This document shows, one piece after another, positions 1 to 64,000 of a DNA stretch of 64,000 nucleotides. The position numbers and the translations under genes are program-made. Every line of letters starts with the position of its first letter. Position 1 is the first letter of the stretch. Below the pieces are notes generated by a model. It saw nothing but the letters and a program-made list of their open reading frames with translations, did not search any database and was not told the origin of the DNA. The stretch comes from an uncultured Saprospiraceae bacterium (GTDB lineage: Bacteria; Bacteroidota; Bacteroidia; Chitinophagales; Saprospiraceae), in the NCBI GenBank assembly GCA_937928405.1, contig CALFWZ010000055.1:1-64000 (forward strand), written 5' to 3'.

Positions 1-376
1 GATCATTCGATTCCTCTCAAAAAATTTATTTTCTAAAAAAAATCTATTCGCGCTCGCAAAAAATTCTTACTTGTTCGTGTGCTCCGATTCTCCGTAGAAA
101 ATCAGTCTTCTCTTTCAGTGTCAATGAACTTTTTAATCCCAAATTCTTCCAATACACAAAAATGATAATGTAGTACTGAAAAAAGTGGTCTCGTTTTTCT
201 TTTAAAATTCGGCTCGTTTACCGAAAATTTTCTGCTATTTTCAAACAGGATTGCAAATATAGCACTATTTGAAGAAAAAACAAGTTAGGCTGTCAAAAAA
301 ATCCATTATTTATGAATTATTTTTTTTCCCAATGATTTCAATGTCTTGAAAGATAGTTTTACGGGTAATTTTAAGG
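1..376. other. Gene-free left edge
   Basis: AT-rich DNA with no open reading frame I trust. On the minus strand an ATG lies at positions 6-4, preceded by a purine-rich AGAGGA stretch, so a leftward gene might begin at the very edge, but only two codons are inside the window. No tRNA-like or rRNA-like segment was recognised. The right end holds the upstream region of serC. Confidence 0.4.
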
Positions 377-384
377 TAATTTTG
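377..384 (+). promoter_or_regulatory. Likely -7 box of serC promoter
   Basis: TAATTTTG fits the Bacteroidota -7 consensus TAnnTTTG exactly. It lies about 35 nt before the ATG at 420. A TTG at 346-348 could be the -33 element but is farther away than usual. The box includes the G of the upstream GTG at 384, which argues against translation starting there. Confidence 0.5.
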
Positions 385-419
385 TGGCCAAAATTCATTT
401 CAATTATAATTCAAAAAAG

Positions 420-1511
420 ATGGCAGTTTTAACTGAAAAAAAGAAGAAACACAATTTTTTCGCAGGTCCCGCAATATTACCTGCTCCAGTCTTGGAGCAA
501 GCCGCTGCTGCGGTTGTCGAATTTGACGGCATGGGTTTATCCTTATTAGAAATTTCTCATCGTAGTCAGCAATTTGTTGGAGTGATGGACGAAGCGTTTG
601 CTTTGACTCGTTCGCTGCTGAATATTCCTGATGATTATGAGGTATTATTTTTAACAGGTGGTGCTAGTTCGCAGTTTTATATGACTGCCATGAATTTATT
701 ACCTCAAGGACAAAAAGCGGGTTATTTGGATACGGGAACTTGGAGTACTAAAGCTATTAAAGAGGCAAAGCTTTTTGGAGAGGTCATTGAGGTTGCTTCT
801 TCAAAAGAAGAAAATTTTAATCATATTCCAAAGGGCTATTCGGTTCCTGATGATTTAACTTATTTACACCTAACTAGTAATAACACTATTTATGGTACTC
901 AATTACAATCTTTCCCATCAGTTGGAATGCCGATCGTTTGCGATATGTCTTCTGATATTTTTAGCCGTCCACTAGACATTGAAAAATTTGGATTGATTTA
1001 CGCAGGGGCACAAAAAAATCTAGGACCAGCAGGTACGACGCTCGTAATTGTTAAAAAAGACTTATTAGGCAAAGTTGATCGAGCTATTCCAACCATGTTA
1101 GATTACCGTACGCATATTGCCAAAGGCTCTAGTTTTAATACGCCACCAGTATATCCTATTTATGTTTGTATGTTGACGATGCGTTGGTTAAAAGAAAATG
1201 GTGGTGTTGCAGCTATGCAAAAACGCAATGAAGCAAAAGCAGCATTACTCTACGGCGAAATTGATCGCAATGATTTATTTACTGGTTTTGCCCATACGGA
1301 TGATCGCTCTCGGATGAATGTTACTTTTACCATGACAAATCCAGAACAACAAGCCGATTTTTTGGCCCTGGCTGCGGAAGCCGATTGTGTGGGACTAAAA
1401 GGACATCGTTCAGTTGGCGGACTACGTGCTTCTATTTATAATGCGCTAGATCTGTCGAGCGTAGAAGTGTTAGTAGAGGTGATGAAGGAATTTGGCCGAA
1501 AGATGGGATAG
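420..1511 (+). CDS. serC: Phosphoserine aminotransferase
   Basis: SerC (363 aa) transfers an amino group from glutamate to 3-phosphohydroxypyruvate in cytosolic serine synthesis, and in many bacteria also serves pyridoxal phosphate synthesis. The N-terminal motif FFAGPAILP, the phosphate/PLP-loop region TGGASSQFYM (79-88) and the PLP lysine context GAQKNLGPAG (Lys199) identify the family, as does HRSVGGLRASIYNA near the C-terminus. Length is normal for SerC. The reading frame extends upstream to a GTG at 384, but that codon overlaps the predicted promoter box and adds 12 residues unlike the family, so the ATG at 420 is preferred. The gene stands alone, followed by a strong terminator; serA is not in the window. 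Confidence 0.95.
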   Translation: MAVLTEKKKKHNFFAGPAILPAPVLEQAAAAVVEFDGMGLSLLEISHRSQQFVGVMDEAFALTRSLLNIPDDYEVLFLTGGASSQFYMTAMNLLPQGQKAGYLDTGTWSTKAIKEAKLFGEVIEVASSKEENFNHIPKGYSVPDDLTYLHLTSNNTIYGTQLQSFPSVGMPIVCDMSSDIFSRPLDIEKFGLIYAGAQKNLGPAGTTLVIVKKDLLGKVDRAIPTMLDYRTHIAKGSSFNTPPVYPIYVCMLTMRWLKENGGVAAMQKRNEAKAALLYGEIDRNDLFTGFAHTDDRSRMNVTFTMTNPEQQADFLALAAEADCVGLKGHRSVGGLRASIYNALDLSSVEVLVEVMKEFGRKMG

Positions 1512-1548
1512 CAGGAATTTAGGGAGGTTGCTTCAAAAACGTTATTAT

Positions 1549-1605
1549 TTCTCGCAGAGACGCAAAGACGCAGAGACCTTCAAACGTGTATATCTTTTAT
1601 CGTGA
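1549..1605 (+). repeat. Dispersed CGCAGAG-type repeat, copy 1
   Basis: Begins with tandem CGCAGAG/CGCAAAG heptamer-like units and ends with the tail GTGTATATCTTTTATCGTG that recurs in other copies. This copy lacks the central TGTTCCGAACTTG segment. It lies between the serC stop and its terminator. Confidence 0.75.
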
Positions 1606-1657
1606 AATTTTGCTTATAACCTTAATAAGGCCATCTCACTTTAAAATACTTATGAAT

Positions 1658-1708
1658 AACGGATAATCAAGTTTAGTAATTTTCTAGCTTGGTTATCCGT
1701 TTTTTTTA
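1658..1708 (+). terminator. Rho-independent terminator of serC
   Basis: Arms AACGGATAATCAAG (1658-1671) and CTTGGTTATCCGTT (1688-1701) pair over 14 positions with one G-T pair, followed by a run of T to 1708. Confidence 0.85.
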
Positions 1709-1761
1709 TTCAAATATATTTATATTGAAGTTGTTTAAAAACTTCATTTATTCAAAATACT

Positions 1762-2502
1762 ATGGGGGCTAAAGTTGCCAAAACCTTTCTGGATATTGCT
1801 GGTAAGAAGGTGCCTGCAAAAATTTACTGGGAACGCCGTAATAATGTGCGTGCTTCTATTGGTAAAAAATCGGCCATCCTCAGAATGCCTAGGCGGATCA
1901 CAGCAGAGGATCAGGAGAAACAGGTACGTTGGTTTACAGAATGGGTGCATACTCAATTTCTAAAAGATCCCGAATTACACATTCGTTTTTTTGGCAAAGT
2001 TTACCGAGATGGTGATACTATTAAGGTAGGTGCCAGAACTTATTTGTTGAAATTTAATTTTAGCGATCGAAAGACGCATTCGGGCAAATTAAAGAACAGT
2101 GTGATCACACTCGAATTAAGTCGCGGAGATCAGGAGCCACATTTGCAAAAAAGTATTAAGCATTTGTTGAGTCGATTGGTCGCACAAGATTTCATGCCCA
2201 ATATTACCCGGAAAGTAAATGAGTTAAACCGAATTCATTTTCAAAAGCCCATCAAGAGTGTTAATCTAAAATATAATCAGACCAATTGGGGAAGTTGTTC
2301 TTCTCAAGGCAATGTCAACTTATCTACCCGTTTGCTTTTCGCTCCAGAAGAGGTGATCGACTACGTGATTATTCATGAACTAGCACATCTAACAGAATTG
2401 AATCATTCTCCCCGTTTTTGGAAATTAGTGAGTGATGCGATGCCGAATTATAAGGAGCAGGAAAAATGGTTGAAGGAGTTTGGGAAGCATTGTAATTTTT
2501 AG
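1762..2502 (+). CDS. YgjP-like (DUF45) zinc metalloprotein
   Basis: A 246-aa cytosolic protein of the YgjP/DUF45 family, related to SprT/WLM zinc proteases. The diagnostic C-terminal half is present: WGSCS at 177-181, then HELAH at 205-209 with a third zinc ligand His215 in the LNHSPRFW context. The family fold suggests a metallopeptidase; one family member has been reported to hydrolyse UTP, so the true substrate is open. The N-terminal 100 residues are less conserved and basic. The ATG at 1762 fits the usual length. It follows the serC terminator and so has its own promoter; the next gene downstream is convergent. Confidence 0.85.
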   Translation: MGAKVAKTFLDIAGKKVPAKIYWERRNNVRASIGKKSAILRMPRRITAEDQEKQVRWFTEWVHTQFLKDPELHIRFFGKVYRDGDTIKVGARTYLLKFNFSDRKTHSGKLKNSVITLELSRGDQEPHLQKSIKHLLSRLVAQDFMPNITRKVNELNRIHFQKPIKSVNLKYNQTNWGSCSSQGNVNLSTRLLFAPEEVIDYVIIHELAHLTELNHSPRFWKLVSDAMPNYKEQEKWLKEFGKHCNF

Positions 2503-2558
2503 AGAAAGATCCAGTGAAAAAACGAAATTAAATTATATATCAATATCTAGGGTGATTT

Positions 2559-2590
2559 TTTCTCGCAGAGAGGCAGAGAACGCAGAGAAT
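2559..2590 (+). repeat. Dispersed CGCAGAG-type repeat, copy 2 (short)
   Basis: Only the head of the element is present: CTCGCAGAG, AGGCAGAG, AACGCAGAG in tandem. The rest of the gap 2503-2919 holds copy 3 and the rplI terminator and no credible gene. Confidence 0.65.
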
Positions 2591-2656
2591 TTTCACCTCC
2601 TAACCCAAGTTGAGTTTAACGATCATTCCTTCTCTGAGTTTACTCTAAAAAGTGTT

Positions 2657-2716
2657 TTTCGCGCAGAGGTCGCAAAGACGCAGAGACCATCTAATGTGTT
2701 TATCTTTCATCGTGAA
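2657..2716 (+). repeat. Dispersed CGCAGAG-type repeat, copy 3
   Basis: TCGCGCAGAGG head with CGCAAAGACGCAGAG units followed by a diverged tail ending in TATCTTTCATCGTG. Same orientation as the other copies. An open reading frame crossing copies 2 and 3 (2480-2743) is made of repeat sequence and is not called as a gene. Confidence 0.7.
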
Positions 2717-2862
2717 TTCTTTATGCATGTGAAATCTATTTAAAGTATTTAAGACTTAAAGATGTTAGACCTTTTAGAGTAAGCTCTTCTCTTTAAAGTT
2801 AAAATTACAGGTACTTCTTCATTGCCACAACGGATGCGCAAGCTTACTAAACGGGGGGAACG

Positions 2863-2897
2863 AAAAAAGGCCATCCGATTGCTCAGATGACCTTTTA
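2863..2897 (-). terminator. Terminator of the rpsF-rpsR-rplI operon
   Basis: AAAAGGCCATC (2865-2875) pairs with GATGACCTTTT (2886-2896) with one mismatch. Read on the minus strand it ends in a T-run, 20-odd nt after the rplI stop. Confidence 0.8.
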
Positions 2898-2919
2898 ATA
2901 TTTTCAGAAGAAATAAATC

Positions 2920-3366
2920 TTACTCTTCTACTACTTCGAATGCCAGTTTTGGCTGCACATCTTTGTGCAAACGTAGTGTCATTTCGTAGCTACCGACATT
3001 TTTGATTTCATCGGGTAGTAATACTTTCTTTCTTTCGATGTCCATACCGAACTGCTCTTTGAGAGCGGCTACTACTTGTACATTGGTTACGCTACCGAAG
3101 ATTTTACCACTGGTACCAGCTTTCGCGCCAATTTTCAGTGTTTTTCCTTCTAATTTTGTAGCCATTTCTTCGTAAACACCAACCATTTTCGCTTCTTTTG
3201 CCTCTTCTTGTCTTTCTAGGTCAGCCAATCTTTTACGATTAGTAGTATTGGCGATTAAAGCCATTTTTTGTGGGATCAAGTAGTTACGAGCGTAGCCATT
3301 CTTAACTGTAACGATGGTATGCTTGTCTCCTACTTTATCTATATCTTTTAATAGTATAATTTCCAT
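2920..3366 (-). CDS. rplI: 50S ribosomal protein L9
   Basis: L9 (148 aa) binds 23S rRNA in the large subunit near the L1 stalk. The N-terminal signature MEIILLKDIDKVG followed by VKNGYARNYLIPQKMA is the hallmark of the family, followed by the long connecting helix rich in Glu/Lys (about 45-75) and the C-terminal domain with GKIFGSVT. Length is typical. It is the last gene of the rpsF-rpsR-rplI operon, 49 nt after rpsR, and is followed by a terminator. Confidence 0.97.
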   Translation of the reverse strand: MEIILLKDIDKVGDKHTIVTVKNGYARNYLIPQKMALIANTTNRKRLADLERQEEAKEAKMVGVYEEMATKLEGKTLKIGAKAGTSGKIFGSVTNVQVVAALKEQFGMDIERKKVLLPDEIKNVGSYEMTLRLHKDVQPKLAFEVVEE

Positions 3367-3415
3367 TATAATATTGTTTTAATTTGTTAGCAATCTAAGC
3401 AATTGAGTTAATCGC

Positions 3416-3682
3416 TTATTTTAATAAATCTGTTACGTAAGGTAACATGGCCAGGTGTCGAGCCCGCTTAACAGCAGAAGCGATTTTACGCTGGTATTTG
3501 AGTGAGTTTCCAGTAATTCGACGAGGTAAAATTTTACCTTGTTCGTTAATGAACTGTGTCAAAAAATCAGGATCTTTATAATCGATATATTTGATACCGT
3601 ACTTCTTAAATCGGCAGTATTTTTTACGTTGGTTACCGATTTTAGGATTGCTTAAAAATTTTATATCATCTCTTGAAGCCAT
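3416..3682 (-). CDS. rpsR: 30S ribosomal protein S18
   Basis: S18 (88 aa) pairs with S6 on the 30S platform. The segments [18 protein letters not shown] and [18 protein letters not shown] are diagnostic, and the C-terminal [13 protein letters not shown] is conserved. It sits in the usual rpsF-rpsR-rplI order, with about 70 nt separating it from rpsF and no single-strand binding protein gene between, an arrangement common in Bacteroidota. Confidence 0.97.
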
Positions 3683-3753
3683 CTTTATTTAATTTTTTAG
3701 TTAAAAGTAAAATGTTGAATAATTGCGATGGTTATGATCGCGTCTATTCAATT

Positions 3754-4242
3754 TTATTCCTCTTCCTCGTTTGCAACTTCCGCTACCGCAACTTTAGTCT
3801 CCGTTTTAACGGCTTCTTTTTTGGCTGGTGCTTGCTTTTTTGGCTTGCCTAATGTTTTAGTTACACCTTTTGGCACATCGCTTTCTGCTTCTGCTTTAGG
3901 CTTTCGCTTACCGATTTTACCAGCACGCTTGTCTTCGTTATACTTGATGCCATATTTATCAAGGCCGTAGCATAAGAAGCGGATCACTCGATCATCTCGG
4001 CGCATAGCCAATTCGATCTTGCTGACAAATTCCCCATTAGGAACCTGTACTTCCACACAGTAATACACCCCAGAGGTGCGTTTGTTAATTGGATACGCCA
4101 ACTGACGTAATCCCATCTCATCATTATGGACAATAGTAGCACCGTGGGACTTCAGTTGTTCAACATAATTTTGAGCTGTCGCTTTAATTTCATCGCCCGA
4201 CAGCACTGGATCTACGATGAAGGTCACTTCGTAATTTCGCAT
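3754..4242 (-). CDS. rpsF: 30S ribosomal protein S6 with charged C-terminal tail
   Basis: The first ~100 residues are a canonical S6 domain (MRNYEVTFIVDPVLSGDE start; YPINKRTSGVYYCVEV; RDDRVIRFLCY). S6 forms a heterodimer with S18 on the 30S platform. The protein is 162 aa, about 50-60 longer than compact S6 proteins, because of a low-complexity Lys/Ala/Glu/Val tail from about residue 105 that ends in four acidic residues. Such tails occur in some S6 proteins and are probably disordered. First gene of the operon, with a promoter box upstream at 4329-4336. Confidence 0.95.
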   Translation of the reverse strand: MRNYEVTFIVDPVLSGDEIKATAQNYVEQLKSHGATIVHNDEMGLRQLAYPINKRTSGVYYCVEVQVPNGEFVSKIELAMRRDDRVIRFLCYGLDKYGIKYNEDKRAGKIGKRKPKAEAESDVPKGVTKTLGKPKKQAPAKKEAVKTETKVAVAEVANEEEE

Positions 4243-4328
4243 TTACAAGAAGTTATTTATATAGTTAAAAAATATAGAAAAGACTATTTATAAGATATAA
4301 ACAGTCGATTCAAGTTTAAAAAGGTTTG

Positions 4329-4336
4329 CAAAGATA
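4329..4336 (-). promoter_or_regulatory. Likely -7 box of the rpsF operon
   Basis: On the minus strand TATCTTTG followed by C matches TAnnTTTG(C). It lies 86 nt upstream of the rpsF ATG. No clear -33 TTG was seen at the usual distance. Confidence 0.5.
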
Positions 4337-4419
4337 CGATTTTTTCAGGAAAAATCCATGCGTAACGTAGAGGGAATTAAGGGTGAACAACTAGGTGGTC
4401 GAGACCATAGTAATTCCTC

Positions 4420-5817
4420 TTACTTCCTATAAGAAAAATCATACGCAATAATCACTACCAACGACTGAAATCGACTACTTACTTTGCCTACATTGGGATC
4501 ATCGAAAAGATTCTCAATATTGACTGCTCCTACGTCGACTCGAGGGCTGGTAGAATTATTAAAACCAAAGCCGTAATCTAGTCCTAGAGAAAATTTACTA
4601 TTCCAGATTTCGAGGACATTCCCCATAGAGATATGAGCGATAGATGGCGTAGAAGACAGGATTTGCAAAGCCACGTTTTCTTGTTGTTGCTGGCGTTGAT
4701 TGAAGTCGGTACGAAAGCCCCAGATCAAGGTAGATTTTTGACTAATTGGGGTTTGGCAACCAACGGCAATATTGACTACTTCCCGATTGCCGGTGCTGAT
4801 ATCAAAAGTGGTTTCTGAAGGATTTTCACTCAATCCGTTAAGGGGATCATCTACATCATTGATTAAGGTATAACTAGGGATGGCCGCAAAGTATTCCATA
4901 GAAAAAGAAATCCGGCTTTTGCCAATCGGAATATCTAATCCAAACCCAACCGACAGGGGTGTTCTATAATCGACCAATTCCGCATCGTCTAGATTGGTCG
5001 CAAGCGTCAAGCTGTCTGGAGAAAATATTTTCAGTTCATCTAATTCATAACTTGCTTTTCCCCATAGCTCTTTATAAGATGGAGTCGTCAAGGTTAATCC
5101 AAATTTAACTTCCCCTAGATTTAGAGACAATCCAAACTTGGTCACCATTCTACCATTTGTATTAAACGAATATTTGGTACGACTACGCCAACCGGCTAGT
5201 AATCCGTTGGTTGTTCCGTCAAAAATTTCTTGTCTTAAACCAAAGTCTGTTGATTCACTATGAAAGGTAACAAACTGCGTTATCCCAATTCCTAAGACGT
5301 CAAAAATTCTCCAACTGGCTCCAATACCCACCCAACGCTCGGAGAGTCTACGACTAAAGTCTAGATTGGCTTCGTAGATCTGATTTTCTGTATCCTTTAC
5401 AGAAAATAAAGTGCGGTAACGAAAACTGATATTGGATTTAAAACGAGTAAAGGAAGTAATGGCTACCCGAAAGTCATCGTATTTAAATGGATTGAAACCA
5501 ACAGCTGCTAGACCAGGCGCAAACCCCAATTCAGTATCTTTAATGCTGCGTCCCTGCCCAAAATAATTACGGGTTTTCAACGAAGCAAAGGAAGGCGTAA
5601 TAAAAGAAAGGGAAAGGGAAAAATCATCCTCTTCGCCCATCGCCATAGCGCCAGGATTGTAGAAAACAGCGGTTTCATCATCTGTACTCGCGATGACGGC
5701 TCCATTCAGTAGCAGCGCTCTACCCCCGTATTGATTGGTCCAGTAGTGGGCATCTACTTGGGCAACACACATGTTGAAGGACAAAAATGTCCATAAAAAA
5801 AGCATAAAATATTTCAT
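4420..5817 (-). CDS. FadL/OmpP1-like outer membrane transport protein
   Basis: A 465-aa protein with an N-terminal signal peptide (hydrophobic core after MKYFMLFLW, cleavage near CVAQ) and alternating beta-strand sequence through to a C-terminal aromatic strand. The segment just after the signal, with GGRALLLNGA and DDETAVFYNPGAMA, resembles the N-terminal hatch region of FadL/OmpP1 channels, which take up hydrophobic compounds such as fatty acids or hydrocarbons. The frame extends to an ATG at 5832, but the ATG at 5817 gives a cleaner signal peptide. It stands alone at the end of the leftward block. The substrate cannot be read from sequence; alkB at 54.4 kb is a possible functional partner only by inference. 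Confidence 0.75.
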   Translation of the reverse strand: MKYFMLFLWTFLSFNMCVAQVDAHYWTNQYGGRALLLNGAVIASTDDETAVFYNPGAMAMGEEDDFSLSLSFITPSFASLKTRNYFGQGRSIKDTELGFAPGLAAVGFNPFKYDDFRVAITSFTRFKSNISFRYRTLFSVKDTENQIYEANLDFSRRLSERWVGIGASWRIFDVLGIGITQFVTFHSESTDFGLRQEIFDGTTNGLLAGWRSRTKYSFNTNGRMVTKFGLSLNLGEVKFGLTLTTPSYKELWGKASYELDELKIFSPDSLTLATNLDDAELVDYRTPLSVGFGLDIPIGKSRISFSMEYFAAIPSYTLINDVDDPLNGLSENPSETTFDISTGNREVVNIAVGCQTPISQKSTLIWGFRTDFNQRQQQQENVALQILSSTPSIAHISMGNVLEIWNSKFSLGLDYGFGFNNSTSPRVDVGAVNIENLFDDPNVGKVSSRFQSLVVIIAYDFSYRK

Positions 5818-5909
5818 TCTTGCAAAATACAAATTATCGAAATACCTTATGCTTTTTTTTGCTTTTTAACCTAGACCATAGTCAACTATAAATGGTTTAT
5901 TCATCATTC

Positions 5910-6851
5910 CTAACTGACGGGCGTCTCCGTATTTTCTGGCTCTTTACCACCAAATATTTTTCGAATACCTGCAAAAAGTGCAATAACTCCAAACGCAATA
6001 AATTTCCAAAATTTAGCTAAGATAAGTCCCAATTTGGCTAGTATGCCAGCCTTCATCAGCACCTTACCAGCAATTAGACCACCGATTCCGTAGGCCGCTA
6101 CTTTGTCGATATCTGGATTAAAATCAGCATATCGATTCCCTTCCGTAAAATTGACGGCGGGCAAAATATTATCCATATTGGCATTCACCTGTGGTAAGAC
6201 TGGCATTTCGCCAATCACATTCATTTGCAAATATCCTTTCCGTCCCAAAACTCGGATATTATAATTGAGCGTATTGACCGCTGATCCATCGAAAGCGATA
6301 TCTTTTGCCCAATATAATTTCTTCTGATTCCCATCGTAATAAGGTTTAGATGCCCAAGAAATATTACTTACTGTAGGATAGCCCATTTCTTCCCGATAGG
6401 CATTGGCTTCTACTAAGTCTTCTCGCATACTCGCTAATAGATCGTCATAGTTAATATCCTTAGCATCACTGTCATCTACATAACCTTCTTCGGAATAGGT
6501 AATATTGATAACGTAAGAAGAATCAGACATCAGATCGGAGTCAGCGGGTAGCAACATTCCAAGGCTCTTGGCATCTCCTTCGCTAGGTGGATTTCCCCAT
6601 AATTCTGTCAGGACCATTTCACTATTTTCGCCATTTAGATATTTATAATCCGTCGGAACGGTAATCGTAGCGATACCATTTTTCAGTTTAATTTCTCCCG
6701 TTTCATAAGTCAATGTTTGCATTACACTGTCAACGTAGGCTTGGTACATCACCATCATTTCTGCTTCGCTAAGTGTATCAGCAGTGGCTTCTTGAGCCTG
6801 AGATGAAAATAGGCCGAAGGTTAGTAGTATAGTTAATAGAATGTTTTTCAT
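5910..6851 (-). CDS. DUF2167 family membrane protein
   Basis: A 313-aa exported protein with a signal peptide (MKNILLTILLTFGLFSSQAQ) and a periplasmic DUF2167 domain: GEIKLKNGIATITVP near 50-65, then LTELWGNPP and LGMLLPAD. Residues about 260-300 are a hydrophobic membrane segment with a short charged tail. The domain has no established biochemical role. The start codon is preceded without any gap by a long (AAATCAAC)n microsatellite on the coding strand, so there is no conventional ribosome binding site and expression may depend on repeat length. The gap of 93 nt to the FadL-like gene downstream leaves co-transcription possible. Confidence 0.8.
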   Translation of the reverse strand: MKNILLTILLTFGLFSSQAQEATADTLSEAEMMVMYQAYVDSVMQTLTYETGEIKLKNGIATITVPTDYKYLNGENSEMVLTELWGNPPSEGDAKSLGMLLPADSDLMSDSSYVINITYSEEGYVDDSDAKDINYDDLLASMREDLVEANAYREEMGYPTVSNISWASKPYYDGNQKKLYWAKDIAFDGSAVNTLNYNIRVLGRKGYLQMNVIGEMPVLPQVNANMDNILPAVNFTEGNRYADFNPDIDKVAAYGIGGLIAGKVLMKAGILAKLGLILAKFWKFIAFGVIALFAGIRKIFGGKEPENTETPVS

Positions 6852-6967
6852 GATTTGTTGATTTGTTGATTTGTTGATTTGTTGATTTGTTGATTTGTTG
6901 ATTTGTTGATTTGTTGATTTGTTGATTTGTTGATTTGTTGATTTGTTGATTTGTTGATTTGTTGATT
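6852..6967 (-). repeat. Octamer microsatellite (GATTTGTT)14.5 in a 5' leader
   Basis: Perfect tandem repetition of GATTTGTT on the plus strand, 116 nt or 14.5 units. On the coding strand of the downstream gene it reads as repeated AAATCAAC and abuts the ATG of the DUF2167 gene. Simple repeats of this length are prone to slippage, so copy number probably varies between cells. A further two near-copies occur at 7080-7095. Confidence 0.95.
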
Positions 6968-6982
6968 AAAATTTAAAAATTA

Positions 6983-7061
6983 TTTCGCGCAGATGGCGCA
7001 GAGGCGCAGCACTTGTTCCGAACTTGTTTTGGAAGGCCCTTTTGGGTCTATATCTTTTATC
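6983..7061 (+). repeat. Dispersed CGCAGAG-type repeat, copy 4
   Basis: Full-length form: TCGCGCAGATGGCGCAGAGG head, GCACTTGTTCCGAACTTG core and a TATATCTTTTATCTTG tail. Lies between the microsatellite and the LRR/BRCT gene. Confidence 0.75.
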
Positions 7062-7188
7062 TTGAATATTAAGCTCATGGTTGATTTGTTGATTCTGGTA
7101 GCAGGTATTTTCTAAAAATAGTATTTTTTTTGTTACTCTTTTTTAAAACATCAAAACTACATTAATAATTCCCGGAGGCTTAGAAAGA

Positions 7189-9504
7189 TTACACTAAAAT
7201 CTCACAATTTGGTAAAGCGGCTTTTATTTCTTCGGAAATTTCTAGAGGATATGGATCATTTTTGAGGCGATTATTCCGTAAGTCTAGCACTCGAAGTTGA
7301 GGCATTGCTTTAAGGGTGGAAGGGAATGTTTTGAAATTATTCATTTGCAAATTTAGGTGTGTCAATTGTTTCATCTTTTGAACAGATTTGGGAATGCTTC
7401 CCAAAAAATTAAAAGAAAGATCTATTTTTTTCAAATCTTTAAGATCTCCAAAGTTAGCAGGCAAAGACGTAAATTTACAATTGTGAAAATCAGCGGTTTC
7501 GATTAATGGTATATGGTCTACAATATCAGCTGGAAATTTTGCAGTCGTTCTCATATTATAAAACATGACTGATTTCAGATCCTTATCTCGCCAGTCTGTA
7601 AAGCCGAGGCCATCGCGATAATTCAGGTGCGTACCTTCCATCATTGCTTGCAAGGCAGCGGTTCGTTCAGAGCAGGGTTGGTGGAAATGATAAAGGACAT
7701 AACGCAATCCTTTTTTATACCGTTTGTGAAAAAGTAAGGATAATTTTGCTGCTGCTGCCCGGGAAGTAGTGCGCGCTAATTTTTCCAACTTCTTATTAAT
7801 TTCTTGTGCTTTCACCTTACCTACTAGTCCCGTAAAACGTTGTGCATCTGCGACGACAGGTAAATATTCTTTGGGCGCATGTTGGTCCAAGAGTTTTTTG
7901 GCGACACCTCTGACTTTTGCATCTGGACAAGACTTATAAATAACCAAGATCGTATCTATGAGTTCATCCGGTACGCCGCCGTTTTTGAGCATCTCCAAGC
8001 CAATCATTATATTGGCAGATTCTTCACTTTCTAATAAAGGAATCAGATTTTTGCTTACCTCCAACTCGCCAGCACTTACAGCTGCTTCAATAAACCCCGG
8101 AGCATCGGATTTGAAGCGTTCATAAAGATCAGATTCAGCAATGATTTTAAATTGGCCTCCTTGTAATTCTTCATAATTTCGAGGATTTTTTCCAATCACT
8201 ACGTGCGTTACTTGATCAGAAAATTTGAAAGCCAAGGGGATTTTTAAAATGCTTAGCTTTTCTTTGATCTCTGTTTTCTTGCGTCCAGGAGTACCTGCAA
8301 TGTAAAGGAGAGCATCACTGTCGAGCGTGTCCATATTTTTCTCTTTACTACTTATCTCTTGAATCTGTTGTTGTAGAATAGTCCGCAAATCTATATGACT
8401 CACGTTCATCAAAGTAAGCAAATCATCTATTGGAAAAACAGGTAAATCCTTTAGCCTTTTGACTTTTGTAATCAATCGAAAATATCGTTCTTTTTCTGGT
8501 TGTTTGATTTTTGATTTACCAAGGGCAGCACCGATACTCAATACCGTTTCGAGTGGTAACAAGAAAATTTTATAATCATTAATTCGATCTTCGTAGCCTT
8601 CATAATTTGTAAATTTAGGCCGTGACAAAATAGGCAATTGTTTTTTAGAAAGTAATTGGTTTGGCGACTCTATATAGTGATCTCCCATAAAAAGAGATTT
8701 TAGTTTGGGCAAACTATGAATAAAAGATAAGTCATCAAATACCTTTCCTTTTCCGTTTATTCGCAGCTCGCGCAATTTGTCCAACCTACTCCAATCTGAA
8801 GGAATTTCCATATTGGGATGTACGTCCAAAATCAGATTTTCGACTCCTTTAAATTTAAGAACAAACGTTGGAAACGAAGCAGCAGTCCATCCAGATTTAA
8901 GCACTACTCTTCTAAACGGTCGAGCAAAAACATAATCGGGCAATTGAGTGGTTTCTGGGCTATGAATGATCAAATCATGGAAAGGACGAGCAGGGTAATT
9001 TTCAAAAACTTTTTCTAAATAGATAGGCAACTCATCTGGCATCAATACCGGAATAGTAAGATAGCCATTACGATTGGAATACCTCTCTAGAAAAGTTTGA
9101 AATATTCTTTGACGATCTGGATGGGTTCCATCATCTACTTTTAAGAATTCAAAAAAAGAAGTGCCCGAGCGACAAAAATCAGTGTATAGAATATCGGCTA
9201 CTAGAGATCGTTCAAAGTTGGATTGAAAATAATGTTCATAAACTTTCTGATTATTTCTATTGACAGATTCTTTGATTTTTCGAATTTGCTGATCGGGTGT
9301 TTTCGGTGTCAAAAATTCGATCACTTCGTTCGCTAATATTTCATTTTTAGTCGTCAAAGCAATCGTCATCAACGGGCCAATAAATCGCCGATTAAATGAA
9401 CTATTTTTTAGCATTTCCAGTACCAAAGCATCATTCGGCCCTGGACCACTATAAATTAATTCTAGTATTTTTTCTTCAATATTCTCTTGTTCTAGCGGGT
9501 TCAT
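7189..9504 (-). CDS. LRR protein with internal BRCT-like domain
   Basis: A 771-aa, apparently cytosolic protein without signal peptide. Helical, HEAT-like sequence fills about 1-170. A short leucine-rich region lies at about 215-280 (ENLILDVHP, LRELRING, LKSLFMGD). A BRCT-like module spans about 396-466: DALLYIAGTPGRKK, then THVVIG. Helical repeats follow (470-640), and canonical LRRs close the protein (655-765: LKKIDLSFNFLGSIPKS, LTHLNLQMNNFKTFPS, LRVLDLRNNRL). No catalytic motif is visible, which suggests a scaffold or sensor. It lies 55 nt downstream of the MoxR ATPase on the same strand and is the last gene of that operon. The BRCT call rests on pattern only; the late conserved Trp of BRCT domains is not obvious. 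Confidence 0.7.
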   Translation of the reverse strand: MNPLEQENIEEKILELIYSGPGPNDALVLEMLKNSSFNRRFIGPLMTIALTTKNEILANEVIEFLTPKTPDQQIRKIKESVNRNNQKVYEHYFQSNFERSLVADILYTDFCRSGTSFFEFLKVDDGTHPDRQRIFQTFLERYSNRNGYLTIPVLMPDELPIYLEKVFENYPARPFHDLIIHSPETTQLPDYVFARPFRRVVLKSGWTAASFPTFVLKFKGVENLILDVHPNMEIPSDWSRLDKLRELRINGKGKVFDDLSFIHSLPKLKSLFMGDHYIESPNQLLSKKQLPILSRPKFTNYEGYEDRINDYKIFLLPLETVLSIGAALGKSKIKQPEKERYFRLITKVKRLKDLPVFPIDDLLTLMNVSHIDLRTILQQQIQEISSKEKNMDTLDSDALLYIAGTPGRKKTEIKEKLSILKIPLAFKFSDQVTHVVIGKNPRNYEELQGGQFKIIAESDLYERFKSDAPGFIEAAVSAGELEVSKNLIPLLESEESANIMIGLEMLKNGGVPDELIDTILVIYKSCPDAKVRGVAKKLLDQHAPKEYLPVVADAQRFTGLVGKVKAQEINKKLEKLARTTSRAAAAKLSLLFHKRYKKGLRYVLYHFHQPCSERTAALQAMMEGTHLNYRDGLGFTDWRDKDLKSVMFYNMRTTAKFPADIVDHIPLIETADFHNCKFTSLPANFGDLKDLKKIDLSFNFLGSIPKSVQKMKQLTHLNLQMNNFKTFPSTLKAMPQLRVLDLRNNRLKNDPYPLEISEEIKAALPNCEILV

Positions 9505-9559
9505 CTTTTATTAAAATAAATGAAGGAATTGTTCTGCAATTTTTTCTCTAAGCGTTAAT

Positions 9560-10672
9560 TTACATTTTATTTAATAACAACATCGCTACTTCGGGGTCGG
9601 TCATCACGCCCTTTAAAGCAGTATTTTCGGAACTCACTAAATCTTGTAATAAGGTTAAACGTAAGTCATTAGGAATGATATCCATTTTAATAAAAGCCTG
9701 AATATTTTTTATCTCATCTTTATTCGGTCTGATATTATTCAATGTCAAATAATTGACCATTCGGGTACAGAGTGTAGCAATAATATCTACTCGCAGTACT
9801 TCCTGTTGTACGATGGCCCGAAGCGGCTTATAGACACGATTCTCGAAGTTTTTCGTTTTTAGAATTTCTTCGGAGGTGACCAGTTCAGAAAGATTTTGTT
9901 GAACAAAAGAAATAAAAGAAGCAACGGTTGCTTCATCTAAGCAAGAAGAGCCCATCATCTGAATGAGTGGTAATTCGGCATTAAAATCTTTGATACTTTC
10001 AATGCTTTGAAAAAATTGCACCAGCGAGCGCGGTGTCGTTCGTTGTCCTTGCGCTATTTCTGGATAGGTTAAAACAAAGTTGATGCAGCGGGAATCTACG
10101 CCATTTTTTTCTGCCCAAACCGCCCATGCTTTGGGGTCAAAGTTCATGGTGATGTGCATCATTCGGGTAAGCATTGCGTTGTCCATTGGCGTAACGGAAT
10201 AGTCTCCCCCATCTGGATTAGCCGTAAGGACGATTTGCCAAAGGGGCGGAAGCTTCCAACTAACCAATTCATAATTTTGTAGTAGCTGCATAATTCCTCG
10301 CAAGATCCGATCATCGGCTCGATTGACATCGTCAATTAAAAGGATGCCTGGGCCTTCACTCGTCGGAACCCAGTCAGGACTACTAAAAACTGTTTTCCCG
10401 TTTTCAATGGCAGGCATTCCAACGAGGTCTCCCATTTCTTCAAATTGTGCAGGCGCGATATATGCCCATTGGTATCCTTTGGCTTCTGCAATTTGTTGGA
10501 CCATTTCTGTTTTACCAATTCCGTGGGTTCCCCAAATGCAGATAGGTGATTTTTTATGTCCTCTTTTTTCGGAGTTGATATTGGTGGTAATGATATGTTC
10601 GGTAAACTTTTGTACTTCGGTGGCATTGGAGGTGACGCCGTAGAATACGTAGTTGTGTTTTTGATTTGACAT
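9560..10672 (-). CDS. MoxR-type AAA+ ATPase
   Basis: A 370-aa AAA+ protein with Walker A GTHGIGKT (48-55), Walker B LLIDD (111-115) followed by NRA, and a sensor-1 region with IVLTANPDGG. The layout matches MoxR-like ATPases, which act as chaperones or remodelling machines for partner proteins bearing VWA domains. The partner is plausibly the VWA-like protein encoded immediately upstream (11150-12406), and the LRR/BRCT protein downstream a third component. The pair of an AAA+ ATPase with a DUF2201-type metallopeptidase/VWA protein is a recurrent bacterial association. The 477-nt gap upstream is filled with four dispersed repeats. Confidence 0.88.
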   Translation of the reverse strand: MSNQKHNYVFYGVTSNATEVQKFTEHIITTNINSEKRGHKKSPICIWGTHGIGKTEMVQQIAEAKGYQWAYIAPAQFEEMGDLVGMPAIENGKTVFSSPDWVPTSEGPGILLIDDVNRADDRILRGIMQLLQNYELVSWKLPPLWQIVLTANPDGGDYSVTPMDNAMLTRMMHITMNFDPKAWAVWAEKNGVDSRCINFVLTYPEIAQGQRTTPRSLVQFFQSIESIKDFNAELPLIQMMGSSCLDEATVASFISFVQQNLSELVTSEEILKTKNFENRVYKPLRAIVQQEVLRVDIIATLCTRMVNYLTLNNIRPNKDEIKNIQAFIKMDIIPNDLRLTLLQDLVSSENTALKGVMTDPEVAMLLLNKM

Positions 10673-10702
10673 TTTTTTATTTTGAGATATTTTATTGTGT
10701 TT

Positions 10703-10778
10703 TTGTCGCGCAGAGGCGCAGCACCTGTTCCAAACTTATTTCGGAAGACCTTCTATCGTGTATATCTTTTATCGTGTA
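10703..10778 (+). repeat. Dispersed CGCAGAG-type repeat, copy 5
   Basis: TCGCGCAGAGGCGCAGCACC head, TGTTCCAAACTTATTTCGGA core and TATCGTGTATATCTTTTATC tail. First of four copies filling the gap between the MoxR and VWA genes. Confidence 0.8.
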
Positions 10779-10830
10779 ATAGTTTTCATTTTTAGAGGTT
10801 TTTAATTTGTTGTTTTATTGTGAAATATTT

Positions 10831-10912
10831 TGTCGCGCAGGACTTGTTCCGAACTTGTTTCAGAAGACCTTCTATCGTGTAACTCTTCTAACTTGTATAT
10901 CTTTTATCGTGT
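10831..10912 (+). repeat. Dispersed CGCAGAG-type repeat, copy 6
   Basis: Head shortened to TCGCGCAGGA, then TTGTTCCGAACTTG, AGAAGACCTTCTATCGTG and a duplicated tail (AACTCTTCTAACTTG before TATATCTTTTATCGTG). Confidence 0.8.
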
Positions 10913-10938
10913 TTTTTCATCTTACAAAATACTTTTTA

Positions 10939-10996
10939 TTTCTCGCAGAGGACGCAGAGGCGCAGAGATTTTTATCGTGTATATTTTTTATCGTGT
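10939..10996 (+). repeat. Dispersed CGCAGAG-type repeat, copy 7
   Basis: CTCGCAGAGGACGCAGAGG head with a third CGCAGAG unit, followed directly by the tail TTATCGTGTATATTTTTTAT. The central TGTTCCGAA segment is absent, as in copy 1. Confidence 0.8.
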
Positions 10997-10999
10997 TTT

Positions 11000-11089
11000 T
11001 TTTCGCGCAGAGGCGCAGCACCTGTTCCGAACTTGACTCGGAAGACCTTCTATCGTGTAACTCTTCTAACCTGTATATTCTTTTCATTA
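11000..11089 (+). repeat. Dispersed CGCAGAG-type repeat, copy 8
   Basis: Full-length copy containing CGCGCAGAGGCGCAGCACC and TGTTCCGAACTTGACTCGGA; this core is nearly identical to copy 9, 3.2 kb away. TTCCGA and TCGGAA within the core can form a six-base-pair stem with a seven-base loop. Confidence 0.82.
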
Positions 11090-11149
11090 TGGTTTTACGA
11101 TCGAGGGCATTATTAATTATTCATTAGAAACAAAGCCTGCGCGCTGCCC

Positions 11150-12406
11150 TTAAGCGATTTTTAGTTTTTTCCCTGGCAGTTCTTCCCAGATTTTATCTTC
11201 GGTTCTTATGCCATTAGAAGAGATAATCCAGAGAACTGGGAACCGTGGAAGATTTTGGGGTGCTGGTGCATAACCATCTGTAAAGTAGATGAGTGCGTCG
11301 GGGCGATATTCTTGGTTTCCGTAGATCATGGGTGCTTCGAAGGAAGTGCCTCCTCGCCCATGTACTTCTACGGGAGGAGTGCCTTTATAGTTGTATGTTT
11401 TGTGGATATGGGTATCGCATTCCACAATTTGGATTTCGGCGCCTTGTCGCCAGATAAAATATATTTCGGAAAAAAATTCTAATAGTTCTTCTTGCTGAAT
11501 ACTACCTGAGGTGTCGATGGCTACTAAGAGTTTATTTCGACGTTTTATTTTTATACCTGGAACGGTGCCATAACGTCTGGATGGTCGTCGGATGGTATTT
11601 TTAATATAGGAGCTATTACTCGACGCGGCAAATAATCGCAGGACACGTCGCCAGTTAAACTTGGGTTCCATGTCTTTAAGAATCTCTGCTAATTTTTCGG
11701 CCAATCTAGCAGGGAGATTTCCATAATTTCGGTATTTGTGTTTGACACGTTCGACAGTTTGCTTGATGATCCGATTGGCTTGATATTCGGCGATTTTTCT
11801 TTCTCCTTCGCTCATCTTTTCAAATTCTTCCCAGAATTTATGACGTTGTAGTGCCTCATTTTCTCCATCCAATAAATCTTTAATTCTCAATTGGCTAGAT
11901 CCATTTTTTCCATCCGATCCCAATTTATTGACGGCAGCTTCAAAACTCATTTTCGGTTTCTGCTTCATGGTTTTATCCAACTGTCGATAATAATACCCAA
12001 CGTCTTTATCTCGCTCTAAAGTAATTCCATACATTGGTTGAAGGTAGTCGAAATTTTCCAAGACGATTCCGCCCGTCGGTAGCTGTGCCTTCGCAATATA
12101 TTGATTCACTACCAAATCTGCTGCAATATTAAAAAGGGTTTTATTGGGATAATTTTTCATGATAAATAAATGCTTCAGTACGATGTGTAGCATTTCGTGT
12201 TTGATCAATCCATAGCGATGTTCTTCAGATAGTTTACTCCAAAAATCCGCATTGACAATCAGTTTTATGTTTTGTCGATTCATGAGTGCGACGGCGGCGG
12301 TATCAGTTTGGGTAGAAATCTCCTTTGGTAGACCCATCATAAAATGTCCGTAGAAAGGTTCTGCGAGGAGGAGTTTGATACTGGTTTTAGAGATGGAGTC
12401 GAGCAT
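11150..12406 (-). CDS. Putative metallopeptidase with VWA-like domain (DUF2201)
   Basis: A 418-aa cytosolic protein with two parts. The N-terminal part carries HEMLH at 70-74 with a following His79 and the NIAADLVVNQYI segment (93-104), typical of the metallopeptidase-like half of DUF2201/COG3864 proteins. The C-terminal part is a VWA-like domain with a complete-looking metal site: DTSGS at 298-302, GRGGTSF (350-356) and FTDGY with Asp377. Proteins of this type pair with MoxR-like AAA+ ATPases, as here. It starts 53 nt after the DUF4240 gene, and that gap holds an octamer-periodic CAAC tract. A long repeat-filled gap separates it from the MoxR gene; I still infer one functional unit. Confidence 0.85.
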   Translation of the reverse strand: MLDSISKTSIKLLLAEPFYGHFMMGLPKEISTQTDTAAVALMNRQNIKLIVNADFWSKLSEEHRYGLIKHEMLHIVLKHLFIMKNYPNKTLFNIAADLVVNQYIAKAQLPTGGIVLENFDYLQPMYGITLERDKDVGYYYRQLDKTMKQKPKMSFEAAVNKLGSDGKNGSSQLRIKDLLDGENEALQRHKFWEEFEKMSEGERKIAEYQANRIIKQTVERVKHKYRNYGNLPARLAEKLAEILKDMEPKFNWRRVLRLFAASSNSSYIKNTIRRPSRRYGTVPGIKIKRRNKLLVAIDTSGSIQQEELLEFFSEIYFIWRQGAEIQIVECDTHIHKTYNYKGTPPVEVHGRGGTSFEAPMIYGNQEYRPDALIYFTDGYAPAPQNLPRFPVLWIISSNGIRTEDKIWEELPGKKLKIA

Positions 12407-12408
12407 AT

Positions 12409-12452
12409 GTTATTGTTGAAATGTTGAAACGCTGCGCTTGTTGAAGCGTTGA
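12409..12452 (-). repeat. Octamer-periodic TCAAC tract in VWA gene leader
   Basis: On the coding strand AATTCAAC, GCTTCAAC, an interrupting AAGCGCAGC, then GTTTCAAC and ATTTCAAC precede the VWA start codon. The units share TCAAC with the AAATCAAC microsatellite upstream of the DUF2167 gene but are diverged from one another. Confidence 0.6.
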
Positions 12453-12459
12453 ATTTATT

Positions 12460-13032
12460 CTATATCCATAACGTATCAAATAATTTTGGGCAGATTGCTT
12501 TCATTGTTTCTGGGTTTTCCTCTTCCCAATTAAATTCAATTGAAGGATAATTTCCTTCTCTTGCTTTGGAGTTATCATAATCAATATAATCGTAGAGATT
12601 TTTTCCAGTTTTTCTTTCGAATGCTTTAAGTGCAACGTACCAAAACCATTCAAATTCATACTCATCTTTATCCGCAGAAACTTCGTTTATCAAAGTATCA
12701 GGATTCTCTTTTGCCTGGAAGTACGTTTCTCTTCCTCTTGAAATTATCCAATTCCGAAAATATTCAAACCCGTCATCCGAACATCCACCGTTCATGATAT
12801 ATCCGGCGCACCACATTTCAGGTGTATAAGTATCGTAAAGTAATTTATCTGTTCTCAACCTGAAACCGATCATCTCTTTGGGAGATAATTTAATTATTTC
12901 GTTGACTAATTTTTCTTCTTGTTCATATTCATCTTCGATATCCTCCAATGATTTTGACACTATGCCCCAAAATTTTTCTTCATTTAGTAATTCAGCGCTA
13001 TTTTCAAGGTTTGAGATATCAATTTGTTCCAT
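12460..13032 (-). CDS. DUF4240 domain protein
   Basis: A 190-aa acidic cytosolic protein. The family pattern is clear: NEEKFWGIV near the N-terminus, GYIMNGGCSDDGFEYFRNW in the middle with a conserved Cys-Ser-Asp-Asp, then FQAKENPDTLI. The function of DUF4240 is unknown; members often appear in accessory operons and near nucleic-acid or stress-response genes. It is the first gene of the leftward operon with the VWA protein 53 nt downstream. The SPFH gene upstream ends in its own terminator, so transcription of this operon probably starts between 13033 and 13148. Confidence 0.8.
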   Translation of the reverse strand: MEQIDISNLENSAELLNEEKFWGIVSKSLEDIEDEYEQEEKLVNEIIKLSPKEMIGFRLRTDKLLYDTYTPEMWCAGYIMNGGCSDDGFEYFRNWIISRGRETYFQAKENPDTLINEVSADKDEYEFEWFWYVALKAFERKTGKNLYDYIDYDNSKAREGNYPSIEFNWEEENPETMKAICPKLFDTLWI

Positions 13033-13148
13033 CTTTTATAATTTTATAATTAATACAGCTTAAAAATGTGGCATAAATAACAACCGCAAGATAGTGCAAT
13101 TATTTCAATAAATAAACAAATTAGTTATTTTATTTAAAATAATAATCA

Positions 13149-13186
13149 AAAAAGTGTCATTAAGCAATAATTACCTAATGACACTC
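13149..13186 (-). terminator. Terminator of the SPFH gene
   Basis: AGTGTCATTA (13153-13162) pairs perfectly with TAATGACACT (13176-13185). On the minus strand the stem is followed by a run of T. It separates the SPFH gene from the DUF4240 operon. Confidence 0.85.
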
Positions 13187-13219
13187 TCTTTTTATACGCA
13201 CTTAATAAATCATGCTTTT

Positions 13220-14080
13220 CTATGCACCACCCGCTTCGATGATGGGCTGTGTACCTTGTTCGCTACAAAGTACGACTAGTAAGTTGGTGACTAGCTTACG
13301 TTTATCTTCTGGTGTAAAAGAAACGATCTCTTTGGTTTCTAATTGGTTGATGGCCATTTCGACCATTCCAACGGCACCTTCTACGATTTCGGTACGAGCG
13401 GAGATGATCGCACTCGCCTGCTGACGTTGGAGCATCGCAGCGGCAATTTCTCTAGCGTAGCTCAGGTGATTGATTCGGCTCTCCATGATTTCGATGCCTG
13501 CTTGATCGAGTTTTTCTTGGATTTCAATTTTAAGATTTTCTGCTACTTCTTCGGTATGGGTAATGAGCGAGTGTGCCCCTTCACTAGCCTCGTAAGGATA
13601 TTTCATGGCCAATCCTCGGAGAGCAGCTACACTCTGACGTGTTAGGAATTTTCCGAAATCTTCTACATCAAAATAAGCAGCATAAGTATCTTTGATCCGC
13701 CAAATAACAATGGCGCTGATTTGAATGGGATTTCCTTTTAAGTCGTTTACTTTGATCATTTCTGTCTCAAAGTCTTGTACTCTTAAACTGGCTCGCGTCC
13801 GCTTAAAGAAAGGAATGGTCCAACGGTAACCATCTTGCTTATCGGTACCGACATAGCTACCAAAAAACATCTGAATAATTGCTTCATTGGGTTCGATGAC
13901 ATAGAGTCCTCTAGATATAAAGAGTAGGACGAAAAAAGTAGGAATAATTAATGCTACATTTTCTGGTCGGTCGATGGCCGTTCCGCTATTAAAAATTTTG
14001 TTGGCCATAAACAATGCAAAAACGAGGAGTATCAATGCTACAATCCAACCGTTTATTGAAAACCCTTTTTTCTCTTTCAT
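13220..14080 (-). CDS. SPFH/band 7 domain membrane protein
   Basis: A 286-aa protein of the stomatin/prohibitin (SPFH) superfamily. Two N-terminal membrane segments (about 8-27 and 43-60) precede the band 7 domain, with YVIEPNEAIIQMFFGSYVGT marking its start and an arginine- and alanine-rich helix (EIAAAMLQRQQASAIISART) towards the end. Such proteins form oligomeric membrane scaffolds that organise microdomains or regulate membrane proteases; the partner is not evident. No NfeD gene is adjacent. It has its own terminator downstream and a 275-nt gap upstream holding repeat copy 9 and the caspase gene terminator, so it is probably monocistronic. Confidence 0.9.
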   Translation of the reverse strand: MKEKKGFSINGWIVALILLVFALFMANKIFNSGTAIDRPENVALIIPTFFVLLFISRGLYVIEPNEAIIQMFFGSYVGTDKQDGYRWTIPFFKRTRASLRVQDFETEMIKVNDLKGNPIQISAIVIWRIKDTYAAYFDVEDFGKFLTRQSVAALRGLAMKYPYEASEGAHSLITHTEEVAENLKIEIQEKLDQAGIEIMESRINHLSYAREIAAAMLQRQQASAIISARTEIVEGAVGMVEMAINQLETKEIVSFTPEDKRKLVTNLLVVLCSEQGTQPIIEAGGA

Positions 14081-14219
14081 GATATTTTTTTTTTAATTCT
14101 CTGGCCAAAATACAAATTAAAGATTTAGAGACAAAACTATCTCGACCAAGTGTCTATTTTTTAAGACTAGCGTTTAGTGATGTTGTCACCTTTTGTTTGC
14201 ATTGAGGGTATATTTATTT

Positions 14220-14286
14220 TTTTCGCGCAGAGGCGCAGCACCTGTTCCGAACTTGACTCGGAAGACCTGCTTACGTGTATATCTTT
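14220..14286 (+). repeat. Dispersed CGCAGAG-type repeat, copy 9
   Basis: Full head and core (CGCGCAGAGGCGCAGCACC, then TGTTCCGAACTTGACTCGGA), with a slightly diverged tail. This is the last copy; none was seen from 14.3 kb to the end of the window. Confidence 0.8.
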
Positions 14287-14291
14287 GTAAT

Positions 14292-14333
14292 AAAAAAACC
14301 TTTGCAGATTTTAGTTCCACAAAGGTTTTTCTT
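14292..14333 (-). terminator. Terminator of the MORN-caspase gene
   Basis: AAAAACCTTTG (14294-14304) pairs perfectly with CAAAGGTTTTT (14320-14330); read on the minus strand it ends in seven T. Confidence 0.88.
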
Positions 14334-14355
14334 TAAAGTGTTTTAATAAAACAAT

Positions 14356-16005
14356 TTAGTCTCTGACTACTGACACAGCCATGTTATCATCAAATTCTCC
14401 TAGCATCACTGGAGATTGACGTTTTCCAGTATAAGAACGAACGTTTTGATAAATATAACTATATAGTTCATCAATCGTTACGATTCCATCGGTGCTTAAG
14501 TCTGCTTCTCCACGTAGCCCGCGGATGAGAAAATGACTAAAAACACCCTGACGAAGTCCGCTAGACTCTAAAGAGGTTTCGGTTGATTTAGACGATAGGA
14601 TCAGTGCGGTTCCTGCTTTTGCTTGGGCTAAGGTTCGGTAATATTTGTCGAGCGTTTCTGATATTGTTCCTCGGCTTGCGTACATGCTACCAGAGTGACA
14701 AGCATCAGCAATACAAATTTTATATTTAGCAGGACTTTGTTCTAATAAAGCATTAATATCTTCGTGTAATAGTTTATTATTATAGCCGTCAAAATCAATT
14801 GGCAAAAAAGAACCGTTTAAACCGTGACCGGAAAAATACAACATCACCAAGTCGTTAGGGCCTGCTTTTGAAAAAACATCACTTACCGTAGACTTTATTT
14901 TTTCTAATGTCGCATCTTCATCGATTAATATTTTTATTTGATCATTATTGAGTGCTCCACCTTCCGGACTTTTTAGATGTGCAAAAATTCTATAAGCATC
15001 ATCATCGGTGTACTTGAGGGCAGGCATGTGTTCGTAGTTAGAAACACCTACTAAAACAGCCCATACTTTTGTATCTGTATTTTGTCGCACGGGAGCAGCC
15101 GAAGTGCTCGCAGTATTTACTGATTCTGTTTTACCGAGGTAGGTTCCATCTTGCCATAGGCCGTTCACCTTTGATCCATCCAACATAAAGAGTGTCCCGT
15201 TTCCATTAAAGCTTCCTCTACTCCATTGTCCTTCATATTTTTCGCCATTAGCGTAATAACAGATGCCTGTTCCTTCGGGAATTTCGTTTTTAAATGATCC
15301 AACATATTTAGCCGAACCACCTTCATAAATATAGGTACCTATTCCATTTTGGCAGTCTCCTTCGATACATCCTTCTTCTGCGGAATTAGCTGGTCTAAGA
15401 TTTAAGAACTCGCCATCCACCCATTCTCCGTTGGTTTGCGTACCGTCTAAATGATAGATCGTTCCTAGGCCGTGAGAATAATTATTTTTAAAACCACCTA
15501 CATATTTTTCACCATCAGGATAGTACCAAATACCTTCTCCATGCAGCTTTCCATTGTTAAATTGTCCTTCGTATTTACTCCCATCAATGTATAAGTAAAC
15601 CCCACGTCCCGCTTCACAATTTCCTTGTACACAACCCGACTGTACATCGAATGCCGTAGTAGTTTGGGTATTGCCTTTAGACGCAAATTCCAAAACTTGC
15701 CCTGCTGGATTGATTGGTTGTCCACGAAGCCACTCGCCTTCTCGACGAGTACCATCAGCATACGTTTTAATACCATAACCTTCTGGATATCGATGAACCC
15801 ACTGGCCACTATATTTCGTCCCATTGACATAGTCACAAGTTCCTTGTCCATGAATTTCACCATTTTTAAATTGACCTGTATATTTCGTACCACTTGGATA
15901 TAGAAAAGTACCTTTGCCATTAAAACAGTCTCCCTCTATGCATTGGGCATTTAAAGAGAATGAGTATAAGAAAAGAAGCACTGTGATAAAGGGGAATTTG
16001 TACAT
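14356..16005 (-). CDS. Secreted MORN-repeat caspase-family (C14) peptidase
   Basis: A 549-aa exported protein. A signal peptide (MYKFPFITVLLFLYSFSLNA) is followed by three tandem modules of about 90-95 residues, each opening with a Cys-x4-Cys element (CIEGDC, CVQGNC, CIEGDC) and carrying MORN repeats of the form YxGxFKNGxxHGxG. From about residue 313 comes a caspase-like peptidase: VWAVLVGVSNYEHMP start, catalytic His394 in YFSGHG and Cys436 in DACHSG. The calcium-like DLSTDGIVTIDEL element is common in bacterial members. An in-frame ATG at 16062 exists but the one at 16005 gives the proper signal peptide. The export signal makes it unlikely to be an effector of the nearby cytosolic MoxR operon. 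Confidence 0.88.
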   Translation of the reverse strand: MYKFPFITVLLFLYSFSLNAQCIEGDCFNGKGTFLYPSGTKYTGQFKNGEIHGQGTCDYVNGTKYSGQWVHRYPEGYGIKTYADGTRREGEWLRGQPINPAGQVLEFASKGNTQTTTAFDVQSGCVQGNCEAGRGVYLYIDGSKYEGQFNNGKLHGEGIWYYPDGEKYVGGFKNNYSHGLGTIYHLDGTQTNGEWVDGEFLNLRPANSAEEGCIEGDCQNGIGTYIYEGGSAKYVGSFKNEIPEGTGICYYANGEKYEGQWSRGSFNGNGTLFMLDGSKVNGLWQDGTYLGKTESVNTASTSAAPVRQNTDTKVWAVLVGVSNYEHMPALKYTDDDAYRIFAHLKSPEGGALNNDQIKILIDEDATLEKIKSTVSDVFSKAGPNDLVMLYFSGHGLNGSFLPIDFDGYNNKLLHEDINALLEQSPAKYKICIADACHSGSMYASRGTISETLDKYYRTLAQAKAGTALILSSKSTETSLESSGLRQGVFSHFLIRGLRGEADLSTDGIVTIDELYSYIYQNVRSYTGKRQSPVMLGEFDDNMAVSVVRD

Positions 16006-16118
16006 GGGTGTGATGATTTTAGTGATAAACTGATGGATATTTCCAGAACTTAGGAAATCCAATGGATACTACTGCAAAAACATTACCAATTTTTAATATA
16101 TGTTTACTTTCTTCGAAC

Positions 16119-16152
16119 TTGTCTACGCTTTGTTTAAAATTGGTTATCTTTA
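16119..16152 (+). promoter_or_regulatory. Possible promoter of the nuclease-like gene
   Basis: TTG at 16119-16121 and TATCTTTA at 16145-16152, 23 nt apart, approximate the Bacteroidota -33/-7 pair. One mismatch to TAnnTTTG. Confidence 0.35.
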
Positions 16153-16193
16153 GAAAGATAGTTTTATAAAATTTTTGAGACTAACTATTTCTT

Positions 16194-16817
16194 ATGGTGT
16201 TCCAAGAAAGTGGATTGGTTTTTAATTTCCCGATAGATTGGAAAGTGATTAAATGGGATGAGCACCGTTTTTTCGGATATGTCAGTGGTAGAGGGTTTAA
16301 GGGAGTAGATTTTATGGCTTTACGCAATGAGGAATTGTATCTGATAGAAGTAAAAAATTACCGAAACCGTCGACCACAAGATGAACAACATCCTTTTGAC
16401 TTATTATTCGCGGAGTCGGATTTTTATGGTGAAATATTTTTACAAAAATTTGCGGACAGTTTTGCCTTGATTGAAATTATCAAAAAATATTATTTACGAA
16501 AACGCTTTTTTAATTGGTGGTCCCAACGAAATTATCCGGGGCTAAACATCTTAGCGCGGCTACCCTTTTTTCAAAAAAGAGATTTTATTTTTTGGACGCA
16601 AGCGGCACAGATTATCCATAATTATCCGGAAAAGGTTCAATTAGTATTATGGTTAGAACCAGGTCCAACAATACCGTCGGAAAAGTATACTGAATTGAAA
16701 GAAAAATTATATGCTTATTTTAAGAAAAATCCTATTTTGCCGGAAGGCGTAACTATCACAATCAATAATATGCATGATCAATTGCCTAATTTCAATATTG
16801 AAGTTGATGTTAAGTAA
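16194..16817 (+). CDS. Hypothetical protein with nuclease-like D-ExK motif
   Basis: A 207-aa cytosolic protein that I do not recognise as a named family. Residues about 31-57 read GRGFKGVDFMALRN and then LYLIEVKNYRNR, the Asp...Glu-x-Lys arrangement of PD-(D/E)xK restriction-endonuclease-like folds, here very near the N-terminus. The rest is rich in aromatic and basic residues with no membrane segment. It could be a nuclease or a nonenzymatic relative. It is a single gene, divergent from the MORN-caspase and 138 nt upstream of the mechanosensitive channel gene on the same strand. Confidence 0.6.
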   Translation: MVFQESGLVFNFPIDWKVIKWDEHRFFGYVSGRGFKGVDFMALRNEELYLIEVKNYRNRRPQDEQHPFDLLFAESDFYGEIFLQKFADSFALIEIIKKYYLRKRFFNWWSQRNYPGLNILARLPFFQKRDFIFWTQAAQIIHNYPEKVQLVLWLEPGPTIPSEKYTELKEKLYAYFKKNPILPEGVTITINNMHDQLPNFNIEVDVK

Positions 16818-16955
16818 CCATCCAATTTATGTGTCCAACCAGTATTCCTTACGTCCAAAGTAACGTAAATCAATTTTACTCGTAAAAAAAACATACACAA
16901 TTTTTAGTAGGTGGTTGGTTCATTATCAACTGATCTAATACCTAAACGCTTTTTT

Positions 16956-18017
16956 ATGATGGATAATATAGTAGGAACCATTCTCAGTTTTACCGGAACA
17001 GTGATGACAATTCTTGTTGTGGCTGCTATTTTTTATATAACACGAATTTTCTTAGATCGCCAAGCGCGAGGAAAAACAGACGCTGGACTGATCCGTGGTA
17101 TTGTGTTATTTACCATTGGCTTGATTGGAGCGATTGCTATTATTCTAGCCTTACCATTGGGCGATTCGTTGCGAGGACAAATTACCAGTTTGATTGGAAT
17201 TGTCATCTCAGCCGTCTTGGCCTTAAGTTCTGCCACCTTTATTGGAAATGCACTGGCGGGGATTATGTTGCGAGCGGTGAATAGTTTTAGAGTTGGAGAT
17301 TTTATCCGCGTCACAGACCATTTTGGACGGGTCACCGAACGAGGGCTTTTTCATACCGAAATACAAACGGAGAATCGAGATTTATTAACCTTACCCAATT
17401 TATTTTTAGCGACCAACCCTGTAAAAGTAACGCGTTCTTCGGGGACTTTTATTAGTGGTATTTGCTCATTGGGTTACGATGTTAACCATAAGAAAATCGA
17501 AAAAGCCTTAATCAGAGCAACGGAAATGGCTGGACTAAAGGACGGTTTTGTTCGAATTCAGGAACTAGGTGATTTTTCTGTCGTCTACCAAGTCTATGGA
17601 ATGATTTCAGATATCAAAACGATATTGAGCGCCGAGTCTCGGCTCAACGGAATGATTCTCGACGCCTTACACGAAGCAAACATTGAGATTGTCTCGCCAA
17701 ACTTCATGAATCAACGACAAGTGGGTGATACTATATTTATTCCCCAAAAAATGCGTGCTACTACTAGCAAACTACAAGAAAGTCCTGAAGATAAAATTTT
17801 TGATAAGGCAGACGAAGCAGAATCAGTAGAAAAACAAAAGAGCTTAATTAAAGACACAGAACAAAAAATAAAAGAATTAACCGAACAGGCCAAGACAGCA
17901 GAAACAGAAGAAGAAAAAGCCAAACTTGAAGGGACTATTACGCAACTAAAAGGAATAAAAGAACGGATGATAGATCGTGTGGATAAGAAAATTACGGAGA
18001 TTAATCAGAATAAGTAG
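16956..18017 (+). CDS. MscS-family mechanosensitive ion channel
   Basis: A 353-aa membrane protein. Three membrane segments (about 4-27, 48-68, 78-100) end in the pore-lining region (SATFIGNALAGIMLRAVNSF), followed by the MscS beta domain (FRVGDFIRVTDHFGRVTERG, then LPNLFLATNPV). The C-terminal 80 residues are a charged coiled coil rich in Glu and Lys (about 280-353). MscS channels release solutes on hypo-osmotic shock. The frame can be extended to a TTG at 16911, but the ATG at 16956 places the first membrane helix at the N-terminus as usual. Monocistronic; the next gene is convergent. Confidence 0.9.
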   Translation: MMDNIVGTILSFTGTVMTILVVAAIFYITRIFLDRQARGKTDAGLIRGIVLFTIGLIGAIAIILALPLGDSLRGQITSLIGIVISAVLALSSATFIGNALAGIMLRAVNSFRVGDFIRVTDHFGRVTERGLFHTEIQTENRDLLTLPNLFLATNPVKVTRSSGTFISGICSLGYDVNHKKIEKALIRATEMAGLKDGFVRIQELGDFSVVYQVYGMISDIKTILSAESRLNGMILDALHEANIEIVSPNFMNQRQVGDTIFIPQKMRATTSKLQESPEDKIFDKADEAESVEKQKSLIKDTEQKIKELTEQAKTAETEEEKAKLEGTITQLKGIKERMIDRVDKKITEINQNK

Positions 18018-18065
18018 GGAGGTAATGAATGAAGTTGCTTATAAAAAATAGAATAGTCGAAACAT

Positions 18066-18752
18066 CTAATCCAATTCATTAAGTTCAGATGAAAAGTCAA
18101 AAAGATCATTTTTAATGGCGAAAATAACTAAACCAGCTGTATTTCTTACGCTCGTTTTTTCTAATAAATTCCTTCTATGCCCTTCTACTGTTCGGACCGT
18201 AATAAATAATTTTTTAGCAATTTCTGGGCTGGTGTATTGTTGGCAGATTAATGTAAGAATCTCTAGTTCTCTTGATGATAGTTTTACATTATTTGACTGC
18301 TGAAAATCTTGAGTTAAGGATCGCTTTTTTTTGTTCTTATGTAATAATGCCTTTGAAACATAATCACTAAAAAAATAATCTTTTTCAAATACAGCGATGA
18401 TGGCTTTTTCTAATACCTTAGGGTCTTCATTCTTTACCAAATAGCTATTCGCACCATTTTCCATCAATAGATTAATATAGCTTTCATTATTATGTAAGGT
18501 TAATAAAATAATTTTGATATTAGGAAAATTAGCTTTGACGTAATTAGTAGTTTCCAAGCCATTCATTTCTGGCATTTGAAGATCTAGAAGAATGACATCG
18601 GGCAGATTTTCAGGATCTAATAATTCAATCAGTTCTTTTCCATTGCCAGCTTCAATGATCACTTCTATATCCTGGAAACTATTAACGATAAATCGAAGTC
18701 CCTCTAAAAATAATTTTTGGTCATCTACGATCGCTAATTTAATTTTTTTCAT
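18066..18752 (-). CDS. NarL/LuxR-type response regulator
   Basis: A 228-aa DNA-binding response regulator. The receiver domain has the acidic pair DD at 10-11, phospho-acceptor Asp57 (VILLDLQMPEMNG) and conserved Lys near 107. The C-terminal LuxR helix-turn-helix (about 160-225) contains LSSRELEILTLI and SPEIAKKLFITVRTVEGHR. It follows the histidine kinase gene by 16 nt and is almost certainly its cognate partner. The targets are unknown. Confidence 0.93.
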   Translation of the reverse strand: MKKIKLAIVDDQKLFLEGLRFIVNSFQDIEVIIEAGNGKELIELLDPENLPDVILLDLQMPEMNGLETTNYVKANFPNIKIILLTLHNNESYINLLMENGANSYLVKNEDPKVLEKAIIAVFEKDYFFSDYVSKALLHKNKKKRSLTQDFQQSNNVKLSSRELEILTLICQQYTSPEIAKKLFITVRTVEGHRRNLLEKTSVRNTAGLVIFAIKNDLFDFSSELNELD

Positions 18753-18768
18753 TTGGCATTTTTTTTTC

Positions 18769-19581
18769 TTAGGAAATCTCTAATTCGATCCATACTTGCA
18801 TTCCTTTGCCTGAGGGAATAGTAGTAGCATATTTAACCTCAGCATTCAATAAATCTACTCTTGTTCTTATACTTTGGAGTCCGAGGCCTTCTTTGATGAT
18901 TCGATCTTCACCATACTGCTCCATGATTGGCTGAAAGCCTTTTCCATCATCAGAATAGACTAGTTTTAATTTATTATTTTGGTAAATAAATTGAATTAAA
19001 ATCTTTGATGCTTCCGCATGTTTTAGCGTATTATTAATCAATTCTTGGATGATTCTATACAAAAGTAATTCTTGTTTATCTTCAATTCTTTGATTCAGAT
19101 TAGAAGTAAATGCTATTTCTAAAACATTTAAATCTCTAACCGTTTTACAAAGATCAGTCACCGCTAATTCTAATCCAAAACGATCTAAAGATGGAGGCAA
19201 TAAATCGCGCGTAATGGATTGGATATTGGTGATGGCACTGTCAAGCAGTTTGATTGATTTTCCTTTTATGTAGTGGGTTTGTTCCTCCTTTTTTGTGGTT
19301 TCTATTTGATTTATATATAGTCTTGTAGCAGAGAGTATACTTCCAATACTATCATGCAGATCGTTGGCAATCCGTTTTCGTTCTTTTTCTTGCGCTTCGA
19401 TATTAAGTTCTAATGTCTTTTGTTGGTAAGTCATTTTCATTTGACTTATCTGAAGTTGTTGATTCAACAATCTCCGTTGATAAACGACTACGAAAAGTAC
19501 AATAGCGCCCGCTAAAATCAACATTCCAATGATACCAAAGAATAATAAATAAGATAAGGTTAACTCTTCGGCTTTATCCAT
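18769..19581 (-). CDS. Sensor histidine kinase (HisKA_3/NarX type)
   Basis: A 270-aa kinase. One N-terminal membrane helix (about 12-34) is followed by a coiled linker, the HisKA_3 dimerisation domain with phospho-acceptor His76 (RIANDLHDSIGS) and a HATPase_c domain (ELINNTLKHAEAS, DDGKGF, GLGLQSIRTR). It has almost no periplasmic sensing region, so signal input probably comes from another protein. Its start overlaps the end of the preceding membrane-protein gene by 22 nt, which points to translational coupling, and the response regulator follows after 16 nt. Confidence 0.92.
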   Translation of the reverse strand: MDKAEELTLSYLLFFGIIGMLILAGAIVLFVVVYQRRLLNQQLQISQMKMTYQQKTLELNIEAQEKERKRIANDLHDSIGSILSATRLYINQIETTKKEEQTHYIKGKSIKLLDSAITNIQSITRDLLPPSLDRFGLELAVTDLCKTVRDLNVLEIAFTSNLNQRIEDKQELLLYRIIQELINNTLKHAEASKILIQFIYQNNKLKLVYSDDGKGFQPIMEQYGEDRIIKEGLGLQSIRTRVDLLNAEVKYATTIPSGKGMQVWIELEIS

Positions 19582-20195
19582 AAGGCGATAGTGAATAAGA
19601 TATATTTTAAAATACTAAAGAGGGCATGGATCGCCCAAAAGGTTAAAGATAATTTAGCAGATGGCATTATATAGTTTCCATAGATAAAGATAAAAAAACT
19701 TCCCGAAAAATAAATTAATATACTCGTTGCGATCCAAAACAAAGGAGAACGTTCTAGGTATTGTTCACTCAAATCTCGCAGTAATCTATAAAAATACATC
19801 AGTGAAACAATGATTAAAATCAATGCTTCTACTGCTCTAGCAATGGTATTAAATTCGTTTAGACTTTCTAGAAATAATACATTAAAGATGGACAAAATTG
19901 TAAATAAAACGATCAGTGTTTTAATTACCTTTTCTGAGAGGATTACCCGAAAAAACCAAATTAACAAGGCAAATTCTACTACTGGAACAATGTGCGTTAA
20001 ATAAAGATTGTTTTGATGTAAATGCTTTCCAGTAAAAAAAAATAGAAACTCTGCGATCGCATAAACGATGATCACGATACACAACCAACGCTGCACGTCA
20101 CTCCCCTGTCTTATTCTACGAATAGAAAATGCTAATGGAACAAAAATAGCAAAAGGAGCAATGCTCATGATTGATTTGGCGAGGGTTTCTTCCAT
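19560..20195 (-). CDS. Multi-pass membrane protein of a two-component operon
   Basis: A 211-aa very hydrophobic protein with about six or seven predicted membrane helices, no recognisable enzyme motif and short loops. It is the first gene of the operon and overlaps the histidine kinase gene by 22 nt. Because the kinase lacks a sensing domain, this protein is a good candidate for the membrane sensor or signal transmitter. That role is inferred from context only. Confidence 0.75.
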   Translation of the reverse strand: MEETLAKSIMSIAPFAIFVPLAFSIRRIRQGSDVQRWLCIVIIVYAIAEFLFFFTGKHLHQNNLYLTHIVPVVEFALLIWFFRVILSEKVIKTLIVLFTILSIFNVLFLESLNEFNTIARAVEALILIIVSLMYFYRLLRDLSEQYLERSPLFWIATSILIYFSGSFFIFIYGNYIMPSAKLSLTFWAIHALFSILKYILFTIALWIKPKS

Positions 20196-20211
20196 ATTGT
20201 GTTGTTTCTTT

Positions 20212-20257
20212 AAAAAAATGGTTTAGCTATACTTTACATAAGCAAGTATAGCTAAAC
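20212..20257 (-). terminator. Terminator (or operator) upstream of the two-component operon
   Basis: GTTTAGCTATACTT (20221-20234) and AAGTATAGCTAAAC (20244-20257) form a perfect 14-bp inverted repeat with a nine-base loop. On the minus strand it is followed by seven T, fitting termination of the gene ending at 20298. Because it lies only about 25 nt before the operon start codon it could also act as an attenuator or regulator binding site. Confidence 0.7.
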
Positions 20258-20297
20258 ATGGGAGAGAGAATATAGCTGTTTGTTAGTGATTTTTTAA

Positions 20298-20990
20298 TTA
20301 AAACTCATTACTACGACAAATAATTCTATCACAATTAGGAGGACAAGGAGAAGAAAGCTGATAGAATTTATTCTGTTTCGAGCCTCCTACTTCTTTACTA
20401 ACTTTTAGAACTGTTCTAAACTTAAATGGATATTTTTTAGTTGGAGAAGGTTCTAATCCTAAATGAAAAAAGAGAGAAACGCCTTCTCCTTGATTAGAAA
20501 AATCTTTAATCAATCTTGTATCTACATCATGAAAAGTGTAGTGCTCCAACGTCTGAAATTTTTCTCCTTTTGGGATTTTGAAAACGCCATCCATCTTATT
20601 CAACTTCAAATATTCTGACCAATCGCTCACATAGTCCTTTGCTTTTCCTACTGGTATTGGATCATCGAACCCAATAATATTACTGTTAAAGTCAAAACTC
20701 ATTGCAAAGTATTGCTCTTCTCCCCCACTTCCGATGCCACCAATAATCGGCGTAAATATTGGTGTTTCTCTGATCACAGTTAAGTCTTTCTTATTACACC
20801 CCATGATTATCCGAATATTAATTAGCTTTTCAGTTCCTAATAGTTGTACCACTTGAGAAGAGTCAATTGTATAACTCTTTGCTGGTAGTGTATCACCTTG
20901 TGAATTTTTGTAGACAAAAGCTCTAGCTACTTCCGGCTTATCAACAACCTCTTTCCAATTTTCTACTAAACGATTTAAATCTGCATTCAT
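20298..20990 (-). CDS. Hypothetical protein, 230 aa
   Basis: No family recognised. The ATG at 20990 (MNADLNRLVENWKEVVDKPE) gives a soluble protein of 230 aa without signal peptide; a longer frame up to 21179 adds an implausible hydrophobic Leu/Ile-rich segment and is rejected. The sequence contains a glycine-rich GGIGSGGEEQYF stretch in the middle and ends in a cysteine-bearing segment (SPCPPNCDRIICRSNEF) with four closely spaced Cys that might bind metal. It is divergent from the next two hypothetical genes and ends in a strong terminator. Codon use looks more AT-rich than the neighbours, suggesting accessory DNA. Confidence 0.65.
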   Translation of the reverse strand: MNADLNRLVENWKEVVDKPEVARAFVYKNSQGDTLPAKSYTIDSSQVVQLLGTEKLINIRIIMGCNKKDLTVIRETPIFTPIIGGIGSGGEEQYFAMSFDFNSNIIGFDDPIPVGKAKDYVSDWSEYLKLNKMDGVFKIPKGEKFQTLEHYTFHDVDTRLIKDFSNQGEGVSLFFHLGLEPSPTKKYPFKFRTVLKVSKEVGGSKQNKFYQLSSPCPPNCDRIICRSNEF

Positions 20991-21316
20991 CTTGATTTGT
21001 TTTAAATTTTTTAAAAATAAAATTAAGTAGTCATTTAAGATTAAATGATGCAAGAAAATTAGTAAAGAAATGATATAATTCCCAATAATTACTACCAATT
21101 CAAGTGTTTTCTGTCCTAAAACAGGTAGTACTACTTGTTTTTTAAAAATAGGTAGTAACCACGTTGTTAAAAATAGCAAAACAATTGATTTTTGTGGTGT
21201 ACTTTTTTCATCTTTTTAAGTCTTTCCTTATGACTAATAAAATATGCATTGGCAGTGAACATGTGTATACATAAGTTGTGAGTAATGACAAATAAAAATT
21301 AATAAACCACTTAATT
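20991..21316. other. Divergent intergenic region without a gene
   Basis: AT-rich spacer between two divergent hypothetical genes. Open frames here give only low-complexity hydrophobic translations. No clear consensus promoter, repeat or RNA gene was seen, although it must hold the promoters of both flanking genes. Confidence 0.5.
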
Positions 21317-21622
21317 ATGAAGGCAAACATTAATGTAAAAGTTTCAGGAAATACTAAACAAATTCCTGTTATAATTCTTGAGCACTTAGATTTTCGAAAT
21401 CCATTGAGATTCAAAGATGGAGTGTGGAAACGAGATTTTAAAGATTTTCCAATTGATACTGACAAAAAACTTGATTTTGCTCTTTTAGCTGCTGGGATTC
21501 CATCGCAAGAATGTGTTGTCACTATAACAATTAAAATAGGAAATAAAACAAAGTCTAAAGAAAGTAAAGATATTTTTGGGCCAAAAGGCTGGGCAATTAT
21601 TAAGGATAATTTAAAAATCTAA
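21317..21622 (+). CDS. Small hypothetical protein, 101 aa
   Basis: A 101-aa basic protein of no recognised family, with alternating polar/hydrophobic segments that suggest a beta-rich fold (INVKVSG, IPVIILEHLDF, VVTITIKIGN). No signal peptide. Its stop is one nucleotide before the ATG of the next gene, so the two are co-transcribed and probably translationally coupled. Confidence 0.6.
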   Translation: MKANINVKVSGNTKQIPVIILEHLDFRNPLRFKDGVWKRDFKDFPIDTDKKLDFALLAAGIPSQECVVTITIKIGNKTKSKESKDIFGPKGWAIIKDNLKI

Positions 21623-21623
21623 A

Positions 21624-22697
21624 ATGAAAACAATAATTCTAATCATATCATTTTTTGGGGTTCATACTTTATGTCAATCTCAAACACTAAGTCAAACAAC
21701 AAATAGAAGTAGTTCTATACTCTTTGGTAATCTTGATAAAGGAGATGCTGTTTTGTCCAGTCAAAAGAAAACAGGACACTCATTCCCAAGTCAATTATCA
21801 ATTGATGTTGCTACAAAAGATAAAAAAATAGAAGTAGAGAATCAATACAATTTTCAAATAGGAAAATCCAAGTTTTTCCATTTTGGAATGAGCGCATCAG
21901 CAAAAATGAATAATAGTGTCGCAAGTTTTTTTAATAATACCAATATCGTTGGAGGCGGAGAGGGAAGTCTCATGATTGGAATAAAATTTTTTAAGATAAG
22001 AAATGAAAAAAAAGTTGCTGATTTTTTTGTTGAAAATATTGATAAACTAGAAAAGAACGAATTAAAAGAGCGTATTGGAAATATAGGGAAAATCCATGGA
22101 CATTGGTTTTACTTAAATCCGTCTGTGGAAGGAAGGAAATTTAAAAGCTATATTCCAGATACTACATTTAATGAACAGATAAATAAAGTGAATAATACTT
22201 TATGGGGGATTAATATTGGTTACAATTATTGGAATCCCAACATTATTGGTTTCAATACAATATTAGGTATCTCATTTACACCAAAGGTTACTGATAATTT
22301 TTCTGATTTAACTGAATTTTCAATTATCGAACAACAAACCTCTACAAATACCAATAATACAATTCAGCGAGCTTCTTCTTCTAAGACAACAGCATATAAA
22401 GGGACTTACAAAGATTTAAGAAAGAATAATTTAAATTTTGAAGCATTTTTTACACACAATAAATTTCCTTCATTAGGTTTTTATTTTGGGCATTTAACTG
22501 CATATGAAAAAAATGAAGATGCTCAGACTAATTTTTCTGCAGGCTTATATTTTTCGAAACCTAAACAACCCACTAATCCTTCGATTGGGGTTATTTTTAC
22601 TTTTAATGATATTTATGGGAATAAAGATTTAGATGATGATAAAAAATTTGCGATCAATTTAGTCACAAGACTAAATATTAGTAGACCATTTAGATAA
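21624..22697 (+). CDS. Hypothetical exported protein, 357 aa
   Basis: A signal peptide (MKTIILIISFFGVHTLCQSQ) is followed by a 335-residue sequence rich in Asn, Lys and Phe with repeated short hydrophobic beta-strand patterns and an aromatic C-terminal segment (FAINLVTRLNISRPF). This looks like an outer membrane or surface beta-barrel, but I cannot assign a family. Co-transcribed with the 101-aa gene immediately upstream. AT-rich codon use (many AAA, AAT, TTT) sets this pair apart from the flanking housekeeping genes. Confidence 0.65.
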   Translation: MKTIILIISFFGVHTLCQSQTLSQTTNRSSSILFGNLDKGDAVLSSQKKTGHSFPSQLSIDVATKDKKIEVENQYNFQIGKSKFFHFGMSASAKMNNSVASFFNNTNIVGGGEGSLMIGIKFFKIRNEKKVADFFVENIDKLEKNELKERIGNIGKIHGHWFYLNPSVEGRKFKSYIPDTTFNEQINKVNNTLWGINIGYNYWNPNIIGFNTILGISFTPKVTDNFSDLTEFSIIEQQTSTNTNNTIQRASSSKTTAYKGTYKDLRKNNLNFEAFFTHNKFPSLGFYFGHLTAYEKNEDAQTNFSAGLYFSKPKQPTNPSIGVIFTFNDIYGNKDLDDDKKFAINLVTRLNISRPFR

Positions 22698-22711
22698 AAG
22701 CACTACCCGAA

Positions 22712-22749
22712 ACATGAAAGGCTGCACCACGAAGTCCAGCCTTTTATGT
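22712..22749 (+). terminator. Probable terminator after the exported hypothetical gene
   Basis: ACATGAAAGGCTG (22712-22724) pairs with CAGCCTTTTATGT (22737-22749) with one mismatch, 15 nt after the stop codon. The T-run is short and interrupted. Confidence 0.55.
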
Positions 22750-22823
22750 TGTCTACAATAAATTTGTTATTACATAAAATTCTTTAAATTTTTCCCTTCA
22801 ACAGAACAATAAGATATATCCAC

Positions 22824-24965
22824 CTACATCCCAATCTGCTTCTTTAAAACCGCCAAAATCTCCCCAGCCGCCTCCGCGATAATCGTCCCAGGTCCGAAAA
22901 TACCCATGACACCAGCGTCGTACAAAAATTCATAATCACGTGGAGGGATCACACCGCCAGCCACCACCAAAATATCTTCTCGGCCTAAGGCTTTTAGTGC
23001 TTCGACGGTACGCGGTACTAGCGTTTTATGTCCGGCAGCAAGGGAAGAAATTCCGAGGACATGCACATCATTTTCTGCGGCTTGGCGAGCAGCTTCTTCA
23101 GGGGTTTGGAAGAGCGGTCCGATATCGACGTCAAATCCTAAATCCGCAAAACTAGTAGCAATAATTTTTGCACCACGATCGTGTCCGTCTTGTCCTAATT
23201 TGGCGACCATGATACGAGGGCGTCGACCATCGAGGGCCGCAAATTCGTCCGCTAATTTTTGAGTGGCTTTGAATTTTTCATCCATGCTAATTTCTTTTGA
23301 ATACACGCCGCTGACCACTTGCGTACGAGCAACATAACGACCAAAATGTTCCTCCATCGCCGCAGAAATTTCTCCTAGCGTGGCACGCTCACGAGCAGCC
23401 GTGACCGCCAATGCTAGTAGGTTGCCATTTCCATCTTTGGCACAAGTTGCCATTGCTTTTAGGGCTGCTTGTACTTTTGCATCATCCCTTTCTGCCTTTG
23501 CTTTTTGAATACCAGCGATTTGTCCACGACGAACTTCTGCGTTGTCGACTTCTAGTAATTCCATTTCGGTTTGGTCATCCGTTGGAAAAATATTCACGCC
23601 GACAATTTTATCTTTTCCGCTATCGATGCGGGCTTGTTTGCGAGCAGCGGCTTCTTCGATTCGTAGTTTTGGCAAACCATTTTCAATTGCTTTGGTCATT
23701 CCACCCAACGCTTCTACTTCTTGGATTAAAGCCCAGGCACGATCCACCAATTCGGCGGTTAATTTTTCAACATAATAAGAGCCGCCCCACGGATCGACGA
23801 CCTTTGTGATATTGGTTTCTTTTTGTAAATAAATTTGGGTATCACGAGCAATCTTGGCAGAAAAATCTGTGGGCAGCGCCACCGCTTCATCGAGCGAATT
23901 GGTATGTAAAGACTGTGTACCTCCTAAGGTCGCCGCGAGCGCTTCGATACAAGTGCGCGCCACATTATTAAAAGGATCTTGCTCCGTAAGACTCCAACCC
24001 GACGTTTGACAATGCGTCCGTAAGGTCATGGATTTAGGATTTTCTGGATTGAATTGTTTAATAATTTTTGCCCAAAGCATTCTACCTGCTCGGAGCTTCG
24101 CAATTTCCATAAAATGATTCATGCCAATCGCCCAAAAAAAAGACAAGCGTGGCGCAAATTGATCGATGGTCAGACCACTCGCCAACCCAGCTCGGACATA
24201 TTCCAAACCATCTGCCAGCGTGTAGGCCAACTCGATATCGGCCGGAGCACCGGCTTCGTGAATATGGTAACCACTGATACTGATAGAATTAAACTTGGGC
24301 ATTTCTTTCGCGGTATATTCAAAAATATCCGCAATGATTCGCATGGAAGGAGCGGGCGGATAGATATAGGTATTCCGCACCATAAATTCTTTTAAAATAT
24401 CATTCTGAATCGTTCCGCTAAGCAGTTTACGGTCAACACCTTGCTCTTCTCCTGCCACGATATAAAAAGCCATGATCGGAATGACGGCGCCGTTCATCGT
24501 CATGGAAACGGACATTTTATCCAAAGGAATTTGATCGAATAAAATTTTCATATCCTCTACCGTATCAATCGCTACTCCTGCCATGCCTACATCTCCACTC
24601 ACTCGCGGGTGATCAGAATCATACCCTCGGTGGGTCGCCAAGTCAAAAGCGACCGATAATCCTTTTTGTCCGGCGGCAAGATTTCGACGGTAGAAGGCAT
24701 TGCTTTCCGTAGCCGTAGAAAATCCAGCGTATTGACGAATCGTCCATGGTCTTCCACTGTACATCGAACTATAGGGTCCACGCAAAAAAGGAGGTAATCC
24801 AGCCACAAAATTGAGATGGTGCAGATCTTGGGTATCTTCTGACGTATATATTTCTTTAATCGTGATTTGCTCGGGAGTTTCCCAGCTTTGATTCGTAGTC
24901 GAAGTAGTGGCTTTCGCCAAAATAGTTGGGTCGAAAGGTATATTTTTAAAGTCAGGACGGTTCAT
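22824..24965 (-). CDS. scpA: Methylmalonyl-CoA mutase, large subunit
   Basis: A 713-aa adenosylcobalamin-dependent mutase that interconverts succinyl-CoA and methylmalonyl-CoA in propionate metabolism. The N-terminal half is the substrate-binding barrel ([40 protein letters not shown]). The C-terminal B12-binding domain has the cobalamin signature GQDGHDRG (DxHxxG) near residue 600. Length is that of the catalytic large subunit. In many Bacteroidota it pairs with a small subunit encoded next to it, but none is adjacent here, so either the partner lies elsewhere or the enzyme acts as a homodimer. A promoter box only a few nucleotides upstream of the ATG suggests a leaderless transcript. The symbol mutB is also used. 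Confidence 0.95.
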
Positions 24966-24969
24966 ATTC

Positions 24970-24977
24970 CAAAGATA
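24970..24977 (-). promoter_or_regulatory. Likely -7 box of the mutase gene, very close to the ATG
   Basis: On the minus strand TATCTTTG matches TAnnTTTG. Only four nucleotides separate it from the ATG at 24965-24963, so transcription would start at or near the start codon. Confidence 0.45.
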
Positions 24978-25140
24978 CGGAGAAAATATAAAAAGGGAAA
25001 AGAAGTCAGCAAATGACCGGTCTCTTCCCCAATCGTCGAAAACTATTTTTTGCTGCTATTGTTTTGACGAAACTATTATTTTACACCGAAAAGATGCGCA
25101 TTTTAGGTTTTTTGGTGGGTTTTAGCTTATAGGTTTTGTT

Positions 25141-25173
25141 TTGCCAAGTCTAGCGGAAAAAGGATTAATTTTG
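25141..25173 (+). promoter_or_regulatory. Likely promoter of the M16 peptidase gene
   Basis: TTG at 25141-25143 and TAATTTTG at 25166-25173 with a 22-nt spacer match the Bacteroidota -33/-7 pattern. The start ATG follows 29 nt later at 25203. Confidence 0.6.
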
Positions 25174-25202
25174 TGATTCTAAATTTAATACTGATTAATT
25201 TC

Positions 25203-26465
25203 ATGATAGCATTTGAAAAATTTACGTTAGACAACGGGTTACGGGTTTTGGTACATGAGGATGATAGTACGCCTATGGTAGCCGTCAACGTAGTGTATAA
25301 TGTGGGCGCGAGAGATGAGTCTCCAGAGAAAACGGGTTTTGCGCATTTATTTGAACATTTGATGTTTAGTGGATCGGAGAATATTCCTGATTTTGACGGA
25401 CCAATTCAGTTGGCAGGAGGAGAGAACAATGCTTTTACCAATAATGATATCACCAATTTTTACGACCTGCTACCTGCAGAAAATATGGAGACGGCATTTT
25501 GGCTAGAATCTGACCGAATGAAGATGTTGAAATTTGATCAGAAGAATCTGGAAATTCAGCAAAAGGTAGTGATTGAAGAATTTAAGGAGACTTGTTTAAA
25601 TCAGCCTTACGGAGATGCTTGGCATTATTTAGCAGACATGGCTTACAAGATTCATCCTTACCGCTGGCCAACCATTGGTAAGATTCCTAAGCACGTAGAG
25701 GATGCCACACTGGAAGAAGTAAAAGAATTTTTCTTTAATTATTATCGTCCAAATAATGCGATTCTGGTAGTCGCAGGAAAGACAACGGTCGCCCAAGTAA
25801 AACAGCTCTCAGAAAAATGGTTTGCGGATATCCCAAGTGGTCGTAGACCAGAACGTAAGATTGAGGTAGAGCCTCCACAACGAGCCATTCAAAAACAAAT
25901 CAATCTCGCTAAAGTCCCTTCCGATGCTTTATATCTAGCTTTTCATTGTCCTGCTCGAGTGGATAAGGATTATTACGCAGCCGACCTAACTTCGGATATT
26001 CTTTGTAATGGTCAATCAAGTCGCTTGTACCGCAAGCTATATAAAGAGCAGCGTTTGTTTAATAGTATTGATGCTTTTATCACGGGCAATATTGATCCAG
26101 GGTTATTAATCATTGAAGGACGGCCGATGCCTGGGGTCAGTTTAGAGAAAGCAGAAGCAGCCATCTGGAAAGAATTGGATTTACTTAAAAAAGAAGGACC
26201 GACGGAATTAGAATTACAGAAATATAAAAACAAGATTGAGAGTTTGTTGATTTTTTCTGAATCTAATATTTTAAATAAAGCGATTAACCTAGCATATTTT
26301 GAATTGCTTGGAGACCCAGATTTGATCAATACAGAAAAAGAAGCCTATCTGAAAGTGACCATAGGAGACATTGTTCGATTGTCCAATAATATTTTTACGG
26401 AGGAAAATTGTTCAGAATTATATTACAAAGCAGCCCCGGAAGTCGCCACAGAAGTGGATAAGTAA
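25203..26465 (+). CDS. M16-family zinc peptidase
   Basis: A 420-aa insulinase-like peptidase. The inverted zinc motif HLFEH lies at 48-52 in a GFAHLFEHLMFSGSENI context, followed by the distal glutamate region VVIEEFKE (about 122-129). The first half is the active M16 domain and the second (about 190-370) the M16_C domain. No signal peptide is present with the ATG at 25203. A frame to 25173 begins inside the promoter box and is rejected. M16 proteins with an active site often pair with an inactive partner; no partner is present here and the downstream gene is convergent. Confidence 0.92.
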   Translation: MIAFEKFTLDNGLRVLVHEDDSTPMVAVNVVYNVGARDESPEKTGFAHLFEHLMFSGSENIPDFDGPIQLAGGENNAFTNNDITNFYDLLPAENMETAFWLESDRMKMLKFDQKNLEIQQKVVIEEFKETCLNQPYGDAWHYLADMAYKIHPYRWPTIGKIPKHVEDATLEEVKEFFFNYYRPNNAILVVAGKTTVAQVKQLSEKWFADIPSGRRPERKIEVEPPQRAIQKQINLAKVPSDALYLAFHCPARVDKDYYAADLTSDILCNGQSSRLYRKLYKEQRLFNSIDAFITGNIDPGLLIIEGRPMPGVSLEKAEAAIWKELDLLKKEGPTELELQKYKNKIESLLIFSESNILNKAINLAYFELLGDPDLINTEKEAYLKVTIGDIVRLSNNIFTEENCSELYYKAAPEVATEVDK

Positions 26466-26474
26466 CTCTTCTTT

Positions 26475-26867
26475 CTAAATGATATTTCTAAATTGATCAT
26501 TCTTCCTGAGGTATTCTAGTTTACTTTGAAATAGTAAACCCATCTTTTCAGCTCTACTTTTTATCTCTTCTACTTTTTCTCCACTAAAACGCTGATCGAG
26601 TGTACTATTCAGTAATTCCAACCATCGATCAAAATGTCTTTTTTCAATAGGAAGTGGTTGGTGTTTGGAGAAGGCATTGCCTTTATACTCGCGCGCTCCA
26701 AAAAGCACTGTATTCCAAAAACCGTACATTCGTTCCAAGTGAGGCGTCCAATTGTCGTTGACAATGACAGCAGCGAATACGGGGCCGATTAATGGGTCTT
26801 TACTAACTTCATGATAGAAGGCGTCGACAAAAATTTTTATATCTTCTTTGTTGGAGATGTCTTTCAT
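26475..26867 (-). CDS. Group III truncated haemoglobin
   Basis: A 130-aa haem protein of the TrHb3 (P/group III) class. The pattern FVDAFYHEVSKDPLIGPVF near the N-terminus, the WTPHLERMYGFWNTVLFG region and the proximal-His region HFDRWLELL fit. Group III globins are thought to act in oxygen, NO or peroxide chemistry rather than simple oxygen storage. It is monocistronic and convergent with the M16 gene (9 nt between stops). Confidence 0.88.
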   Translation of the reverse strand: MKDISNKEDIKIFVDAFYHEVSKDPLIGPVFAAVIVNDNWTPHLERMYGFWNTVLFGAREYKGNAFSKHQPLPIEKRHFDRWLELLNSTLDQRFSGEKVEEIKSRAEKMGLLFQSKLEYLRKNDQFRNII

Positions 26868-26990
26868 AATTATGGGTATTTTGTGAATCCCTTTAGATGT
26901 AAAGTTAACAACTTATGAATAGAATCATCAATCTGTTCATTATTCAATCAAGTAAGATCTTCACTTTGTAAAACAACTAAAATTTTAAGA

Positions 26991-28802
26991 CTAAAACATA
27001 CTCACATATCCAAAATGCGTCTTCACCGATCGAAAATCAAATCCTGTATTCTGTTGCTTTCCAACCGCCAAACTAAATCCAAACAAACCCACTTTCGTCT
27101 CAAAAGTAATCCCCGCTCCCATCCCAGCAGGGCGATCAAAATTACGTTGATCTACTCTGACATTTTCGGTATAACCTAAATCCCCAAAAGCAAAGAGATA
27201 AGAATTTTGTCCTAACAATAGTCGCAGCTCTAAAGTCGCTACTGCGTAGTTGGTTACAAAAATCGATTCTTCATCAAAGCCGCGTAAAATTCGATTTCCA
27301 CCAATTCGAAACTGCTCATTTTGGTACACTGGATTATCGGCAAGAATGTATCCACCTCGAATTCCCGTTTTTAGTACCGTTCGCCGCGATAGCGAAAAAT
27401 AATAGGCAGCCTGTCCGCTCAATTGGTATTGAAAACTTTGCAGGTTGATCGTATCATACAATGCTTCAGGATCAAACTCTGTAGACGCCAATTCTAAAAT
27501 TTTATTGTTCTTATTGATTCGCTTTAGTCCTGCTCCACCCCGCAAGTTGAGCATCCAACCTTTACTAGGATTAAAACGGTAATTGAGTTTTTGAATCTGA
27601 TATTCTAACCCAAAACTAGAGCGATTGATATCTAAAATCGTCGGTAGTCGCCGACTCTGTAAAAGCAATGCCTCATTTATACTCAACACATTGGTGGTCG
27701 ATTGATTCCAAAACACCCGTAGATAAGTCCCAGCTTCAAAAAGGTATTGGACACCTAAATCTGAGATAACATCAAGGTATGCAGTATCTCGTTTATACAA
27801 ATCAAATTTCAGATCCATTCCAAAAGGCGTATCTAAAATATAGGGATAGCCCAGTTCGATATTCAACTCTTGCGTCTGTGGCCGGAGCTGCTGAAATTCG
27901 GCATAAATTTTTTCTCCTCGACCAAATTGATTATTCAGATCCGCGTTAAAAGTTCCCGTCAATTGGAAGGTTCGGACTTCAGGGGTATTGGGTCCGGCAG
28001 ATTGTGTACGGGGTTGTAAGCCTACTAGAAAATCGAAACGGCTCGCATTTTTTCTATCAATAAAAAGATTGATCGTTGCCTGATCGCCCACAAAGGTGAC
28101 GGTGGCGTTTTGTTTTTCTATGACAAAAGGAAGTTCTCGTAAACGAGTTTTTATTTTCAATACCTGCTCTCGGCTGTAGAGTTCTCCGCTTTTAACACCT
28201 AAATAATTTTCTAAATAACGGGTCGTGATTTTTGCGTTACCATAGATTTTTATTTTATCAAAATAGATGAGTCGATTTTTTTGCATAAAAATTTTTGCAC
28301 CGATCTTTCCTTCTTCTATTAGAATATCATCAAGCCAAACAGAGGCAAAAGGATAACCGTTATTTTCGGCGTAGCTTAGGAGGTTTTCCTGAATCTTGAC
28401 TAGTTCTTGATAGCGAAAAGGTTTGCCATCTAAGAGTCGTTCCCGAAAACCTACTTGCTCTAAAAACACATTTTCTACATTTCCATTTTGCAAGCTCGTC
28501 CATTCATATTGTGGTCCAGTTTGTAGATTAACCATTGCCACAGTATCTCGCCAAATGATCGTATCAATACTCGCCGCGAGGTAAGCATCATTGTGTAAAA
28601 CGGTAATTATCTCTTGCAGATTTTCAACTAGACTGAGCGAATCAGAATAAACTTCCGGAAGTTCTTCCCAGGCTGGATGCATTTTTTCTGTTCCAGTAAT
28701 TTTAAGATCTAAGACTACGGAACGCTGGGCCACAAGCAAACTACTACTACTGATATACAATAGCATGGTAATTAAAACCCAAAAGAATACGCCTATCCTC
28801 AT
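26991..28802 (-). CDS. BamA/TamA-like outer membrane protein (Omp85 superfamily)
   Basis: A 603-aa exported protein. A signal peptide covers about 1-25. Residues 30-240 resemble POTRA domains (YENNGYPFASVWLDDILIEE, then KNRLIYFDKIKIYGNAKITT). The C-terminal half is a 16-strand-like surface antigen barrel with FRIGGNRILRGFDEES (the conserved RGF loop) and a final segment ending in aromatic FGYVSMF. It belongs to the Omp85 superfamily, but lacks the length of BamA, so a TamA-like assembly or transport role is more likely. Monocistronic and divergent from hemW. Confidence 0.85.
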   Translation of the reverse strand: MRIGVFFWVLITMLLYISSSSLLVAQRSVVLDLKITGTEKMHPAWEELPEVYSDSLSLVENLQEIITVLHNDAYLAASIDTIIWRDTVAMVNLQTGPQYEWTSLQNGNVENVFLEQVGFRERLLDGKPFRYQELVKIQENLLSYAENNGYPFASVWLDDILIEEGKIGAKIFMQKNRLIYFDKIKIYGNAKITTRYLENYLGVKSGELYSREQVLKIKTRLRELPFVIEKQNATVTFVGDQATINLFIDRKNASRFDFLVGLQPRTQSAGPNTPEVRTFQLTGTFNADLNNQFGRGEKIYAEFQQLRPQTQELNIELGYPYILDTPFGMDLKFDLYKRDTAYLDVISDLGVQYLFEAGTYLRVFWNQSTTNVLSINEALLLQSRRLPTILDINRSSFGLEYQIQKLNYRFNPSKGWMLNLRGGAGLKRINKNNKILELASTEFDPEALYDTINLQSFQYQLSGQAAYYFSLSRRTVLKTGIRGGYILADNPVYQNEQFRIGGNRILRGFDEESIFVTNYAVATLELRLLLGQNSYLFAFGDLGYTENVRVDQRNFDRPAGMGAGITFETKVGLFGFSLAVGKQQNTGFDFRSVKTHFGYVSMF

Positions 28803-28842
28803 TCTAAGCTAAAAAATTATACTTCCATAAAATTGAAATGAC

Positions 28843-28874
28843 AAATCAACGATTCAACAAATCAACGATTCAAC
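28843..28874 (+). repeat. Two copies of a 16-bp TCAAC repeat upstream of hemW
   Basis: AAATCAACGATTCAAC occurs twice in perfect tandem (28843-28858 and 28859-28874). Each copy is two octamers, AAATCAAC and GATTCAAC; the first octamer equals the microsatellite unit at 6852-6967 and has the same orientation relative to the downstream gene. Confidence 0.85.
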
Positions 28875-28934
28875 AAAAAAAGAATCCGTACTTTTACCCC
28901 AACGTCTCCGTCCGTGTAACGAGATTCTTTTTTT
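28875..28934 (+). promoter_or_regulatory. Long-loop hairpin ending 4 nt before the hemW start
   Basis: AAAAAAAGAATC (28875-28886) and GATTCTTTTTTT (28923-28934) are perfectly complementary over 12 bp with a 36-nt loop. The right arm ends in a T-run just before the ATG at 28939, so it might terminate read-through or mask the translation start. Confidence 0.45.
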
Positions 28935-28938
28935 ACTT

Positions 28939-30069
28939 ATGTCTGGCATCTATCTCCATATTCCATTTTGCAAACAAGCTTGTCATTATTGCAATTTTCA
29001 CTTTTCTACTTCGCTAAAATACCGAAAAGAAATGGTAGCTGCGCTTTGTGTGGAAATCGAGCGTAGGGTTGATTATCTTCCAGACGAGCCTATCGAAACG
29101 ATCTATTTCGGTGGTGGTACCCCCTCTATTCTAAACGACGAAGAGTTGGCAGAAATTTTTGCAACCCTTCAAAAACATTTTACCATCTCACCTGAGGCGG
29201 AGATTACGTTAGAAGCCAATCCAGACGACTTGTCGGAAGTACGACTAAAAACACTAAAGGATTCGCCTGTCAATCGGTTAAGTATCGGCGTACAATCTTT
29301 TTTCCAAGAAGATCTCGTGTATATGAACCGCGCCCACGATGCCCAAGAGGCGGAACGATCTATTCAACTAGCACAAGATTTTAGTTTTCAGAATTTAAGT
29401 ATTGATCTAATCTACGGAGCACCCACCACTACCGACGAGCATTGGGCTGCCAACGTAGACAAACTTATCCGTTGGAAAATTCCGCACCTCTCTTGTTATG
29501 CCTTAACAGTAGAACCCGGAACAGCACTCGATCACTTCATCAAAAAAGGAACCGCTCTACCCGTAGACGAAGCCAAAGCTGCTCGACAATTCACCTACCT
29601 CATGAACACCTTGGAAGCTGCTGGTTATGAGCATTACGAAATCTCCAATTTTTGTTTACCTGGCCAGCACGCTCGGCATAACACCAATTACTGGCGGGGC
29701 GTCCCTTATCTCGGCATTGGTCCCTCGGCCCACTCTTTCGATGGCCCTTCTCGTCAATGGAACGTCGCCAATAACGCCAAGTATTTAAAAGGTATAAAAA
29801 ACCAGACTATTGTTTTTGAAAAAGAAATACTCTCCCCCGCTGATCAACACAACGAATACATCATGACGGCACTCCGCACCAAATGGGGCGTTGATCTTTC
29901 TTTTTTAGAGGAGCGGTGGGGCCTGCCTATTGCAGAAGAATTTGCCAAAGGAATGGCTGTGGTGATTGACCGTGGAGAGGCAGAACGCAACGGGACGACT
30001 TATCAATTGACGAAGCAGGGAAGATTGTTGGCGGATGGAATTGCGGCGGGGTTATTTTTGGAAGATTAG
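28939..30069 (+). CDS. hemW: Radical SAM haem chaperone HemW
   Basis: A 376-aa radical SAM protein. The N-terminal GIYLHIPFCKQACHYCNF carries the cluster cysteines Cys11, Cys15 and Cys18 followed by the Cys-x-Phe type context of the HemN/HemW group; IYFGGGTPSIL and LSIGVQSF are further family motifs, and the C-terminal HemN domain is present (EYIMTALRTKWGVD). HemW binds haem and delivers it to respiratory proteins; it was formerly annotated as an oxygen-independent coproporphyrinogen oxidase. The length of about 376 aa and absence of the long N-terminal part of HemN favour HemW. Confidence 0.93.
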   Translation: MSGIYLHIPFCKQACHYCNFHFSTSLKYRKEMVAALCVEIERRVDYLPDEPIETIYFGGGTPSILNDEELAEIFATLQKHFTISPEAEITLEANPDDLSEVRLKTLKDSPVNRLSIGVQSFFQEDLVYMNRAHDAQEAERSIQLAQDFSFQNLSIDLIYGAPTTTDEHWAANVDKLIRWKIPHLSCYALTVEPGTALDHFIKKGTALPVDEAKAARQFTYLMNTLEAAGYEHYEISNFCLPGQHARHNTNYWRGVPYLGIGPSAHSFDGPSRQWNVANNAKYLKGIKNQTIVFEKEILSPADQHNEYIMTALRTKWGVDLSFLEERWGLPIAEEFAKGMAVVIDRGEAERNGTTYQLTKQGRLLADGIAAGLFLED

Positions 30070-30119
30070 AACGATTTTGTTTAAGTCTATCTAGCAATCG
30101 CTCTTTAACGCCAATTTAT

Positions 30120-30127
30120 TACCTTTG
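30120..30127 (+). promoter_or_regulatory. Likely -7 box of the 163-aa gene
   Basis: TACCTTTG followed by C fits TAnnTTTG(C) and lies 31 nt before the ATG at 30159. No -33 TTG stands out. Confidence 0.5.
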
Positions 30128-30158
30128 CTTTCATTCTAAAAAATAACAACACACACAC

Positions 30159-30650
30159 ATGAAACACCACTGTCTTCACATCCACGCGATTGACCTTTTT
30201 AAAAAGGATCAATCCTCTGATAAAATTTATCTTGATTCCCTTTCAGAAGACATCATCGTACAAGCCGATGGATTTTGGGCTTTTGACGATTTAAGTGCTA
30301 AAATTTTGGATAGTCATAAATTAAAAATTTCCTTTGAAAAACATTTAAATCTAAGAATTGGAAATCGACTGTCACGGTCTTTTGCTACGCAAAAAAGAGC
30401 CATCCCAAAATTTCTTTATAAGCTGTCTTTTAATGGAATCCCGGGTCAGGATCCAATCGGAGTTTATAAAAATTCAAATCTGATTGTTTCTGAAGTTTGT
30501 TTACGAATGCTCAGAACAGAAGGCTTAGTAAAAGCAGAAAGTGATTTAATTCCAGGGACGATTGAGGATTATTTTGAAAATAATCAACAGTTTTTTTGGA
30601 TGCCGGATAAGGTTAGAGAAGAATTTATAGAACGGTTTATCTTGGTGTGA
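30159..30650 (+). CDS. Hypothetical protein, 163 aa
   Basis: A soluble 163-aa protein with a histidine-rich N-terminus (MKHHCLHIHAIDLF), no signal peptide and no family that I recognise. The middle is basic (LRIGNRLSRSFATQKRAIPK), the C-terminal part acidic. Clear promoter box and a leader rich in ACAC before the ATG support a real gene. It is followed by the first of two palindromic repeats, which has a T-run and may terminate it. Confidence 0.55.
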   Translation: MKHHCLHIHAIDLFKKDQSSDKIYLDSLSEDIIVQADGFWAFDDLSAKILDSHKLKISFEKHLNLRIGNRLSRSFATQKRAIPKFLYKLSFNGIPGQDPIGVYKNSNLIVSEVCLRMLRTEGLVKAESDLIPGTIEDYFENNQQFFWMPDKVREEFIERFILV

Positions 30651-30732
30651 GGTGGTGTCTTTTATTTATACCACTTAAGTACGTGTTCAAAATAAGAAAT
30701 ATCACTCAACTAGGTTTTCTTCTGGACATACT

Positions 30733-30777
30733 TTAAGCCAGCAATATGATTATTATTGGCTTAATCTCTATTTTTTT
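30733..30777 (+). terminator. Palindrome copy 1 with T-run (terminator-like)
   Basis: TTAAGCCA (30733-30740) and TGGCTTAA (30757-30764) form an inverted repeat that continues inward, followed by a T-rich run at 30770-30777. It is a 35-nt near-duplicate of the element at 30785-30819. Confidence 0.6.
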
Positions 30778-30784
30778 AGACACA

Positions 30785-30819
30785 TTAAGCCAGTAATACG
30801 ATTATTATTGGCTTAATCT
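30785..30819 (+). promoter_or_regulatory. Palindrome copy 2, possible operator of the ATPase gene
   Basis: Differs from copy 1 at two of 35 positions and pairs better: a 14-bp stem with one G-T pair. Its right arm includes a TTG that could be a -33 element, with a TATTTTGC sequence about 15 nt further on. Its position overlapping a potential promoter suggests a binding site for a dimeric regulator. No dedicated regulator gene is adjacent. Confidence 0.45.
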
Positions 30820-30857
30820 TGTTATTTTGCATAGAATTCAACATAAAAGTGGAATCT

Positions 30858-32276
30858 ATGGAAAATCTAGTAGGTCGATTTAAAGAGGCAAAAATTTTAA
30901 AGGATGCGGTAAATTCAAAAAAATCAGTATTTATTGCCGTTTATGGCCGTCGGCGAGTAGGCAAAACCTTTCTGATCAGAGAAGTCTTTGAAAATGACTT
31001 TTCATTTTATTTGACAGGAATTGCCAACGTAAGTACCCAACAACAACTCGCACAATTCTATGTGCGCATTACCCGTCATTTTCCATCCCAACAAGAAGTG
31101 ATAGTTCCCACAGACTGGTTCGAAGCTTTTAATCTACTCATCCGTTTATTGGAGCAACAAAATGATAATGAAAAGAAAATTATTTTTCTAGATGAACTTC
31201 CTTGGCTAGATACCCATAAGTCAAACTTCATCGCAGCTCTTGAGCATTTTTGGAATAGCTGGGCCAGTGCTAGAAAGGATATTTCCTTAATCGTATGTGG
31301 ATCGGCAGCCTCTTGGATGATCAATAATTTATTACGAAATCGTGGAGGGTTACACAATCGGGTTACCGAACGAATAAAACTGGAGCCATTCAATTTAGCA
31401 GAAGTAAAATTATTTTTCAAAAATAAAAACATCAACTTCGATCTATATCAAATCATCTTATGTTATATGGTTTTTGGTGGAATTCCTTATTATCTAGAAA
31501 GAATTTCTTCTGGTCTAAGTGCCATGCAAAATATTAATAAATTATGCTTTGAACGCAATGCTCCTTTTAGGATGGAATACGAGGATTTATATGGATCATT
31601 ATTTAAACACGCTGAAAAACATCAGACCATCATAGAAGCCTTATCTACTAAAAACAAAGGACTTACACGAAACCAACTCATCAAATTAACCGGGCTATCC
31701 AACGGTGGAAGTCTGACTCGTATTCTAACAGAATTGGAAGAAAGTTCGTTTATCAGAAGTTACCGAAACTTTGGAAAAAATAAAAAAGAGAAACTATTTC
31801 AACTCGTTGATTTATATTCTTTGTTTTATTTAAATTTCATTAAAAATTCTAGTCCAGATGATGAGAATTTTTGGATCAATGCTACCGAATCTCCAGTCTT
31901 CCGAAGTTGGAGCGGATATGCTTTTGAGATGGTTTGTTTACACCACGTTGCGCAAATTAAGAAAGCAATAGGGATCAATAGCGTACAGACTTCTGTTTAT
32001 TCTTGGCAGTCTGAAGGGGCACAGATTGACTTAATCATTGATCGAAAAGATCAAGTAATCAATTTATGTGAAATGAAATTTTCCTTAGCGCCATATACGA
32101 TCACAAAAAAATATGCTGAATCACTACGACAAAAACTAGAACAATTTCGTCAAGCCACCAAAACAAAAAAAGCTATCTTTCTTACGATGATGACTACTTA
32201 CGGTGTAAAAAATAATAAGTATAGTTATTTGGTGCAAAATGACTTAAAAATGGAGGATTTGTTTGTCTCTAATTGA
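30858..32276 (+). CDS. ATPase of the archaeal-ATPase/DUF234 family
   Basis: A 472-aa P-loop protein. The ATPase domain (about 1-230) has Walker A GRRRVGKT (30-37) and Walker B KIIFLDELPWLD. A winged-helix region follows (TRNQLIKLTGLSNGGSLTRI), then a C-terminal DUF234 domain with a nuclease-like Asp...Glu-x-Lys motif (GAQIDLIIDRKD, then LCEMKFS). The family is widespread in archaea and Bacteroidota, with unknown cellular role, and has been suggested to act in mobile or defence contexts. The ATG at 30858 is preferred over an upstream TTG at 30819, which lies in the palindrome. The gene is alone and converges with the patatin gene. Confidence 0.85.
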   Translation: MENLVGRFKEAKILKDAVNSKKSVFIAVYGRRRVGKTFLIREVFENDFSFYLTGIANVSTQQQLAQFYVRITRHFPSQQEVIVPTDWFEAFNLLIRLLEQQNDNEKKIIFLDELPWLDTHKSNFIAALEHFWNSWASARKDISLIVCGSAASWMINNLLRNRGGLHNRVTERIKLEPFNLAEVKLFFKNKNINFDLYQIILCYMVFGGIPYYLERISSGLSAMQNINKLCFERNAPFRMEYEDLYGSLFKHAEKHQTIIEALSTKNKGLTRNQLIKLTGLSNGGSLTRILTELEESSFIRSYRNFGKNKKEKLFQLVDLYSLFYLNFIKNSSPDDENFWINATESPVFRSWSGYAFEMVCLHHVAQIKKAIGINSVQTSVYSWQSEGAQIDLIIDRKDQVINLCEMKFSLAPYTITKKYAESLRQKLEQFRQATKTKKAIFLTMMTTYGVKNNKYSYLVQNDLKMEDLFVSN

Positions 32277-32291
32277 AAGTAAAATCCCACG

Positions 32292-33131
32292 CTAAAACCC
32301 ACCCCCATACTCCTGAATAAACTGCAGCCCCATATCCAATCCAGTCCGGTAGTCTATCGTTAATTTTTCTTCGGTAGCAGAATACGCTGTGGTCTTTAAA
32401 TAGTCTGGTGGAGCGATCTGAACGATTTGTTCGACATGGTCTTTTTGTAGAAAATCTAGGGCTTCGTTATAGACGATATGTTCGCGTGCAAAAAGGTCTT
32501 TCATCGCTGGATTATTCCGATTGATAAACTGACCAAGGACACCGAAATAATGCCAGTCTGAACGATAAGATAAAGGTTGAGAACGAATAACCACGATCTG
32601 ATCGGCTCCTAATTCCACGGCTCGGCGAGCGGGAATGGGATCGGACCAGCCACCATCCATCAGCTTCAAATCATTGACCCAATAATATCCTTTCGTTAGG
32701 AAAGGTAAGGTACTGGATGCCTTCAGGCAATCTCTCCAGTTTTGGATAGTCGGCCAAAGATAAGCGGGTTTTCCATCTGCAATATTCGTAGCGACAATTT
32801 CTATTTTTTTATGGCGAGATATTTTTTCTAATCCAGGAACATCTAAAGGATAAGATCGATCCGCATATTCTTGTAGATAGGCTAAATTAATATATCCTTC
32901 TTCTGAAAAGATATTTTTCAACCCCATAAACTCCGTGTCAGCAATAATTTTCTTGGTAATTTCGTAAGTGGCCTGATAAGTTTTGCTCAAAAAATAGGTC
33001 ATCGACATCGAACCACCCGACACACCAATGTATAAATCAAATGGATCAAATTGATTAACCAGAAAGGCATCTAAAACACCTGCACTAAACACGGTACGGA
33101 GGGCACCTCCTTCGACAATAAGGGCTTTCAT
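32292..33131 (-). CDS. Patatin-like phospholipase
   Basis: A 279-aa cytosolic lipid acyl hydrolase of the patatin/YjjU type. The oxyanion-hole segment EGGALRTVFSAGVLDAF (7-23), nucleophile Ser38 in GVSGGS, and catalytic Asp159 in MDGGWSDPIP form the Ser-Asp dyad. No signal peptide. Natural substrates are probably membrane lipids or lysophospholipids, not determinable from sequence. It is monocistronic; a promoter-like box lies on the same strand at 33256-33263. Confidence 0.9.
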   Translation of the reverse strand: MKALIVEGGALRTVFSAGVLDAFLVNQFDPFDLYIGVSGGSMSMTYFLSKTYQATYEITKKIIADTEFMGLKNIFSEEGYINLAYLQEYADRSYPLDVPGLEKISRHKKIEIVATNIADGKPAYLWPTIQNWRDCLKASSTLPFLTKGYYWVNDLKLMDGGWSDPIPARRAVELGADQIVVIRSQPLSYRSDWHYFGVLGQFINRNNPAMKDLFAREHIVYNEALDFLQKDHVEQIVQIAPPDYLKTTAYSATEEKLTIDYRTGLDMGLQFIQEYGGGF

Positions 33132-33255
33132 AGTTTTGTTGTTAGCTGTTGTCTTTTTGCTATTGGATGATCTTCAGATACCTCTTTTAAAAAGCAACAG
33201 GTTGTAAAATTTCAGTTATAAAAAATCAGATAATAATTCTCAAAAAACTATTCAC

Positions 33256-33263
33256 CAAATTTA
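33256..33263 (-). promoter_or_regulatory. Possible -7 box of the patatin gene
   Basis: TAAATTTG on the minus strand matches TAnnTTTG, 124 nt upstream of the start codon. No well-placed -33 element seen. Confidence 0.35.
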
Positions 33264-33341
33264 CCTAAAGTAGTGAACAACGATAACAGGGAACAGCTTT
33301 AATTATTTCATTAAAAAGCAAACGATAGCGGGCATTATTAA

Positions 33342-34205
33342 TTAACTATCCTTAAGTACTTTCACCACACTCCCCAAGTTCATCAACTTACATCCAATCT
33401 GTAATAACACGTATATTTGTCCGGTCAAAAACAAACCCAACGATGGTATGCTCATGCGATGAATTAAACCATCTGTCAGACCATATAAAAAACTGATCAA
33501 AATAAAGACTCCGAACAAGAGTAAATAAAGTCCAACCGTAGTTCCTATATTTTTAATAACGAATCCAAAAGCACCCCAAAATTCTCGAAAAATCGATCGA
33601 CGATTTTGAGTCACTACCAACACCTTCGCATAATCATGCACCATAAAAAAGAACAGCGCAAAGAATCCATAAAAAGCCAAACAGATTTTAGCTCGGTAAA
33701 ATATTGCGGCTTCACTTGTAAAATAATCAAGGCCACCCTCTACGGACCAATTAAAAACAGTGAAAAATAATCCCGCAATTCCAAAATGAATCAGTGCAAA
33801 ATAAAACGATAATCGTAGTAATCGCCAAAAATATTTTCCACAACCCGTCCAGAAATTCCCTAATCGATGTAGGTCGGTTTCCATATTTTTTAACCGCGTC
33901 AAAATTCCTCCTGTCAGAAAAATATACAATAGAATAAATAAAAAGCCCACTACGATTGTTTGCGTACTTAACAATCGTAAAAATTCAGGATTTTGATTTA
34001 AAAAATCATTAAACAAGGTAAAATCAAATCCACCAATCAATCGGTCGGTTGCCTTGGTAAATGCTAGCTTATCCCCTAAATAACATAATAACGGCACCAC
34101 CACCAATCCTGCAAAAAGCAGATTGACTAGATAAAGCAGGCTCCACAATTTTATATTGAGGGTAGCCAGTCGAAATCCATATTTTAATGCGTTGATTATT
34201 TTCAT
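33342..34205 (-). CDS. Multi-pass membrane protein coupled to an M1 peptidase
   Basis: A 287-aa protein with about six membrane segments and no recognised family beyond a general resemblance to DUF4013-like or similar integral membrane proteins. Its ATG (34205-34203) directly follows the last base of the stop codon of the M1 peptidase gene, leaving no intergenic base. That arrangement implies co-transcription and translational coupling, so a joint role with the peptidase is likely, for example in membrane placement. Confidence 0.7.
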   Translation of the reverse strand: MKIINALKYGFRLATLNIKLWSLLYLVNLLFAGLVVVPLLCYLGDKLAFTKATDRLIGGFDFTLFNDFLNQNPEFLRLLSTQTIVVGFLFILLYIFLTGGILTRLKNMETDLHRLGNFWTGCGKYFWRLLRLSFYFALIHFGIAGLFFTVFNWSVEGGLDYFTSEAAIFYRAKICLAFYGFFALFFFMVHDYAKVLVVTQNRRSIFREFWGAFGFVIKNIGTTVGLYLLLFGVFILISFLYGLTDGLIHRMSIPSLGLFLTGQIYVLLQIGCKLMNLGSVVKVLKDS

Positions 34206-36221
34206 TTATATAAAAAAACTAACTCCCTGAAAGACTTGCTGTATCCGCATCGCCCAGCTACTAACATAAGCCCAGACACCTCGAGTATTCGGTGCTATTC
34301 TTTTGCTATTGTTTAAAATATTGATGTCCATATATATTTTCTGTAAGGGATCAATCTCCACGTAATCTATCCGTACATCCGTATCATAAGTCAGTCCGTG
34401 GGTTCTAGATTTTCCGTCCCAGCGCTCCCAAATTTCGCTTCCATCTTCGAAGTGTACTAAAATATCTACCGGCACTTGGATTTCTTCTAGTCTTTCTAAG
34501 ACAACTTTTGCTTGATACTTTTTGGTTGGATGTTCTTTTTTTATGGACAGGCTATCTTCCCATATTCCAACACTCGCATTCGCTGTTGCTAAGTGATAAA
34601 TACTTCCTACTGCATAATCGCAAGCGCCTGTTCCGTATAAGACAAAATCAAAAAACCAATCCATGTTTTCACCAAATTCATCACCGTGATTTTTATTGAC
34701 CACTTCATTGACTACATCGATAAAATCGTAACGGCAAGGATGGTTAAATTTCCAGCGATCAAAATAGGTTTTCATTATCTCATCCATCGTTTCAAGTCCT
34801 ACCATACCTTCTAGCGTTTTCAACCAAGTTGCTGGTTTGGAATAGAAAAGCGCACGAGGTGAGCCATCTGGATACTCCCAACCTGCTCTTGTACTTTCCG
34901 CTAAATGAATATTGTCCATACCAATGTATCGACTCCGGAAAAATTCCATGGCCCCCATGCGTACCCAACGTAAATCAATCACCGAATTTTTGACGCCGTA
35001 GGCATCATCCAAAATTCGGGACTTCCAATACGAGGTAAACCCTTCATCCATCCATGCTTCTTCAAACTCATTGGTCGCCACCATCATCATAAAATATTGG
35101 TGAACAAATTCGTGTACCACAAAATATTCAGGAGACCGCAACCAGTCCGGAAAACCGTACATGCCCGGTGCGGTTATCAGTGTAGGATATTCCATAGCGC
35201 CAGCTCTAATTCCGTGAAATGGCGGCACCACAATCGTCAATTTTGGAAAAGGATAAGGCATGAGTCTTTGGCCTAAATAATCCATCGCGTGTTTAGCCGC
35301 TCCGAGATAGCGATCTGTACAACAACTATATTCTGAGTTGATCAATAATTCCAGTTCAACTCCTAAATAATTTTCTTTGACCACCTCAAATTTCGGAGAA
35401 GCAGTCCAAGTAAAATCAATGATATCTTCACCGTGAAAATAGTGGGTCTGCGTTTCGTTTTCTTCCGTTTCTACTTTAGTGCGCGTACCAGAGGCACCAA
35501 CGATAAAATTCTTTGGCGCATTGATGCTAACGTTATAATTGCCAAAGTTTGCATAGTATTCTGTAGTAGGATGATACTGATGACAGTTCCACTGCCCATT
35601 TTTTGAAAACCGCATTCCAGCCGGTTCATAAACGCCAATTTTGGGAAACCATTGTGCTTGTAAATAAAAGTCTTTGCTATAACCAGTACGAATTTCTATT
35701 TGAGGAATCTTAGCGGTCCATTCTAAATGTAGAATGGCCTTTGCGCGAGGTAAAATCGGTTGAGGTAAGACGAGTTCGACAACCGTTCGATCTTCTGTAT
35801 TATCATCATCGGGATGAATATAACGTAGCTGATCAGATAGGTCTTCTCCGTCTGCAATTTTTATTTTATCAATATTTATCCAGCCCCAATTTGCTTCGGT
35901 GGTTTGTTCTAAACCAGGAAAACGACCCGCCCCATAACTATCACGATAAAAAGTAGATTCGGTATTTTTAAAGGCATTTAAATACAAATGGAATGGAATG
36001 GTACGAATCGTATCATCGGAAGGGTTTTGCCAATAGATCGTCTGGGTAGCTTTTAAGCGATGATGAACGGCATCTAGTCTTACATCAATATCATAGCTGG
36101 CGATTCGCTCAGACAAAGGAATTTCAAACCATTTCTCCTGTGCTGAGACGACGGACAGTCCCCAGAAAAACAATGAAATTATAAAAAAACAAAATCTACT
36201 GACATATTTGCACATTAGCAT
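34206..36221 (-). CDS. M1-family metallopeptidase, exported
   Basis: A 671-aa gluzincin. A signal peptide covers about 1-28. The zinc site is HEFVH (370-374) with the third ligand Glu393 in WMDEGF, 18 residues later. The substrate motif GAMEY at 341-345 corresponds to the GxMEN motif of M1 aminopeptidases with Tyr in place of Asn, a variant I have seen in Bacteroidota relatives. The N-terminal beta-sandwich (30-260) is typical. It is the first gene of a two-gene operon with the membrane protein directly abutting. Confidence 0.92.
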   Translation of the reverse strand: MLMCKYVSRFCFFIISLFFWGLSVVSAQEKWFEIPLSERIASYDIDVRLDAVHHRLKATQTIYWQNPSDDTIRTIPFHLYLNAFKNTESTFYRDSYGAGRFPGLEQTTEANWGWINIDKIKIADGEDLSDQLRYIHPDDDNTEDRTVVELVLPQPILPRAKAILHLEWTAKIPQIEIRTGYSKDFYLQAQWFPKIGVYEPAGMRFSKNGQWNCHQYHPTTEYYANFGNYNVSINAPKNFIVGASGTRTKVETEENETQTHYFHGEDIIDFTWTASPKFEVVKENYLGVELELLINSEYSCCTDRYLGAAKHAMDYLGQRLMPYPFPKLTIVVPPFHGIRAGAMEYPTLITAPGMYGFPDWLRSPEYFVVHEFVHQYFMMMVATNEFEEAWMDEGFTSYWKSRILDDAYGVKNSVIDLRWVRMGAMEFFRSRYIGMDNIHLAESTRAGWEYPDGSPRALFYSKPATWLKTLEGMVGLETMDEIMKTYFDRWKFNHPCRYDFIDVVNEVVNKNHGDEFGENMDWFFDFVLYGTGACDYAVGSIYHLATANASVGIWEDSLSIKKEHPTKKYQAKVVLERLEEIQVPVDILVHFEDGSEIWERWDGKSRTHGLTYDTDVRIDYVEIDPLQKIYMDINILNNSKRIAPNTRGVWAYVSSWAMRIQQVFQGVSFFI

Positions 36222-36239
36222 TTGACTTCTGTATGTTGA

Positions 36240-36677
36240 TTAAAACCAAGCACCACCATAGCCTCTACCTGGCCACGGAATGGCATATAAAATCGCAACT
36301 AAGGCTAAAAGGTAAGGAATAAAAGCGGTTTTAAATTTTACGCTATCACCAATCAATTTTTTAGATCGAATGTAGCCAAACGTAACCAGAATAATTGCCA
36401 CAATCATCCAAGTCATATGCTGTGTCATAAAAAAGCGAGTCACTTCGTTCATTCCTCCTTCTCCTATTTTCATCTTAGGGCTCATAAAAACCAATCCTAT
36501 CCCAATCAGCAGCTGGATATGTAAAAAAATCATGGTAAAAAGATTAAGCTTACGATCTTTATCCGTAAAGGCTTTTCCTGATTGCCATTTCATTCCGTTA
36601 TTGAATACCGCCAATAGGAGTAAAATAAGTACGATCCAACGGAGGCCTGAATGGCTGTGTAGTAGCATTGCATACAT
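36240..36677 (-). CDS. Small four-helix membrane protein
   Basis: A 145-aa integral membrane protein with four predicted helices. The N-terminal MLLHSHSGLRWIVL with two histidines and a later TQHMTWM histidine recall small cytochrome-b-like Bacteroidota membrane proteins, but haem ligation is a guess. The ATG at 36677 is preferred; a frame to 36773 adds 32 residues of no coding character. It lies 18 nt upstream of the M1 gene on the same strand and may be transcribed with it. Confidence 0.6.
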   Translation of the reverse strand: MYAMLLHSHSGLRWIVLILLLLAVFNNGMKWQSGKAFTDKDRKLNLFTMIFLHIQLLIGIGLVFMSPKMKIGEGGMNEVTRFFMTQHMTWMIVAIILVTFGYIRSKKLIGDSVKFKTAFIPYLLALVAILYAIPWPGRGYGGAWF

Positions 36678-36868
36678 AAGCGTGAGGTTTTTTATTTGAA
36701 CGGGAAAGATAAGTATTTTTTGGCTATTTGCGATTGGGTTTTGGCTTCCTTCCGACGTAATTAAGCAAGGCAAATAGGAAGATGGAAAGAATTCTCCATA
36801 TACTAAATGAATTTTATATTTTTACAATATTGTTTATGTTAAAATAGCCGTATAAAATCAACTTATCC

Positions 36869-37987
36869 ATGAAAAAAAGTATCTACGTTGCCGCCACTGG
36901 ACAACATGTCGGAAAAACCACTTCTACACTGGGCCTGACGGCGGCACTTAGTAGCCTAAACCTTCAGGGCGTAGGTTATTGCAAACCTGTTGGACAAGAA
37001 GTAAAAGATTTTGAAAACTTAACGGTGGATAAAGATGCTTTTCTTTTCTCTAGAATCATGAATTTCGAGCTTTCGCAAAAAGTTCATAGCCCAGTAATTT
37101 TAGGTAAAGGCGCTACCACTGCCTACCTCGACGATCCAGCAAAATATCCCTATCGAGAAAATATCCTCAACGCGGCCGAATTTTTACACGAGCATAACGA
37201 AGTGGTGGTCTACGAAGGTACCGGACACCCCGGCGTGGGTAGCATTGTCAATCTTTCCAACGCAGAGGTAGCAAAATTATTGAACGCCAAAGTGGTCATG
37301 GTCGCAGAAGGAGGGGTGGGCAATACGATTGATAAACTCAATATGTCACTCGCTTTATTTCGTGAAAAAAAGGTACCCATCATCGGTGTAATTATCAATA
37401 AAGTATTGCCCAAAAAGATGGAAAAAATAGAGCATTATGTTGGTAAAAAATTAGATCAAATGGGAATTCCTCTTCTCGGTTTGCTCCCTTACGAAAAGCG
37501 AATGTCTTATCCCATTATGTACACCGTCAAGGAAGCCATTAAAGGAAGGAGTACTTGCCATGAAAAAAAATTACTCAATCGAATTGAAAAAATCATTCCT
37601 GGCTCTCTAGTTTACGATGTAGAAAATATTCACAAATGTAGTAACCAGCTATTGGTCGTCAGTTATAAACGAGCCAATGAATCTATTCGAACTGTTGAAA
37701 TGGTAACGGCTAAAATGGGCAGAGAAACTTGTCCACTCGCAGGTATCATCCTGACCGGCGAAGGGCGACTCAATCCTGGCCAAGGAGAACATCCAACCAT
37801 CCATATGGACTATATCAACAAGCATCAGATTCCGGTGGTGTCTACTACTTTGGATACCCTCGGTGCTTATACCAAGATCAATCAAATAGAAGTAAAAATC
37901 AATACGGATACTCCTTGGAAAGTAAAGCGAGCCATTGAGTTGATTAAAAACCATGTAGATTTAGAAAAAATAATGTCTTCTTTTTAG
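36869..37987 (+). CDS. BioD-like P-loop protein with DRTGG-type region
   Basis: A 372-aa cytosolic protein. The N-terminal half is a dethiobiotin-synthetase-like P-loop NTPase (AAA_26) with VAATGQHVGKTT (Walker A 11-17) and KPVGQE. The C-terminal part (about 210-330) resembles the DRTGG regulatory domain seen in phosphotransacetylases and related proteins. It does not carry a transacetylase domain. The biochemical role is unknown; homologues are usually annotated as BioD-like or DRTGG family ATPases. Monocistronic and convergent with the GH74-like gene. Confidence 0.8.
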   Translation: MKKSIYVAATGQHVGKTTSTLGLTAALSSLNLQGVGYCKPVGQEVKDFENLTVDKDAFLFSRIMNFELSQKVHSPVILGKGATTAYLDDPAKYPYRENILNAAEFLHEHNEVVVYEGTGHPGVGSIVNLSNAEVAKLLNAKVVMVAEGGVGNTIDKLNMSLALFREKKVPIIGVIINKVLPKKMEKIEHYVGKKLDQMGIPLLGLLPYEKRMSYPIMYTVKEAIKGRSTCHEKKLLNRIEKIIPGSLVYDVENIHKCSNQLLVVSYKRANESIRTVEMVTAKMGRETCPLAGIILTGEGRLNPGQGEHPTIHMDYINKHQIPVVSTTLDTLGAYTKINQIEVKINTDTPWKVKRAIELIKNHVDLEKIMSSF

Positions 37988-37988
37988 A

Positions 37989-38026
37989 AAAAAATCCAGG
38001 CACGCCACAAAAAAGTTGCGTACCTG
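37989..38026 (-). terminator. Terminator of the GH74-like gene
   Basis: CAGGCACGC (37997-38005) pairs with GCGTACCTG (38018-38026) with one mismatch; on the minus strand a T-run follows. It lies between two convergent genes and may serve both. Confidence 0.6.
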
Positions 38027-38067
38027 AATCAATTGTTCTACTTATTAAAAATAGACTACTCAAATTC

Positions 38068-40794
38068 TTATTGCTTCGTTATTTTTCGGGTTTTCATTCT
38101 TATTCCGTTATTCCAGTTTAGCCAGTAAACTCCTACTGGTAAATCTTCTATGTTAATTTCACTGCTTTGGTTTTTATCTAGGTTCCACGAATGAACCAAC
38201 AGTCCTCGTCCGTCAAAAAGATTTACCTCCGTTGCGATCTCGGCTTCCAAGTACAACAAGTCTCTTACCGGATTAGGGTATATTTTTAGTTTCTCTGTAG
38301 GATCAAAAAATACAGATACTATTTTAGAATACGAATAAGTCCCATCGAAGTCCACTGATTTTATACGATAATAATTATGTCCAATCTCAGGATCATTGTG
38401 TACAAACTCATAGTTATTTAAACGATTACTAAATCCGACTGCTCGCACGGAACCTATTTTTTTAAATTCAGCATCATTAGCTTTAGCTTCTATTTCAAAA
38501 TGACTGGCGTTCTCTTCACTCAAAGTTTCCCAAGCGATCAGGGTCGAACGTTCTTGCACCATTGCTTTCAAATTTCCTTCTTCAATTGGAAGGGCCGTCA
38601 GCAAATTATCTGTCCCAATAAAATAACCATTCGACGCAACACCTACGTATACTTTTCCTGGCGTAATTTGATCGGCAGCCATCGTCGTAATTTGTGCATA
38701 AATCCCAGCAGGATAGGTGCCGATTTTATCCCAAGTCAATCCTTGATCGGCAGAACGAAAAATTCCTTCTTCCTCATTAAATACTCCCGCTGCATAAAAA
38801 GCTGAAAAATTATTGATCGACGCTCCCGCCGTAATAGCCGAAGCTTTGGGGCTATTAAGCAAAGTGAAGCTTTGTCCCCGATCCGTGGAATAATAAATTT
38901 CAGATGCTTCATTTCCGACCCCCAACGTAAATAATAAATGACCTGCTTTTCTTGGTACAGCTACCAACTGTGCATGCCATCCATCAATGGGAAGATTAGC
39001 CGGCGAGGCCGTCCATGTCGCACCACCATCTGTTGATACAAACAATCCACTTTCCCAATGATAAAGATAAAAAGTACCCGAAGTCACGGCATCAGCGATC
39101 AACACTTTCTTTTCTAAATAATAAGCATGATGACCGCCGTTACTCATTCCCGGTAACGAAGTCTCTGTCCATGTCGTACCGCCATCCGTTGTAAAATAGG
39201 GGTTACCATTAAAGCTAGGTAGCCAGACAATGTTATTTGTATTTTGACAGTCTACGGCAATGTTTCCAAATTCTAATCCTGCCGGATGCGTACCATTTGA
39301 GATAGAAGGAAAAACATTCCACGTATTTCCACCATCAGAAGAATACCCACTTTGCTGAGCTCCATCAGGACAACAGAAACGATGGTCGTCTACCACACCC
39401 ACGATAAAATTTGGATCCCCCGTAGAATAGTCTAAATCCCAACCACTATTAAACCGATTTTCAGGGTTAATTTGCTCCGCAGAATAAGTCGATGGATCAG
39501 TAATTTTCCATAAAGGTAAATCCCAAGTAGCTGTTAGAATATTTCCATTAGGTGGAACAATAATGTCATTAGATACCAAAGCCTCTGTACCAGCATTTAG
39601 CGATTCCCACATAATTTCTTCATCGTTGATATCTGTCGTATTTACAATACCAAATCCCTGCGCTAACCATAATTTATCAGGCGTGACAGGATCAAATAAT
39701 AATTCACCAATAGAAATCCATCCTCTATTATCGTATTCGTTAATCCAATCTACATCCGTTGAATTAACATCCTGCCAGAGTTCGTCCCAATTCTGTCCAC
39801 CATCGGTAGAACGTAGGCATTGTCCATTTTCTTGACTGACATAAATTCTATTTTCATTAAAAGGATCAATCGCAATTCCTGTAAAATAATTATCAAAAGG
39901 TGCTAAGGCAGTCCAACTTCCGTTTTGGTAACGCATAATTTGGTAATCCGCCGTGAGGTATAAAGTCCCCGTGGTATTGACAATTGCTTCTTCTATATGG
40001 TGACCATTATTGAGGGTTGGTCCATTCGGCCGATTGTCAATCCGGGTCCACGTAATTCCTGTATCATCGGAAAAATAAATACCTGCATCGTTAACTGTTG
40101 CGAATAAATTATTCGTCAAACCATTTGTGATTCCACCTGATTGGTCAAAAATAATATTGGTCACACCGAACCCATCATTTCCGGAAGGAATGACTCCAAG
40201 ACTGATTTGATTCCAATTATCACCACCATCCCGAGTATACCATAAACCATCTGATTGTGTTGCAAAAAATACATTGTCTGCATTTTGTGGATCAACGGCC
40301 AGTCGCTCCCCAGAAGTTCTACCTTCATCATTGGCTCCCACGTACACATTGCAGAGATTCGTTTTATTCCAAGTATTTCCTTGGTCATCAGAAATAAAAA
40401 CACAACCCACTTCATTAGATGGTACAGGAACAGTAGTTTGAAAAACCATATAAGCACGATTCGCATCAGAGGGAGCAGATACGATACTGAGTACTCCCCC
40501 ATAGGTATTGGCATTCCAGATTTCAGCGTTGTGATTGACTTCATCAGCGGGCATCGAAAATTCCGTAACGATTTGTGTCCAAGCCGTTCCTGCTTCATTA
40601 AGTCGATAAGCACCACCAACATCACTTCGGAAATAAATCGGACTTCCACTAGGATGAATATCCATTCCGGTTGCCCAACCACCATTGCCAACTCGGATGG
40701 GTTCCCAAAGATAATTAGCTGTTATATCAATTTGTGCCAATAGCGTTCCTGAGAAAAAAATGAGGAAGCAAAAGAAGAAGTTATTTTTTTTCAT
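38068..40794 (-). CDS. GH74-like/BNR-repeat secreted protein with T9SS domain
   Basis: A 908-aa exported protein. After a signal peptide the segment YLWEPIRVGNGGWATGMDIH and SDVGGAYRL match the start of GH74 xyloglucanase-type propellers. Repeated Asp-box motifs (S/T-x-D-x-G-x-T-W, for example FTTDGGTTW, VSTDGGATW, RSADQGLTW) fill the two beta-propellers. The C-terminal ~85 residues (KLKIYPNPVRDLLYLEAE onwards, ending KTRKITKQ) form a type A T9SS sorting domain, so it is surface-exposed or released. A glucan substrate such as xyloglucan is possible but unproven, since many Asp-box propellers are not hydrolases. Monocistronic. Confidence 0.82.
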   Translation of the reverse strand: MKKNNFFFCFLIFFSGTLLAQIDITANYLWEPIRVGNGGWATGMDIHPSGSPIYFRSDVGGAYRLNEAGTAWTQIVTEFSMPADEVNHNAEIWNANTYGGVLSIVSAPSDANRAYMVFQTTVPVPSNEVGCVFISDDQGNTWNKTNLCNVYVGANDEGRTSGERLAVDPQNADNVFFATQSDGLWYTRDGGDNWNQISLGVIPSGNDGFGVTNIIFDQSGGITNGLTNNLFATVNDAGIYFSDDTGITWTRIDNRPNGPTLNNGHHIEEAIVNTTGTLYLTADYQIMRYQNGSWTALAPFDNYFTGIAIDPFNENRIYVSQENGQCLRSTDGGQNWDELWQDVNSTDVDWINEYDNRGWISIGELLFDPVTPDKLWLAQGFGIVNTTDINDEEIMWESLNAGTEALVSNDIIVPPNGNILTATWDLPLWKITDPSTYSAEQINPENRFNSGWDLDYSTGDPNFIVGVVDDHRFCCPDGAQQSGYSSDGGNTWNVFPSISNGTHPAGLEFGNIAVDCQNTNNIVWLPSFNGNPYFTTDGGTTWTETSLPGMSNGGHHAYYLEKKVLIADAVTSGTFYLYHWESGLFVSTDGGATWTASPANLPIDGWHAQLVAVPRKAGHLLFTLGVGNEASEIYYSTDRGQSFTLLNSPKASAITAGASINNFSAFYAAGVFNEEEGIFRSADQGLTWDKIGTYPAGIYAQITTMAADQITPGKVYVGVASNGYFIGTDNLLTALPIEEGNLKAMVQERSTLIAWETLSEENASHFEIEAKANDAEFKKIGSVRAVGFSNRLNNYEFVHNDPEIGHNYYRIKSVDFDGTYSYSKIVSVFFDPTEKLKIYPNPVRDLLYLEAEIATEVNLFDGRGLLVHSWNLDKNQSSEINIEDLPVGVYWLNWNNGIRMKTRKITKQ

Positions 40795-40913
40795 AATTGA
40801 AATATTTTAGAGTATAAATTCTATGGATGACAGCTATGAAACGAACATGCTTTTAAATACCCTACTGATTGTCAACTATCTTTTTAAATTACTGTTTATA
40901 GGAAAGATTATTT

Positions 40914-41453
40914 ATGGCAACCAATTCTAAAAATAAAAATGGTATATGCGAACCCGCAACTTTCAAGTCCATCTTCACGGAAGAAGGACGTGGCTTACGT
41001 AATTTTTTATATTTTAAAACTGGAAATTTAGAACAATCCGAAGATTTAGTGCAGGAAGCTTTTTTAAAATTATGGGAAAAATGTGCGGCCGTTCTACCTC
41101 AAAAAGCACGCAGTTTTTTATACACGATCGCCAATAATTTAATGATCGACCAGCAACGACGAAAAAAGGTCATCCTCAAACACCGACAGCAATTAGAAGC
41201 TACTACTACCACTACCGATGCTGCTTATCTACTCGAAATGCAAGAGTTTAAAGTCCGCCTAGAATCCGTTATTGAAGGTATGCCTGAAAAAAGTAGAATT
41301 GTTTTTTTACTTAATAGAATTGAACAAAAAACCTACGCAGAAATTGCCATACAACTTGGAATCGGGGTCAAAGCAGTAGAAAAGAGAATGCACCGGGCCT
41401 TACAAGATTTCCGAAAATTAGAGATCGAGGTAGGTAGAAAAAAGAAAAAGTAG
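40914..41453 (+). CDS. ECF sigma factor (FecI-like)
   Basis: A 179-aa extracytoplasmic-function sigma factor with region 2 (FKTGNLEQSEDLVQEAFLKL, then SFLYTIANNLMIDQQRR) and region 4 (YAEIAIQLGIGVKAVEKRMH). It is followed after 31 nt by a FecR-like regulator and then a TonB receptor with a signalling domain, the classical surface-signalling order. It probably directs transcription of the receptor and downstream genes when the receptor binds its ligand. Confidence 0.93.
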   Translation: MATNSKNKNGICEPATFKSIFTEEGRGLRNFLYFKTGNLEQSEDLVQEAFLKLWEKCAAVLPQKARSFLYTIANNLMIDQQRRKKVILKHRQQLEATTTTTDAAYLLEMQEFKVRLESVIEGMPEKSRIVFLLNRIEQKTYAEIAIQLGIGVKAVEKRMHRALQDFRKLEIEVGRKKKK

Positions 41454-41484
41454 GGTTTCTTTAAGCAAACCCGTTTTATATATA

Positions 41485-42387
41485 ATGGAAGCATCTAACG
41501 ACAACACTTTACTGGCGCAATGGCTAGCTGGCACCATTTCGGAGGCCAATCGGAAAGTCTTGTCCGAAACCGTAGATTTAGATGCTTTGTCCAAAAAATT
41601 AGCTTTGGTCGATGAATTTACGGTACCTGATTATAACGGAGCAGCAATATGGGAAAAGATAGAAGATAAAAAGAACAACCCCCAAAGAAAGGTTAGACAG
41701 CTACTCCGGCCATTACTTGCCACTGCCGCCGCGATTTTAGGATTCATGATGATTTGGTTTTTCTGGTCTGGTGATAACATAGTAGAACTTGCTGCTAACA
41801 CTGGAGAGAAAATTGAATTCATGCTGCCCGATAGTTCTACGCTCTATCTTAACGCTGGAACCAAAGCTACCTACAACGCAGACAATTACCTGAATGAGCG
41901 AACTATTCATTTGGAAGGCCAGGGGTTCTTTTCCGTAAAAAAAGGAAGTCTATTTGTCGTCAAAACGGACCGCGGTAATATCCGAGTACTCGGTACTACG
42001 TTTGATATAAACACAAGAGGTCACAAAATATTTGCAGCCTGTTATTCAGGAAAAGTAGCTGTTGAAAAAAACAAACAACAGGTAGTGCTAACAGCCGACG
42101 AAATAGTATTAGAAAAGGATGGAGCTTTGCAAAAAATCACCGTACCTTCTTCTGATAAACCGGAGTGGATAGATGGATTGTCCCGTTTTGAAAAGGTGCC
42201 ATTAAACTTGGTTTTTGAAGAACTAGCGCGACAGTATTCGGTAGTCGTTCAATACGAAATAGATTTAACGGGACGAGAATTTTCTGGCGTATTTCCGCAC
42301 AATAATTTAGACAACTCATTAAAATTAATTTGCGGTGCCATGAATTTAAATTTTACAAAAAAAGAAAATATAATTACGATTAAGTAA
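41485..42387 (+). CDS. FecR-like anti-sigma regulator
   Basis: A 300-aa inner membrane regulator with one membrane helix (about 76-94). The periplasmic part has the FecR signature EKIEFMLPDSSTLYLNAGTK and the GTTFDINT segment, and the C-terminal half a DUF4974-like domain (FEKVPLNLVFEELARQYSV). The N-terminal cytoplasmic segment would hold the sigma factor. It lies between the sigma factor and the TonB receptor in one operon. Confidence 0.92.
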   Translation: MEASNDNTLLAQWLAGTISEANRKVLSETVDLDALSKKLALVDEFTVPDYNGAAIWEKIEDKKNNPQRKVRQLLRPLLATAAAILGFMMIWFFWSGDNIVELAANTGEKIEFMLPDSSTLYLNAGTKATYNADNYLNERTIHLEGQGFFSVKKGSLFVVKTDRGNIRVLGTTFDINTRGHKIFAACYSGKVAVEKNKQQVVLTADEIVLEKDGALQKITVPSSDKPEWIDGLSRFEKVPLNLVFEELARQYSVVVQYEIDLTGREFSGVFPHNNLDNSLKLICGAMNLNFTKKENIITIK

Positions 42388-42394
42388 GTAATAA

Positions 42395-45013
42395 TTGTTC
42401 TACGCTTCTAAAAAAATATTTTTCTACTGGCTGAGTATCGGATGCTGCCTTTTACTCAACAGCCCTTTGTTTGCCCAAAAAACGCAGTTTTCCTTTGACC
42501 ATACACCGTTACCTGAAGTCTTGACAGAATTGGAAAAAAATACCGATCATACTTTTAGTTATGACCATGATTTAATTGCGCCTATTCTAATTTCAGGAGA
42601 CTTCAAATTATCTTCCGCAGACCAACTTCTCCAAAAATTGCTTACCCATACAGGACTTACTCACAGTACGGTCGATCGACATCTAATCGTAAGACCGGAG
42701 CGGCCAATTGATCCGATTGAATTAAAAAAAACATCTGCCATTTGTGGTTATGTATTGAGTGGTCAGCAACCTTTAGCATTTTCAAATATTATTTTAAAAA
42801 TTAATGGTCGAGGCAATCAATCCGACCAACAAGGAAAGTTTGAAATAGCAGGCCCTTTTCTTAAAAATACAGTGGTAGAAATTAGTCATATCGGCTATCG
42901 TTCTCAACAAATTTTATTATCTGAATTTATCGGCAAGGAATGTTTGTCCATCCAATTGTCTCCAGTCGAAAATACGCTGGGGGAAGTCATTGTTTCTGAC
43001 CAAAATAAACTTTCCAGTAACGACTACTTTAATCAAACAGTCGTATTTCGTCCCGCCCAAGAATTGATGGTAGCAGGCGCGCCAGATGCTGACATTTTTA
43101 AAAATCTACAGCAAATCCCAGGCATTAGTGGTACAGGTGAGACCGCAACGGGTATTCATATTCGTGGTGGAACAGCAGATCAAAATCTGATTCTTTGGGA
43201 CAATATTCCGGTATATCATACTGGACATTTTTTTGGAATGGTTTCTAATTTTAATCCTGCGCTAGTAGATAAAGTGGAGGTGCAAAAAAATGGAGCAGAT
43301 AGCAATTACGGAAATAGTGTATCTGGTGTAGTGGATTTAAAAACGACCGATCAAATTCCAACGCAAATTTCAGGAGAGATAGGAACCAATTTATTGTACG
43401 GAGATGCTAGTCTAAAAATTCCTGTATTTAAAAAGAAAGCCATGATCCTGTTAGGTGGGCGGCGCTCTTACACTGATTTTTTTAGAAATAAATCCTATGA
43501 TAAATTTCTAAATCAAATTTTTCAAAGCGGTCGAGTGAGCGAAGATCCAGAACGGATTACCGACCGTACCCCCTTAGTTCCAAACACTCGTTTTTATGAT
43601 CTTAATTTTAAATTTTTATACCAATTAACCCCACGCGATCAGATCAGTTTTTCTTACTTAAACACAAAAGATCAAACAAATTATAAGCAGTACCTTTATT
43701 GGTCTGACGAAATTATTACCGAAGATCAATTGACTTTTAGTAATCGTGGCTATAACCTACATTTTCAACATCAATGGCAACCGGGACATCAAACCAGGAT
43801 TAATTTTAGCGAAACAAAATTTACCAGTGAGTATTATTATATCAGCGATAATTCACGCGACTTTATTCAGGTAGAACAAGATTACCGTAATCAGATTGGC
43901 GAAAAAACGTTAAAAATAAATGATCAGTGGCAGATCGATCAAATACATAGTTTTGCCTACGGATATCAATATAGTGCACGCAATTTTCGAATCTTTAGCG
44001 ACGAGAATTGGTTTGGAGAACTGATTGATTATGATTTTCGTGGCAAGGCAACCACGCAGTCAGCTTTTGTAAATTACACCTTTCAGGAAAGTGAAAAATA
44101 TCGGGTAAAACTTGGCTTGCGTTATAATTATCATCATCCACTTAACCGTCATTATTTTGAACCAGAATTCCGTACCGGATTTTCTCCTATTGCTGGCTTG
44201 TCCATTTCTGTAGGAGTAGGACGTGCGTACCAATTTGTCAATCAACTCATTGTAGACAACGACGATTTCCAAGGAGAAGAATTTTTCTGGACACTGGCTA
44301 CTAACGCCGATACTTTACGTGGAGAAGTCTTGCGAAATGACCAGATAGATATCGGTTTTAAATTTCAGAAAAAAGGATGGCTGCTACAAACTGATTTTTT
44401 CAAAAAATCGCTGACAGGCATTACTTCTTTTAATGAATTTTCTGACCGCTATTACAATCCAAACATCACGGGAAAACAAAACATTCATGGAGTAGAGTTT
44501 TCCATTAAAAAACAATTTAAGCATCTAAGTTTTCAACTAAATTATCAATGGCAACAGAACGAATATGATTTTGAATTTTGGAATGAAGGAAAACCATTTG
44601 TTCCTCGACATTTTCAACAAAATCGGTTGCAATTACTCAGCGTTTATCAAACGGATCGCTGGCTTTTCTCCGCCAACTGGACCATTGCAGATGGCCTACA
44701 ATACACACCCGCTACCACTTTAAAATTTGATTCCCCCAGTGGCATTCCTTACGTTGGATTAGGCAATCGCAATAGCGGACAGCTTCCCACCTATCATCGC
44801 ATGGACGTTAGTGGGTTATACAAATGGAAAATCAATAAAAATAAAAAATGGATATTACATACCGGTTTCTCATTAATCAACGTGTATAATCGCACCAATT
44901 TTGTCAATCGTTTTCATACAGTGCAAGATGCTTTTGATAATCCACAATTGGTTACTCGTGATAAATTAGGACTGCATTTTATTCCGAATTTTATTGTAAA
45001 ATTTAAATGGTAA
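42395..45013 (+). CDS. TonB-dependent receptor with STN signalling domain
   Basis: An 872-aa outer membrane receptor. A signal peptide ends near LFAQ (about 28). The STN domain follows (FDHTPLPEVLTELEKNTDHT onwards), then a carboxypeptidase-like regulatory domain (112-195: SAICGYVLSGQQPLAFSNII), the plug (GIHIRGGTADQNLILWDN) and a barrel ending in an aromatic strand (NFIVKFKW). It is not of SusC length and no SusD is present. The STN domain with the upstream sigma/FecR pair implies transcriptional signalling. The frame starts at a TTG (42395), the only plausible start giving a signal peptide, eight nt after the fecR stop. The ligand is unknown. Confidence 0.9.
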   Translation: MFYASKKIFFYWLSIGCCLLLNSPLFAQKTQFSFDHTPLPEVLTELEKNTDHTFSYDHDLIAPILISGDFKLSSADQLLQKLLTHTGLTHSTVDRHLIVRPERPIDPIELKKTSAICGYVLSGQQPLAFSNIILKINGRGNQSDQQGKFEIAGPFLKNTVVEISHIGYRSQQILLSEFIGKECLSIQLSPVENTLGEVIVSDQNKLSSNDYFNQTVVFRPAQELMVAGAPDADIFKNLQQIPGISGTGETATGIHIRGGTADQNLILWDNIPVYHTGHFFGMVSNFNPALVDKVEVQKNGADSNYGNSVSGVVDLKTTDQIPTQISGEIGTNLLYGDASLKIPVFKKKAMILLGGRRSYTDFFRNKSYDKFLNQIFQSGRVSEDPERITDRTPLVPNTRFYDLNFKFLYQLTPRDQISFSYLNTKDQTNYKQYLYWSDEIITEDQLTFSNRGYNLHFQHQWQPGHQTRINFSETKFTSEYYYISDNSRDFIQVEQDYRNQIGEKTLKINDQWQIDQIHSFAYGYQYSARNFRIFSDENWFGELIDYDFRGKATTQSAFVNYTFQESEKYRVKLGLRYNYHHPLNRHYFEPEFRTGFSPIAGLSISVGVGRAYQFVNQLIVDNDDFQGEEFFWTLATNADTLRGEVLRNDQIDIGFKFQKKGWLLQTDFFKKSLTGITSFNEFSDRYYNPNITGKQNIHGVEFSIKKQFKHLSFQLNYQWQQNEYDFEFWNEGKPFVPRHFQQNRLQLLSVYQTDRWLFSANWTIADGLQYTPATTLKFDSPSGIPYVGLGNRNSGQLPTYHRMDVSGLYKWKINKNKKWILHTGFSLINVYNRTNFVNRFHTVQDAFDNPQLVTRDKLGLHFIPNFIVKFKW

Positions 45014-45022
45014 ATTCACGCT

Positions 45023-45472
45023 ATGAAAAAATTATTACTCCCTTTACTAAGCGTTGTTTTTTGCTGCTACGCTTTTGTTAATTTTCAAAAAAACAACAAC
45101 CTTATGGATACTGCTAAAAATGTTTTAGGTACGGAATTAAAATCTTGTTGTACCGATCCAATGACGGGCTATTACCGTGATGGCGTTTGTAATACTGGCC
45201 CTACGGATAGCGGACGTCATGTGGTCTGTGCAGAAATGACGCAGGAGTTTTTAGATTTTACGAAAGCTCGGGGAAATGATTTATGCACAGCTATTCCTCA
45301 ATATAATTTTCCTGGATTAAAAGCAGGTGATCGTTGGTGCCTTTGTGCCTTACGTTGGAAGGAAGCTTTCGACGCAAATAAAGCACCATCCGTTATTTTG
45401 GAATCTACCCATATTAAGGCGCTAGATTATGTGACGATAGAAGAATTACTGTCTTTAGCCGTCAAAAAATAA
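45023..45472 (+). CDS. DUF2237 family protein with N-terminal export-like segment
   Basis: A 149-aa protein whose residues about 33-147 match DUF2237: CCTDPMTGYYRDGVCNTGP, HVVCAEMTQEFLDF, GNDLCTAIP, RWCLCALRW and the Ala-Pro-x-Val-x-Leu region. The seven or so conserved cysteines suggest metal or redox chemistry; the family has no assigned function. Uncommonly, residues 1-20 (MKKLLLPLLSVVFCCYAF) look like a signal peptide or membrane anchor. An internal ATG (45104) would give a soluble 122-aa form of the usual family size. It starts nine nt after the receptor stop, so it is part of that operon. Confidence 0.85.
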   Translation: MKKLLLPLLSVVFCCYAFVNFQKNNNLMDTAKNVLGTELKSCCTDPMTGYYRDGVCNTGPTDSGRHVVCAEMTQEFLDFTKARGNDLCTAIPQYNFPGLKAGDRWCLCALRWKEAFDANKAPSVILESTHIKALDYVTIEELLSLAVKK

Positions 45473-45528
45473 GCGTTTATTGTATAATTATTAGCATCAA
45501 AAATATCTGCCAGAAGACATGGTATTGA

Positions 45529-45556
45529 GTTTGAAATTACTACCTTTATTTCAAAC
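45529..45556 (+). promoter_or_regulatory. Inverted repeat just before the amidohydrolase gene
   Basis: GTTTGAAAT (45529-45537) and ATTTCAAAC (45548-45556) are perfectly complementary with a 10-nt loop containing TACCTTTA, a near match to the -7 consensus. It ends 13 nt before the ATG. It could be an operator or a leader hairpin. Confidence 0.4.
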
Positions 45557-45569
45557 CTAAATCTACGCC

Positions 45570-47156
45570 ATGTTAAAAAAATTATTCCTTAGTTTATCTT
45601 TCTTTCTACTTTCCCTATCGCTAACGGCTCAGGTAAAAAAAGCACCCGAAGTAAAAGAAGGCGACGGTCCTTATCCGCAACTAATCATCCGAGGTATTAT
45701 GCTCATCAATGGAAATGGTGCACCACCACGTGGACCAATTGACATCGTGGTGGAAAATAATAAAATCACCAAAATTTCGGTGGTTGGAAATCCAGGTGTA
45801 GACATCGATCCGGATCGACGACCTAAACTACAGCCAGGAGGAAAAGAGCTCGATTGCAATGGTATGTATCTACTGCCTGGGTTTGTCGATATGCACGGTC
45901 ATATCGGTGGAAAATCGCAAGGAGCGGATGCTGAATATGTTTTTAAACTTTGGCTAGGACATGGCATTACGACTATCCGAGATCCTTCTTGTGGAAATGG
46001 ACTAGAATGGGTTTTAGATCATAAAAAGAAAAGTGATGCGGGAACGATTACGGCACCTCGAATTCAAGCATATACTGTTTTTGGTCAAGGAGAAGATCAA
46101 AGTATTAGTACACCGGAAGCGGCACGCGCTTGGGTCCGTGCCAACGCCAGTAAAGGCTCGGATGGTATTAAATTTTTCGGAGCCGCTCCTAAAATAATGG
46201 CTGCTGCGTTGGACGAAAATAAAAAGCTTGGTTTACGATCTGCTTGCCATCATGCACAGATGGATGTAGGCAGATGGAATGTTTTAAAATCGGCACGGGC
46301 AGGATTGACGACGATGGAACACTGGTATGGTTTGCCGGAGGCGTTATTTGTCGATCGAACCGTACAAAATTATCCAGTAGATTATAATTATCAAAATGAG
46401 CAACACCGTTTTAAGGAAGCAGGAAGGTTGTGGACGCAAGCCGCTCCACCCTATTCTGAACATTGGAATAAAGTGATGGATGAGTTATTGGCATTAGATT
46501 TTACCATTGATCCAACTTTTAATATTTATGAGGCTAGTCGAGATTTGATGCGGGCCCGGCGGGCAGAATGGCACGAAGAATATACGATTCCTTCTTTGTG
46601 GCAATTTTATATGCCTAGTAAAATTTCCCATGGTTCCTACTGGCATTTTTGGGGAACGGAAGAAGAGGTAGATTGGAAGAAAAATTATCAACTATGGATG
46701 ACTTTTATTAATGAATATAAAAATAAAGGTGGCCGGGTAACAGCAGGTTCTGATTCTGGTTTTATTTTTCAACTCTATGGGTTTGCTTATATCCGCGAAT
46801 TAGAGTTGCTGCGTGAAGCAGGTTTTCATCCCCTAGAAGTGATTCGCTCTGCGACCCTCAACGGCGCAGAAGCACTAGGCATGGACGATCAAATCGGATC
46901 GGTAGAAGTAGGAAAATTGGCCGACTTTGTCATCGTAGAAGAAAACCCTTTAAAAAACTTAAAAGTACTCTACGGCACTGGTGCGATCAAATTAACAGAA
47001 GACAATGAAGTTGTCCGAGTCGGGGGTGTAAAATATACGATCAAAGATGGGATTATTTACGATGCTAAAAAACTATTGGCCGATGTCCGGGAAATGGTTC
47101 GCGAAAGCAAATCAAGTGAAGGCGTAGAAATCAGACAACCTGGAATAAAAGAATAA
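45570..47156 (+). CDS. Exported amidohydrolase
   Basis: A 528-aa metal-dependent hydrolase with a signal peptide (MLKKLFLSLSFFLLSLSLTA). The metal-binding HGH is at 109-111 (GFVDMHGHIGG), further histidines appear in RSACHHAQMD and TMEHWYG, and the catalytic-Asp region is TAGSDSGF. The SVEVGKLADFVIVEENPL segment near the C-terminus is typical of imidazolonepropionase-like and related exported amidohydrolases. It lies 97 nt after the DUF2237 gene on the same strand with a palindrome in the gap, so it may belong to the sigma/FecR/receptor regulon. The substrate is unknown. Confidence 0.88.
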   Translation: MLKKLFLSLSFFLLSLSLTAQVKKAPEVKEGDGPYPQLIIRGIMLINGNGAPPRGPIDIVVENNKITKISVVGNPGVDIDPDRRPKLQPGGKELDCNGMYLLPGFVDMHGHIGGKSQGADAEYVFKLWLGHGITTIRDPSCGNGLEWVLDHKKKSDAGTITAPRIQAYTVFGQGEDQSISTPEAARAWVRANASKGSDGIKFFGAAPKIMAAALDENKKLGLRSACHHAQMDVGRWNVLKSARAGLTTMEHWYGLPEALFVDRTVQNYPVDYNYQNEQHRFKEAGRLWTQAAPPYSEHWNKVMDELLALDFTIDPTFNIYEASRDLMRARRAEWHEEYTIPSLWQFYMPSKISHGSYWHFWGTEEEVDWKKNYQLWMTFINEYKNKGGRVTAGSDSGFIFQLYGFAYIRELELLREAGFHPLEVIRSATLNGAEALGMDDQIGSVEVGKLADFVIVEENPLKNLKVLYGTGAIKLTEDNEVVRVGGVKYTIKDGIIYDAKKLLADVREMVRESKSSEGVEIRQPGIKE

Positions 47157-47268
47157 AATAAACTTAGCAAACCTATTTGATCTTTAGCATTTTCACATTA
47201 CTGATCATCCGTAATAAAAATTAGATTGTATTTTTATTGAGAAGATTTACCAAACCAGTTAAAAGTAA

Positions 47269-49926
47269 TTAATCCCATTGCAAATTCAACAATCCAGTTG
47301 CTGAATTATACGACTCTATAGTTACGCCTGTTGGCACTACCTCCGTAATATTTACACCATTGGGTAAATTCACGATTAGACTTAGAGCATGGCGTCGTAG
47401 TCCTAATGGGACGTCGGCATCGTCTAAGAAAACCGTCAGTGTATTCCCTACCTTATTACTAGAAATTTCTACTGCATCACGGACGCGTAGGTATTCGTAC
47501 ACTTCCTGCATCGGGGCCATCCAAACTTTTTTATTGGACCAAGGTTTTCCATATTCATTTTCAATATAATCCATGTAAGTTTTAAAATCGTCATACTCTA
47601 CTCGAATATTATATTCTCCACCGTGAGGATGCCCAACGGAATGTACAAATTCCGACATCCAATAATGATCTCCATTGCCGGCTAAATCAGCAACCATATT
47701 AAGATCATGTCCATAAGGAGTATCCGAAATTTCTAACGCATAGCGATGCATTTTAAATTCATCATAATCAAATGCTCCATCCACCTGTAATCCTTCATAG
47801 CCAGGTAAATCACGGTCTTGATCATAAACGGCCACCATCCCATTTTCATAAGCTGGATCATAGTAATTAGCATTTCCAGAAGGAATCACAAAATGAGTCG
47901 GCAAGAACCCTAAATTATCTTCCAATAGATCGCGGTTGGTTGCTATCTCATCATCATAATCACAACTACTATTACAATGTGTATGACCATGACCAAAAAC
48001 ATCCCAGTCGGTGTTATACATTTCTCGCATATTGTCCCAAGTAATATGATAATTAGTGACTTCATCTGAAGCTAACTCTGTATTAAAGGATAATCCTGCC
48101 TTGAATTTTACGTCATTTCCGCAACCATCATCAAAAGAAAATCCTGCCTCTTCGATATGCGGATCGTCTGGAAAATCAAACCAAGGCGTTTCAGGGTTGG
48201 TCGGCGGAAATCCAGAAACGCCACCATTAAGCAATGGAAAAGTGATATAATAATCCCAAACATTTCCATCATCTACAGTAAGACTGTAGGCAAAATCTTT
48301 ATTGTACTTAAGTTCTGACTTTGAAACAGACGCAGCACCATTAGCATTATTCAACGTTAGAATAATTTGTTTGCCATTTGGGTTGCCACATTCTTCCGTT
48401 GTTGCATTTACCACGTTGGAAATGGAAGAAGTGTTACCCACTTCATCGATGGCTTTGATGGCGAAATAGTACATCGTATTACAACTCAGACCAACCACCG
48501 TTTTGGTTTCATTGACTCCTGCTGATGCTGGGGCATTGGTTGTAATAACCGTTGCATTAGAAAAATTTGATCCATTAATTGGGTTTGTACTATAACGCAA
48601 ATCATAGGTAGTAGCAGTACCTTGGTTGCCATCATCTCCGGTAGCTTTCCAGTTTAATCTAACCGATTGATTGGTAATATTCGATGTCGAAAGATCTATC
48701 ACTTGAGCGGGCGCTGTCTCATCTGTTGTTCCTTCTCCTCCACAATATCCGTAAATTGCTAATTCAGACACCTTAGAACTCGGATCTTCCATGACTACTT
48801 TTAGGTAGCGGGTAGTTACCGGCGTCGTGTGTTCCGTCCAGCTGAGGTAAGCTTGTAAATTGTCATCAACGATCGGTGTACTTTCCCAATCACCAGGTGC
48901 TCCTGCATAGATTTTAAAATTTCCAGTACCGGTAATATCTCTTAAAAAGATACGGGTCAGGGTCTTCGTATTACCTAAATCTAGATAACCCTCGGCAGGA
49001 TAAAAACGTGATTTCCAGCCGGGAAACCAAAAGCTTAATGGATTACCTCCTGGCCCATTCGCAGGATCATCGATGATATCTTGTTCGTCAATTAAATTGG
49101 TAGGATCACCATTGCCGACAATTAATTGGGCCGCAATTATTTCACAAAGGGTCTCCTCTCCCCCGATCGGTCCTGGTCCTGGGTTATTATCTGTTTCCAC
49201 GTTAACGCTAATCGTAGTAGATGCTGTCTGACCAGCTTGACCAACTGCGTTAAGGGTGATTGTATAGGTGCCGGCATCTCCTATTTCTGGTTGTATGTTG
49301 AAAGATCCATTTCCATTTCCAAGATTGGTGAAGTCTATAAACCCGGGTAAACTTCCTGTCGAAAGTGTCGTCGTATTGGTCGCTTGAACCTCAACTGTTT
49401 CCGAGGCTCCTTCCGTTAACGTTACGGTAGACGGCGCACTAAAAGCAATTGCTTGACCAATAGGATTTCCTGCTTCGGTACCGAAAATTCGAATCTCTCC
49501 TACCCTAGAGCGAGGGGTTTTTATTCTAAAAAGAAGATGGGTCGTCGTAACATTTAAATCATGAGCATTCCAAACACCAAAATTTCCCAAACCATCCACA
49601 GCAATCGCGTCGTAATTCCAGTTATCAGGATCTCCAGCGAATACTTTAAACTGACCACTGCCAGCAAAATCATAGAGTTCTATACTGCTCAATTCATAGC
49701 TACCTCCAAGGTCTACGTAAGCAAAAGCTGGATAGTCGTCTACATCCCAACCTGCCGTCCAGTGGGTTTCTAAGTTTCCGTCAAATAAAACTTCCGCATT
49801 GGTTTCAGCAAAGACCTGTGAGGCATTGATGGGAATCAGCGTTTGTGTTAGACCTTTAGAAATAAAAGAACCAGAAAAAATAATTGTTATTAAAATTATT
49901 CTAAGCAATGGATAAATCTTGTTCAT
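47269..49926 (-). CDS. Secreted multi-domain protein with polysaccharide-deacetylase-like domain
   Basis: An 885-aa exported protein. A signal peptide (about 1-28) precedes a discoidin/F5-8C-like domain (30-150), an Ig-like domain (160-245), a second discoidin-like domain (265-395), a fibronectin type III domain (405-510: VRLNWKATGDDG) and a NodB-like deacetylase region (525-800) with TVDDG and HGHTH as candidate metal ligands. It probably acts on a polysaccharide. It lacks a T9SS sorting domain and ends abruptly at LLNLQWD, while the small gene just upstream has one. The operon partner at 49984-50709 lies 57 nt upstream. Its C-terminus may be truncated. Confidence 0.78.
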   Translation of the reverse strand: MNKIYPLLRIILITIIFSGSFISKGLTQTLIPINASQVFAETNAEVLFDGNLETHWTAGWDVDDYPAFAYVDLGGSYELSSIELYDFAGSGQFKVFAGDPDNWNYDAIAVDGLGNFGVWNAHDLNVTTTHLLFRIKTPRSRVGEIRIFGTEAGNPIGQAIAFSAPSTVTLTEGASETVEVQATNTTTLSTGSLPGFIDFTNLGNGNGSFNIQPEIGDAGTYTITLNAVGQAGQTASTTISVNVETDNNPGPGPIGGEETLCEIIAAQLIVGNGDPTNLIDEQDIIDDPANGPGGNPLSFWFPGWKSRFYPAEGYLDLGNTKTLTRIFLRDITGTGNFKIYAGAPGDWESTPIVDDNLQAYLSWTEHTTPVTTRYLKVVMEDPSSKVSELAIYGYCGGEGTTDETAPAQVIDLSTSNITNQSVRLNWKATGDDGNQGTATTYDLRYSTNPINGSNFSNATVITTNAPASAGVNETKTVVGLSCNTMYYFAIKAIDEVGNTSSISNVVNATTEECGNPNGKQIILTLNNANGAASVSKSELKYNKDFAYSLTVDDGNVWDYYITFPLLNGGVSGFPPTNPETPWFDFPDDPHIEEAGFSFDDGCGNDVKFKAGLSFNTELASDEVTNYHITWDNMREMYNTDWDVFGHGHTHCNSSCDYDDEIATNRDLLEDNLGFLPTHFVIPSGNANYYDPAYENGMVAVYDQDRDLPGYEGLQVDGAFDYDEFKMHRYALEISDTPYGHDLNMVADLAGNGDHYWMSEFVHSVGHPHGGEYNIRVEYDDFKTYMDYIENEYGKPWSNKKVWMAPMQEVYEYLRVRDAVEISSNKVGNTLTVFLDDADVPLGLRRHALSLIVNLPNGVNITEVVPTGVTIESYNSATGLLNLQWD

Positions 49927-49983
49927 GAGTTGGATATGTTCTGGTAGTGGTGAAGAACTATATAATACCTAAGGAATATTTTT

Positions 49984-50709
49984 TTATTCAATAATTAAAC
50001 GATCAATCGCAATCGACTTTGCCTCATAGTTTAGTTGATAGTGATAAAGGCCCGCTGGTAAGTGGCTTAGCCGCCACTCATAATCATTAGTAGCGGACAT
50101 TGCCGTACGAGCTACTGCTTTTCCTTGCACATCAAAGATGATGATCTCATCAAATAATTGATCTACGGTTTTGATATTCAACATATCAGTGACTGGATTA
50201 GGAAATGCTAGGACGTCTGTTTTGGTAGGTGTCGTTATCTCTTTTGGAAGTTTAATATTTTTGATAAGTAATTCGCCCTTTGCTTTCACTCCTGGATTTA
50301 CATAAAAGTGAAAATGACTAATACTGCTTAGATCTATTTTTTGTGCTAGTTGTCCAAAGTCATAGGAAACCGGTACAAATTCATTTCCCCCTTCCAATTT
50401 TATTTCGGTCGTATGCTCCGTGGCTTGGTTTCCCGCCTCATCTACTAGGTCAATCCGTAAGTTGATGGAACCAGTTGATTGGACCCAAAAAGACAATACG
50501 GAATTTTCAGAAAAATCTGCTTCACCTACGTAGAGCGTAAAAGCTTCCCAAGGTTGTTTTTGGTAGGTAACTAGTAGGGCTTCGTCCGAAATCTCTGTTA
50601 ACTGAAAATGATCATTGGCAAACCATTGAAGGTCTTGGGCCGTACCTGGTACAGTCGCAAAGAAGAGGGTTGATAACAAGGTTATCAAGGCAAGTCTCAT
50701 ATGTGGCAT
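49984..50709 (-). CDS. Small secreted protein with T9SS sorting domain
   Basis: A 241-aa exported protein. A signal peptide (MRLALITLLSTLFFA) precedes a jelly-roll-like domain (about 30-155: EAFTLYVGEADFSENSVLSF, SINLRIDLVDEAG) resembling carbohydrate-binding modules, then a type A T9SS sorting domain (AFPNPVTDMLNIKTVDQ to AIDRLIIE). No catalytic residues are evident, so it may be a binding protein for the deacetylase-like protein encoded next. Starts at 50709 or 50700 are equally possible; a longer frame to 50754 is rejected. Confidence 0.75.
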   Translation of the reverse strand: MPHMRLALITLLSTLFFATVPGTAQDLQWFANDHFQLTEISDEALLVTYQKQPWEAFTLYVGEADFSENSVLSFWVQSTGSINLRIDLVDEAGNQATEHTTEIKLEGGNEFVPVSYDFGQLAQKIDLSSISHFHFYVNPGVKAKGELLIKNIKLPKEITTPTKTDVLAFPNPVTDMLNIKTVDQLFDEIIIFDVQGKAVARTAMSATNDYEWRLSHLPAGLYHYQLNYEAKSIAIDRLIIE

Positions 50710-50904
50710 AGCTAAAAATTTGCACACAGCGTTGCTAACGTTGATAAGATGCAACGAATGGGTGATATTACGGATAAAGTTGTTCTACAACTTTTTTTAT
50801 GTTAAAATGATTTTTGGAAAGGTGAACACCTCCCTACAGGAATTCGCCACAAAGATAAAGAATATTGTTAACATATGCATCCTAAAACTCGCTGTCCTTT
50901 ATCT

Positions 50905-50943
50905 AAAAAAGGACAAACCCTTTCTCAGATCTGTCCTTTTTTA
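50905..50943 (-). terminator. Terminator of the ferredoxin-reductase gene
   Basis: AAAAAAGGACA (50905-50915) pairs perfectly with TGTCCTTTTTT (50932-50942). T-runs on both sides make it bidirectional, but only the minus-strand gene ends here. Confidence 0.85.
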
Positions 50944-50967
50944 TATAGAAGCTATTTTTATATTTTC

Positions 50968-52092
50968 TTAGATATCAAAATTGATCTCTACTTCCGCAGA
51001 AGTCGGATGCGCCTGACAAGTCAAAATAAATCCATCTTCTACCTCATCATCATCCAAGGCGTAGCAAGCATCCATTTTTACCGTTCCTGATTTTACTTTT
51101 GCCATACAGGTAGAACAAGAACCAGAAGTGCAAGAATATGGTGGCTCAATTTTCATATCCAACATAGCATCCAAAATAGTTTTCCCTTCAGGTACCACAA
51201 GCTCTACCGTTTTGCCATCAAGCGTAACCTTTAAGTTTCCAGCTCCGCCTGATACCGCCGTAGCGGCAGTCGCACCCGCTTTTTGATCTTGCGGTGGTGT
51301 AGAACTAAAGCGCTCGATATGAATCTCATCGGCAGCAACGCCTCTTTTTAATAAAACACTTTCTACACTATCCATCATTGGGCCGGGACCACAAATAAAA
51401 TGAATGGCTTCTTTAGAACGTGGGGAATGCGCATCTAAAAACGCATTGGTATGCACACTATCCGGAACGCCGACTTTACCCGACCAAGTGATTTTTCCTT
51501 TCTTTAGAAATGCTGTGAAACCCGTCGGCTTTTCGCGAATGGGATCTGCCAGAATATGTTCTACCTGTAACTGTCCTTTGAACTTCTGTTCTAATTGATC
51601 CAATGCTGATTTAAAAATGATATTGTTCTCGTCCTGATTTCCGTAAAAAAGGTTGACCGAACTTTTAGGTTCATTTTCTAAGGCAGTTTTTAAAATAGAC
51701 ATCAAGGGGGTAATGCCACTACCTCCACCGAAAAGATAAATATCTCTTTGTTGGTCCGCAGAAAATTTGGTGGTAAACCTACCTTGAGGCGGCATCACCG
51801 CTACGGTCATTCCAGCTTTTAAGTTCGAATTGATATGATTAGATACGAGGCCGCCCTTAACGCGCTTAACGGTTACGGTGGTCGTACCATCCAAAGGGCT
51901 ACTCGACATAGAATATGCTCGGCGAACATCTTTTCCATCAATCTCAAATCGTAGCGTCAGATATTGTCCAGCTTCGTATTGAAATAATTCTTGGTGCTCC
52001 GTTGGGATAGAAAAACTAATAGATACCGCATTGGCGGTTTCGGTGATTACGTCTTTTACTGTCAGATCGTAAAACTGATTCTTATTGCTCAT
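50968..52092 (-). CDS. PaaE-like NAD(P)H-ferredoxin reductase
   Basis: A 374-aa flavin/iron-sulfur electron-transfer protein. The FAD domain (about 1-110) has VRRAYSMSSSP, the NAD domain (110-240) FGGGSGITPLMSIL, and the C-terminal plant-type ferredoxin domain the cluster ligands Cys321, Cys326, Cys329 and Cys359 in SCTSGSCSTC and LTCQAHP. Such proteins supply electrons to multi-component oxygenases (for example phenylacetyl-CoA epoxidase) or AlkB-type hydroxylases; no phenylacetate genes are in the window. A frame to 52263 adds 57 residues of poor coding quality and is rejected. Monocistronic. Confidence 0.9.
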   Translation of the reverse strand: MSNKNQFYDLTVKDVITETANAVSISFSIPTEHQELFQYEAGQYLTLRFEIDGKDVRRAYSMSSSPLDGTTTVTVKRVKGGLVSNHINSNLKAGMTVAVMPPQGRFTTKFSADQQRDIYLFGGGSGITPLMSILKTALENEPKSSVNLFYGNQDENNIIFKSALDQLEQKFKGQLQVEHILADPIREKPTGFTAFLKKGKITWSGKVGVPDSVHTNAFLDAHSPRSKEAIHFICGPGPMMDSVESVLLKRGVAADEIHIERFSSTPPQDQKAGATAATAVSGGAGNLKVTLDGKTVELVVPEGKTILDAMLDMKIEPPYSCTSGSCSTCMAKVKSGTVKMDACYALDDDEVEDGFILTCQAHPTSAEVEINFDI

Positions 52093-52279
52093 AATATTTT
52101 TTTGTGGCGGCAAAAATAACGAATGTTGGGTAGAAATACTCAATCTGTTTTGAAATGAGTATAGACCTGTTCTGTCAGGAGAACTAACACAAGGAGCGGG
52201 AAAATTGTTGAGGATGGGGGATTTACATGATATATTTTTAATGCCTTCGATAAAATCATACATTCGATTGCCTGAATCT

Positions 52280-53008
52280 CTAAAAACTCACCAACCGTCG
52301 ACTCTGGTCCTGTACCGCCATGATATGGGCTGGATCAATAAAATATTCCTCCATCGTTTGAGCGCGAACACCTGCCGTATCATTGGTAGCCAAGGTCGTG
52401 TTTGATAATTGCATAGCAGGAACGGACAAACGATCCGTGACGGGGCGCAGGGTACGCTGAAAGATTTGAGCGGCCTCTTGCAAGGTATCTAAAATAGTAT
52501 TTTTTTGATTTAAATCTTCAGATATTGGACCAACATTTTTACGTCGTCCTGGAACGATTACAGCTGGAACAGATGCCGCTAAAAGACCGTGGGCTTCTTG
52601 AACCGCTTTATCTGTTTCTTGAACCGCGAATTGATGGGCGTTAGCAATATTTTCAGTATTCGACCAAGGAATAAAAAAGTAGAGTAACACCAGGCTAATG
52701 CCCAGCGCAGGCTGCCAAGCTGGAACTGGATAATTCAGTAAGGTACTCCACCAATTGGTATTGGTAGACTTTTCTCTCTGAGCAGCTACGGCTTTTAGCA
52801 AATTGGCTTTCACCTTTGGACTTGGTAAAGGCAAATCTCTAGCGAACATTTCTGTGGCCGCTAGGATCGTCTTCCGGGTAGCGTCATAGTGTGCTGGAGA
52901 GAATGTCTGCTCTACCAGCAAAGCTTCTGCTTCGGTTAGTTGTGCAAAATTTTTGTTCCGCATCAGCTGCTCCACCTGTGGATCTATGTTAGCCAGTCTG
53001 CTTCTCAT
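52280..53008 (-). CDS. Putative membrane anti-sigma regulator
   Basis: A 242-aa protein overlapping the end of the ECF sigma gene by 20 nt. The N-terminal ~90 residues are helical, there is one membrane helix near 97-114, and the periplasmic remainder is Ala/Gln-rich with no recognised domain. The position and topology fit an anti-sigma factor, but the sequence does not match the usual zinc-binding anti-sigma motif, so this is inferred from context. Confidence 0.65.
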
Positions 53009-53615
53009 AATTCATCTTGTTTAACGCCTCAGGTCGAAAAACCTGAAGCTTGTCTGATAATTTTCGGAGGGCGTAGTAAAGCCGAGACTTTACGGTTCCT
53101 TCCGGACAATCCATCACTTCACTAATTTCTTTGATGGATAATTCTTCTTGGTAACGTAATATAAAACAGGTGCGGTGTATGTCTTCTAGTTCTTCTAAGG
53201 CTTCCGTTAACCGTGCGGTAAACAGCGAGCGGTCGAGGGCATTGGGTAAATAAAAATCCATTTCATTATCCAAGCCAGGCCGTACATCGGCGATCATTTT
53301 TTCTTGATTATTGGTCAACCGTTCGACGCGACGATATTCGTTTTTGCAAAGGTTACCTGCAACAGCATACAACCAAGTTGAAAATTTTCGATCCGTATCA
53401 AACCGATCCCCTTTTTCAATAATTTTAATAAATAAATCTTGCAATAGATCGTTGGCCCGTTCTGTATCACGATTTAGCATTCGATAAAAAAATCGGTACA
53501 TCTTTTTTTCGTATCGACTATATAATTCGTTGAAGGCACGTTCATTGCCTTTTACCACCAGGGGTACTAGCTTTTCGTCGGAATATTTTTTATAGTTTTT
53601 TAAGAGACTAATCAT
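52989..53615 (-). CDS. ECF sigma factor
   Basis: A 208-aa ECF sigma factor. Region 2 contains [36 protein letters not shown] and [19 protein letters not shown]; region 4 has [20 protein letters not shown] and [20 protein letters not shown]. It differs from the FecI-like factor at 40.9 kb and belongs with the SigW/RpoE-like group. The gene downstream overlaps by 20 nt, which suggests translational coupling. Confidence 0.92.
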
Positions 53616-53710
53616 ATTAGAAAATTTGATGGGCCTTTTTTGTTGATGCTGCTGGTGGCAGCTTGTTGAACTAAATCTTAGTTAGCATATGACCCAGGTG
53701 AAAAGATATT

Positions 53711-54166
53711 TTAAAACGCAAAATTTGGTTTTAAACATCGTTCCACAATCTCCATAAATATTCTAAAGCCAGCCGCTGGATCGGGTCCGCGGTCGGTTTG
53801 TTGATGATTAAAGCAATACTCGACTGGGTTCAGCCAAGGTTTTATTTGATTGAATGTTAATTTTTGAATGAATCCCAAAGCTGGGCCAGGGATTTTAGAA
53901 ATAACGATAGAGTTGGAAAGATTGGCAGATACAATAATAATTGGATTTGGTTCCGCATCTTTTGCTGCTATGTTTTCCTTTGTTGGGTCTTCAAGGGATT
54001 TTGCCGTTGAAAACAGGTTTCCAAAGGTTTGATATAGAAATTTCCCAGCCGATCGGTAGTCTTCCCAACCCGTATTTGATTGCGTTAACGACCGAAGCTT
54101 TTCTGCCGACTGGGTTAACCCCATGACAGAAAGTAGCAACAGCAATGGTAGGAAAAATCTTTTCAT
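53711..54166 (-). CDS. Small hypothetical exported protein, 151 aa
   Basis: A 151-aa protein with a signal peptide (MKRFFLPLLLLLSVMGLTQS) and no recognised domain. The rest is mixed polar sequence with a NPIIIVSANLSNSIVISK hydrophobic stretch. It lies 95 nt upstream of the sigma/regulator pair on the same strand and might be transcribed with it. A weakly supported gene with plausible coding pattern. Confidence 0.5.
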   Translation of the reverse strand: MKRFFLPLLLLLSVMGLTQSAEKLRSLTQSNTGWEDYRSAGKFLYQTFGNLFSTAKSLEDPTKENIAAKDAEPNPIIIVSANLSNSIVISKIPGPALGFIQKLTFNQIKPWLNPVEYCFNHQQTDRGPDPAAGFRIFMEIVERCLKPNFAF

Positions 54167-54397
54167 TATTTTTTCACTCCACCGAGTGATTTATTTATAA
54201 ATATTAATCAAACAATTACTAAACTTGTTCGTAATTCAGCTTTTACTTATCTTACAAACATTCGATTCGATGTAGATAAAAATTGTCTACGTTAGTCGAT
54301 TCGCTTAGTTTTACACCTAATTTTACGAGTGGTTCACTGATTTTGTAAAAAAATCTAGTTTTTTAGTGCTCCTAAAGATAGTAAACAATTAATTCAG

Positions 54398-55459
54398 ATG
54401 AAAGATTTAAAGTATTTACTCGCTTATATTGCCCCTTTGGCGGCATATCTTGGTATTTATTACGGTGGTATTTGGTCACCGGGCGCCATCTATGTCGGAT
54501 ATGTCATGATTCCGTTATTAGAACTGGTTTTACCAAAATCTACGGATAATCTACCTGCGGAGACAGAACCACGAAGACTTTCCAATCGATTTTTTGATTT
54601 TTTGCTTTATTTAAATATTCCATTGCTCTTTGGTCTATTATGGTATTTCTTCTCTACGGTAGCAGCAGGTTTGCACAGCACCGCAGAGATTATTGGAATG
54701 ACCTTCAATGTAGGAATCATCGTTTCTATCATCGGTATCAATGTAGCCCACGAACTAGGACATCGCAACAATCCTGTCGAGCAGATTATGAATAAGATGC
54801 TATTGATGACGGCATTGTATATGCATTTTAATATTGAACATAATCGCGGACACCATAAAAATGTAGCAACGGACAATGATCCGGCTTCGGCAAAGAAGGG
54901 AGAAAATGTTTATGGGTTTGTCGTACGTTCTACCGTAGGTGGATACCTCAGTGCCTGGAACATAGAAAATAAACGATTAGAGAAACTGGGATTACCGGTT
55001 TTGCATTGGCGTAATGAAATGATCTGGTTTCACGTCATTCAGACTGCTTATTTAGTTTCAGTCGGATTGGTATTTGGTTGGATGGTTGTACCTTTTGCCA
55101 TTGCCGCAGCGGTGCTGGGTTTTGTGATGTTAGAAATCATAAACTATGTAGAACATTATGGCTTACGCAGAAAAAAATTACCTTCTGGTCGCTACGAAAA
55201 TGTATCACCATGTCATTCTTGGAATTCGGACCACGAAGTAGGTAGAATCTTTTTGTATGAACTCACCCGACATTCGGATCATCATTTTAAGGCAAGTCGT
55301 AAATATCAGATTTTGCGACGTATGGATGAAAGTCCACAACTACCGCATGGTTATCCAACGTCGATGTTGATCTCTTTGGTTCCACCACTTTGGTTTCATT
55401 TGATGGATAAAGAAGTTAGTAAATATAACGAACGATTGGTTCAAATGGCGACGTCTTGA
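54398..55459 (+). CDS. alkB: AlkB-type alkane/fatty-acid hydroxylase
   Basis: A 353-aa integral membrane di-iron monooxygenase. Membrane helices occupy the first 115 residues and part of the middle; the eight-histidine signature is present as HELGH (118-122), EHNRGHH (147-153), NYVEHYG (about 250) and RHSDHH (about 287-292). AlkB hydroxylates the terminal carbon of alkanes or related chains and needs rubredoxin or ferredoxin electrons. No rubredoxin gene is adjacent; the PaaE-like reductase at 51 kb is a possible but unproven donor. Monocistronic by spacing (65 nt to the next gene). Confidence 0.92.
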   Translation: MKDLKYLLAYIAPLAAYLGIYYGGIWSPGAIYVGYVMIPLLELVLPKSTDNLPAETEPRRLSNRFFDFLLYLNIPLLFGLLWYFFSTVAAGLHSTAEIIGMTFNVGIIVSIIGINVAHELGHRNNPVEQIMNKMLLMTALYMHFNIEHNRGHHKNVATDNDPASAKKGENVYGFVVRSTVGGYLSAWNIENKRLEKLGLPVLHWRNEMIWFHVIQTAYLVSVGLVFGWMVVPFAIAAAVLGFVMLEIINYVEHYGLRRKKLPSGRYENVSPCHSWNSDHEVGRIFLYELTRHSDHHFKASRKYQILRRMDESPQLPHGYPTSMLISLVPPLWFHLMDKEVSKYNERLVQMATS

Positions 55460-55524
55460 TTTGTTAGTAGAATAAGTTAAGATGACTTTTTACAGGATAC
55501 CATAAAGAGAAAAAGAAAAAATAC

Positions 55525-56241
55525 ATGTCTCAGGTTTTATCTATTGTTATTCCCGCTTATAATGAAGCACGCACGATTCATTATATTTTGGACAAAGTCA
55601 AAGCGGTAGAGTTGATTGGTGGATTGGAGAAAGAGGTGATTATCACCAATGATTGTTCGACCGACCAAACGGAGGAAGCCATTCAACGCTATCAAGCCGC
55701 CCATCCAGATCTTCCTATAAAATATTATAAGCACGAAATCAACCAAGGAAAAGGAGCAGCTTTGCATACGGGTATCCGAAAAGCAACCGGTGATTTTTTG
55801 ATTATCCAGGATGCCGATTTGGAGTACGATCCCGAAGAGTACAATATCCTCCTAAAGCCAATGTTAGACGATTTGGCGGATGTGGTTTATGGATCGCGCT
55901 TTGTGGGTGGAAAGCCACACCGAATTTTATTTTATTGGCACTCAATCGGTAACCGCTGGCTGACCAATCTAAGTAATATGTTTACCAATCTGAATCTTAC
56001 GGATATGGAGACTTGCTATAAGCTTTTTAGAACACCCATGATTCAGCAGCTTTCGTTAAAGGAAAAACGTTTTGGGTTTGAGCCAGAGGTAACGGCAAAG
56101 ATTTCTCGAGTAGAGAATATTCGGATTTATGAAGTGGGAATTTCTTATTATGGTCGAACCTACGAAGAAGGCAAGAAGATTGGCTGGCGAGACGGGTTTC
56201 GAGCCATCTATTGTATTTTGAGATATAATTTATTTAAGTAA
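55525..56241 (+). CDS. Family 2 glycosyltransferase (DPM1-like)
   Basis: A 238-aa GT-A fold transferase. [19 protein letters not shown] opens the domain; [12 protein letters not shown] follows, and [16 protein letters not shown] carries the metal-binding Asp-x-Asp. The length and the [11 protein letters not shown] element are those of polyprenyl-phosphate sugar transferases without a C-terminal membrane domain. It may charge a lipid carrier with a hexose for surface glycans. It follows alkB by 65 nt on the same strand, with no evident functional link. Confidence 0.9.
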
Positions 56242-56326
56242 CCTTATTTTCAATAAGAATGACCAAGATATTCACATAATATTGGACTGAATATTGAGGT
56301 GGTCTACCCGTATTAAAAGAAATAAT

Positions 56327-58828
56327 ATGAAAGCTATTACAACCTCTTTTTTGATCCTATTTTTTTCCTTCTTTGGATATGCCCAAGACTGTAATTTAAT
56401 TTTTGAAGATTTTGAAAATTTCACACCTAACACCACTACTAATTGTAATGGCTCCGGAATTGTAGCGCAAAGTAATGGTGATTGGATCATGTATTCAGCG
56501 GACGCCAAGGACGGTTGTATTGCAGACTTTGGATCGGGATCGGATGGAAATATTTTAGATCTACAGGCAAGTTCTTTTACACCACAAATCATTCAAGTAC
56601 TGAATGCAGATCAATTAGATAGCTTGACACTTCGTTTTGATTTTTATAATGAATGTGGAGGATTAGTTCTAGCATTTTTAGAATCCTTTGTCGATGATAA
56701 TAATTTGGTGAAGCTTAGTGAAATTTCGATTTCTTATAATCAACTGATTATTGGCAACGATACTTTTGAGATCTGCTATAGTCAAAGCAATGCTTTTAAT
56801 CCTATTGAGATAATTCTAGATTTTTCTGCACACCAAATCACTTTAGCTTGTACGGAAGGACCTGCAGAAACGGTTGATTTTTTAGTACCAGGAGATCAGA
56901 TTTTCGGAATTGCTTACGGTTCTAATCAATGTAATTTTATTGATAATGTTTGTGTAGGCATTGTTCCCAGTCCTGCTCCACCAGCTAGTTTTAGTTTTCT
57001 CACAGATACCGTTTTCCAAGAAATCATTCTTTCTGAAGCCAGTCAACTACCATTAGACATTTACCACGAGGTAGAAATCTTTAATAATAGTTTAGATCAA
57101 GATATAGATTTGCGTTGGAATTTTATCAGTCATGATTTGCCGATTGAATGGGGTGCTATGTGTAATACAAATGGTATTTTTTGCGAGGAAGATTTCGAAC
57201 AAGATTTGTTTTTACCGGCCAATGCTACAGAGTTTCTATTCTATCATTTTATGGTCATGGACATCAATAATACGGGTGGTACGGCCACCACAGAAATTGT
57301 CATTTACGATCCACTCGACAGCCTAAACACTTCAAAGATTTTGACTTTTATTACAACGGTTGAGCTTGGCACTAGTGGACCTAGTTTTTTAATTAGCCCT
57401 GAAGAAGTATCTACTGAATTTATTATAGAAGAAGAAGGTCAACCGCTTTTCGCGAATCATCCAATCCGAGATTTCGTTAATAATCGATTCGAAGATGTTA
57501 CCATCAACTGGACGATCCTCGAAAATTCTTGGCCAGCAGAGTGGTTAATAGAATACGATTTACATATCGTAGATCAAGGATTTACCACCATCGTTCCGAC
57601 GACCGGAAGTACTATACTTGCGCTAGACCAACCATTCTATCCACTTGAATTTTTCTTACATACCATAGAAACAAATGGTTTTGGAGGACAACACCTTTTG
57701 AGTATCAACTTCTATGATCCACTCGATAGTTTAAATTCCAATACGACCATCGACTATATCACTACGATCTGTCCTCAGACGATGCAGGCTGATTTAATTG
57801 AAGGAATAACAGATTCTATTTATTGTAGTGGCGCTGAAATCACGCTTAATGCCATCGGTGGATTTGATAATTACCTCTGGTCAAATGGTAATACCGATCT
57901 ACAAATAACCACCGTCGTGGACGAAGTAACTTATCTCACTGCTTCTAATGAAATTGGATGTATGCTTTCAGATACGTTAGATATCACCATCAGCAGACCT
58001 ATTCCAAAAGAGATTTGTTTGATAACTATTGATTCGACAACTGGATTCAACCAAATTAATTTTGAGCGAGATTATAATACGAATACGGCTTCTTATAATA
58101 TCTATAAAGAAACCACCCAAGCCGATGTTTTTGATTTAATTGGAAGTCTTCCTTTTACCGCACCAACATTGAGTTTTGTAGACGAAAATTCTAATCCTTT
58201 ACAAAATAGTAATCGTTATAAAATTTCAGTTCTAGATAGCTGTGGAAATGAATCTCAATTATCTGATCACCATCAAACTATCCACCTAGTTAGTAATCTG
58301 GGTATCAATGGCGAGACTAATTTGCTTTGGAATGCCTATGTCGGATTTGACTATGGTACTTTTAATATTTTACGAGGAACCAATAATGATGATTTGCAAT
58401 TGATTGCACAGCAACCGGCCAACCAATTTAGCTTTTCTGATTTTACGGCACCAAGTGGCAGCAGTTTATTTTATCAAATTGAAGTAGTCAAAGAAGAGGC
58501 TTGTGATCCTTCCCGAAGTTCGGAGATCATTTCTACTCGTTCTAATCTATCTATTATTAATCTAACCAATACACAAACGACCTTCGAAGAAATTGGTTTA
58601 CGCCTTTTTCCTAATCCAATGACCGATCATTTTATGCTAACTTCTAGTTTGCAAGAAGGCGCTCAAATCAGTCTGACGGATATGTTGGGCAAAGAGATGA
58701 TGACTAAGAATCTATCAACCTTAGATCGCGTAAAAATTGAGGTAGCTGGATGGACACCGGGATTATATAATCTTAGAATAGTTTTGGACTCGGGTAAAGT
58801 GGCCGTTAAAAAAATAATCCTTCATTAA
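56327..58828 (+). CDS. Large secreted T9SS protein of unknown function
   Basis: An 833-aa exported protein. A signal peptide (MKAITTSFLILFFSFFGYAQ) is followed by Cys-bearing beta-rich domains; the frame PLDSLNTSKILTFITTVELG and PLDSLNSNTTIDYITTICPQ repeat indicates two copies of a ~170-residue module (about 225-385 and 385-500). A PKD/Ig-like segment (LNAIGGFDNYLWSNGNTD) follows, then two fibronectin-like domains, and the C-terminal type A T9SS sorting domain (RLFPNPMTDHFMLTSSLQ to KKIILH). It is likely a cell-surface or adhesive protein. The ATG at 56327 is preferred over an in-frame start at 56294. Confidence 0.8.
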   Translation: MKAITTSFLILFFSFFGYAQDCNLIFEDFENFTPNTTTNCNGSGIVAQSNGDWIMYSADAKDGCIADFGSGSDGNILDLQASSFTPQIIQVLNADQLDSLTLRFDFYNECGGLVLAFLESFVDDNNLVKLSEISISYNQLIIGNDTFEICYSQSNAFNPIEIILDFSAHQITLACTEGPAETVDFLVPGDQIFGIAYGSNQCNFIDNVCVGIVPSPAPPASFSFLTDTVFQEIILSEASQLPLDIYHEVEIFNNSLDQDIDLRWNFISHDLPIEWGAMCNTNGIFCEEDFEQDLFLPANATEFLFYHFMVMDINNTGGTATTEIVIYDPLDSLNTSKILTFITTVELGTSGPSFLISPEEVSTEFIIEEEGQPLFANHPIRDFVNNRFEDVTINWTILENSWPAEWLIEYDLHIVDQGFTTIVPTTGSTILALDQPFYPLEFFLHTIETNGFGGQHLLSINFYDPLDSLNSNTTIDYITTICPQTMQADLIEGITDSIYCSGAEITLNAIGGFDNYLWSNGNTDLQITTVVDEVTYLTASNEIGCMLSDTLDITISRPIPKEICLITIDSTTGFNQINFERDYNTNTASYNIYKETTQADVFDLIGSLPFTAPTLSFVDENSNPLQNSNRYKISVLDSCGNESQLSDHHQTIHLVSNLGINGETNLLWNAYVGFDYGTFNILRGTNNDDLQLIAQQPANQFSFSDFTAPSGSSLFYQIEVVKEEACDPSRSSEIISTRSNLSIINLTNTQTTFEEIGLRLFPNPMTDHFMLTSSLQEGAQISLTDMLGKEMMTKNLSTLDRVKIEVAGWTPGLYNLRIVLDSGKVAVKKIILH

Positions 58829-58838
58829 AAATGGTGCT

Positions 58839-59474
58839 TTAGAGCAAAAACACCTTTACCATCAACACTACTCCGAACACCACCAACGCCGCGCCGCTAA
58901 TAATCCGCAGTAGGTGAATATGTCGATCCGTCATATAGCGACGGATAAATTTTGCGAGAGCGACCTTGAGGGTATCCGTCAGAATGATGGTCGCCATAAC
59001 ACCGATAAAAAACAAGGTGGCAGAATTGGTAGAATAATCTTCGCCGAGCATAATCAAACTCATTACACTCAACCAGAAGAAAAAAGTAAAAGGGTTAATC
59101 GTATTGATTAAAAAACCTTTAATCCAAAGTCCTAAATAAGTCTTAGCGCCAATGGCTGGACGCCCCTCCTCAATCGTAGGTAGTGGTGGAGATTTCGTCA
59201 CCATCATACCAATTCCAAATCCTAGTAGTATAATTCCGCCGATCGCTCCAAAAGTCGCCTTAAATCCCGTCCATTCCGTTACTGCGACTAGGTAAGAGGC
59301 GCCAAAGAACACCGAAAAAATAAAGATCAGATCGCTGATCCAAATGCCTAGTCCCACCATCAAACCAGCTCGCATACCCCGCTCTACACCTGCTTGGATG
59401 AGTGCAAAAAAAATCGGACCCAACATAATGCAAAGAAGGAGTCCGGTTTGTATGCCTTGAAGTAAAGAAAGCAT
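58839..59474 (-). CDS. LysE-family exporter
   Basis: A 211-aa membrane protein with six predicted helices. The N-terminal LLQGIQTGLLLCIMLGPIFF and GMRAGLMVGLGIWISDL are characteristic of LysE/RhtB amino-acid exporters, as is the later FLINTINPFTFFFWLSVMS. The exported substrate cannot be read from sequence. It converges with the T9SS gene, ten nt apart. Confidence 0.9.
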   Translation of the reverse strand: MLSLLQGIQTGLLLCIMLGPIFFALIQAGVERGMRAGLMVGLGIWISDLIFIFSVFFGASYLVAVTEWTGFKATFGAIGGIILLGFGIGMMVTKSPPLPTIEEGRPAIGAKTYLGLWIKGFLINTINPFTFFFWLSVMSLIMLGEDYSTNSATLFFIGVMATIILTDTLKVALAKFIRRYMTDRHIHLLRIISGAALVVFGVVLMVKVFLL

Positions 59475-59625
59475 TCTTGAGTAATCTTTTAAATTTAAAG
59501 TAAAAAACGAAGTTACTATCTTTATATCCTACAAAAAAGGCTTTATACAACTTCCGCACAGGAATAACAATCTTAGCCCCTAAGATTGTTCATTTCCGAG
59601 TAGTTTCATCTAATTGTTTTAAAAC

Positions 59626-59672
59626 AAAAAGCCAGACTGAAACAAATCAATCTGGCTTTTTATTTTTTTGCA
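59626..59672 (-). terminator. Terminator of the 326-aa gene
   Basis: AAAAAGCCAGA (59626-59636) pairs perfectly with TCTGGCTTTTT (59651-59661), followed by a T-rich run on the plus strand and a T-run on the minus strand. It ends the leftward gene at 59688 and could act in both directions. Confidence 0.85.
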
Positions 59673-59687
59673 AACCCATTTTAATAT

Positions 59688-60668
59688 CTAATACCCTTTT
59701 AGCAAATACCGAATACCACTCGCTTCAAAAGCACTCAATGTTCGCTTGGGCGTCAGATAAAGATAAACCGATTCTCCTTTTTCTAACTCAAACTCAATCT
59801 GATATCGCTCTCCATCGGGTGCAGCTGATTCATCTTCTCGTTCGGTCATTTTTTTTACCTCATATTCTACGACTACATCTTCGGTTGTTCCATCCTCATA
59901 GTTAACGATAGATCTGATTTTTACTACGCGTCTTTCTTTTAGTTTTACGCCTCTTTCTTTTAGCTCATCTGCATCCATCATCAAGGCTTCGGCGATGGTT
60001 GGTAAAGCTTCGACTTCCGCTTCTTTCTTCTTTTTTTTCTTTCTTTTATCAATAATCTTTACAGTCTGAATAAATTCAATACTGGTGCTATCACCAAACT
60101 TTAATCGTTCCTGAATACCTCGTTGAGCCTCATGAATTCGAAAAAAAGGACGGATCGTCGTTCCCCAAATACTATCTTTATCTTCTAGTTCCTGTTCCCA
60201 ACGACCTGAAAAAAAAGCATCCTCGTCATTACGTTGATCTTCTGGCATTTGTGCCTGATAAAAAATAACCTCCTGCTCGTTGGTCGTTCGTTTAAAAATT
60301 AAAGCATCCACCTGCGCTCGATTATTCAACACCATCTTGAGATGCCCTTGGATAGTCGGATTACGGGCATTCATCAGCAAAAGCTTGTATCCATAATCCG
60401 TCGTATTGGTATTATTAATACTATAAACGCCTTCAATACCTTCTCCTTTTACATAAAGGTTCCCTAGCATAACGCCAAAAGAATATTCTCCAGGCCCCAA
60501 CTCCTGTTGAGATTCCCCTTTAATTTCCATGATTCCAGGAACAAAATCGTATCCTATCAAATCCGTTGGGTCTTTAAATTTTCGATCGGAAATATAGGAA
60601 TAATCCTCCTGTGCCAACCCGTTGAAACTAAGGGAGAGAAAAATTATAAAAAGTAAATTTTTAAACAT
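59688..60668 (-). CDS. Hypothetical exported protein, 326 aa
   Basis: A signal peptide (MFKNLLFIIFLSLSFNGLAQ) precedes a beta-rich soluble domain of no recognised family. A lysine-rich stretch (KIIDKRKKKKKKEAEVEA, about 206-224) divides it. The final third is acidic and ends in a conserved-looking YLYLTPKRTLSAFEA. Secreted or periplasmic localisation is likely. The ATG at 60668 is preferred over a frame to 60701. It ends in a strong terminator. Confidence 0.65.
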   Translation of the reverse strand: MFKNLLFIIFLSLSFNGLAQEDYSYISDRKFKDPTDLIGYDFVPGIMEIKGESQQELGPGEYSFGVMLGNLYVKGEGIEGVYSINNTNTTDYGYKLLLMNARNPTIQGHLKMVLNNRAQVDALIFKRTTNEQEVIFYQAQMPEDQRNDEDAFFSGRWEQELEDKDSIWGTTIRPFFRIHEAQRGIQERLKFGDSTSIEFIQTVKIIDKRKKKKKKEAEVEALPTIAEALMMDADELKERGVKLKERRVVKIRSIVNYEDGTTEDVVVEYEVKKMTEREDESAAPDGERYQIEFELEKGESVYLYLTPKRTLSAFEASGIRYLLKGY

Positions 60669-61087
60669 CGTAGTATCGGTTTTTTCGAAGCCATTCAACA
60701 AAGGCTTCTTTATTAATAAAACTATTTAAATCCAAGACAAAAGGCTTGCCGATTCATTTGGTTTTATTCAAAACTACCCTTTCAGACGTATTAATGCCCC
60801 TAAAAGGAACCGCTTTAGCAATTTTTTATTATTTCTATAACTTTTTACAGGCTAATGAAGGGCTAATCTTAGGTAAAATATTGGATTTAAACACAAAAAT
60901 GAACGATAACACACCCCAACCTAGGATCGACCAACTTACCTCGAAAAACCTCGAAACAAAAACCACCCCGTTGAGAGCGGCGTTAAATTTTCCTTCCGAA
61001 TTTACGCAGGAAAAGAGCGACCGTAGGAAGCGCCTTGACTAAGTAAATTCGGAAGGAAAGAAAATTTATTAGCTACTCGAAACAAAA
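60669..61087. other. Gene-poor region holding a large inverted repeat
   Basis: A 98-codon open frame (60746-61042) shows no coding character and runs into the inverted repeat, so no gene is called. The notable element is the long inverted repeat at 60984-61068. Confidence 0.5.
60984..61068. repeat. Large imperfect inverted repeat
   Basis: TTTCCTTCCGAATTTAC (60989-61005) and GTAAATTCGGAAGGAAA (61043-61059) are perfectly complementary over 17 bp; five more pairs (TAAAT/ATTTA) extend the stem after a four-base GAAA bulge. The loop is 37 nt. It could be a small mobile or REP-type element or the 3' end of the ftcD transcript, although no T-run follows. Confidence 0.7.
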
Positions 61088-62773
61088 TCAAATCCCTTTG
61101 TGGACGATTTTTAGGACTTCTTTCTCCAGTTTATCTGCCCGCTTTGTCATCGTTAGTCCCTCTTTGACCACTTTTTTGGCGAAAGCCTTATCTTTCAAAC
61201 CGCTCACGTTGATCTTCACATTGAGGTACGCACCGTGTATCGCAGCTCTAGCACAAAGCGCCCCTACTCCCGCATCTGAGATAGAATTGGGGTTACCTGT
61301 TTTAGCCATTGCCAGCATCAATTCAAAAGACGCCAAAGACTGCTTCATGACGGCAAAAGGAATTTCAATCGCTCGCTTTGTAGCCGCTTCGATGGCAGCG
61401 GTTCTAACTTCCTTTTCAGGTTTAGAAGATTTGGGTAATCGAAATGCTTCCATAATGCCATTAAAGGCGTTCGTATCTTCATCTACTAATTTTAGCAGTC
61501 GATCTTTTTGCTGTTGACCCTTTGCCGCCCAATCTGAAAATTCTTCCCAACGATCATCCCAACCTCGTTTATGGGCTGATAAATTCGCCACCATCGTTCC
61601 CAAAGAAACACCCAACGCACCTACATACGCAGCAATCGAACCTCCACCCGGAGCTGGACTTTCCGAAGCCGTTTCGTCTGCAAAATCTTTTAGTGTCGTA
61701 TGAACCAATGGCGTATCTGCTCTATCCTCCAGCTGGTATTCAATAATCTTTTTTCTTGGATCAAATGCTCCTAATTCGTCCAATCCCAATGACTTAACCG
61801 CAATTTTGATAAGTTCTGATTCGGAGACTCCAACGGATCGCTCCTGTTGTTCTAAAAAGTATTTTCCAGTATCTAGCATTACCTCCAAAGGTACCAGCCC
61901 TACCAATTCCGACCCTGTAATTCTTAGCCCACGTTTATTGGCACTTTTACGACAAGCTTCAAAAGCCACGTGTAACGGTGTCACTCGAATGTTGGTCAAG
62001 TTCATGGAAATCTGGGCAATACCGTATTCTTCAATAAACCATCCGATCGCCTTTACGCCTTTACAGGCACCTGGCACCCGTTTGGGATTTCCTTTACGAT
62101 CTTTGACTATAGGCCCCGTGATTTTATTTCCGGTTCTTTTCACCCGACCATTTTCTCGTACATCGAAAGCAACAGAATTTGCTCGACGAACAGACGTCGT
62201 ATTTAAATTGATATTATAAGCAATTAGAAAATCTCTAGCACCGATTGCTGTAGCTCCCGAACGAGCATTAAACTGCGTAGGTCCATAATCTGGTTTCCAA
62301 TTTGGATCTTTTAATTTTTGAGGCAGTCCTTCATATTCTCCTGCCCGCACCGTTGCCAGATTTCGTCGTTCAGGTCGAGTCGCTGCTGACTCGTACATAT
62401 AGACCGGAATGTTCAGATCTGCTCCTACCCGCTTGGCGAGTTTATGAGCATATTTTGCGGTCTCTTCCATGGTGATATTTGCAATAGGAATCAACGGACA
62501 AACATCTGTGGCTCCCATCCGTGGATGTTCGCCTTGGTGCTGCGTCATATCGATCAGTTCACCGGCCTTTTTGATGGCCAAATAAGCCGCCTCGATCGCA
62601 GGTCCCGGTTCCCCCACAAAAGTGACCACAGTACGATTCGTAGCTCGACCTGGATCGACATCCAGTAATTTAACACCTTTTATTTTTTGGATTTCATCTG
62701 TAATCTGTTTGATCACTCCTGGATTTAATCCATCACTAAAATTGGGAACACATTCGATAAGTTGCTTGGCCAT
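61088..62773 (-). CDS. ftcD: Bifunctional glutamate formiminotransferase/formiminotetrahydrofolate cyclodeaminase
   Basis: A 561-aa cytosolic protein linking histidine breakdown to one-carbon metabolism. The N-terminal part (about 1-320) is glutamate formiminotransferase, with LIECVPNFSDG at the start and GEHPRMGATDVCPLIPI; the C-terminal part (about 345-545) is the cyclodeaminase, with ESPAPGGGSIAAYVGALG and GNPNSISDAGVGAL. The order matches the fused enzyme of animals and many bacteria. The ATG at 62773 starts the conserved AKQLIECVP sequence; a frame to 62809 is rejected. Divergent from the cytochrome c gene. No other histidine-degradation gene is in the window. Confidence 0.95.
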   Translation of the reverse strand: MAKQLIECVPNFSDGLNPGVIKQITDEIQKIKGVKLLDVDPGRATNRTVVTFVGEPGPAIEAAYLAIKKAGELIDMTQHQGEHPRMGATDVCPLIPIANITMEETAKYAHKLAKRVGADLNIPVYMYESAATRPERRNLATVRAGEYEGLPQKLKDPNWKPDYGPTQFNARSGATAIGARDFLIAYNINLNTTSVRRANSVAFDVRENGRVKRTGNKITGPIVKDRKGNPKRVPGACKGVKAIGWFIEEYGIAQISMNLTNIRVTPLHVAFEACRKSANKRGLRITGSELVGLVPLEVMLDTGKYFLEQQERSVGVSESELIKIAVKSLGLDELGAFDPRKKIIEYQLEDRADTPLVHTTLKDFADETASESPAPGGGSIAAYVGALGVSLGTMVANLSAHKRGWDDRWEEFSDWAAKGQQQKDRLLKLVDEDTNAFNGIMEAFRLPKSSKPEKEVRTAAIEAATKRAIEIPFAVMKQSLASFELMLAMAKTGNPNSISDAGVGALCARAAIHGAYLNVKINVSGLKDKAFAKKVVKEGLTMTKRADKLEKEVLKIVHKGI

Positions 62774-62838
62774 GGTCTGGGTTTGAGTTTTGGATCGTTT
62801 TTCGATCAATTATTGTTTTGGTATTTTCTTATTTAGAA

Positions 62839-62846
62839 CAAATTTA
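62839..62846 (-). promoter_or_regulatory. Likely -7 box of ftcD
   Basis: TAAATTTG on the minus strand fits TAnnTTTG and lies 65 nt upstream of the ftcD ATG. No convincing -33 element. Confidence 0.45.
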
Positions 62847-62870
62847 GATAAAAAAAGAGGAATCTTCTTC

Positions 62871-62901
62871 TTGTTTCGCGATTTATATGATGCTAACTTT
62901 A
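62871..62901 (+). promoter_or_regulatory. Likely promoter of the cytochrome c gene
   Basis: TTG (62871-62873) and TAACTTTA (62894-62901) with a 20-nt spacer approximate the Bacteroidota -33/-7 pair, 22 nt before the ATG. Confidence 0.5.
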
Positions 62902-62923
62902 ATAGGAATCAAAAACGTCTATT

Positions 62924-63385
62924 ATGAAATTCATCTTATTTTGTTTTGCCTTGTTTTTGTTTTGCTGGACCAGCACTTGTACGATCAATCGCCAGGCGGG
63001 ATTTCCCTTTGAAGCACCCGATTTATTATATCCAGCCAAAATTGATCTGAACATCAAAGATAAGTCTAATGATCAGAAAAAACCTAAGTTAACCGAGCAA
63101 CAAGTCCGAGGTAAAAAATTATTTCGAAGAAACTGTGCAAGCTGTCATCGCCGCAATATGGTCGATGATATGACCGGCCCGGCGCTCCGAGGTGTTACCA
63201 AGCGGTGGGAAGGAAGAGAAACTTTGCTTTATGCTTGGATCAAAAATTCTCAGGCGGTGATTGCTTCGGGTGATGCGTACGCCACCGCACTCTACAAAGA
63301 ATGGGACAATAGTGAAATGAATGCTTTCCCAAAATTGACGGATGAAGATATCCTAGATTTATTGAGTTATATTGAAAGAGAATAG
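62924..63385 (+). CDS. Exported c-type cytochrome
   Basis: A 153-aa protein with an N-terminal hydrophobic signal (MKFILFCFALFLFCWTSTC) in which Cys19 could be a lipidation site, although the lipobox is imperfect. The single haem site is CASCH (71-75) and the likely distal Met lies near 134 (SEMNAFPKLTDEDI). The arrangement is that of small mono-haem cytochromes such as those paired with terminal oxidases or dehydrogenases. The next gene is on the same strand, 98 nt downstream. Confidence 0.88.
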   Translation: MKFILFCFALFLFCWTSTCTINRQAGFPFEAPDLLYPAKIDLNIKDKSNDQKKPKLTEQQVRGKKLFRRNCASCHRRNMVDDMTGPALRGVTKRWEGRETLLYAWIKNSQAVIASGDAYATALYKEWDNSEMNAFPKLTDEDILDLLSYIERE

Positions 63386-63483
63386 GATCACAATAAAAAG
63401 GTAGGCCGTATTCGTTTAGAAGTTGGTATTTTTAGGATTAATTTTACAACCTAAAAATCCGTTCTAAACATAAATCATTTTTA

Positions 63484-64000
63484 ATGAAACAAATCGTCTT
63501 TCTAAAAATTGTATTATTAAATTGCTGTCTCTTCTTTTTCCAGTCAGTCCTTTTTTCTCAACATAAAAAAAATATCGACTGGTATGAACTCGACGTCCAT
63601 CACGGTAAATTATTTCAACCTAACACCATTGCACCTTATAGTGGCACTGCTCACGAAAAATTTGCCGACGGTAGCAAAGCCAAGAAAGTACCTATTAAAG
63701 ATGGAAAAGTCCATGGTATCGTAGAAGAATGGGCCATGAATGGTGAAAAAATTTCTCAATTAGAATATGTCATGGGAACGCCCCAAGGTATGGAAAAACG
63801 ATGGTACGAATCTGGAAAGAAAAAATTAGAAGCCACCTATGTCAACGGCATCATAGATGGTGTGGTAACGGAGTGGTATGAAAACGGCCGTAAACAATCT
63901 GAAGGTTCCTTTAATAATGGTATCGAAGAAGGCGATCATTATTGGTGGTTTAATAATGGTGCCAAAGAACGACTCATTCCCTACAAAAATGGTAAAGCAA
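63484..64000 (+). CDS. Exported MORN-variant (YwqK-type) repeat protein, cut by the window edge
   Basis: The first 172 codons of a protein that continues beyond the window. A signal peptide (MKQIVFLKIVLLNCCLFFFQ, cleavage near LFSQ) is followed by repeated ~23-residue units of the form EEWxxNGEKxxxxxYxxGxxxG, for example KRWYESGKKKLEATY and TEWYENGRKQSEGSF. These are MORN-variant repeats as found in YwqK-type proteins. A toxin-antitoxin label sometimes given to the family is not supported by anything here. Confidence 0.8.
   Translation, partial: MKQIVFLKIVLLNCCLFFFQSVLFSQHKKNIDWYELDVHHGKLFQPNTIAPYSGTAHEKFADGSKAKKVPIKDGKVHGIVEEWAMNGEKISQLEYVMGTPQGMEKRWYESGKKKLEATYVNGIIDGVVTEWYENGRKQSEGSFNNGIEEGDHYWWFNNGAKERLIPYKNGKA

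Follow-up and report, generated by a model that had tools for sequence, protein, structure and literature searches.

A recurrent MoxR, metallopeptidase-VWA and BRCT-HEAT-LRR gene trio: a candidate protein-remodelling machine in Bacteroidota and Gammaproteobacteria

Organization of the locus

The window analysed here, a 64,000-nt stretch of DNA from an uncultured Saprospiraceae bacterium, carries four intact minus-strand ORFs for a DUF4240 protein, a metallopeptidase domain fused to a VWA-like domain (MP-VWA), a MoxR-type AAA+ ATPase and a large leucine-rich repeat (LRR) protein (Table 1). An ORF check found all four where a first-pass annotation, made from the sequence alone, had placed four leftward genes. 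A terminator upstream of the operon had also been proposed (13149-13186), and a terminator-like hairpin was located there. Its stem of 20 pairs is the longest among the 16 hairpins in the region 5000-16000 (shuffles average 8.9).

Gene spacing is uneven: 477 bp separate the MP-VWA and MoxR genes in the window, 69 bp in the genus member G001 and 159 bp in G005. No plausible gene was found in the gap of the window, just one 106-aa ORF on the opposite strand. Two neighbouring genes match defence models of PADLOC, namely a caspase-MORN gene two genes upstream of DUF4240 (caspase model, 5e-15) and another gene (HEC-02B, 3e-12). For the four proteins themselves, the best PADLOC match was no better than E 0.0059 and NCBIfam gave nothing specific, the best matches of the LRR protein being LRR-only models far under their cut-offs. 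The locus retains its position within the genus.

Table 1. Features of the locus in the window (positions in nt; residues refer to the encoded protein)
Feature	Position	Strand	Description
Terminator-like hairpin	13148..13190	-	follows the Band 7 gene and precedes DUF4240
DUF4240 protein	12460..13032	-	190 aa; heads the local operon, outside the recurrent module
MP-VWA	11150..12406	-	418 aa; metallopeptidase domain fused to VWA-like domain; core component
Metal site HExxHxxxxH	12170..12199	-	residues 70-79 of MP-VWA
MIDAS DxSxS, VWA domain	11501..11515	-	residues 298-302 of MP-VWA
MP-VWA/MoxR gap	10673..11149	.	three copies of a dispersed repeat
MoxR-type AAA+ ATPase	9560..10672	-	370 aa; core component
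Walker A GTHGIGKT	10508..10531	-	residues 48-55 of MoxR
Walker B region ILLIDDVNRA	10316..10345	-	residues 110-119 of MoxR
LRR-BRCT-HEAT-LRR protein	7189..9504	-	771 aa; putative client adaptor (third component)
BRCT domain	8095..8319	-	residues about 396-470 of the LRR protein
HEAT-like helical segment	7825..8094	-	residues about 471-560; conserved jointly with BRCT as a unit
C-terminal leucine-rich repeats	7192..7554	-	residues about 651-771 of the LRR protein; its most conserved segment

MoxR, MP-VWA and the DUF4240 protein

The MoxR protein matches Pfam AAA_5 (E 1.2e-10) and possesses the catalytic motifs, in keeping with the earlier description of an apparently intact AAA+ ATPase. In MP-VWA, both DUF2201-type domains exceed the Pfam cut-offs: the metallopeptidase PF13203 (E 5.2e-19; 69.3 bits, cut-off 23.2) is N-terminal, and the match to the VWA-like PF09967 (E 1.6e-18; 67.5 bits, cut-off 26.4) stops at residue 397 of 418. 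The motifs of both are intact, and the HEMLH site joined to a VWA-like metal site had thus been read correctly. In all 38 aligned homologues the residues H70, H74, H79 and D97 are kept, while the catalytic residue 71 is Glu in 31, Gln in seven and Glu in the window copy. T354 and D377 of the VWA domain are found in 36 and 38 of the 38 homologues, respectively. Peptidase cleavage may be confined to those copies in which the catalytic Glu is retained. A PDB sequence search with MP-VWA gave no match at E 0.1.

The DUF4240 protein (PF14024, E 3.8e-31) has a counterpart, by local profile, at one of 80 loci around MP-VWA homologues. It adjoins MP-VWA in three genus members (G000, G001 and G004), and in G005 a 173-aa ORF without Pfam match takes its place; adjacency could not be read in G002 and G006, and the trio was not found in G003. 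The four-gene system including DUF4240, as originally put forward, is not borne out by these figures. Being adjacent only in the genus, and diverged or replaced even there, DUF4240 was rejected as a member of the system and is a variable local passenger. No mention of it was found in the open literature searched.

The BRCT-HEAT-LRR third component

In the LRR protein of the window, Pfam recognizes LRR_8 (E 1.7e-13); at E 0.1 the matches are limited to LRR models, BRCT and a single weak hit to a transposase. The BRCT match (PF00533, residues 401-462) is sub-threshold in this copy (16.4 bits, cut-off 21.3), whereas the direct orthologues in four of the six other genus members score 32.6, 31.5, 31.0 and 26.6 bits. 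Among 30 third-component proteins, seven exceed the cut-off (23.5-28.0 bits), three fall under it and 20 have no match. The nearest solved relatives of the segment by sequence are the ligase structures 1l7b (E 6.8e-5) and 1dgs (E 0.0045) of the PDB. A profile search of this region had been proposed in the first-pass annotation, and hhalign against DNA-ligase BRCT gave 94 % (E 1.5e-7), against 0.1 % and 0.4 % for unrelated controls. Because orthologues exceed the cut-off and the profile comparison points to DNA-ligase BRCT, the guess that residues about 396-470 form a BRCT domain is upheld at the level of sequence. The label HEAT for the adjoining segment was assigned by eye, Pfam giving no HEAT match over residues about 471-560.

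Proteins with the BRCT-HEAT unit can be numerous: matches lie on 19 contigs in one family genome (G396) and at 14 loci in another (G446), some of them partial, and five of six gammaproteobacterial loci have two or three copies in tandem. LRR arms are attached to one side of the unit or both. TPR arms occur in the proteins of loci L237 and L251, and that of Flavobacterium limi carries WGR, TPR and LRR, WGR being present in one of 30 third-component proteins (Pfam). MoxR, by comparison, gave a single match in each of 50 genomes (150 family genomes searched).

Recurrence and co-occurrence of the trio

Around 77 loci with an MP-VWA ORF, MoxR lies within 8 kb at 36, a BRCT-HEAT ORF at 31 and both at 26; ten of the 36 loci with MP-VWA and MoxR have no BRCT-HEAT gene inside 8 kb. 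The earlier pairing of MoxR with the VWA protein is supported, and recurrence in other genomes extends to the trio (26 of 77 loci) but not to DUF4240. Trio loci, in which the BRCT-HEAT protein may bear LRRs, include those of Flammeovirga, Cellulophaga, Xanthocytophaga and Chitinophaga as well as Flavobacterium, Photobacterium, Ferrimonas and Vibrio. The range reaches past the genus, family and phylum of the window, covering Bacteroidota and Gammaproteobacteria. Some named loci are also part of the family sample (L217 is G001, L263 is G005, L269 is G123, L224 is G410 and L227 is G426), and the counts are not additive. The gap from MoxR to the BRCT gene is 1-5 bp in Cellulophaga, Xanthocytophaga, Chitinophaga, two Flammeovirga and one genus member. 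When 12 clusters were compared with their flanks, the trio alone was common beyond the closest relatives, scattered matches of 26-39 % aside. Outside the genus, four BRCT-HEAT genes lie at most 4 kb from MP-VWA or MoxR, against a rough expectation of 0.25. Linkage is loose: MoxR and MP-VWA do not lie near each other in 21 of 49 genomes, a figure confounded by breaks in draft contigs, and the BRCT-HEAT gene is sited elsewhere in many genomes.

Among the 150 family genomes, BRCT-HEAT was found in 42 of the 54 with MP-VWA and in two of the 96 without. MP-VWA, in turn, is present in 42 of the 44 BRCT-HEAT genomes and in 12 of the 106 others (Fisher p 8e-24, kinship ignored); some of these 44 genomes were counted from hits of ~1e-5 or from matches to just the HEAT part. 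Counted by genus, the association is 33/34 versus 9/78. The exceptions are G369 and G441, with BRCT-HEAT and no MP-VWA match, and the 12 MP-VWA genomes in which the profile did not find BRCT-HEAT. MoxR occurs in 50 of the 150 genomes, every one with an MP-VWA match. One of them, G006, enters the MP-VWA list via a second VWA gene that matches less well, the MP-VWA copy proper being expected past a contig end. MP-VWA genomes without a MoxR match are G007, G033, G383 and G421; the entries of the last two are also weak and were counted against the association. In a class sample of 295 genomes, MP-VWA and MoxR were found in the same five, and BRCT-HEAT in two of these (one being the window's own) and nowhere else. 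Shared ancestry and genome size may account for part of the co-occurrence.

Relatives of MP-VWA were also found in 361 phage records; among the 15 matches listed, one is annotated as a 'zincin-like protease fused to vWA domain', another as a 'metallopeptidase'. Some IMG/VR contigs carry a small BRCT-HEAT-like protein between MoxR and MP-VWA (weak matches). Successive profile rounds gave 2, 5, 9, 8 and finally 6 viral loci, and the count of the final round is the one used.

Sequence evolution

The compared genes are under purifying selection, with dN/dS values of 0.01-0.17 where computable (four of 21 pairs gave no dS, and synonymous sites are near saturation). For LRR-BRCT the value is about 0.07 (computable in two of four pairs) and for a 931-aa paralogue 0.08-0.11. 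Identities are 80-82 % for LRR-BRCT and 72 % for the paralogue, versus 92-99 % for MoxR and MP-VWA. Within the LRR-BRCT protein the C-terminal LRR is 91 % identical, against 76-85 % in the rest. A hypervariable LRR sensor was rejected for the copy tested, given the low dN/dS and the conservation of this segment, and both speak against an arms race. Of the earlier proposal that the LRR/BRCT protein is the variable recognition or adaptor part, the linked third component is supported, and fast-evolving recognition of invaders is not supported in this copy.

A candidate remodelling machine and its alternatives

MP-VWA, MoxR and the BRCT-HEAT-LRR protein probably, if with little assurance, form a three-part ATP-driven protein-remodelling machine. 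MoxR would be its hexameric motor, and MP-VWA a co-chaperone and platform docking on the MoxR ring as NorD does on NorQ. In the adaptor, the BRCT-HEAT unit would provide a constant docking part and the LRR (or TPR, WGR) arms would choose the client protein, which the motor would then pull or twist on MP-VWA. One motor with several adaptors is suggested because MoxR has a single match per genome while BRCT-HEAT proteins multiply. More tentatively, and at clearly under even chances, one MoxR/MP-VWA engine might be served by an expandable BRCT-HEAT adaptor family with interchangeable LRR/TPR/WGR arms across Bacteroidota and Gammaproteobacteria, comparable to the F-box-LRR proteins of SCF ligases; some phages might have a reduced form in which a short BRCT-HEAT adaptor is encoded between the core genes.

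We consider it rather unlikely that the trio is a MoxR-vWA ternary conflict system, in which the BRCT/LRR protein would sense an invader and free the MP-VWA metallopeptidase as effector. The layout of MoxR, vWA and a third component is that of the published predicted conflict systems, and their vWA protein sometimes bears peptidases, according to the accessible text of the reports (PMC7159879, PMC8195603). The caspase and HEC-02B matches among the window neighbours, and the faster evolution of LRR-BRCT and its 931-aa paralogue relative to MoxR and MP-VWA, would also fit defence. However, the published effectors are C-terminal to vWA, whereas the peptidase is N-terminal here and VWA ends the protein, and none of the published third components turns up in the window proteins in a Pfam scan at E 0.1, although Pfam may lack models for some of them. 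The lack of good PADLOC matches to the four proteins, the low dN/dS with the C-terminal LRR as the most conserved segment, the Gln in place of the catalytic Glu in seven of 38 homologues and the retained place of the locus in the genus likewise argue against it. It is improbable that the machine clears proteins from DNA, BRCT (and WGR) bringing it there and zincin plus motor removing what is stuck; the same Glu-to-Gln change speaks against this. Many DNA-repair proteins contain BRCT or WGR domains, the BRCT domain is nearest to that of NAD+ DNA ligase and a WGR is fused in F. limi, but the latter is a single case among 30 proteins. A role in sensing DNA damage or invaders, resting on the BRCT domains and the one WGR domain, is a guess.

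A chaperone for metal or cofactor insertion on the model of NorQD or CbbQO, in which MP-VWA would deliver a metal and BRCT-LRR would be the scaffold for one client complex, would be consistent with the conservation seen in 38 copies (metal ligands invariant, catalytic Glu not), and with the insertion of iron by NorQD into its client, as given in the accessible text of PMC13036017. It is nonetheless unlikely, since the comparison of 12 clusters showed no other recurrent gene and multiplying BRCT-HEAT proteins suit many clients better than one. That the four genes are ordinary neighbours without joint function is very improbable: the separation of MoxR and MP-VWA in 21 of 49 genomes would agree with it, and it holds for the passenger DUF4240, but for the three core genes it is contradicted by their co-occurrence and by a trio that recurs in different phyla between unrelated flanks.

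Comparison with known systems

The MoxR-VWA machines known so far mostly either serve dedicated clients or are predicted conflict systems. If the three-part remodelling machine is real, its recurrent third component, in which the BRCT-HEAT part stays the same and the recognition arms change, would represent a general mechanism of client choice and a direct route to clients. It would also give bacterial BRCT a role apart from DNA ligase, suggest what the large LRR families of Bacteroidota do and make the phage-borne MoxR/MP-VWA pair testable via its adaptor. No description of a BRCT-LRR partner of MoxR-vWA was found in the open literature searched, which mostly lacks subscription papers, nor does one appear in the accessible parts of PMC7159879, PMC7824862, PMC12839542, PMC8195603 and PMC11674859. 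Judging by the entries listed for DUF2201, COG3864 and their Pfam numbers in the same literature, no paper on such a system was found.

In jumbo phages, a MoxR AAA+ protein is paired, for virion assembly, with a vWA protein whose N-terminal domain is a metallopeptidase (PMC7824862). These are the same two proteins as MoxR and MP-VWA here; the available portion of that paper names no BRCT, HEAT or LRR partner, while the pair described here is cellular and has a third component. The ternary conflict systems share the core of MoxR plus vWA with a variable third protein, which in the available text is VMAP, iSTAND, FtsH, beta-propeller, iSTAND2 or TERNS3 (PMC7159879, PMC8195603). Going by that text, the present locus differs in its BRCT-HEAT-LRR third protein, in a vWA without C-terminal effector and in that no rapid diversification was seen in the copy tested. 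The closest solved relative of the BRCT domain belongs to NAD+ DNA ligase, and the domain is joined here to HEAT-like helices and LRRs instead of a ligase. To our knowledge, NorQ-NorD, CbbQ-CbbO and RavA-ViaA have neither a metallopeptidase domain nor a BRCT-LRR family. Like the trio, NorQ-NorD, CbbQ-CbbO (PMC13036017, accessible text) and RavA-ViaA combine a MoxR ring with a docking VWA co-factor. They serve dedicated clients, however, whereas the machine proposed here would serve many.

Association of MoxR and MP-VWA

The AAA+ ATPase MoxR and the metallopeptidase-VWA protein MP-VWA are one unit. Among the 150 genomes of the family sample, MP-VWA was found in 54 and MoxR in 50, and all 50 MoxR genomes had an MP-VWA match, the genus member G006 being counted as MP-VWA-positive solely through a weaker second VWA gene. 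Four family genomes carried MP-VWA without a MoxR match. Within the class sample (295 genomes), the two were confined to the identical five genomes. The two genes neighbour each other in 28 of 49 genomes and are separated in 21, among them G446, G377 and G382, where a single contig carries both with 252-566 kb in between. The window's genome has another, distant MoxR-VWA pair elsewhere, as do G001, G002, G005 and G006 (on two contigs in G006).

Re-reading of the window bore out all four leftward ORFs with their sizes and the upstream hairpin claimed by the first-pass annotation, as well as its intact ATPase: Walker A and Walker B of MoxR are complete. The AAA domains of midasin are the closest solved relatives of MoxR. 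Pfam recognized DUF4240, a DUF2201_N metallopeptidase followed by a DUF2201 VWA-like domain, AAA_5 and LRRs in the four proteins, for which NCBIfam and PADLOC searches gave no specific match. Across 38 aligned homologues of MP-VWA, H70, H74, H79 and D97 are invariant, the MIDAS residues D298, S300, S302 and D377 are present in 38/38, and T354 in 36/38. At the catalytic position 71, 31 homologues have Glu and 7 have Gln. Gln in place of the HExxH glutamate, with all metal ligands kept, was seen in the copies of loci L231, L234, L235, L240, L269, L275 and L290, which are possibly peptidase-dead versions.

The space between MP-VWA and MoxR is taken up by a dispersed repeat; five copies within 3 mismatches occur in the window against 0.01 expected from shuffles. 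The gap is short in G001 and G005, unlike that of the window strain.

Coordinates of the features discussed
Feature	Coordinates	Strand	Remark
LRR-BRCT-HEAT-LRR protein	7189-9504	leftward	771 aa
MoxR	9560-10672	leftward	AAA+
Repeat-filled gap	10673-11149		between MoxR and MP-VWA
MP-VWA	11150-12406	leftward
DUF4240 protein	12460-13032	leftward	first gene of local operon
Further repeat copies	7004-7022, 14233-14251
Caspase (C14)-MORN-repeat protein	14356-16062
HEC-02B-matching protein	16194-16817	opposite to caspase gene	207 aa
Second MoxR + VWA pair	G000:C71:21404-24819		L131, window's genome
Flavobacterium limi protein	L269:2424-5894 = L165:5320-8790		1156 aa

A BRCT-HEAT protein as third component

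A BRCT-HEAT search profile (A3, 11 rows) matched 44 of the 150 family genomes. MP-VWA was present in 42 of these 44 versus 12 of the 106 without BRCT-HEAT (Fisher p 8e-24, ignoring kinship and genome size), and, counted per genus, in 33/34 versus 9/78, a comparison that likewise ignores kinship and genome size. Both BRCT-HEAT genomes of the class sample (2/295), one of them the window's own, belong to the five with MoxR and MP-VWA. In G123, from another family, two BRCT-HEAT ORFs adjoin the MoxR/MP-VWA pair. Outside the genus, a BRCT-HEAT gene lies at most 4 kb from MP-VWA or MoxR in four family genomes (G410, G426, G391, G429), against a rough chance expectation of 0.25.

A scan of genome contigs gave 294 MP-VWA relatives, the best 80 of which were used; an MP-VWA ORF was present in 77 of these 80 loci. 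Within 8 kb of it, MoxR was found in 36 loci, a BRCT-HEAT ORF in 31 and both in 26, while MoxR stood without BRCT-HEAT in 10 and BRCT-HEAT without MoxR in 5, several loci reaching a contig end. Twelve of the 26 trio loci among the best 80 of 294 relatives are from named cultures or species, namely Flammeovirga (2), Cellulophaga baltica, Xanthocytophaga flavus, Chitinophaga sp., Flavobacterium limi, Photobacterium (2), Ferrimonas (3) and Vibrio sp. LaRot3; the remaining 14 come from metagenome assemblies, and two of those belong to the genus. Since flanking genes are common to closest relatives only, scattered 26-39% matches aside, the trio is the sole unit common to the 12 named loci. The six gammaproteobacterial loci have one to three BRCT-HEAT genes of 930-952 aa, divergent to MP-VWA-MoxR. 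The MP-VWA of L223, on a possibly misassigned contig of a record named Thalassovita sp. MAG (alphaproteobacterial), is 55% identical to that of the window.

The BRCT-like module claimed by the first-pass annotation holds, by sequence, through its relatives but not through the window copy itself, which scored 16.4 bits against a Pfam cut-off of 21.3. Orthologues in four genus members scored 26.6-32.6 bits, and the profile, compared with 17 BRCT domains taken from relatives, gave 94% (E 1.5e-7) versus 0.1% and 0.4% for two unrelated controls. Across 30 third-component proteins, the window's included, seven exceeded the cut-off (23.5-28.0), three fell below it and 20 had no match at the thresholds used. 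The best PDB matches of the profile were BRCT domains of NAD+ DNA ligase (E 6.8e-5 and 0.0045). Four further matches, to tRNA-binding proteins and to fusions containing these, had E values of at least 0.12 and look fortuitous. The HEAT label for the helices after BRCT was given by eye.

MoxR gave a single match in each of 50 genomes; the copy number of BRCT-HEAT is variable, with one in most genomes. Expansions were seen in G396 (matches on 19 contigs) and G446 (14 loci), some being partial or the HEAT part alone; both genomes have one MoxR and one MP-VWA, unlinked. LRR arms occur on one side of the BRCT-HEAT proteins or on both, and TPR arms in those of L237 and L251. The F. limi protein, encoded near MoxR/MP-VWA, combines WGR, TPR, LRR and BRCT.

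Locus in the genus

The window's genome comprises 7.07 Mb in 243 contigs, and its close relatives are, by record name, uncultured Saprospiraceae. In the seven genus genomes the order is caspase-MORN, Band 7, a variable slot, MP-VWA, MoxR, LRR-BRCT, an outer-membrane protein and ribosomal bS6 (named by eye), constant wherever contigs were readable. In six of the seven, an orthologue of the 771-aa protein is present in whole or in part, the exception being G003, a 64% complete genome. A second LRR-BRCT protein of 930-931 aa is encoded between MoxR and the 771-aa protein in G001, G002 and G006.

In G001 the variable slot holds a DUF4240 protein 54% identical to the window's. G004 has a strongly divergent one there (33.5 bits) and, behind it, a 107-aa ORF, and G005 has a 173-aa ORF without Pfam match. 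Over the best 80 of 294 MP-VWA loci, the local DUF4240 profile matched one, G001's own contig. DUF4240 was rejected as a system member on both grounds; of the four genes first proposed to co-occur, the trio stands (26/77 loci).

In G001, G004 and G005 the caspase-MORN protein keeps its place next to Band 7 and the trio. It matched the PADLOC 'caspase' model (E 5e-15) and, below its cut-off, an NCBIfam caspase model. The 207-aa protein has no Pfam match and matches PADLOC HEC-02B (E 3e-12).

Selection and a possible role in defence

For window genes compared with those of genus members, dN/dS was about 0.01-0.03 for MoxR, 0.03-0.04 for MP-VWA, 0.07 for LRR-BRCT (two of four pairs computable) and 0.17 for DUF4240 (one pair); the outer-membrane neighbour gave 0.06-0.07 (two of three pairs). 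The 931-aa paralogue of three genus members showed 0.08-0.11 at 72% identity. Along the 771-aa protein, mean identity is highest in the C-terminal LRR (91%), the remaining segments having 76-85%. By these dN/dS and identity figures, the third component changes more quickly than the motor, as would suit a recognition role. The trio could alternatively be a defence system, as the PADLOC matches of two neighbours in the window would favour, but neither dN/dS nor segment identity among genus members revealed an arms-race signature in the 771-aa copy.

Relatives in phages and plasmids

A MoxR and metallopeptidase-vWA pair is known from jumbo phages, where a role in virion assembly was proposed (PMC7824862). 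MP-VWA relatives were found in 361 of 50,697 phage and 81 of 72,556 plasmid records; a Photobacterium BRCT-LRR protein had no match in these 72,556 plasmid records. MoxR accompanies MP-VWA in 73 of 80 loci from contigs classed as viral. In ten putative viral loci (L297-L301, L303-L305, L307, L308) the two are separated by 1.0-1.2 kb; in five of these IMG/VR contigs (L297, L298, L303, L305, L307) this space was seen to contain an ORF of 361-378 aa. The BRCT-HEAT profile matched weakly in 6/79 putative viral loci. BRCT and HEAT motifs were seen by eye in the intervening ORF of L298, and Pfam BRCT was not seen in the four proteins of this type scanned (L297, L298, L303, L310). Judged from sequence, these ORFs may represent a short BRCT-HEAT protein.

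Mechanism and comparison with known systems

The trio recurs, its members co-occur and keep their motifs, and its third component and MoxR contrast in copy number. When NorD docks on NorQ, a VWA finger reaches into the pore and the partner is twisted at the expense of ATP (PMC13036017). By analogy, MP-VWA would dock on the MoxR ring. BRCT-HEAT would be the invariable part used for docking, and LRR, TPR or WGR the arms that bind clients. In view of the Gln copies, MP-VWA may not need to act as a protease in every case.

In published MoxR-vWA ternary systems, the third component is VMAP, iSTAND, FtsH or a beta-propeller (PMC7159879), and iSTAND2 and TERNS3 are further kinds, effectors usually being placed behind vWA (PMC8195603). 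The trio is built on the same plan as these systems. It is kept apart from them because its third part differs and it has no effector C-terminal to vWA. Among the matches listed, the open-access literature contained no description of a BRCT-HEAT-LRR partner for MoxR/vWA. The ternary MoxR-vWA plan and the phage pair were already known, and the BRCT-HEAT-LRR third component appears, by these matches, to be new.
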